IMG/VR virus record: IMGVR_UViG_3300031659_000075
Coordinates: 1-26,438 of that record
Reading direction: 5' to 3' (one strand)
DNA: 26,438 bases
DNA from: a virus
Notes under the pieces: model-generated
Databases searched by the model: none
What the model was told of the DNA's origin: nothing
What the model saw: only the letters and a program-made list of their open reading frames with translations
Part shown: one piece after another, positions 1 to 26,438 of the stretch
How the letters are laid out: every line of letters starts with the position of its first letter
Numbering within the stretch: the stretch's first letter is position 1
Translations under genes and position numbers: made by a program

Positions 1-1
1 T

Positions 2-1078
2 GTTGTAGCACTTGATGATGTCCTCGCTGAAATGGGGGATATGACAATGGACAGCGTTGCTAACTGGTTCAAGAAGGTAGTAACTCCTATGCTTGACCCG
101 CATTCATCATGCTTCGTCGTAGGTACACCAATGTCCCACACCGACCTATACCAAACTGAAATGCTATCGGAAAAAGCCTCGCAGGTTTGGAAGTCCGGTA
201 CATGGTCAGCATTCCCCAACTGGGATGAACACCGAGCCGACCCCGACATAGCACTAATCCCCTTGTGGCCCAAATACCGACCAACCGCTTTTCTCTTGGA
301 ACAGAAAATTAGCATGGACGATGACCTCGCCTTCTCGCAAGAGTATCTGTGCAAGGTCGTGGACGATGATGCCCAAGTCTTCAATCGCAACCTCATCCGT
401 AAACACATAGACATAAGCGCCTTCGGAGGTTTCAATGTGCAACTCAATGACAGTTCCCGTTTCATACTCGGTTTTGACCCCGCTCATGGTATAGGTAAGG
501 ATTACTCCGTTTTAATAGCGTTACGACAAGACGAGCAAGGTTATATACACTTTGTTGATATGTGGAGACGCAACGATTTCCCGCCAGCAAAGCAGGCTGA
601 CAAGATTATTGAGTGGGCTATGCTTATGAAAGCACCAGTTGCCGCCGAAGATGTAGGTTTCCAACGGCTGTATGAAACAGTCATAGAACAAAAGGGCGCT
701 GTCATTGATTACAGGGCATCTAAGGCCAGCAATAAGGGTCTTAAGCAGGGACTACTCAACCGACTACGAGTGTGGTTTGAAAGAGAACTAATAGTATTCC
801 CCTTTGGTGATGATGATACAAGAAAGAAGGTTGGGATTATCCTTGATGAATTGGAAAACCATGTATGGAAGAATGGTGAAATCATAGATGTTGGTAAACA
901 CAACGATACAGTCATGGCTCTCGCACACGCAATAGACCAATTCAAACCAAAGCGCACCGACTTTATGCCTATGATTAGTGGAACTACTAGTATGGGTGGA
1001 TGGAGTAAAGACAAGAAGGCGACGAAAACCCGCAAAGGTAAACCTACAACCGGAAAGTATATACGCTTTAATAGATAA
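2..1078 (+). CDS. terL: Terminase large subunit (5'-truncated by window edge)
   Basis: This is the ATPase/nuclease motor that pumps DNA into the prohead through the portal. The reading frame is open from base 2, so the N-terminal part with the Walker A motif lies outside the window. What is visible starts at a Walker B-like VVALDDV strand. It continues with a motif III-like FVVGTPMSHTDLY segment and the FSQEYLCKV signature that ends the ATPase domain. The RNase H-like nuclease domain follows, with three acidic sites: FILGFDPAHG (Asp codon 476-478), APVAAEDVGF, and HNDTVMALAHAID near the end. The C-terminal tail is Lys/Arg-rich. Position directly upstream of the portal gene is the standard caudovirus order. 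The family call is from motif recognition. An internal Met at 32 exists, but it sits just after Walker B and is not the true start. Confidence 0.93.
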   Translation, partial: VVALDDVLAEMGDMTMDSVANWFKKVVTPMLDPHSSCFVVGTPMSHTDLYQTEMLSEKASQVWKSGTWSAFPNWDEHRADPDIALIPLWPKYRPTAFLLEQKISMDDDLAFSQEYLCKVVDDDAQVFNRNLIRKHIDISAFGGFNVQLNDSSRFILGFDPAHGIGKDYSVLIALRQDEQGYIHFVDMWRRNDFPPAKQADKIIEWAMLMKAPVAAEDVGFQRLYETVIEQKGAVIDYRASKASNKGLKQGLLNRLRVWFERELIVFPFGDDDTRKKVGIILDELENHVWKNGEIIDVGKHNDTVMALAHAIDQFKPKRTDFMPMISGTTSMGGWSKDKKATKTRKGKPTTGKYIRFNR

Positions 1079-1106
1079 TGTTAATGCCACGCTAAAACAC
1101 ATTATA

Positions 1107-1116
1107 CTATAAAAGG
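1107..1116 (+). promoter_or_regulatory. Possible archaeal TATA-like promoter element
   Basis: The 50-base gap after the terminase contains the A/T-rich string CTATAAAAGG, preceded by an A-rich stretch that could serve as a BRE. If used, transcription would begin about 25 bases downstream, inside the small ORF at 1129, and so would mainly serve the portal and later genes. It is one of only two gaps in the structural block with TATA-like sequence. It rests on motif resemblance only. Confidence 0.25.
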
Positions 1117-1128
1117 ATTGAGCAGTAT

Positions 1129-1248
1129 ATGATTAGTATTGGTGAAATCAAGGGATTAGCGGCACTTATTATACTAATAGAGGTGTCTTTTTGGCTTTTT
1201 GTGGCTTATTGTATTATAAAGAAAAGAAAGCGAGTTAGATTTAAATAG
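1129..1248 (+). CDS. Small single-pass membrane peptide (39 aa), unknown function
   Basis: This short ORF runs from an ATG at 1129 to a TAG at 1246-1248. The product begins MISIGEIKGLAAL, has a hydrophobic stretch of about 20 residues rich in Ile, Leu, Phe and Trp (roughly residues 10-30), and ends with the basic cluster KKRKRVRFK. The layout predicts one membrane helix with a positively charged cytoplasmic tail. It fills most of the gap between terminase and portal, and its stop is 22 bases before the portal start. No good GGTGA site precedes it: AAAAGG at 1111-1116 is too distant. Expression is therefore uncertain and the reading frame could be fortuitous. I do not recognise a family. Confidence 0.45.
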   Translation: MISIGEIKGLAALIILIEVSFWLFVAYCIIKKRKRVRFK

Positions 1249-1270
1249 CGCACGACAGGTGGTTTAATAC

Positions 1271-2704
1271 ATGGCATGGTATAATCCATTTACTAAAGCA
1301 TCGGAGAAATCCGCATCCGGTATCAAAGTCCCACTACAAAGGACTGCATCAAGAAGTGCGTCAAGTCCATTCAAAACGATGGCTGCTGGTCTTGATGACA
1401 TAATGACTGAGACTAATACCTTTCGCAATAAGTTTGACAACACTAATGAGTTTGACCTATACGACAATATGCTCAACTACGACCCCGAACTAAACGGGGC
1501 TGTTAGGACAATCAGCCTCACCGCTAACAAGTACAAAGTAACTGGTGGCCGTAACTCGGCAATCCGTAATGCTATCAAGCAGTTGGTTGAAGAGGCTATT
1601 GATTTTGACGATGTTCTTATCAATTCTCTAAGAAACTTGATGGTTTACGGTAATGATATTAACAAACTTGTAGGTAAATCGGGGGTAGGGATAACAGAAG
1701 TGCAATCACTACCAATCAGTCAAGTGACGATTATTGACGACCGTCCACCAAATACCACTACCGACAAAGACAACGCTATCCTCACAGTTGAACAGTACAT
1801 ACTAAGAGAACAGGATAGAGACGCTCTATTCTTTAAGAAGGATGAAATACTCCATGTTAGAATTGACTACCGTTCCTACTGGTACCAAGACCGATTAGGT
1901 CGTTGGACTTATGGAGTATGGGGCGCATCGCGATTCTCTTCACTCAAACAAGCGATTCGTGCTAAGTATAACAGCATCAACAATCGTATTGCCCTTGAGG
2001 ACAGTCTAACCAAGCAATACATTACTATTGGGCCGGAAGCAATTGAGGGTATCACTGACCCCGACGAAGCAGCCGAGAGACTCAACCATGTAATGGATGA
2101 AGTAGGTACTTTACTTGACGGCCTCCGTTCCGACCAAATACCTATTATCCCTCACTATGTAAATATGGAGTTCGTTGATTTGAAAAATACAGTGCCCGAT
2201 AACTCCGGCTTCTTAGATTCAGTCAACGCTGACATATCAGCAGTTCTCCATGTCCCGCGTGTATCAATGGGGCAAGAGAAGGGTTCAACCTTCGCCGCTA
2301 CTTTCAATGCAAGCCAATGGTCTGTTCAAGCAATCCGTAGGTTACAGAAAGTATTAGCCGACTCCATGAAGAAACTATTCTCTAAGCACCTAGAATTACT
2401 AGGCATAGCACACTTGAATAGTGACCTACCTATACTTGAGTTTGATTCAATTGACGAAGAATCCGACTTTGAGGTAACAAGACGCAGTACTATGGCATAC
2501 CAAGCGGGAGTAACTACTCTAAATGAAGCAAGGTATGAATTAGGATTACCAGCCGAGAGAGGCGAATTAGGTAAAAAGAGATTTGATTCTCCATCCCCTG
2601 CTGAACTAGGCGAACTACCTCGGCAAAAGGAACAGACTGATTCTAAACCCGACCCCGAAGAAAACGCCCCAGCACCTACTGAAACCGACACTGAACAAGA
2701 ATAA
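1271..2704 (+). CDS. Portal protein
   Basis: This is the dodecameric ring at the unique capsid vertex through which DNA is packaged and ejected. The 477-residue length is typical of the family. Residues about 58-90 (DLYDNMLNYDPELNGAVRTI) match the usual N-terminal portal segment that begins with paired acidic residues and an L-A-V-R helix. The middle has the FFKKDEILHVRIDYRS strand, then GVWGASRFSSLKQAI, typical of the P-loop/wing region. Residues about 345-400 (VPRVSMGQEKGSTFAATFN, then a long helix) fit the stem and clip. The C-terminal 35 residues are Pro/Glu/Asp-rich and probably disordered. AGGTGGT at 1256-1262 supports the ATG at 1271. The gene lies between terminase and the protease module, as expected. 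Confidence 0.92.
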   Translation: MAWYNPFTKASEKSASGIKVPLQRTASRSASSPFKTMAAGLDDIMTETNTFRNKFDNTNEFDLYDNMLNYDPELNGAVRTISLTANKYKVTGGRNSAIRNAIKQLVEEAIDFDDVLINSLRNLMVYGNDINKLVGKSGVGITEVQSLPISQVTIIDDRPPNTTTDKDNAILTVEQYILREQDRDALFFKKDEILHVRIDYRSYWYQDRLGRWTYGVWGASRFSSLKQAIRAKYNSINNRIALEDSLTKQYITIGPEAIEGITDPDEAAERLNHVMDEVGTLLDGLRSDQIPIIPHYVNMEFVDLKNTVPDNSGFLDSVNADISAVLHVPRVSMGQEKGSTFAATFNASQWSVQAIRRLQKVLADSMKKLFSKHLELLGIAHLNSDLPILEFDSIDEESDFEVTRRSTMAYQAGVTTLNEARYELGLPAERGELGKKRFDSPSPAELGELPRQKEQTDSKPDPEENAPAPTETDTEQE

Positions 2705-2733
2705 CAAAAAGACACACGATGTTAGTGATTAGT

Positions 2734-3945
2734 ATGTCGGATGAGTTAATGGAAAAGGCGAAGATAATAGCGGAGGCCACTGGCCGAACTATTGCTGATG
2801 TTCTTGATGATTTAGGTGACGATGGTATACTCAATGAGTCCAATAAGTCCGAGAAAGACTTAATCACTCAACTGAAAGAAGCGGCTGAACTAATATCCAC
2901 CGTTCAACAAATCAATAATGAGGTCGCTGAGAACAGTGTCCTCAATGGTGGGGACAACAAGACAGAAGTTACTGTTGAGACTACACTAGAAGGTGACATT
3001 GTTGACAGGGCAATTGAATCGGTTAATAGAAAGGTACAGAACATTAAGAAAATAGTACTTGTAGTCCTCCCTATATTCCTTATCCTCACAGGAGGGACAC
3101 TGGAAGGCATGGGTCTTGTTAATATGCTCGGTGATGATGAATCACCCCCTACCAAAGAGTACAATAATGATTATGGTGGTTGTCTTAACCCCGATGCTGA
3201 TAACTACACCCCCGAAGCCTCATGGGATGATGGCTCATGTCACTGGGAAGAACACAAAGAGGAACAGTGTATAGGCGACCTATCCGCCGTTGAATCAAAG
3301 GCTGAAATCTATGATGGTAACAACATTGAGGTACATATGACTATTGCCAATAATAACCAATGTGATACTGAAATAGAACTGATGATTTCATTTTACTATG
3401 AGAACGGTTATCAATTCTCGCTTGAGAATAATGACTTCCCGACATACTGGATTATAGGTGGCGAGACAACACTAACAATACGACATGACTCCTTCAACAA
3501 CTTAGGTGACGGCAACTACTCTCTTGAGACACGCTTTTTCCCTATGGGACAAAGTGAGGAATGCTGTATAATGACCGACTCGGTATGGGTGGACACTGAG
3601 CCCGAACCCGAACCATCATGTAACGGTACTGCATCTTTCTATGCTGTAATGTATGAGTGGGAGAATGAAACCAATGATACTATTAATTTGAGAGTGACAT
3701 GGGATGCTGACTGGTCTTGTGATGAAGTACAGGAAATAGAGATTGATTTACAACTGCTTGATAATAACTCAAGCGCGATATACACTAATACCTTTAATTA
3801 CGGAACAGATGGTATAGCGGCGGATAATAGGTATCTTCTAATAACTAATATCAGTAAACCAACTGACGGATTCAAACTGGGTATGAACATATGGGTCAAT
3901 GTGAACGGCTGGCGTAACGATGCCAGTTGGTCGGAAGAATTGTAA
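2734..3945 (+). CDS. Membrane-anchored Cys-containing protein between portal and protease, unknown function
   Basis: I do not recognise a function. The frame is open from an ATG at 2719, but GTGATT followed by AGT and ATG at 2734 has the same layout as the capsid genes' start sites, so I start here (403 aa). Residues 1-100 are helical and charged with coiled-coil character. Residues about 106-131 (IVLVVLPIFLILTGG) form one membrane helix. Residues 149-169 carry GC-NPDADNY-EASWDDGSC, a short Asp-rich Cys-bounded motif of a type common in secreted proteins of marine microbes. Two beta-rich domains follow, separated by a TEPEPEPSC linker, with further Cys residues. The topology suggests a cytoplasmic helix and an external two-domain part. 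Placement inside the head operon is unusual. It could be a virion membrane or ejection protein, a host-surface modifier, or an accessory 'moron' gene. Confidence 0.8.
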   Translation: MSDELMEKAKIIAEATGRTIADVLDDLGDDGILNESNKSEKDLITQLKEAAELISTVQQINNEVAENSVLNGGDNKTEVTVETTLEGDIVDRAIESVNRKVQNIKKIVLVVLPIFLILTGGTLEGMGLVNMLGDDESPPTKEYNNDYGGCLNPDADNYTPEASWDDGSCHWEEHKEEQCIGDLSAVESKAEIYDGNNIEVHMTIANNNQCDTEIELMISFYYENGYQFSLENNDFPTYWIIGGETTLTIRHDSFNNLGDGNYSLETRFFPMGQSEECCIMTDSVWVDTEPEPEPSCNGTASFYAVMYEWENETNDTINLRVTWDADWSCDEVQEIEIDLQLLDNNSSAIYTNTFNYGTDGIAADNRYLLITNISKPTDGFKLGMNIWVNVNGWRNDASWSEEL

Positions 3946-3979
3946 ACATTGAAAAGACAAACTGTATGTGCTATACATT

Positions 3980-5158
3980 ATGTGTTCCTGTAATCAAGCC
4001 ACTGATGCTGATTTAGTTGAAGAAACTAAAAAATGCAATTGTGGCGACAAACAATGCCCTATTGGCGAAGAATTAATCGCTGGGGAATGTAAAAGAGTAG
4101 CAGTTACCTGTGAAATTGAAATTGATTCAGTTGAAGTTAGAATTGAAGCATCCACTGGATTGAGTATCGTTAGGATTAGCGGTATAGCATTCCATGATGG
4201 TGTAAATAAGAACTCATGGGGTATTAGACCGGAACTAGCAGCATCCATATCACACGATATGATAGGTGCTGATGTCACATTGAATCATCCCGAAGCGGAG
4301 ATGGGTCGCTTTACTCGCAACATGGATGGCGGAGTCAACGAGGCTACCGTCGGTGTAGTTACCGAAGCATCCTATACTGCAAGTGAAACTGGATATGAAG
4401 TTAGATATGTAGCCGAAGTCCACAGGCACGAATTATTCCAAGCCCTTGAATCCGGTCTTTGGATGCGCCCTAACTATGGTGTGTCAATTGGCGGAACAGG
4501 TGTACCGAGTGAAATTATTGAATCCGAAGAAGGTGGAAGACCTACTATGTGGTTTGCTGATGAGTTTGAATTAGACCATCTTGCTATTGTTCACAGGCCG
4601 GCGTATGAAAATGCTAACATAGAAACCGCTGAAAGGGTTGAAGCCAATGAAACTATTAAGTATCAAACCGAAAGTAACGATAACTACCCGAAGGTGAGTA
4701 CGATGACTGACGAAACTAATGAATCAACAATTGCATCCGATGAATTGGAAGCACTACAAGCGACAATTGTTCTAAGAGAAGCAAAGATAGCGGAATACGA
4801 AGCAGCACAAGATGCTCGCGACGAAACAGACCGACTTGCATTGGTTAACAAAGCAAGCGACTTGGGACTTAAGAACCACGAATCCTTTTCAGCAGAAACC
4901 TTGAAGACAGTAATTTCTTCATGGGAATCTTCTCGCCCAGCAGTTGCTGAGGTTGAGATGAGCCCAGCAGTGCCAGCAACAAGCGCACCAGTTGAGGCAA
5001 CAGAATCTAACGAACCAGTAGTAGCAAACTACTTAAACGGCTCAATCGTTGAGTCCTCCGAATCCCTCTATGCAAGAGCCTACAACAGTTGGGCAAAGGC
5101 TTACAACAGTGTTTACTCCGGTGAACATACTGCTAAATTGTATGAGGATTTAAACTAA
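3980..5158 (+). CDS. Prohead maturation protease with C-terminal scaffold region
   Basis: This protease cleaves scaffold and capsid during head maturation. Residues about 50-215 fit the U35/S78-type caudovirus prohead protease fold: VRISGIAFHDGVN, then NSWGI, the probable catalytic His103 in TLNHPEAEMG, the probable catalytic Ser169 in YGVSIGGTG, and ELDHLAIVHRPAY closing the domain. These residues are inferred from family pattern. Residues about 245-392 look like a scaffold: a Glu/Ala/Lys coiled-coil (about 253-290), a Pro/Ala-rich linker, and an amphipathic tail. An in-frame internal start at 4703 probably makes this part separately. The N-terminus is odd, because residues 2-44 hold eight cysteines (CSC, CNCGDKQC, GEC, TC), suggesting a small metal-binding or disulphide knuckle. 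A GTG at 3968 is an alternative start. Neither start has a convincing ribosome-binding site, so the N-terminus is uncertain. Confidence 0.85.
   Translation: MCSCNQATDADLVEETKKCNCGDKQCPIGEELIAGECKRVAVTCEIEIDSVEVRIEASTGLSIVRISGIAFHDGVNKNSWGIRPELAASISHDMIGADVTLNHPEAEMGRFTRNMDGGVNEATVGVVTEASYTASETGYEVRYVAEVHRHELFQALESGLWMRPNYGVSIGGTGVPSEIIESEEGGRPTMWFADEFELDHLAIVHRPAYENANIETAERVEANETIKYQTESNDNYPKVSTMTDETNESTIASDELEALQATIVLREAKIAEYEAAQDARDETDRLALVNKASDLGLKNHESFSAETLKTVISSWESSRPAVAEVEMSPAVPATSAPVEATESNEPVVANYLNGSIVESSESLYARAYNSWAKAYNSVYSGEHTAKLYEDLN
4691..4697 (+). promoter_or_regulatory. Internal ribosome-binding site for scaffold
   Basis: AAGGTGA sits inside the protease gene, exactly five bases before an in-frame ATG at 4703. 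The same AGGTGA-N5-start geometry precedes the decoration, capsid, hub and 10597 genes. This makes a real internal start more likely than chance, although I cannot show that ribosomes use it. Confidence 0.6.
4703..5158 (+). CDS. Nested scaffold protein (internal in-frame start)
   Basis: This is a probable free scaffolding protein of 151 residues translated from within the protease gene in the same frame. It starts MTDETNESTIASDELEAL and comprises the coiled-coil (LREAKIAEYEAAQDAR), a Pro/Ala/Glu-rich linker, and a C-terminal amphipathic segment (YARAYNSWAKAYNSVY) that could bind the capsid protein. The arrangement parallels phage lambda, where Nu3 scaffold is made from an internal start in the C protease gene. 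Evidence is the ideal ribosome-binding site at 4691-4697, the abrupt change from protease fold to scaffold-like sequence at this point, and the absence of any other scaffold gene between portal and capsid. It lies just upstream of the decoration and capsid genes. Confidence 0.65.
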   Translation: MTDETNESTIASDELEALQATIVLREAKIAEYEAAQDARDETDRLALVNKASDLGLKNHESFSAETLKTVISSWESSRPAVAEVEMSPAVPATSAPVEATESNEPVVANYLNGSIVESSESLYARAYNSWAKAYNSVYSGEHTAKLYEDLN

Positions 5159-5176
5159 ATAGGTGATTATTATGGC
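5157..5176 (+). repeat. RBS cassette, copy 1 (before decoration gene)
   Basis: The 20 bases AAATAGGTGATTATTATGGC are identical to those at 5601-5620. They cover the ribosome-binding site AGGTGAT, a TATT spacer and the start codon plus the next two bases. The repeat also decides the start: an in-frame GTG within it (5163) is part of the ribosome-binding site, not the first codon. Confidence 0.8.
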
Positions 5177-5576
5177 AAGCAATTTTACAAACGAACCAAT
5201 TAGCATGAATGTACTCGCAACTGAAACCCTTTCAATGGGACAGTTGTGCCGAATTGGTGCTGGCAATACAATGTCAGCATCCGCACCAGCATCAGTCGCT
5301 TTCTTCGTCACAGTTGACGAATCAAGCCGAGACGCAGCAGGCACACTAGAAGTACTAGGTGCAACAGTATCAGTAGTCCCAATGAGCGGAGTTGTCTTTA
5401 TTCAATGCGCTGATTCGGCACTTGATATTGGCGAACTAGTATACGCAACCGCTGCTGGACAATGTACAGCAACCGCTGCATCAAACAAACTCGTTGGAGT
5501 CTCTATCGGTCTTCACACTGGCTTAACTGCTGGTGATTTAGTTGCAATCAATGTCACACAGGCGGCGGTTGCTTAA
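5172..5576 (+). CDS. Capsid decoration (cement) protein, DUF2190-like
   Basis: This small (134 aa) head protein probably binds the outer surface of the capsid shell and stabilises it after expansion. The sequence is almost entirely beta-prone with Ala, Val and Ser: SMGQLCRIGAG near the start, FVTVDESSRDAAGTLEVLG in the middle, ELVYATAAGQCTAT, then KLVGVSIGLHTGLTAGDLVAINV at the end. Alternation of 'aG..v......g....GV..G....GdlV.i' is the pattern of DUF2190-type decoration proteins. Position between protease/scaffold and the major capsid gene is the usual place. It shares a 20-base translation-start cassette with the capsid gene, which suggests matched high expression. The start ATG is at 5172. 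The family assignment rests on pattern and position, so a different small head protein is possible. Confidence 0.7.
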   Translation: MASNFTNEPISMNVLATETLSMGQLCRIGAGNTMSASAPASVAFFVTVDESSRDAAGTLEVLGATVSVVPMSGVVFIQCADSALDIGELVYATAAGQCTATAASNKLVGVSIGLHTGLTAGDLVAINVTQAAVA

Positions 5577-5600
5577 GCAGCATGAGTAAACAATGAAAAA

Positions 5601-5620
5601 AAATAGGTGATTATTATGGC
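5601..5620 (+). repeat. RBS cassette, copy 2 (before major capsid gene)
   Basis: Second copy of AAATAGGTGATTATTATGGC, an exact match to 5157-5176, preceded by an A-run. It ends two bases into the second codon of the capsid gene. A close relative without the AAATA lead-in (AGGGTGATTATTATGGG) precedes the gene at 11098. Confidence 0.8.
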
Positions 5621-6527
5621 TAACAAAACATTAGAACAAATCTTGAATGTATCAGCGGCAACCGGCCCATTTGGCAAAGGTGACGCAGTATTAGAACAAA
5701 CACTTCGTGACTTTATCCAGTTGCAATCCACTACTATCGCGGTAGGAACACAAATTGTCGGTGTTAGAACTGTCAGTTGGTTGTCCTTCACATGGTATAC
5801 TGGTGCTGAGGGTTCTTTCACATACCCATTAGATGACAACGCAGTTGTTGACCCGACCAAAATCGGAACCAAGAACTACTCAGTCAAGTTGGAAAAGGGA
5901 CAAGGCCGATGTGTCTTCCTAGACTCAACACTACTTCGTGGCGAAACATGGGAAAACATGAACCGCCAACAAATGGCCATCATTCAAGGTCGTGCTGACC
6001 TTATTGACAACCATATTCTTTCAAAGTTGATTGGTGGTGCAGGGCAAACTCTTGCAGCAACAGCAGTTTGGGGCGCAGGCTCAGCAGATGAAGAAAAGGA
6101 TATACTTGACGGAATGGATTTGATTTTCGCTAACGCAAGAGTTACAGGAAACGAACCTCTAGCATTAGTCCTTCCAGCAAGCGCTCGTTCTCAAATGATG
6201 AACACTCGTCTATACACTAACATTCTTCAATCCCTCCAAGAGAGACTGAACACAATGATTAGCCTTGAAGTATTCTATACTCGCGACTATGACACAGGTA
6301 AAGCACTAGGCAAGGATGCACTTCTTTTGATTAAGGGCGCACAAACTGCTGAGTTCTTCTCCTACAACGGTGACGGATTCCAAGAGACTGAACTAACTCG
6401 TATTGAGGGTGTCGGTTTCTCATGGCTTCTAACCTCCTACATGGGCAGTGTTATTCACGAACTAGACGACGGCGCAGCAGCAGGCAAGAACAACCGCATT
6501 GTTAAGTTGACCGGCGTAATTGCTTGA
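5616..6527 (+). CDS. Major capsid protein, HK97 fold
   Basis: This protein builds the icosahedral shell. It has 303 residues from ATG 5616, within the normal range for an HK97-fold protein without a large delta domain. The N-terminal region (TLEQILNVSAATGPFGKGD) is followed by the extended E-loop/spine region (SWLSFTWYTGAEGSFTYP) and a charged spine helix ending in DNHILSKLIGGAG. The P-domain and A-domain carry ALVLPASARSQMM and DALLLIKGAQTAEFF. The C-terminal part, RIEGVGFSWLLTSYMGSVIHE, is the usual closing strand and helix. Location downstream of protease and decoration genes and upstream of the connectors supports the call. The strong identical start cassette fits the most abundant virion protein. 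I cannot place a protease cleavage site with confidence. Confidence 0.88.
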   Translation: MANKTLEQILNVSAATGPFGKGDAVLEQTLRDFIQLQSTTIAVGTQIVGVRTVSWLSFTWYTGAEGSFTYPLDDNAVVDPTKIGTKNYSVKLEKGQGRCVFLDSTLLRGETWENMNRQQMAIIQGRADLIDNHILSKLIGGAGQTLAATAVWGAGSADEEKDILDGMDLIFANARVTGNEPLALVLPASARSQMMNTRLYTNILQSLQERLNTMISLEVFYTRDYDTGKALGKDALLLIKGAQTAEFFSYNGDGFQETELTRIEGVGFSWLLTSYMGSVIHELDDGAAAGKNNRIVKLTGVIA

Positions 6528-6539
6528 TGAGGGTTACTC

Positions 6540-6893
6540 TTGTCCGACAAGTCTAAACTCATAAAACAGTTAAAAGATAGTGGTATCACTATCCCTAAAG
6601 GCGCAACGGTGTCCGATTTAAGGCACCGCTTAACCTACTGGGAGAGTGGTAAAGGTTACTTGCTTAGATTGGCTTTGCCATCCGCAAGAAACCCCGACAA
6701 TCCGGTAACACTACTTCAACAAGGCATCGTCTATTGGATTCCCAATAGCGAGTTTGCCCGAATGATTGCTAAAACTAAGTTAGTATTCATGATGGGGCGA
6801 AGTGACGAAGCACCCGTAAACTCAACTATCCTTGATGTTCCAAAAGACTTTAACGACAGATGGGGAATAGGTGTTACTAATGGCAGTAACTAG
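6540..6893 (+). CDS. Small protein with SAP/HeH-like N-terminus, putative head-completion protein
   Basis: The 117-residue product most likely starts at a TTG (6540), because the frame is closed by a TGA at 6528 and GAGGG at 6529-6533 lies six bases upstream. Residues about 4-32 (KLIKQLKDSGITIPKGATV, then SDLRHRLTYW) resemble the helix-extended loop-helix SAP/HeH fold, which often binds DNA. The rest (about 35-117) is mixed alpha/beta with IVYWIPNSEFARMIA and a DVPKDFNDRWGIG tail. Its place immediately after the capsid gene suggests a head-completion or capsid-associated role, perhaps touching packaged DNA. It overlaps the next gene by 14 bases, implying coupled translation. No precise family is recognised. 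Confidence 0.65.
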   Translation: MSDKSKLIKQLKDSGITIPKGATVSDLRHRLTYWESGKGYLLRLALPSARNPDNPVTLLQQGIVYWIPNSEFARMIAKTKLVFMMGRSDEAPVNSTILDVPKDFNDRWGIGVTNGSN

Positions 6894-7269
6894 TGACAAC
6901 ATTCGTGACCTTCTCAATAGACCGAGAGGGCTTAATGAAGCAACCATAACGGAACTAATTACCCTTAGAACCAACGAAGTTAACAAGTTTTCTCGCGGCG
7001 CTGGATATGGTGTCGCTACTGCTAATGTAGTCAGTGATGCCCTTAAAGAAGGTGCCATCAAGATGCTAGTTTGCTTAGACTCCCTCAACATTTTAGTTGA
7101 TACAGTGCCGACATATTATAGTGAAGAAGACCAAAGAGTTTATGACAGGCGTTTCCAGCAACAAATACTAACTTATCAGCAGCGCGCTGATGAGGCAGTT
7201 AGTTTGATTGCCGAAGCATCGGGCTCAGCCTTCGCTACCGGCAAAACGACTACCCGCCTTCCGAGTTGA
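6880..7269 (+). CDS. Head-tail connector / adaptor candidate (gp6-like)
   Basis: This protein of 129 residues starts at ATG 6880, inside the end of the preceding gene, with AGGTG just upstream. It is largely helical: NIRDLLNRPRGLNEATITEL, LITLRTNEVNKFSR, VSDALKEGAIKMLVCLDSL, and a long terminal helix YDRRFQQQILTYQQRADEAV. A small all-helical protein beginning with a short 'DI..LL' helix after the capsid gene is typical of the gp6/gp15-type adaptor that docks beneath the portal. A second gene at 11098 has a similar plan, so the two may form different rings of the neck, or one may have another role. The assignment is from architecture and position, not from a diagnostic motif. Confidence 0.55.
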   Translation: MAVTSDNIRDLLNRPRGLNEATITELITLRTNEVNKFSRGAGYGVATANVVSDALKEGAIKMLVCLDSLNILVDTVPTYYSEEDQRVYDRRFQQQILTYQQRADEAVSLIAEASGSAFATGKTTTRLPS

Positions 7270-7275
7270 TATTGA

Positions 7276-10200
7276 ATGGCAAACAAATACTGGATTCCCA
7301 ATGGTGCTATTGCACTATCCTCAATCGCGGCTAATTGGAATACATTAGCCGATGGTACAGGGAGTACTGGTGCGCTTGTAGCAGGTGATGATGTCTTCAT
7401 CGGTCACGCTGATACTTTAGCGGCTGATATAGGTAATGCACCCCTTAAATGGGACTCAGCAATATCATTAAATACTATACAGACTTTTACTGATTATAGG
7501 AAAACTACTACTATTGAGGATAATACTACTATATCCTTTACTGCACCTAGTACAATAACACTAAGCGGTGAGTCGGATGATTGGGCTTCATATGGATTTA
7601 GAGTCGGTATGCTAATTACCACTAGTGGTGCAGTTGATGCTGCTAATAACGGTACCTTTGAAATCGCGACAATAGTTGACGATGTATTAACAATTGGCAC
7701 TGCTACTTTAGTAACAGAAGTGGCAGGTGCTTCTGTCACAGTATTAAATAACCTATGGATAGACCTTAATGCAACTATAACACTGGCTCAATTGAGTCTT
7801 AGTAGTCATTTGAAGAACACAGGTTCAGCAATAGTAATTACTTTTGCCGGCACTCACATATCGGGCGAGCGATACATTCTCAATTTTGAAGGTGCTGAAA
7901 TTGACAATCAAAATCTAATCACCTACAAAATAGACGGAACGCTGGCGGGGGCAAAAACACATTTTGATGACGGCCCGCATCCAATTGTAACCTGTGTTAC
8001 TGCAACAAACTTCTCACCTTCATACAAAGTCCCCTCTTATTCGGGCTTCGGTTCGTGTGATATTTACTCTTTGAGTCTAGGTGCAACTGCTACATTCAAT
8101 TCTCTTGCAAGTGGATTATCAACAAGGAATGAAGTCAAGAAGGTATTTAAATTATTAACTACTTCAACACTCACATTAGACCTCCCCATTTTTGACACCG
8201 GCCTTTCAACATGGTCGTTTGCTGCCAATGTTAGCGGGTTTGATTTTCCAGTTTCCGGCGATACTACTAATTATGGTAGTACTACATTTGAATCCATGTT
8301 CTATAATGTCATAATAGCGACTCCGACTGTTATTGGATTTAAAACCACTATCCCTGCTAATCGCACACTGAATGTCAACAGCATAACTGTTGAGGCTGAT
8401 GCGGTATTAGAGGGGGAGAAGGTCATTGGAACAGGGACTACGAGTACCATATGTTCAGTTAGAAGGCCGGTAGTGAATGGTGCGTGGAACTTCTCGCAAT
8501 TGGCCGACGGAGTATATGTCTCTTTACTGAATGACGCATACCCAGTCACGCCATCAATAGGTGCTGCTGGTGCAATCCAACTGTCCAATGCTAATGGTGC
8601 TTTCACAAGCACTAATTTACTCGCATGGGATTCAGCCGCTGCTGAACTAATAGTTGATGGTAAACTCACAGTCACAGGTCTTATTGACCCAACAGGTATG
8701 GAGTTTGATGCTGTCGCCGCTAACCCATCCTCCACTAACCCTACTAAGACAATATGGGTGAACAGTGCCGATGCCAACAAGTTATACTTTGGTGCATCCG
8801 AAGTCGGTGGTGGTGGTGGTAGCGGAACAGTTACTTCTATTACAGCAGGCACAGGACTTGACGGTGGGACAATTACAGCCGCAGGGACAATAGCACTACT
8901 ACCTGCAATTGATAGTGCAATCATAGCCAACACAGCGAAGACAGGGATTACGGCATCACAGGCGAATGAAATTATTGCTAATAACGCAAAGGTCGGTATT
9001 ACACCCACTCAAGCAAATGACATTATTCTCAATAATGCAAAGGTCACAAATGTATCATACACTGCCGCAGCCAACGGTGGTGTCGGGTTATCCGGCACAG
9101 CATTCAGTCTTGACATTGATGGTATGAATGCAACAGTCAATACACCCACCAGTGATGACTTATTGATTATGGATGATGGGGCAAACGGAACGAATCGCAA
9201 AATCACATTTACTCAAGTAGCAGGGTGGATTCAAAATAATGTCAGTGTGGCGCATATTCGTGATGCAAGAGCAGATGGGGATATTTCACCTAATGATTTT
9301 CCCGAAAAAGCAGTGTCATTTATTTTTACTGACGACATAACAGGTTCTCCTAACAGTTGGGATTCAGTTATGACAATGAAAGGTTGGAGTGATAATTACC
9401 GAGTATGGCAATTATGGTCTTCCGCAGCAAGTGGCTCTCAACCCGTTGATGAAGTGAAATTATATTTCCGTTCCGGTGAAGAAGATATACAGGCTGGTTG
9501 GGGCGATACAAAAGAAGTCCTTACCTTTGCTGGCACAGCACCCAATGTTGACGGGTTAAGCGGCCAAGTCCTTCAAACAAACGGCGCAGGTGTTTTATCT
9601 TGGGCCACAGTAAGTGGTGGCGGCGGCAGTTATACCGACCAAATGGCTATTAACGCAGTTGAGGCGGAAACAGACCTTCAATTAACAGGTCAAGTTACCA
9701 TTAGCGACTTAGGTGTTGCAGATGGTGCGCCGAGTTTGCTCAAATTAACTTCTGTTGGTGATAATTCAAGAATGATTTGCGAAGCAGATACATTGACCAA
9801 ATTACCTCTCATACATCTAAGGGATTCAAACGCAGATGCAAATGTGAACGATACTGTGTTTTTTGCTCTTGATAGAGCAACCCCGATTGTCACAGGTTCA
9901 GCAAGAAATGATTTGTTGATTGTGCAGGGGCAAGCCCAAAAGAACATTCACTTCACTACAAACAATTCAACGACAATAGGGCAACAAACGACAGCCAAAA
10001 TGACAATTAAATATGACGGTAAAGTGGGTATAGGAACTACCGCCCCTGCTCAAGCACTTCATGTTGCTGGCACTATCCGACAGACAGCCGCTACCAATGC
10101 TGTCCTCGTCGCTGATGGTAATGGTGACATAGTAGCCGCATCAGTCCTTGCTGACATTCCTTATTTGGCGGCTGGGCAGGCTGAAACTGACACCTACACA

Positions 10201-10305
10201 GCAAACCCCCCCGATTGGGCAGGCGCACCTCCGGCTACTATCGGAGAAGCGATAAATAGAATTGCCGCCGCATTAGCCCCGTTAGTGGGCGGACAAATAC
10301 CTTGA
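7276..10305 (+). CDS. Large fibre-like virion protein (possible head or neck fibre)
   Basis: This 1009-residue, beta-rich, Gly/Ser/Thr-rich protein resembles marine phage fibres. Residues about 75-155 form a small module containing the short segment GFRVGMLITTSG. The middle holds a GGGGGSGTVTSITAGTGLDGG segment typical of marine tail fibres, then a 17-residue tandem repeat (8926-9045). The C-terminal third has KVGIGTTAPAQALHVAG, the sequence that commonly precedes an S74 intramolecular chaperone, but no S74 domain follows. The protein instead ends with PATIGEAINRIAAALAPL. The likely role is a trimeric fibre for receptor contact or surface decoration. Its position between neck genes, far from the tail tip, suggests a head, collar or neck fibre. 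Start ATG 7276 follows the previous stop by six bases with only a weak ribosome-binding site. Confidence 0.8.
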   Translation: MANKYWIPNGAIALSSIAANWNTLADGTGSTGALVAGDDVFIGHADTLAADIGNAPLKWDSAISLNTIQTFTDYRKTTTIEDNTTISFTAPSTITLSGESDDWASYGFRVGMLITTSGAVDAANNGTFEIATIVDDVLTIGTATLVTEVAGASVTVLNNLWIDLNATITLAQLSLSSHLKNTGSAIVITFAGTHISGERYILNFEGAEIDNQNLITYKIDGTLAGAKTHFDDGPHPIVTCVTATNFSPSYKVPSYSGFGSCDIYSLSLGATATFNSLASGLSTRNEVKKVFKLLTTSTLTLDLPIFDTGLSTWSFAANVSGFDFPVSGDTTNYGSTTFESMFYNVIIATPTVIGFKTTIPANRTLNVNSITVEADAVLEGEKVIGTGTTSTICSVRRPVVNGAWNFSQLADGVYVSLLNDAYPVTPSIGAAGAIQLSNANGAFTSTNLLAWDSAAAELIVDGKLTVTGLIDPTGMEFDAVAANPSSTNPTKTIWVNSADANKLYFGASEVGGGGGSGTVTSITAGTGLDGGTITAAGTIALLPAIDSAIIANTAKTGITASQANEIIANNAKVGITPTQANDIILNNAKVTNVSYTAAANGGVGLSGTAFSLDIDGMNATVNTPTSDDLLIMDDGANGTNRKITFTQVAGWIQNNVSVAHIRDARADGDISPNDFPEKAVSFIFTDDITGSPNSWDSVMTMKGWSDNYRVWQLWSSAASGSQPVDEVKLYFRSGEEDIQAGWGDTKEVLTFAGTAPNVDGLSGQVLQTNGAGVLSWATVSGGGGSYTDQMAINAVEAETDLQLTGQVTISDLGVADGAPSLLKLTSVGDNSRMICEADTLTKLPLIHLRDSNADANVNDTVFFALDRATPIVTGSARNDLLIVQGQAQKNIHFTTNNSTTIGQQTTAKMTIKYDGKVGIGTTAPAQALHVAGTIRQTAATNAVLVADGNGDIVAASVLADIPYLAAGQAETDTYTANPPDWAGAPPATIGEAINRIAAALAPLVGGQIP
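8926..9045 (+). repeat. 51-base (17-residue) in-frame tandem repeat in fibre gene
   Basis: Two full units (8926-8976, 8977-9027) and a partial third encode AN-AK-GIT-QAN-II. Unit 1 is ANTAKTGITASQANEII and unit 2 is ANNAKVGITPTQANDII, followed by LNNAKV. DNA identity is lower than protein identity, so the duplication is old or under protein-level selection. Such repeats usually form the elongated shaft of a fibre. Confidence 0.8.
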
Positions 10306-10315
10306 GGTAATTATT

Positions 10316-10429
10316 ATGAATATACAAACTATCACTGTATGGCTTTTTCTAATAGCGACAAGTTATCCATTCATTATTGTTTCTAATATACTTGAGACAA
10401 TCAATGACAAAATACGAAGGAGATGGTAA
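10316..10429 (+). CDS. Small membrane peptide (37 aa), unknown function
   Basis: The ATG at 10316 is preceded by AGGTAATTATT, a near copy of the strong start cassette used by the capsid genes, so translation is likely. The product begins MNIQTITVWLFLIATSYPF, continues with IIVSNIL, and ends INDKIRRRW. That is one hydrophobic span of about 20-24 residues with a basic C-terminus. It starts ten bases after the fibre stop and ends one base before the next ATG. It is the first of four very small genes in a row. The function is unknown. A holin-like or other membrane role is possible, but the sequence has no diagnostic feature. Confidence 0.6.
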   Translation: MNIQTITVWLFLIATSYPFIIVSNILETINDKIRRRW

Positions 10430-10430
10430 T

Positions 10431-10595
10431 ATGAGAAAAGGAAAAATAGTTTATACCCCGCCCGAAAGATGTTATACTAATGTGAACATTGAAAAGACAG
10501 AACATGGGTATGCCGTTTATAGGGTAGGCGAAGACAAGCCGTTTTCATTCATCCCTATTTCAGCAGTAAAGCAAATTGAATACAAAGGTGAGTAA
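10431..10595 (+). CDS. Small soluble protein (54 aa), unknown function
   Basis: The start is the ATG at 10431, with AAGGAGATGG directly upstream (a strong ribosome-binding site lying inside the end of the preceding gene). The product begins MRKGKIVYTPPERCYTN, continues with NIEKTEHGYAVYRVGED, and ends FSFIPISAVKQIEYKGE. It is beta-prone, with no signal or membrane segment. The Gly-Tyr-Ala-Val-Tyr core and the final IP-AVKQIEY strand suggest a small barrel or hook-like fold, but I do not recognise a family. The next start codon is one base after its stop. Confidence 0.6.
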   Translation: MRKGKIVYTPPERCYTNVNIEKTEHGYAVYRVGEDKPFSFIPISAVKQIEYKGE

Positions 10596-10596
10596 T

Positions 10597-10878
10597 ATGG
10601 ATATTGATATGATAATGATTTATGCCGCGATTGGGGCAGGTGTTTGCTTAAGTGCATACAAAGTATACAAGAAAGTTATGGCTGATGGTAAAGTTAGTCT
10701 TAATGAAATAATAGATTTGGTTGAGGACTTAGGGGATATTGCTAAGACCTTGCCTTCAAGCAACAAACTAAAGCAAATGAAAAAGGCTGAACTAATCGCA
10801 CTGTGTGAAGAGAACGACCTTGACATTGATGGAGTTAAGGCTGATTTACTTTCTCGTTTAGATACTCTTAGGGCGTGA
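10597..10878 (+). CDS. Membrane-anchored protein with C-terminal SAP-like domain
   Basis: The product has 93 residues from ATG 10597, which has the AAGGTGA-N5-ATG layout. Residues about 5-25 (MIMIYAAIGAGVCLSAYKVY) form a hydrophobic N-terminal anchor. Residues 35-50 (SLNEIIDLVEDLGDIA) form an acidic amphipathic helix. Residues about 60-93 (MKKAELIALCEENDLDIDG, then VKADLLSRLDTL) closely resemble a SAP/HeH helix-loop-helix, a fold often used to bind nucleic acid. Hydrophobic anchor plus SAP-like tail could tether viral DNA or a virion part to the membrane. It is one of four compact genes between the fibre and the second connector, and may act together with the XhlA-like product of the next gene. 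Confidence 0.65.
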   Translation: MDIDMIMIYAAIGAGVCLSAYKVYKKVMADGKVSLNEIIDLVEDLGDIAKTLPSSNKLKQMKKAELIALCEENDLDIDGVKADLLSRLDTLRA

Positions 10879-10882
10879 TTTC

Positions 10883-11092
10883 ATGCCGACAGAAGTAACC
10901 GATGCAGTTCAAGACAACAGACTTGATACCATTGAAATAAGAATCAGTAAGCATGATGACCTATTTGAAAAATTAGGTAATGCTCAAATTGAAATGATGA
11001 TTTCATTGGCAAAATTACATACGAGTGTTAGGATTTTACTAGTTGTGATTTCAGCAGGCTTAGGCTTAGACTTATCGGGTATTTTAGGGTGA
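10883..11092 (+). CDS. XhlA/BhlA-like coiled-coil membrane protein (holin-associated type)
   Basis: This 69-residue protein has a charged coiled-coil (about residues 10-42, NRLDTIEIRISKHDDLFEKL) followed by one C-terminal membrane helix (about 48-66, VRILLVVISAGLGLDLSGIL). That order and size match the haemolysin XhlA/BhlA type of phage membrane proteins, which act with holins or lysis enzymes in bacteria. No lysis enzyme is visible next to it. In an archaeal host without murein the role would have to differ, for example membrane disruption at exit or a structural part of the tail. GTGATTTC precedes the ATG at 10883. Its stop codon lies inside the ribosome-binding site of the next gene, so the two are translationally coupled. 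Confidence 0.6.
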   Translation: MPTEVTDAVQDNRLDTIEIRISKHDDLFEKLGNAQIEMMISLAKLHTSVRILLVVISAGLGLDLSGILG

Positions 11093-11097
11093 TTATT

Positions 11098-11628
11098 ATG
11101 GGTTATTGTTCAGCAACAGATGTGAGTATTAGACTAGGTTTAGATTCGGGACAACGCGATAGAGCGGCGACTCGCATATCAAGTGCTATCCAAAGGGCAG
11201 GTATCAACATAGACCAAGAGTTTAGAGACTATGGTAGGCCATCCCCATCATCATTCACAGCAGCCTCATCATTAAATGGGGCTATCAGTGCAGGTGCTAC
11301 AAGCATCACTTTGACAGACAGTAGTTCATTCTCAGCCGCTGGTAATGGTAATATCAATAGCGACTCATTTATTTGGACAGGTAATGCGGCTAATGTTTTA
11401 AGCGGCGTTACCGGAATTGACTTCGCTCATGCTAGCGGTGAAAGTGTTGAAGAAGGTGAAATGGCAGCAGTCATTCGTGAAATATGCGCTGACTTAGCAG
11501 GGGCAATTTACCTTGAAGACGATACCGCATTTCACACATCGGGTAGTGAGGCTCTCCGTTCTAATGTTTTACGCCAGCGTGGCACAGGTGAATTGAAAAG
11601 GCTAGCGCATCTAGGTAGTGTTGATTAG
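11098..11628 (+). CDS. Head-tail connector/adaptor with inserted beta module
   Basis: The protein has 176 residues from ATG 11098. GGGTGATTATTATG gives the start; the GTG at 11089 is the ribosome-binding site itself. It opens with YCSATDVSIRLGL, the usual first helix of gp6/YqbG-like adaptors, then helix RAATRISSAIQRAGINIDQE. The adaptor resumes at EMAAVIREICADLAGAIYLED and ends with a helix and ELKRLAHLGSVD. Between the halves (residues about 59-119) sits a beta-rich module with SAGATSITLTDSSSF, FIWTGNA and LSGVTG-H-SG. This module reappears in the tail tube and hub genes. The likely role is an adaptor ring between portal and tail. It stops one base before the next ATG. Confidence 0.7.
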   Translation: MGYCSATDVSIRLGLDSGQRDRAATRISSAIQRAGINIDQEFRDYGRPSPSSFTAASSLNGAISAGATSITLTDSSSFSAAGNGNINSDSFIWTGNAANVLSGVTGIDFAHASGESVEEGEMAAVIREICADLAGAIYLEDDTAFHTSGSEALRSNVLRQRGTGELKRLAHLGSVD

Positions 11629-11629
11629 T

Positions 11630-12199
11630 ATGGCTAATTACAATATCACTGCTGACCGAGAACCAATGAACCTAAACCTTCGTTGGAACACAAAGCAAAT
11701 GGATGCTGCTAACAAGGCTATGGATGCCACAGCGGCTGGTATTATTGCTAATGCTATCAAGAATGTCCTTCGTGCTGAAATCAGTCCTACTCAAAGTCAA
11801 ATCTTTCGTGACACCCCCCCTTCTCAGCGTGACATGGCTAGCGCGGTCGCGGATTCATTAATGGTTGAGGCAGGTCATAGAGACAAGACAGCCGAAGTTA
11901 GATTCGGTAGTGACCCTATGGACTCCGGCGGTGTCACAGGTTCTCGCGGTGGTAAACTAGCCATGTATTTAGAGCATGGTGTTGACCCCTTTGAGTACGG
12001 ATTCACATTCAAAACTATTAAGAATAGTAGGTTTTGGGGTACAGGTGGCAGTGCTTCGGGCGGATTTATTAATGCCAAAGGTGGTAATATGACTCACAAA
12101 GGATTCAAGGCAATAGGCTGGTTAGGCAAGGCACAGGAAAGAGCAGTCCCCAAAATGGAGAGTGCTATACTGAACGCACTGAACGAGGCATGGAGTTGA
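11630..12199 (+). CDS. HK97 gp10-like neck / tail-completion protein
   Basis: This minor structural protein joins head and tail and acts near the tail terminator. It has 189 residues from ATG 11630; upstream GTG/TTG codons in frame overlap the previous gene's end. Helix NTKQMDAANKAMDATAAGI, then IANAIKNVLRAEI, is followed by DMASAVADSLMVEAG, a beta strand KTAEVRFGSD, the LAMYLEHGVDPFEYGF signature ('l..yle.G...' of gp10-like proteins), and a final helix AIGWLGKAQERAVPKMESAI, where the family has its conserved C-terminal helix. The GGNMTHKGFKA loop is the usual place of 'p.rPfl'. Position before the terminator and tail tube fits. Close packing on both sides implies a single transcript. Confidence 0.7.
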   Translation: MANYNITADREPMNLNLRWNTKQMDAANKAMDATAAGIIANAIKNVLRAEISPTQSQIFRDTPPSQRDMASAVADSLMVEAGHRDKTAEVRFGSDPMDSGGVTGSRGGKLAMYLEHGVDPFEYGFTFKTIKNSRFWGTGGSASGGFINAKGGNMTHKGFKAIGWLGKAQERAVPKMESAILNALNEAWS

Positions 12200-12203
12200 T
12201 TAT

Positions 12204-13289
12204 ATGGCAATAGCAACAACAACACAATACTGGACAAGTCGTATGAACGGTGGTAATCCAGCAGCCTTGACACAAGGACAGGACAATGAATCATTTACTC
12301 TAGCAGGTTCCGCATTAGATGGAACAGTGTCGGACAAGTCATGGCAAATCACAGATGCTAATGGCGGTCAAATGTGGTCGGTCATACCGACTACTGATGA
12401 CTACACCGTAATCACCTCACTCAAGTACACAGTCGCACCAGCCGATACTACTACATTACTCTCTATTGACAATGGGGCATACAAGGTCAGCGTTGAATCC
12501 ACAGGTGATTTACAAACACTTAGATTAGTCGGTGATACAAGCGTGGTTACTCGCGCACTTGACTTAGCACAGACAGATGATTTTGATGCAGTCCCCTTGA
12601 TGATTAGACTAACTTTAGATTCGGCGGGCAACGCTAAACTATACATGAGGGAAATTATTGAGGATGACAATGCTACAATTAATTACTTGAGTGTCACAGG
12701 TGCTACCGGCGTGACAAAGAAAATTGAATGGGGTAATACTAGCGGGACTATTATTTGGAACAATGTATATGTCACCACTCAAGGTGCATTTTCACCGGAT
12801 GAAATATCCACTTCGGCATTCGTCACAGACAGCCTGCTTCGCATGGCTATGTCCGTAATACAGGTGCTTAGGGATAGCAATAGATTTTACTTGAAGAACT
12901 ATGTTGACCCGTCATCAATTCTCTATGGGTATGACATATCCTCACAGATGGTAACAAGAGTCCCCCAACCCTCAATCCATGTGATTCTAAGACAGTTGGA
13001 TTCACCGGAGTTTACTACTCTCGGAGGCACAAGAATTGAACAGAATTACACAGTGGTTATGTTCATCACTACAAGAGGAACAGACTACAAAAATGCGTAC
13101 AGGACAGGTATGGAAATAGCAGGTGATTCGTTTGATGAACTATATACTACTACTGGTTTAAAGGGTAATACAGACAGTTTAACTAACTACACTATCACCT
13201 TTGACACCAAGTTGGACGATGATGAAGTTGTCTGTGTGCATCGTATGGAATTGACATATATGCGCCGTTTGAATATGCTTCACAGATGA
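12204..13289 (+). CDS. Tail terminator-like protein with N-terminal lectin-like domain
   Basis: The C-terminal half (about residues 205-361) fits a tail terminator, the hexamer that caps the tail tube at the neck: helix TDSLLRMAMSVIQVLRDSNR, strand QPSIHVILRQLDSPEF, strand RIEQNYTVVMFITTRG, helix YRTGMEIAGDSFDEL, and a final strand DDEVVCVHRMELTYMRR. The N-terminal half (about 15-200) is a beta-sandwich resembling concanavalin/LamG-like domains: ESFTLAGSALDGTVSDKSW, DDYTVITSLKY, GAYKVSVESTGDLQTLRLVG, MIRLTLDSAGNAKLYMRE, IIWNNVYVTTQG. Terminators are normally about 130-160 residues, so this is roughly a 200-residue addition that could face outward and bind glycans. Position between gp10-like and tail tube genes supports the call. 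Both domain calls are fold-pattern inferences. Confidence 0.6.
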   Translation: MAIATTTQYWTSRMNGGNPAALTQGQDNESFTLAGSALDGTVSDKSWQITDANGGQMWSVIPTTDDYTVITSLKYTVAPADTTTLLSIDNGAYKVSVESTGDLQTLRLVGDTSVVTRALDLAQTDDFDAVPLMIRLTLDSAGNAKLYMREIIEDDNATINYLSVTGATGVTKKIEWGNTSGTIIWNNVYVTTQGAFSPDEISTSAFVTDSLLRMAMSVIQVLRDSNRFYLKNYVDPSSILYGYDISSQMVTRVPQPSIHVILRQLDSPEFTTLGGTRIEQNYTVVMFITTRGTDYKNAYRTGMEIAGDSFDELYTTTGLKGNTDSLTNYTITFDTKLDDDEVVCVHRMELTYMRRLNMLHR

Positions 13290-13293
13290 AACC

Positions 13294-13302
13294 TTTTAAT
13301 AA
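13294..13302 (+). promoter_or_regulatory. Possible TATA-like element before tail tube gene
   Basis: The 49-base gap before the tail tube gene contains TTTTAATAA at the right distance (about 25 bases) for a start near the ribosome-binding site AAGGTGA at 13325-13331. This is the clearest non-coding gap between neck and tail genes. It could add transcripts for the abundant tube protein. It rests on motif resemblance only. Confidence 0.25.
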
Positions 13303-13338
13303 CAACTCACACACACGCTACATTAAGGTGAACCTCTT

Positions 13339-14568
13339 ATGCCGACCAATTACCAATACCGATATGTTACACTGATAAAAGAAAGCGCCTACGGCACAGC
13401 AGGCTCACTTGTTCTAACTGGTGAAGTGGATGATGAATCTGTCGCTCACCAATTTGATTTAATGACTCGCGGCGATATGTCCTACTTGGGCGCTAAAAAA
13501 TCCGTCGTTGGTAAAACACACAGTGAAGGTGGTATCAACTTAGTCTGTCAACCGGATGATTTTAGTGCTATGCTCTTGAGAGGCGTATACAATTCATATC
13601 AATTAAACAGTGGCACAAGTCACTATATGCACGAAACTATGGGTATAGCAACAGGTCTTCCTTCATTCACACTAAAAATTGGTCGTGAGGACGCTGAACA
13701 CACATACGCAGGTATGTGTTTAACAAGAGTTTCAATGGCGGCAAATGTAGGCGAGTATGTCACAATGTCCGCTGATTTCACAGGTCGTGGGGAAACTCCA
13801 GTAGTGGGCGTATTAAGCACTGCCCCAACATTTAGCGGTGGTGAAGACGATGGTTTCCACTTCGTAGGTGCTGAGGTATTCTTTGATGATGGAACAACCA
13901 GTAAACCTGCTTCGGCTGGTGCTGATGTTAAGTCATTCTCACTTGAGTGGAATACAAATCTAAACACTGATACTTCATACGCACTAGGTTCCCGCACTTG
14001 CGCTAAACAACCAGCGCCACAGATGCGTGAAATCACAGGTTCGCTTGAGTTCTCTCGCCCTGTATTAGCAGTAGCGCCAGCACTCGGTCCGAATGATGAA
14101 CCGGCTTACCAAGCAGCACAGACAGCAGCAGGTTTGATTTATGATAGTGCAATAACAACTTTACTTGATGGGGCAGTTACAGCCGGTGCTACAAGCATAA
14201 CCGTTGATGCTACGGCTAACTTCATATCAACTGGTGGTACAGCAACTATTGGTAATGATACTTTCATATATACAAGTGCTACTGGAACAACAATTTCCGG
14301 TATACCTGCCACCGGCGATGGTGCTATTGCCGCACACGCCGATGCCTCAGTAGTAACCGCTGGAAGACCTGCAATCCAATTGAAATTAACCTCCGGTGCT
14401 AAAATTGTCACCATAGATATTCAAAAAGTAATTTGGGACGCACCTACAATGAATGTTAGTGGTCGCGATGCAAGCAGTATGTCTTTAGGATTCACTGCTT
14501 TGGTTGATGTAGGGCATCGTATGTCAACAGTTACATGGGCTAATCAATCAACACAGACTCTTGCTTGA
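13339..14568 (+). CDS. Major tail tube protein with inserted beta module
   Basis: This is the subunit of the non-contractile tail tube. It has 409 residues from ATG 13339, with AAGGTGA upstream. The start, YRYVTLIKESAYGTAG, is the usual opening of tail tube proteins of the TTP type. FTLKIGREDAEHTYAGMCL followed by RVSMAANVGEYVTMSADFTGRGE is the characteristic pair of strands of the tube beta-barrel, and the C-terminus (DAPTMNVSGRDASSMSLGF) closes it. Residues about 273-343 hold an insertion, AGATSITVDATANFIS, then TFIYTSATGTTISGI and AHADAS, the same small beta module as in the genes at 11098 and 19327; it may protrude from the tube surface. No sheath gene is adjacent, so the tail should be flexible and non-contractile. 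Confidence 0.85.
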   Translation: MPTNYQYRYVTLIKESAYGTAGSLVLTGEVDDESVAHQFDLMTRGDMSYLGAKKSVVGKTHSEGGINLVCQPDDFSAMLLRGVYNSYQLNSGTSHYMHETMGIATGLPSFTLKIGREDAEHTYAGMCLTRVSMAANVGEYVTMSADFTGRGETPVVGVLSTAPTFSGGEDDGFHFVGAEVFFDDGTTSKPASAGADVKSFSLEWNTNLNTDTSYALGSRTCAKQPAPQMREITGSLEFSRPVLAVAPALGPNDEPAYQAAQTAAGLIYDSAITTLLDGAVTAGATSITVDATANFISTGGTATIGNDTFIYTSATGTTISGIPATGDGAIAAHADASVVTAGRPAIQLKLTSGAKIVTIDIQKVIWDAPTMNVSGRDASSMSLGFTALVDVGHRMSTVTWANQSTQTLA

Positions 14569-14579
14569 GGTGATTTATA

Positions 14580-14780
14580 ATGCAAAGAATCCCAGCAATT
14601 AGAGGAAGTGCTTTGAAGGCACTACATGATAAAACTAAACTTCAATTAGAGGCCGACTTAGAAGTAGTCGTAGCCCCTGTTATACAAGAACCTGTAAAGG
14701 TTAAGGCCGACAAGCCAAAGAAAAGTAAAGTAAAGAAAAGTAGTGTGAAGAAAAATGCCGGTACTAAAGAAACAATTTGA
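14580..14780 (+). CDS. Small Lys-rich protein, unknown function
   Basis: This 66-residue protein has a strong ribosome-binding site (GAGGTGATTTATA) before ATG 14580. Residues 1-30 are mixed (MQRIPAIRGSALKALHDKTK), residues 30-42 are Val/Pro-rich, and the rest is a Lys/Ser tail (KADKPKKSKVKKSSVKKNAG) that is certainly disordered and could bind nucleic acid or an acidic partner. It lies between tail tube and tail chaperone genes and overlaps the chaperone start by 26 bases, so it may serve translational coupling as well as having a role in tail assembly. I do not recognise a family. Confidence 0.6.
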   Translation: MQRIPAIRGSALKALHDKTKLQLEADLEVVVAPVIQEPVKVKADKPKKSKVKKSSVKKNAGTKETI

Positions 14781-15099
14781 TATAGGAAGCAAGAAGATTT
14801 GGGTTAGACAGGCAAGCGGTATGGAACGCTTGCAGTTTGAAACATTACTCGCGAAAACATTTAGGGCGTTCCGTCACTTCGGAACAGACCAAATTAGTTG
14901 GACAGAAGAACAACAAGAAGAGTTTATGATTGCTCTTGAAGAGGCTGGCGGTGGCATGGAAATGCAAATCCGCACTCTAGTCCCACCATGTTTAATGGAT
15001 GAAGTTGATATTAATCTTATTGACCGCGACCTTCTAATGGAAGTTTACGAGTTTATTAGAGGCGGAGAACCGGAGGGCGCTGTCCCTTTGGACTCTTGA
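14755..15099 (+). CDS. Tail assembly chaperone, upstream part (G-like)
   Basis: This 114-residue protein lies between the tail tube and tape measure genes, where long-tailed viruses encode the chaperone that coats the tape measure during tail assembly. It starts PVLKKQFDIGSKKIWVRQAS, continues with GMERLQFETLLAKTFRAF and an acidic helix EEQQEEFMIALEEAG, and ends LLMEVYEFIRGGEPEGAVPLDS. The K-I-W-V-R strand and acidic helices suit this class. There is no clear ribosome-binding site; the start overlaps the previous gene by 26 bases. Nine bases before its stop lies a C CCT TTG heptamer that could shift ribosomes to -1 and fuse it to the next ORF, as G and GT are made in lambda. The shifted product would be 206 residues. 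Confidence 0.75.
   Translation: MPVLKKQFDIGSKKIWVRQASGMERLQFETLLAKTFRAFRHFGTDQISWTEEQQEEFMIALEEAGGGMEMQIRTLVPPCLMDEVDINLIDRDLLMEVYEFIRGGEPEGAVPLDS
15084..15090 (+). promoter_or_regulatory. Candidate -1 programmed frameshift site
   Basis: In the frame of the upstream chaperone ORF the heptamer reads C CCT TTG, which satisfies the canonical X XXY YYZ form (CCC, TTT, G). A -1 slip gives CCC TTT and continues GGA CTC TTG AGT into the downstream ORF, which is open in exactly the -1 frame to 15374. The zero-frame stop follows nine bases later. Confidence 0.65.
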
Positions 15100-15374
15100 G
15101 TAAAGTAGCACCTGCTCTTTGCTCATCATTTAAGGGTGTTCTCCCTAGTGATTTATTAGAAAAATATACTGTTGAAGGGGGATGGATGCGTCTTGAATAT
15201 GATTTAGCAATTCTCAATGAAGTCCACGACCAAATTGTAGCCTCTCAAGGCGACAGTGGGGGCAAGGATGGTCAGTCAATGGAGGCTCGTCGTAAACAAC
15301 GACAAGGCCAACGCCAAGACATGAATGACGGAGAAGCGATGCAATTATTAAAAGATGGCGGGTTCTTAAGTTAA
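15096..15374 (+). CDS. Tail assembly chaperone, downstream part (T-like), probably expressed by frameshift
   Basis: This ORF encodes the second half of the chaperone. As a stand-alone gene it would start at a TTG (15096) overlapping the previous stop in a TTGA, with no good ribosome-binding site. Expression as a -1 frameshift extension of the 14755 product is therefore more likely: the frame is correct and a slippery heptamer is in place. The 92 residues include LLEKYTVEGGWMRLEYDLAILNEV (split here as LLEKYTVEGG and WMRLEYDLAIL) and a basic, Gln-rich linker (ARRKQRQGQRQDMND), ending AMQLLKDGGFLS. In lambda the T domain recruits the tape measure protein to the tube initiator. The tape measure gene begins 17 bases downstream. 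Confidence 0.7.
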   Translation: MSKVAPALCSSFKGVLPSDLLEKYTVEGGWMRLEYDLAILNEVHDQIVASQGDSGGKDGQSMEARRKQRQGQRQDMNDGEAMQLLKDGGFLS

Positions 15375-15391
15375 TATAGGGGAGGGATTTT

Positions 15392-18300
15392 ATGACACGA
15401 ATAGGCGCATCCCAAGTTTTCTTTAACATTGTTGCATCATGGAATGCTGACAAGTTGATACGCGACCAGCGTTCTTCTATGGCCGTTATGAAGGCGGTGT
15501 CCTTAGATACTTTTGAGGCTATCTTGAAACCATTAGATGATTTCAAAATGATGATAGACCAGTCAACGGATTTGGTTCGTGAGTTATCACAAGAGATGGG
15601 ATTCGCTACTATTGAGTTTGAAAAGTTTTTCGGTGAAACTCACAACATTGAGACTATGCGTGATGGTCTTTTAGAAGTAGGAGAAGCATATGCTATTGCT
15701 GGTAGTGAGGCTTTAGATGCAGGTTCAAGGGCATCCCAAGTTGCTAATTTGATTGGAAGAGGTAACATAAACTTGCTTGTTGAACAGGCTAACATTCTCT
15801 CGGAGATTTCCGATTTAGGTGCTGAGGATGCTATGCGTGGTATCATACAATTGCAGCAACAGACCGGCTTCATGTATGGTGATATGACAAAGGAACAGTA
15901 TCAACAACTGGATTTGGCAAGACAAAGAATCGTTTTACTGGATGGTACAGCATCCGGTCTTAACAAATTGAACACTGTTGCTAACCGTTCCGTTGCTATG
16001 GAAGGCGATATAGTCCATGTAATGTCCCAATTCGCTGCGCAAGGCCACTTAGTTAAGGATTCTTTTGAGGCTATGGCTTCTATGTCCGCAGTACTACTTG
16101 AGGCTGGTGAAGAACAAGGAACAGCAGGTCGTGCTTTGAGGGCAATTTACGCTCGTTTGGGTGGTAACATTAACGGTGCTACTGACCAAATGGAGGCTAT
16201 GGGTATAGTAATCCGCGATGAATTAACTGGTAATATGCTACCTATGGAACAGGTTCTTAAGAACATGAGTGAAAAAGGCTGGGCTAATATGACAGCCGCT
16301 ATGAAGCAAAATATCGCACAGACCGTAGCAGGTAACAGACACTATGTTCGTTTCATCAAACTGATGGAGAACTATGACCGCTTCACAGGATTAACTGCTG
16401 ATGGATTATTAGAATTAGACAAGGCATCAACTCAAGCGGCTAAGGCTCAAGAGGCACTAGCATTCCAATTAGAGTCAGCGACAATTAGGGGTGATAACCT
16501 AAAGGCTATGATTGGAGAATCACTAACCCCATTCATGATAGGTGCTACTAAGGCTACCAATGATTACTTAGAGGCAACTTCACAAATACTTGAAGGTATA
16601 GGTATGGGTGGTGAGACGATAGGTCGTCTTCACTCAACACTGAAAATAGGAGAAGGATTCATTAAGTTTGGTCTTGCTGTCCAATCCGTAGGTATCGGAT
16701 TTGAAATGTATTCATCCGTTATGAAGAGTTTGAACGGTATACAGGCTGCTAATGAGAACTTGCATAGCAAAATGGCTAACCACTTAGAGTTTGGAGTTGA
16801 TGCTACGGAAGCACAGAAAGTTATACTGAAAGGTATGCAGTTTATTCAACAGAAAATTAATGCCGCTAAGGAAAAAGAGCGTCTCACCACAAAGCATTTA
16901 CTAGAGTATAGTGAGGAAATGCTTGTTAATGAAAACATGAATCTAGCAGTTACTGAAAGGCAAAACTTCCTAATGGAGAGAAGCACCGATATAAATAGCC
17001 GAAAGTCTAAGTGGGCACAATATGAAAATGCACATTTGGCAGCAGGTAATAGGTTATACGACCAAAGAGAGGCGCGATTGAAACACATCGGACAAATTGA
17101 TGACGACTTGCGTAATAAGAGTTTGGCGTTGTATAATGCTGAGAGTGCTACACAGGATGCTATGCAAAAGCAAGTCATAGCGGATATGCAAGTCTTTGCT
17201 GCTATGAGTGATGAAGAGTTAGATACAATGAGAGACAGGAATATAGCGTTAGGAACAACTCATACTTTACTACAAAACATAAAGGCGGAGAATGAGAAGG
17301 CTAGAGCATTAAACCGCACAAAGGAAGTAATGAATGATGAAACTGGTTATGAGGAAACAAAAGCGGATTTGGGTAACTTTGCTGCTACAATTTTTGAAGA
17401 AGATAGAATAGTTCTCCAAAAGCATTTTGCTCAAATGTCCAAAGACAATTTAGAATGGATAGAAATAAAGAAGGCTCAAATAGAAAAGGCTAGTGCGTTT
17501 ACCATAGGCGCTAAGGAACAAGAATTAGCCGAGTTATTAAAATTACAAAAAGGTTATAATGAATTACTAGAGGGTGTGCATGGAGATGAAATGACTCTTA
17601 GCAAGCAAGGATTTGATGCTTTTACTAAGAGTATGAAAGATGTGCAGGGTCAAAGAATACAGACCATGCGTGGACTTGAGACTCATAACATGGCTAAGAA
17701 GGATGCAGTCTATTTAGACAAGACGCTGAATCAGTTGAAGGATGCGGCTAAGTCTATTGAGAGTCAGTGGAATGCAACTAAAGAAGTTAGTATTCTAATG
17801 GATATTGAGGATGCTGCTTTAAAAGAAAAACTTGCACCGCTACAAGCAAGGATAAATGATGCTAAACTGACTGAAATACAAAGAACAAAAGAGTTAACTA
17901 AAATGATAACCTTGCTCAACATGGAGGAAAAGGATATTTTGGAGAGTGCTAAGTATAATGAGTTTAATAAAGAGAATGAAAAATATCAAGCCTCCATCAA
18001 AGGTGCTAATAACGCCACAAAAAGATTCGCATTTACTTTGAGTAATACAGCAGGTGTGTTACTGGGAACATTTGGGGATAGTGCAGGTGCGGCAAGAGCC
18101 TCAATTCTAATGTTCAGTACTAACATAATAGGTGCTGGTGTTGAGGCTGGTAAATCGGCAGTATACATGATAAAAATGCAAAAGGCATTATTTGCGGTAA
18201 ATGTTCAAGCACATGGTGCGGCGGCGGCTATGACTAAACTAAAATGGTCTATTGGTCTTATGAGTGCTGCTTTGATTGTAGTAGGAGTAGGCATGGAATT

Positions 18301-19312
18301 ATTCGCTAGGCAGCAAATGAAGGCGGCTAAGGCATCGGAGAAGTTACAAGAGGAAATGTTTGAGATGGAGAACCTAATGGGTAGGTTAACTGCTGACCAA
18401 AAACTATTAAATGATGCTGATTTGGCTGAGGCACTAGGTATGGAGGACTCCACTCTATACCAGTTGGCACAGGACACTGAGTTAGCGGCTGATGCTTTTG
18501 ATAAACTAAGCAATCATACTCTTGTCTTGACAAATGAAATGAATGCTCAAATAGAATCCTCATTAAAATTGCTAGGCTTATTCACTGACTTGAGAGATGG
18601 GGGAAGCATATTAGGTACACAACAATTTGAAGCAAAGAAAAGAGATGTGGCCCGCATGATGGATGATGAATACGGTTATGGTATAATGCAGACTGAAACT
18701 AGTATTTTGGGCAACAAAGATATAGAGTATGCTAAAAAATTAGCCAAAGAAATAGGATTACAAGAAAGTGCGATGAAGCGCACTGATGCGGGAATGTTCG
18801 GGCTTCGTAGGTCAGAAGGGGATTCGTGGAATACTGGTCAAAAAGGAACGCTTGCGCTCATAGACCATATAATTAAAAATATGGAAAAGGAAATACAATT
18901 AACAGAAGAACAGTTAGTTTTGTTTGAGAAGATTGTTGACAATGATGCTATATTCACTGTCATTGAGCAAATGAATATGATGGTGATGACCGCTGACAGT
19001 GCAAAAATTGGATGGGCTGGTATTAACACTGCTATGGCTGATGGTGCTACTGAGGCTATGAATAGTAGTAATGCTATTAAGAACTTGACTGATGAGATTT
19101 ACTCTTTCTCCGGTGCAAGGGAGGAACTGTTCTTTGGTGGTAAGTTTGGGAATGTAACAGGTTCTCTTTACACACAGGTTGTTAAGCAAGGTGTGGGCAC
19201 ACTCTATAATAAGAGCGAAATTATCATGAACACCAACTTTCATGGATTCTTTAATGAACAAGAGTCCGCTGACAAAGTAATAGCAATAGTAACGAAGCAT
19301 TTAGCAGTATAG
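15392..19312 (+). CDS. Tape measure protein
   Basis: This protein sets tail length and is ejected with the DNA. It is 1306 residues, starting at ATG 15392 after GGGGAGGG. Residues about 88-260 fit the TP901/PhageMin_Tail core: MRDGLLEVGEAYAIAG, then ALDAGSRASQVANLIG, MEGDIVHVMSQFAAQG, and AGRALRAIYARLGGN. Residues about 310-335 (VAGNRHYVRFIKLMENYDRF) are also typical. The central part (about 460-860) is long Lys/Glu-rich helix and coiled-coil. Two hydrophobic regions follow at about 880-925 (TLSNTAGVLLGTFGDSAGAA) and 951-971 (WSIGLMSAALIVVGVGMELF), good candidates for membrane insertion during ejection. The last 300 residues are mixed helix. At the usual 0.15 nm per residue the tail would be near 200 nm. 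No lysozyme or peptidase domain was recognised. Confidence 0.88.
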   Translation: MTRIGASQVFFNIVASWNADKLIRDQRSSMAVMKAVSLDTFEAILKPLDDFKMMIDQSTDLVRELSQEMGFATIEFEKFFGETHNIETMRDGLLEVGEAYAIAGSEALDAGSRASQVANLIGRGNINLLVEQANILSEISDLGAEDAMRGIIQLQQQTGFMYGDMTKEQYQQLDLARQRIVLLDGTASGLNKLNTVANRSVAMEGDIVHVMSQFAAQGHLVKDSFEAMASMSAVLLEAGEEQGTAGRALRAIYARLGGNINGATDQMEAMGIVIRDELTGNMLPMEQVLKNMSEKGWANMTAAMKQNIAQTVAGNRHYVRFIKLMENYDRFTGLTADGLLELDKASTQAAKAQEALAFQLESATIRGDNLKAMIGESLTPFMIGATKATNDYLEATSQILEGIGMGGETIGRLHSTLKIGEGFIKFGLAVQSVGIGFEMYSSVMKSLNGIQAANENLHSKMANHLEFGVDATEAQKVILKGMQFIQQKINAAKEKERLTTKHLLEYSEEMLVNENMNLAVTERQNFLMERSTDINSRKSKWAQYENAHLAAGNRLYDQREARLKHIGQIDDDLRNKSLALYNAESATQDAMQKQVIADMQVFAAMSDEELDTMRDRNIALGTTHTLLQNIKAENEKARALNRTKEVMNDETGYEETKADLGNFAATIFEEDRIVLQKHFAQMSKDNLEWIEIKKAQIEKASAFTIGAKEQELAELLKLQKGYNELLEGVHGDEMTLSKQGFDAFTKSMKDVQGQRIQTMRGLETHNMAKKDAVYLDKTLNQLKDAAKSIESQWNATKEVSILMDIEDAALKEKLAPLQARINDAKLTEIQRTKELTKMITLLNMEEKDILESAKYNEFNKENEKYQASIKGANNATKRFAFTLSNTAGVLLGTFGDSAGAARASILMFSTNIIGAGVEAGKSAVYMIKMQKALFAVNVQAHGAAAAMTKLKWSIGLMSAALIVVGVGMELFARQQMKAAKASEKLQEEMFEMENLMGRLTADQKLLNDADLAEALGMEDSTLYQLAQDTELAADAFDKLSNHTLVLTNEMNAQIESSLKLLGLFTDLRDGGSILGTQQFEAKKRDVARMMDDEYGYGIMQTETSILGNKDIEYAKKLAKEIGLQESAMKRTDAGMFGLRRSEGDSWNTGQKGTLALIDHIIKNMEKEIQLTEEQLVLFEKIVDNDAIFTVIEQMNMMVMTADSAKIGWAGINTAMADGATEAMNSSNAIKNLTDEIYSFSGAREELFFGGKFGNVTGSLYTQVVKQGVGTLYNKSEIIMNTNFHGFFNEQESADKVIAIVTKHLAV

Positions 19313-19326
19313 ATTAGGTGAGAACA

Positions 19327-22300
19327 GTGAGAACAGTTGACAAACGATTTACCTTTTGGATGACTGGTTACTACGATGATTTTATTGGGGCGAGGGCTCT
19401 TCCCGATGATTCAAATACACCTATTACAGAATGGAAATCCTCTTCAACTCATCATGGTAATCCTATCAACGGATGGGCTACACTCAATCCGCGATACACC
19501 TACGCATGGTGTGAGCGTGGTACAAGCGTACCTACCATACAGTATTTAGCATCAAATTACTCATGGACAAATGGGGATTATTCCCCTACTACAACTTATT
19601 TGCTCTTAGTGGATGCCACTGGATTCCCAGCAAGCGGTAGTGCTACAATAGATGGTGATACCTTTTCATGGACAAGTGTTAATCTAGGCGCTAATAAGTT
19701 AATTGGAGTCACTGGTCTAAACACATGGCATAAAAGAGGTGATGGTGTCAAAATACTAACGCGATTTAATAATGCGGCACTGACTATGGCTAATATGTTT
19801 AATCATAATCTAGGTATTCATGAATGGTTGACCTATGATGCAAATAGAAGACAAGCCGGAGAGTACGAAGGTACTGCTCAATTACAATTCCCCGATTCAC
19901 ATACTAATGCCAACAGACAGAAGTATGATGGTGGTACAGGTATACTAGGTGAACCATATACAACAACAGACCCCGTTGAAGGTTATCTATTATTCGGTTA
20001 CGCACATAATTCTGTATCGCGATACTACGCCGCGATTGGTAACAATGATTCAACCTTTGGTCGTGCCCCATCCTACTCACCCAATTATAATGCTGGCAGT
20101 GATGCACTAGAACCGGAGGCAGGTATACCAACCGGAGTCTCAGCCCCTATCACTAGCGTTAACACACACTTAGCAGGTGTTTACTCCGGTGAAGTCCTAT
20201 ACAACGATGTATTAACAAACGGGAGTCCTAAAGCATTCCTTCATCCTATTCAATCCCCTTCGGGTAAACCATTCTTAGTTACCGAAGTATATCATACACC
20301 AGCAACTTATACCCCTGTCCTGTCCTTTGACGGTTCACTTAACAGCAAGGGTGATGGTGATGTATTTACTATTCGTATTCACTGCGCAGCAGTTGATGTT
20401 GCAGCGGCTCGTATCAAATTACAAATAGGTTGCGAGGGTACTGCTATGACAAGCACCGTTGCAGGTGAAACAGGTTACTCTAATTCCGCGATTACACTCG
20501 TCATAACTCCATCCGCTTTCTTAGAAGCGACAACATGGAATCCCCCTACCTTAGACTCCATTTGGGATGACTATGACTTCGTTATTGATTACACAGCATA
20601 TACCTATGATTTGTATAAGAATGGTGTTACTGTCCTATCGGGCGCTGCATTGGCGATTAAAACAGATGGCACCCCCTTCACCCCTGCTGATATGTATGGG
20701 TGGGAGATAGACGCTATTGAGTGCGATAAGAAGGCAGTTGTACTGATTGACCGAGTATCGTTGATGCGACCACTCACTGACCACCCCGATGGAAGCGATA
20801 TGCCTGTTGCTACTTCATTCAATAATACAAGTGGTATTAATAAATCATCCAATATGTCTTTGACACTGATAGATGATGATGCTAAACTGAAACTACTAGC
20901 CTTCTTCAACAAGTCCTCATACGCTGATTGGGATTTACTAATGTTTAGAGACAATACAAATAGGCCGATATGGAGAGGGTCACTAACTTCACTTTCATAC
21001 GCTCAAGATGCTAACAGCCGAACCCCTACTATTGTACTGAGTGCTACTGATTACTTTGGTAACTTAGACCATCAAATACCTAATTGGGAATTGGGTGAGA
21101 GTGGTGATGCTGACTCAACTAAAGCAGTCGCATACAATCGCTCGGAAGCACAGAATAATTTGAACACATATTACTTTGGTGTCAATGCCTTGACAACAGC
21201 CAATGCTACACTAGGGTATAATGAGGTTGAGAATAATGCTTTCATCCCCCATAGTGACTCAAGAATGAGAAATCGCTCAGCGCACCCTATACAGATGTAT
21301 ACTGGTGAGGATAGTATTGGGCCAAATACACCTTATACTGATTGGGACTCCGCTATTACTGCCGGCTATGCTACAAGTGATGCTGATAACCGAGTACTAC
21401 ATTCAAGATGGATGGAGGATATTAAAGAATCACTGTGGTTTAAGCATCAATTTGGTAATATAGCAAGTGCTACTCAAACAACAACTTTAGTTAATGATTT
21501 TACAGTTGGTGATGCCTCAATAACAGTACATGATAATTTAAATTGGTTAGGTAATGCACCTATCACATGGGCTAGTGAAGGGGTAATTGAACTTGTTGAT
21601 AATGATGGACAAGTTGATTCGGGAGTATACTCAGCAGTAGGCACACCTAGTACTATTAGTGGTGTGAAATGCCAATGGTTTTATGAAGTTGAGGATGGAC
21701 AAGGAAACGCTACGGGTGAATGGTTTCCTATGCTGCTGATACCTAACGCAAGTGTTGTAACAGCAACCATGAACAACAAAATAGTAACCATTAGAAATGT
21801 ATATTTCTTGGGTACTAGTGCTAGAATGCAACCATTTGTAGGTCAACATAAATTACAAGTGACTACTCTTCATCACAATGGTTATACTTATTGTTATTTA
21901 GCGAGTGCTATAACAGGCTACCGGCCTAGATACTCCACTGACCCCGCAGTTGGAACATTCGCGCCACTCACTACAACCGCTGGTAGTGGACATAACCCTT
22001 TCTCTTCTTGGCCTAGTATTGTTAGGTTTATAGCAACCGTTAATAGTGCTGCCTTTACATTTATGGATTATGGAGGGACTGCCTTAACATTACCTAGTAC
22101 TAACTTTTTCCAGCGTGACCATATCGCGGGCACTACTGTTAACCTTCGCACAATATCCGATGACTATAAACACATATGGGTTCTATGGGCTGACATGAGG
22201 AATGATGGTGGCGCTAATGCTGACAGTAGTTACCGTAGGAAAAAGTTCGGTATCATGTCCCCCTATTCAAACTCCTATCAATTATCATTAGTCTATGCTG

Positions 22301-25300
22301 ACCAACAAGATGAAGAAGGCAACAATCAAGGGTTTGTTGATTTGGCATTAGGTGAAGATGTTGAAATGTGGGAGATGGATGCTACGGCTGAACCGATTAC
22401 AGGTGGCGCATGGTCGGCACTAACAGGCGGTTCTAATACTGAGGCTCTCTCTAAGTATCATAATTGGGAGGACAAGGCAGGTTCGTTCATTATACTTGAT
22501 GCCTCTAAGTTTTTCAACTTGAACACCTATGCTAATGGTGGTCGTACCGGACAGGCTTCGGGCGGTCGTAAAGAAGTAGGGGATTACTTAGTTGAGACAG
22601 AAGGATTCCCCGTTCTAATAGATAATTACTGGGTTCGTGCGCCGACCGGCCCATATAACTTAGATGAATCGGGTGGATGGAATACGAATTATAAGTATCT
22701 TAATAACAAATCCACTCAATTAAAAAATAAAATAAATGCAGGTGATAAAATAATGCAGGTCACTGGCGATGTTATTATATTACCGACCAGTGGCGGGGTA
22801 GTAGGTCAAATAATAAGTAGGGAGAAAGAAAAGATTTTCCACTACTATACTGATACTGAAATTATACCTAGTACGGGCTTAGTATTCCAAAATCATGTAG
22901 CATCAACCGGCCTCGTTAGAATAACCACACAAGCCGCCAGTCAACCTGTGCATGATTTACAGGCTGGTAACATTATCACTATTGAAGGGTCAGCGACCAC
23001 TCCCGACCTAGATGGGACATGGGAAATAGAGTATATGTATGGTTCAGCAGTCGTTATTGATTCGGGCTCAACAACAGGTATAGCAGCCACCACTACCACC
23101 CCCGCAGCAATAATAAGCGCACCATACTCATTTAAAATAAAGGCTCTTAGAGACTTAGGCGAGAAGCACCCAACTACAAGTGTTGCTGGTCAGTGGGATG
23201 GTCGTGGTTACGGTGCTGGTGCTAACAATGCTGATTACTTGATGAGGAATGGAACACTAAGTGGTGCGTCATCAGTCACGATTGACATAAATCCCGATAA
23301 TACGGGCTCATACAAGGATGCTTTGGTATACTCAAGTTTAGCGAATGTGTTCCCTATGCGATTGCTGATGCAGGTGAATGGGTTCTTTGAGAATGAAGGC
23401 TCAGTAACTCATAATGAGAGTGATAAAATTAGAGTAACATGGCTTGACGCACTCACAAGTAATTGGTTAGTGCAAACTTCTCTCTATGGTATGCCCGACC
23501 TAGCATCCACTCCACTAACGGGCGACATGACTACTAGTAGTAAGTCGGTAACTGAACCTGTTAGGGGTGGGTATCTTGCTAACACTACTATAAGTACTGG
23601 GTCTTCTGTGACTATAATAACAGGGGATGCTAGTAGGGTCACTACCCCTCATGGTTTGGTGGATGGTGACATAGTAACTATCATAGAAAATAGTCAGTTA
23701 AGTGGTGGCAGTAACGATAAATACAGAACTGATTATGCAATATCCAATTCTCTCCCAACTCAGTTTGACATAGTGAAGTCCGGTGCTACTGCTACCAATA
23801 GTGATGGATTTTGGCGTAGGGCTGGTACAGTTGATACATTTGGTTCAATAACTGACTGCCGAAGCAGTAGTCTATTGGGTATTTTTACTGCTGTTCAAGC
23901 AGGTAGCGGGATTAGTAGTGAGTACTCAGTCCGTTCAGTCTTCTCATGGTTAATGGGTAGGGATAGTAGGCCGGAACTAAGACCGACCTATGGTAACGGT
24001 ATGGTTTTCAATAGAGACAACTTGACCATCAGTAATTTGAGTACTGAATCAGCAGCACAGGTATCAAATGTTAGATTATTCTATGCTGGTGGAGTATCAT
24101 ATGTTGATTATCCCTCCGCATCACTAGGTTCTCGCCCACGCTGGGAAATAATAGAAGTCCCCTCAATAACAAATAAGATTGAGGCACTAGCAGTGGCTAA
24201 GCAAGAGTACGAGAAGGCAAAATTAGCCCCACTTTCACTCTCAGCAAGCGTTACTCGTTTTTCTAATGGTAATGCGTATAACGGTCTAGGTGACGCTATG
24301 TTATACAATGCTCGCTACGGTTATATCGCCGACCAATCGCGCACGATTCCCCGTTCATATAGTTTGTTTACTGGGCCAGCATATGTTGAGGATAAGGCAT
24401 GGGCATGGAACAGTATGTGGGGCGGTAATCTATTCTCCGGTATGCAAAATGCCCTTGATGGTCGCGATGGCGGGGCTACTTATGTAGCCGGTGCTGTAAC
24501 CCATGATACAAATTACTTTTGGTACGGTGCTAACTCTATCGCAAATGCTTTACAGGTTGTTCATATCCCTCAAGGGATGCCTAAGACAAGTGAAAAGACT
24601 GCTGGTGTTGGCCGAATAAATGCTGATGGTAACTTGAGAGTAGTTATTGCTATTGATGAAGGAGTTGATAATAACACTAGTTATGATAATATGCGATTCC
24701 GCATTTACTTGTTGGATTATGATTGGAGTGATTATGACTTTACTAGCACTCTTGCTTCACACTCCACGATTACCGTTGACTCTAACGGTTACTATGAAAT
24801 CCCAATCCCCTCAACTTATTGGACAGGGACTTCGGCTGAAAGAATGGTAGTATCGGTGAACTATGATTACCTAAAATCATTGGCTCGTCAACGCTGTGGT
24901 TCGGGTAATATCAATTGGAATGCTAATGATATTGACGGAATAACAAGTTTCTCTTCATACAATTCCGATAGTATATTCCCACTGGGTTGCCGCAAGTTTA
25001 CTAAGGCTGATTATTGGGATTTACGCGCTGAGTGGTATGCGCCTCGTTTGCATATCACAGATGATGTTAACTTTGTCCCTGCAACAACATTGAAATATAC
25101 TGATGCCTCGTTAGAATTGGATAATGAGGACATGAGTATTCGTAGTATTAGTTGGGGTATCAGTGGTCGCGCTGTTGAGAGCCTGTCATTGGGTCTTGAG
25201 CGTGATGTATCGCGAGCAGCGAAAACATTTAGGTCATACATTTTACCTGCGGCTGGCAGGGATGGTGGAACAGGCAGTGGCACTGGTGGCGGTAGCAGTA

Positions 25301-26121
25301 CCTCACCATTACCTCCGGCTGGTGGCGGTGTCAGCACAGGTGGTCGCAGTGGTGGACTGCCAGTAGGTGGTGCTTGGAGTGGTACTAGTAGTGCTGCATT
25401 TAAGAAGGCTCAAGCCAATCAACTGAATCCTAATTTCAATCCAAATAGAGTCGGTGGTAATCCCGATAATATGATGCCATCCGATAGCAGTAATTTCAAC
25501 ATTGGTTCGTCATCCATTAATCAACTGATGAGTAATCGTATCAAGGGAGTTATGGATTTCAATAATGATAGTATGTTAGGTGGTGGATTTAGTGTTCTCG
25601 GACAGTCTAAGCCTGCTGCCGCACCACGAAATAATGATGGTATTGAAGGGCTTGATTCTTTCATATCACCTTCTTCGGGTGATGCTATCATGGGTGAGGA
25701 AGGTATGGTATTCGCAGGTTCTGTTGATGGTGCGGCTTCTCACTGTGCTTTTACTATCACTGCTCGTATACCACCTAATGTTAGCAGCAATTCAATTAGA
25801 ATATCAAGTCGTGTTACAATGGCAGCGTCAGTCGGTAATGGTGTGATATACACCACAGTTGAAGTAGTTGGGACAGGTGTTCAATATGAACAAAGTACAA
25901 CAGTGAGTAGCACAGATAATTCAGTGGTGCTTTTTACTGGGGCTGTTGATGGTGCTGATGTTAGCAGCAATACTCTAAAGATAACTATTGAGAGAGAAGC
26001 AGGTGCTTCGCCCGACACTGCTCAGTATGGGTCGGTAACATTGAATAACATATCTGTTGCATCGGACACCCGTTCAGTATCGGGACAATCCGAATCAAGT
26101 TCTTTCTCCTACTCGGAATGA
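19327..26121 (+). CDS. Giant tail-tip / baseplate hub protein (2264 aa), multidomain
   Basis: This gene follows the tape measure and probably forms most of the tail tip: hub, distal tail and host-contact domains in one chain. The GTG at 19327 has AGGTGA-N5 upstream; the in-frame GTG at 19318 lies within that site. Residues 79-144 carry the small beta module (LLLVDATGFPASGSATIDGD, LIGVTGLNTWH). Residues about 315-480 are lectin-like beta-sandwich. Residues about 490-600 resemble a hub domain (MSLTLIDDDAKLKLL, RPIWRGSLTSLSY). Residues near 1205 and 1440 hold HDLQAGNIITIEG and PHGLVDGDIVTII modules. Residues about 1600-1660 resemble the second hub half (IEALAVAKQEYEKAKLAPLS). The Gly/Ser-rich linker at about 1979-2015 leads to a C-terminal domain with a degenerate internal repeat. 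No enzyme motif is seen. Confidence 0.75.
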   Translation: MRTVDKRFTFWMTGYYDDFIGARALPDDSNTPITEWKSSSTHHGNPINGWATLNPRYTYAWCERGTSVPTIQYLASNYSWTNGDYSPTTTYLLLVDATGFPASGSATIDGDTFSWTSVNLGANKLIGVTGLNTWHKRGDGVKILTRFNNAALTMANMFNHNLGIHEWLTYDANRRQAGEYEGTAQLQFPDSHTNANRQKYDGGTGILGEPYTTTDPVEGYLLFGYAHNSVSRYYAAIGNNDSTFGRAPSYSPNYNAGSDALEPEAGIPTGVSAPITSVNTHLAGVYSGEVLYNDVLTNGSPKAFLHPIQSPSGKPFLVTEVYHTPATYTPVLSFDGSLNSKGDGDVFTIRIHCAAVDVAAARIKLQIGCEGTAMTSTVAGETGYSNSAITLVITPSAFLEATTWNPPTLDSIWDDYDFVIDYTAYTYDLYKNGVTVLSGAALAIKTDGTPFTPADMYGWEIDAIECDKKAVVLIDRVSLMRPLTDHPDGSDMPVATSFNNTSGINKSSNMSLTLIDDDAKLKLLAFFNKSSYADWDLLMFRDNTNRPIWRGSLTSLSYAQDANSRTPTIVLSATDYFGNLDHQIPNWELGESGDADSTKAVAYNRSEAQNNLNTYYFGVNALTTANATLGYNEVENNAFIPHSDSRMRNRSAHPIQMYTGEDSIGPNTPYTDWDSAITAGYATSDADNRVLHSRWMEDIKESLWFKHQFGNIASATQTTTLVNDFTVGDASITVHDNLNWLGNAPITWASEGVIELVDNDGQVDSGVYSAVGTPSTISGVKCQWFYEVEDGQGNATGEWFPMLLIPNASVVTATMNNKIVTIRNVYFLGTSARMQPFVGQHKLQVTTLHHNGYTYCYLASAITGYRPRYSTDPAVGTFAPLTTTAGSGHNPFSSWPSIVRFIATVNSAAFTFMDYGGTALTLPSTNFFQRDHIAGTTVNLRTISDDYKHIWVLWADMRNDGGANADSSYRRKKFGIMSPYSNSYQLSLVYADQQDEEGNNQGFVDLALGEDVEMWEMDATAEPITGGAWSALTGGSNTEALSKYHNWEDKAGSFIILDASKFFNLNTYANGGRTGQASGGRKEVGDYLVETEGFPVLIDNYWVRAPTGPYNLDESGGWNTNYKYLNNKSTQLKNKINAGDKIMQVTGDVIILPTSGGVVGQIISREKEKIFHYYTDTEIIPSTGLVFQNHVASTGLVRITTQAASQPVHDLQAGNIITIEGSATTPDLDGTWEIEYMYGSAVVIDSGSTTGIAATTTTPAAIISAPYSFKIKALRDLGEKHPTTSVAGQWDGRGYGAGANNADYLMRNGTLSGASSVTIDINPDNTGSYKDALVYSSLANVFPMRLLMQVNGFFENEGSVTHNESDKIRVTWLDALTSNWLVQTSLYGMPDLASTPLTGDMTTSSKSVTEPVRGGYLANTTISTGSSVTIITGDASRVTTPHGLVDGDIVTIIENSQLSGGSNDKYRTDYAISNSLPTQFDIVKSGATATNSDGFWRRAGTVDTFGSITDCRSSSLLGIFTAVQAGSGISSEYSVRSVFSWLMGRDSRPELRPTYGNGMVFNRDNLTISNLSTESAAQVSNVRLFYAGGVSYVDYPSASLGSRPRWEIIEVPSITNKIEALAVAKQEYEKAKLAPLSLSASVTRFSNGNAYNGLGDAMLYNARYGYIADQSRTIPRSYSLFTGPAYVEDKAWAWNSMWGGNLFSGMQNALDGRDGGATYVAGAVTHDTNYFWYGANSIANALQVVHIPQGMPKTSEKTAGVGRINADGNLRVVIAIDEGVDNNTSYDNMRFRIYLLDYDWSDYDFTSTLASHSTITVDSNGYYEIPIPSTYWTGTSAERMVVSVNYDYLKSLARQRCGSGNINWNANDIDGITSFSSYNSDSIFPLGCRKFTKADYWDLRAEWYAPRLHITDDVNFVPATTLKYTDASLELDNEDMSIRSISWGISGRAVESLSLGLERDVSRAAKTFRSYILPAAGRDGGTGSGTGGGSSTSPLPPAGGGVSTGGRSGGLPVGGAWSGTSSAAFKKAQANQLNPNFNPNRVGGNPDNMMPSDSSNFNIGSSSINQLMSNRIKGVMDFNNDSMLGGGFSVLGQSKPAAAPRNNDGIEGLDSFISPSSGDAIMGEEGMVFAGSVDGAASHCAFTITARIPPNVSSNSIRISSRVTMAASVGNGVIYTTVEVVGTGVQYEQSTTVSSTDNSVVLFTGAVDGADVSSNTLKITIEREAGASPDTAQYGSVTLNNISVASDTRSVSGQSESSSFSYSE

Positions 26122-26438
26122 GTAGGGTAGTGTTCACGCAGGGCTAGTATAGCCTTAGCCTTGACTCTCCCTATGCCCTCAATGTTCATCAGCATACGCT
26201 GACTAGTCCTTGACCGTAGTATGCGTGGTAACGAGCCGTATTCAGTGAGTAGGTCATGTGCTATTTTCTCAGTAATCCCCTCAATACTACATAGTGTCTT
26301 TAGTCGGGGGTCAATATCGCGATTGCTTTTTACTGCAAGTTCCTTTGGTGGTGCGGTAGGTAGTTTCCTTATCCTCAAATTGTGATGGACAGCAGCCAAC
26401 CAATCAACCATTTCATCCATTGATGATACTTCCATGTA
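26109..26438 (-). CDS. XPF/Hef-family (ERCC4-type) nuclease, C-terminal part with helix-hairpin-helix pair (truncated by window edge)
   Basis: The frame is open to the right edge (first visible codon TAC), so the N-terminus lies outside. What is seen is 109 residues ending at a TAG (26109-26111 on the complement). The first part, MDEMVDWLAAVHHNLRI, fits the last helix of an ERCC4 nuclease domain. It is followed by a Pro-rich linker and two helix-hairpin-helix motifs, LCSIEGITEKIAHDLLTEYG and LMNIEGIGRVKAKAILALRE, arranged as in the DNA-binding tail of archaeal XPF/Hef. Such enzymes cut flap and fork structures during replication or repair. It is transcribed toward the hub gene and overlaps its end by 13 bases, so it belongs to a different, probably early, operon. 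The catalytic motif (ERK-x3-D) is not in the window. Confidence 0.75.
   Translation of the reverse strand, partial: YMEVSSMDEMVDWLAAVHHNLRIRKLPTAPPKELAVKSNRDIDPRLKTLCSIEGITEKIAHDLLTEYGSLPRILRSRTSQRMLMNIEGIGRVKAKAILALREHYPTHSE

Follow-up and report, generated by a model that had tools for sequence, protein, structure and literature searches.

Does one open reading frame (ORF) in the late region of this virus encode two proteins, a protease and, from a start codon inside the same frame, a scaffold? The window, i.e., the whole stretch of DNA analysed, is a 26.4 kb virus contig of 26,438 nt (IMG/VR IMGVR_UViG_3300031659_000075). Its late genes run from terminase and portal through an ORF with a membrane-like segment, the protease-scaffold ORF, cement and major capsid protein to head-completion and tail genes. 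The portal protein (1271-2704, + strand) was recognized by PF04860 with an E value of 4.5e-5 and the cement or decoration protein (5172-5576, + strand) by Phage_cement, PF22758, with an E value of 3e-4, both below the curated cut-off. The ORF in question covers positions 3968-5158 of the + strand and yields a long product of 396 aa from GTG 3968; ATG 3980 is an alternative start. Neither the protease nor the nested region of the window could be assigned to a named family by profile searches of Pfam, PHROGs and PDB sequences. The succession portal, protease-scaffold, cement and capsid is kept in those relatives whose contigs reach far enough, the cement gene being undetected in a few.

The ORF between portal and protease (2719-3945) has a membrane-like segment and also the motif GGCLNPDADNYTPEASWDDGSC; similar stretches are seen in 10 related loci. 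It occupies the place of a long N-terminal extension of the protease of relatives, which the window protease lacks. In one relative (L082) a tRNA-Ala (TGC) gene, at 4909-4980, lies between the portal and protease genes.

The internal start site

The original prediction placed AAGGTGA five bases ahead of an in-frame ATG, and so it is found in the letters. The internal Shine-Dalgarno (SD) sequence AAGGTGA at 4691-4697 (+ strand) was read directly and is backed by the duplex energies and the codon and recoding statistics given below. It is followed by the spacer GTACG (4698-4702) and by ATG (4703-4705), in frame with the ORF 3968-5158. The nested methionine is residue 246 if counted from GTG 3968, 242 from ATG 3980 and 241 in our working numbering from 3983, which is used here. 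The + strand of the window contains two copies of AAGGTGA-N5-ATG (4691 and 10585), as compared to 0.07 expected from first-order Markov simulation. Its spacing was also claimed to equal that of the strongest starts of the genome. Indeed, the cement (5172) and capsid (5616) genes open with GGTGA-N5-ATG, and the nested site therefore resembles the strongest normal starts of the window. The candidate starts of the protease itself, GTG 3968 and ATG 3980, have no Shine-Dalgarno sequence (duplex energies -0.7 and -1.5 kcal/mol, respectively). The second AAGGTGA-N5-ATG, at 10585 with the start AAGGTGAGTAATATG, opens the gene of a SAP-domain protein (10597-10878).

The protease domain and its linker

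In the AlphaFold2 model of the long product, made with an alignment of 42 sequences (mean pLDDT 75), the residues up to about 226 form a folded domain. Residues 56-226 (4148-4660, + strand) are predicted to be a protease domain with the fold of T4 gp21 and herpesvirus assemblin. VIA-align superimposed residues 55-226 on T4 gp21 (5jbl) with Z 11.5 and an rmsd of 2.5 Å over 128 aligned residues, and on the herpesvirus assemblins 4v08 and 1vzv with Z 10.3 and 10.2, respectively. Foldseek against the PDB gave no match at E<=0.001 for the protease model; the fold was seen by VIA-align on the same candidates. Against viral models Foldseek yielded 123 matches at E<=0.001. Among the 50 matches listed are several prohead or head-maturation proteases, and one listed model, from an uncultured archaeal virus, is named as an XkdF-like protease (in the spelling XfdF). 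It is on VIA-align and on these viral prohead-protease models that the probable gp21/assemblin fold is based.

At the sequence level, the window protease had no significant profile match in Pfam or PHROGs; PHROG profiles of head maturation proteases weakly matched 4, 2 and 1 of the 42 members of the alignment, with a best E value of 1.9e-4. Searches of a collection of genome contigs disclosed no relative (0 of 50 candidates confirmed), and a phage collection contained no match for the protease or the capsid protein. H102 and S168, the latter in YGVSIGG, are invariant in the 42 sequences and are the putative catalytic histidine and serine.

The domain is followed by a disordered, poorly conserved linker (4649-4720, + strand), which holds the internal start. 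pLDDT is below 50 for residues 223-247, and the mean frequency of the top residue is 0.43 in residues 223-240 versus 0.71 in the protease domain. A long helix begins at residue 247. In the model, the site thus lies where it had been predicted, at the boundary between protease and coiled coil.

The nested product and the scaffold question

The nested ORF (4703-5158, + strand), which begins with an invariant methionine, encodes a protein of 151 aa, 16.4 kDa and pI 4.3. Its predicted structure starts with a helix of 47 residues (247-293; 4721-4861, + strand), likely a coiled coil. A conserved helix of residues 304-317 (TVISSWE; 4892-4933, + strand), a second low-confidence stretch (328-342) and a conserved C-terminal hairpin-helix of residues 346-377 (PVVANYLNG..SLYARAYNSWAKAYN; 5018-5113, + strand) follow; the last is a candidate capsid-binding module. 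Judged from its start signal, the short product is predicted to be made independently of the long one.

None of our profile searches linked the nested region to a sequence or family named as scaffold. That it is a scaffold we therefore infer from its position, its helical build, the exclusion of other candidates and the precedent of lambda, Mu and herpesviruses. One other candidate is the capsid protein itself (303 residues, 5616-6527, + strand). Its structure model (pLDDT 66) has the HK97 fold. Residues 27-303 align with residues 121-383 of gp5 in HK97 Prohead II (3e8k, Z 11.9), which implies that the N-terminal delta domain of about 100 residues is absent. The prediction had also stated that no separate scaffold gene is seen. 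This is true for the genes examined between portal and capsid: none of those compared resembles a separate scaffold.

Stand-alone scaffolds were also looked for in relatives, with the scaffold part alone as query. The best 80 of 320 confirmed loci were kept, and 36 of these, 28 of them new, were examined; no stand-alone scaffold gene was seen in the 36. In all 28 new loci the ORF also contains protease sequence, and an ATG with an SD ahead of it marks the start of the scaffold. A single open frame spans the protease and scaffold parts in these 28 loci and in the 82 sequences of the first alignment described below.

Our favoured reading is that the gene very probably encodes a protease-scaffold fusion together with an independently initiated scaffold, as in lambda and Mu. 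Translation from the first start would yield the fusion; separate initiation at the internal AAGGTGA-N5-ATG would give the scaffold of 151 residues by itself. If lambda and Mu are a guide, many short and few long copies would co-assemble via their shared helix and C-terminal module. The assembled forms would attach to the capsid protein, give the procapsid its shape and bring the protease inside, and the enclosed protease would then digest the scaffold. That both products are made, in what proportion, and that the short one acts as scaffold and is digested are supposed here from those analogies.

One may object that the start is used but that the short product is a minor partner, which tunes packaging or dimerisation of the protease and is not the bulk scaffold. 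The silence of the profiles on a scaffold agrees with this view, yet we consider it unlikely: a scaffold domain is missing from the capsid protein, the window genes compared from portal to capsid include no other scaffold, the short product is modelled as helical and includes a conserved C-terminal module, and both its position and the gene order fit the known modules of protease, scaffold, decoration and capsid genes. Alternatively, the scaffold might be translated from a transcript of its own, starting at an internal promoter as in herpesvirus UL26/UL26.5, with the Shine-Dalgarno sequence serving that transcript. The protein plan and the protease fold are indeed those of herpesviruses. We regard this route as distinctly improbable, and since the Shine-Dalgarno sequence would serve either transcript, the nested product stands in both cases.

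Conservation in related viruses

An initial search had found the internal site in 13 of 13 relatives. A profile search of IMG/VR, from which the best 80 of 257 confirmed related stretches were kept, extended the alignment to 82 sequences including the window, and the nested ATG is present at the homologous column in all 82. A second search, for divergent members, gave 76 loci; removal of 27 copies of the first set and of 5 identical sequences left 44. In 41 of these the ATG lies at the same column, and in the remaining 3 (L138, L140, L161) one or two codons later. Conservation in related genomes, the point on which the prediction asked to be checked, is thereby established: the ATG occurs in 126 of 126 distinct sequences, 3 of them shifted by 1-2 codons, and no related virus without the site was met among these 126 distinct aligned loci. 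Nor was a locus without it found among the 28 further ones from the scaffold-only query, where the best-scoring ATG near the start of the match was taken; the energies at those ATGs are thus biased by this choice and do not enter the statistics.

The duplex energies were calculated with the common 16S tail as anti-SD sequence, which may differ from that of the host, and average -8.16 kcal/mol at the site. Elsewhere in these genes the means are -2.56 kcal/mol over 29,662 codon positions and -2.63 kcal/mol over 846 in-frame ATGs. The duplex reaches -5 kcal/mol or less in 125 of 126 sites and -6 or less in 118, the weakest being -4.6; the 8 sites above -6 kcal/mol must be called weak, and 12.7% of 45,856 control positions also reach -6. 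The aligned spacing between SD and ATG is narrowly distributed, being 4 in 106, 3 in 16 and 6 in 4 of the 126 sequences, as compared to -3 to 14 at strong control sites. Accessibility is 0.54 at the site versus 0.43 in sampled controls (53 representatives). Energy, spacing and recoding figures for the 126 sequences include the three shifted sites, which an earlier energy calculation for the second set left out. Duplicates were detected by a string test, and near-identical copies remain; the statistics were therefore also computed for representatives.

Constraint on nucleotides versus protein

Conserved letters in a gene may of course be conserved for the sake of the protein. Here, the protein is variable: 60 different tetrapeptides directly precede the nested methionine in the 126 sequences. 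The entropy of columns 222-240 is mostly 1.5-3 bits, that of Val238 is 0.95 and that of Met241 is zero. The codons are restricted. Val238 is GTG in 67 of 69 rows with valine, versus 352 of 2613 valine codons gene-wide, and Lys237 is AAG in 49 of 49, versus 837 of 1561 lysine codons. In 6 of the 126 sequences the core GGTGA or GGAG is even found in another codon phase. When the upstream residues were recoded synonymously with each gene's own codons, the duplex averaged -2.8 to -3.0 kcal/mol versus the observed -7.8 to -7.9. The Fisher p value against such recoding is 1.9e-45 for 72 representatives at 90% identity, 1.7e-23 for 41 at 75% and 3.7e-13 for 18 at 60%. For single sequences p is above 0.05 in 26 of the 72 representatives, in part because peptides such as K-G-E force AGG(N)GA (L050, L071, L082). 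Residue 2 of the nested product is Thr in 58, Ser in 19 and Ala in 2 of 82 sequences, as is usual at a start. The start signal thus resides in the nucleotides and not in the protein; it is deeply conserved and lies at the domain boundary.

These findings bear on two further explanations. AGGTGA might act as an SD-like pause or coding signal that helps the protease to fold before the coiled coil emerges, the methionine being incidental. Its place exactly at the domain boundary would suit that function, but pausing needs no ATG, and this codon is invariant in 82 of 82 sequences within a linker of otherwise variable columns; moreover, the register between SD and ATG is nearly fixed while the SD sequence and the encoded residues vary. 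We therefore hold this explanation to be very improbable. That the stretch is kept for a protein reason, e.g., as the release cleavage site of the protease itself, which a protease-scaffold fusion requires as in herpesviruses and for which the commonest sequence K-V-x-x-M-T might be taken, is extremely improbable in view of the 60 tetrapeptides and the constrained codons.

Comparison with known systems

Nesting of a scaffold in a protease gene is already known from lambda, Mu and Mu-like phages. The overlap of C and Nu3 in lambda was reportedly described by Shaw and Murialdo in 1980, a paper cited in PMC8508860. As in that phage, the scaffold would here be the in-frame C-terminal part of the protease gene, made from an internal start. 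The equivalence that the prediction drew to C/Nu3 therefore survives for the expression plan, but lambda gpC is a ClpP/S49-type protease, whereas the best solved matches here are T4 gp21 and herpesvirus assemblin. No ClpP-type protease stands among the matches listed, which is no argument against such a relationship. Also, the host of lambda is bacterial and the present one probably archaeal.

T4 gp21 (5jbl) is the closest solved protease structure. In T4, however, protease gp21 and main scaffold gp22 are encoded by separate genes; here protease and putative scaffold share one. The herpesvirus scaffold exists also without protease, UL26.5 being made from a separate transcript. The gene described here resembles UL26/UL26.5 in having the same protease fold followed by a scaffold in frame, and it differs in that a Shine-Dalgarno sequence marks a second translation start. 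The C-terminal ends of scaffold and protease of herpesviruses bind the capsid protein (PMC8539031).

In-frame scaffold starts with a plausible SD inside the protease gene are described for Mu I/Z and the Mu-like phages PaMx73 (PMC4378225) and KS10 (PMC2628397), and the scaffold of KS10 is given as 148 aa (PMC2628397). Mu I/Z and the Mu-like phages are thus similar in the nested start with SD and in scaffold size (151 aa here). Their hosts are bacterial, in contrast to the probable host here, and conservation is here documented over 126 distinct loci and at the codon level. In HK97 a delta domain of 102 residues, part of the capsid protein, serves as the scaffold (PMC8508860); the present capsid protein shares the fold of gp5 (3e8k, Z 11.9) but not this domain.

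A search of titles and abstracts in the open-licence literature found no scaffold nested in the protease gene of an archaeal virus, which is weak as a negative. Three things are new: how deeply the plan is conserved in a marine virus group not placed in a named family, its pairing with a protease of the gp21/assemblin type, and the fact that accessory domains are kept off the short form. The overlap of protease and scaffold known from lambda and Mu is thereby extended to a widespread group of marine viruses, probably of archaea, in which a herpesvirus/T4-type protease is combined with lambda-type translation. This suggests that archaeal tailed viruses assemble their procapsids in the same way as phages and herpesviruses. 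As a practical consequence, automated gene prediction will overlook the scaffold in these viruses, because it has no ORF of its own.

Accessory domains on the long form

In some relatives the long form carries additional domains, DUF5824-like and others. In most loci they are found ahead of the protease, in a subclade precisely between protease and nested start. The DUF5824-like domain corresponds to PF19141, with E values of about 1e-5 in the two loci scanned. Nine loci (L200, L201, L202, L208-L211, L224, L233) have it inserted after the protease and before the nested start, which still lies at the scaffold boundary. Out of 136 DUF5824-like matches, 117 precede the protease, 9 are situated between it and the nested start, and 10 belong to ORFs that have no protease motif; the matches were classed against this motif, the nine were placed before the nested start by inspection of the loci, and the loci overlap and are not independent. 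Since the insertions are upstream of the nested start, they become part of the long form and leave the short product unextended. The two-start gene could possibly serve as a low-copy cargo loader too, by which rare accessory domains are shipped into the procapsid on the long form. As the extra domains are only on this form, the internal start would spare the bulk scaffold while the cargo enters the procapsid. We offer this idea tentatively and rather doubt it. The window itself has no DUF5824-like domain, nor the N-terminal extension of its relatives. The DUF5824-like domain is basic; it changes its place around the protease and is confined to the long form and to separate ORFs.

The probable host

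The host is likely an archaeon, perhaps one of the Poseidoniales, as judged from gene content. Archaeal-type replication genes were found in relatives; the 26 kb window has only a Hef-like helix-hairpin-helix (HHH) fragment. A related contig (G002) encodes a B-family DNA polymerase and an ERCC4-HHH protein, and its clamp loader scores best as RFC small subunit, with 136 bits, below the curated cut-off. Of 21 related contigs, 19 have a clamp loader. Weak similarity links the terminase to 8 records, 6 of which are from haloarchaeal PhiCh1 or phiH, and the best row for the polymerase is Halorubrum tailed virus 27, with cyanophages next.

Viruses of Marine Group II and Magrovirales are similar in their marine tailed-virus genes and B-family polymerase and, for some relatives of the window, in a group I chaperonin. 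The latter is reported for clades 2-4 of the Marine Group II viruses (PMC5332604). Magrovirales genomes measure 90-110 kb (PMC12999244), as compared to related contigs here listed at up to about 74 kb, which may be partial.

Two minor observations concern the same contigs. Chaperonin genes occur in 5 of 19 related contigs, including L083 (1489-3009, - strand), and the one checked is of the GroEL type (group I), in spite of the archaeal look of these viruses. The Hef-like fragment of the window (26109-26438, - strand) is a helix-hairpin-helix C-terminus that runs off the contig end.
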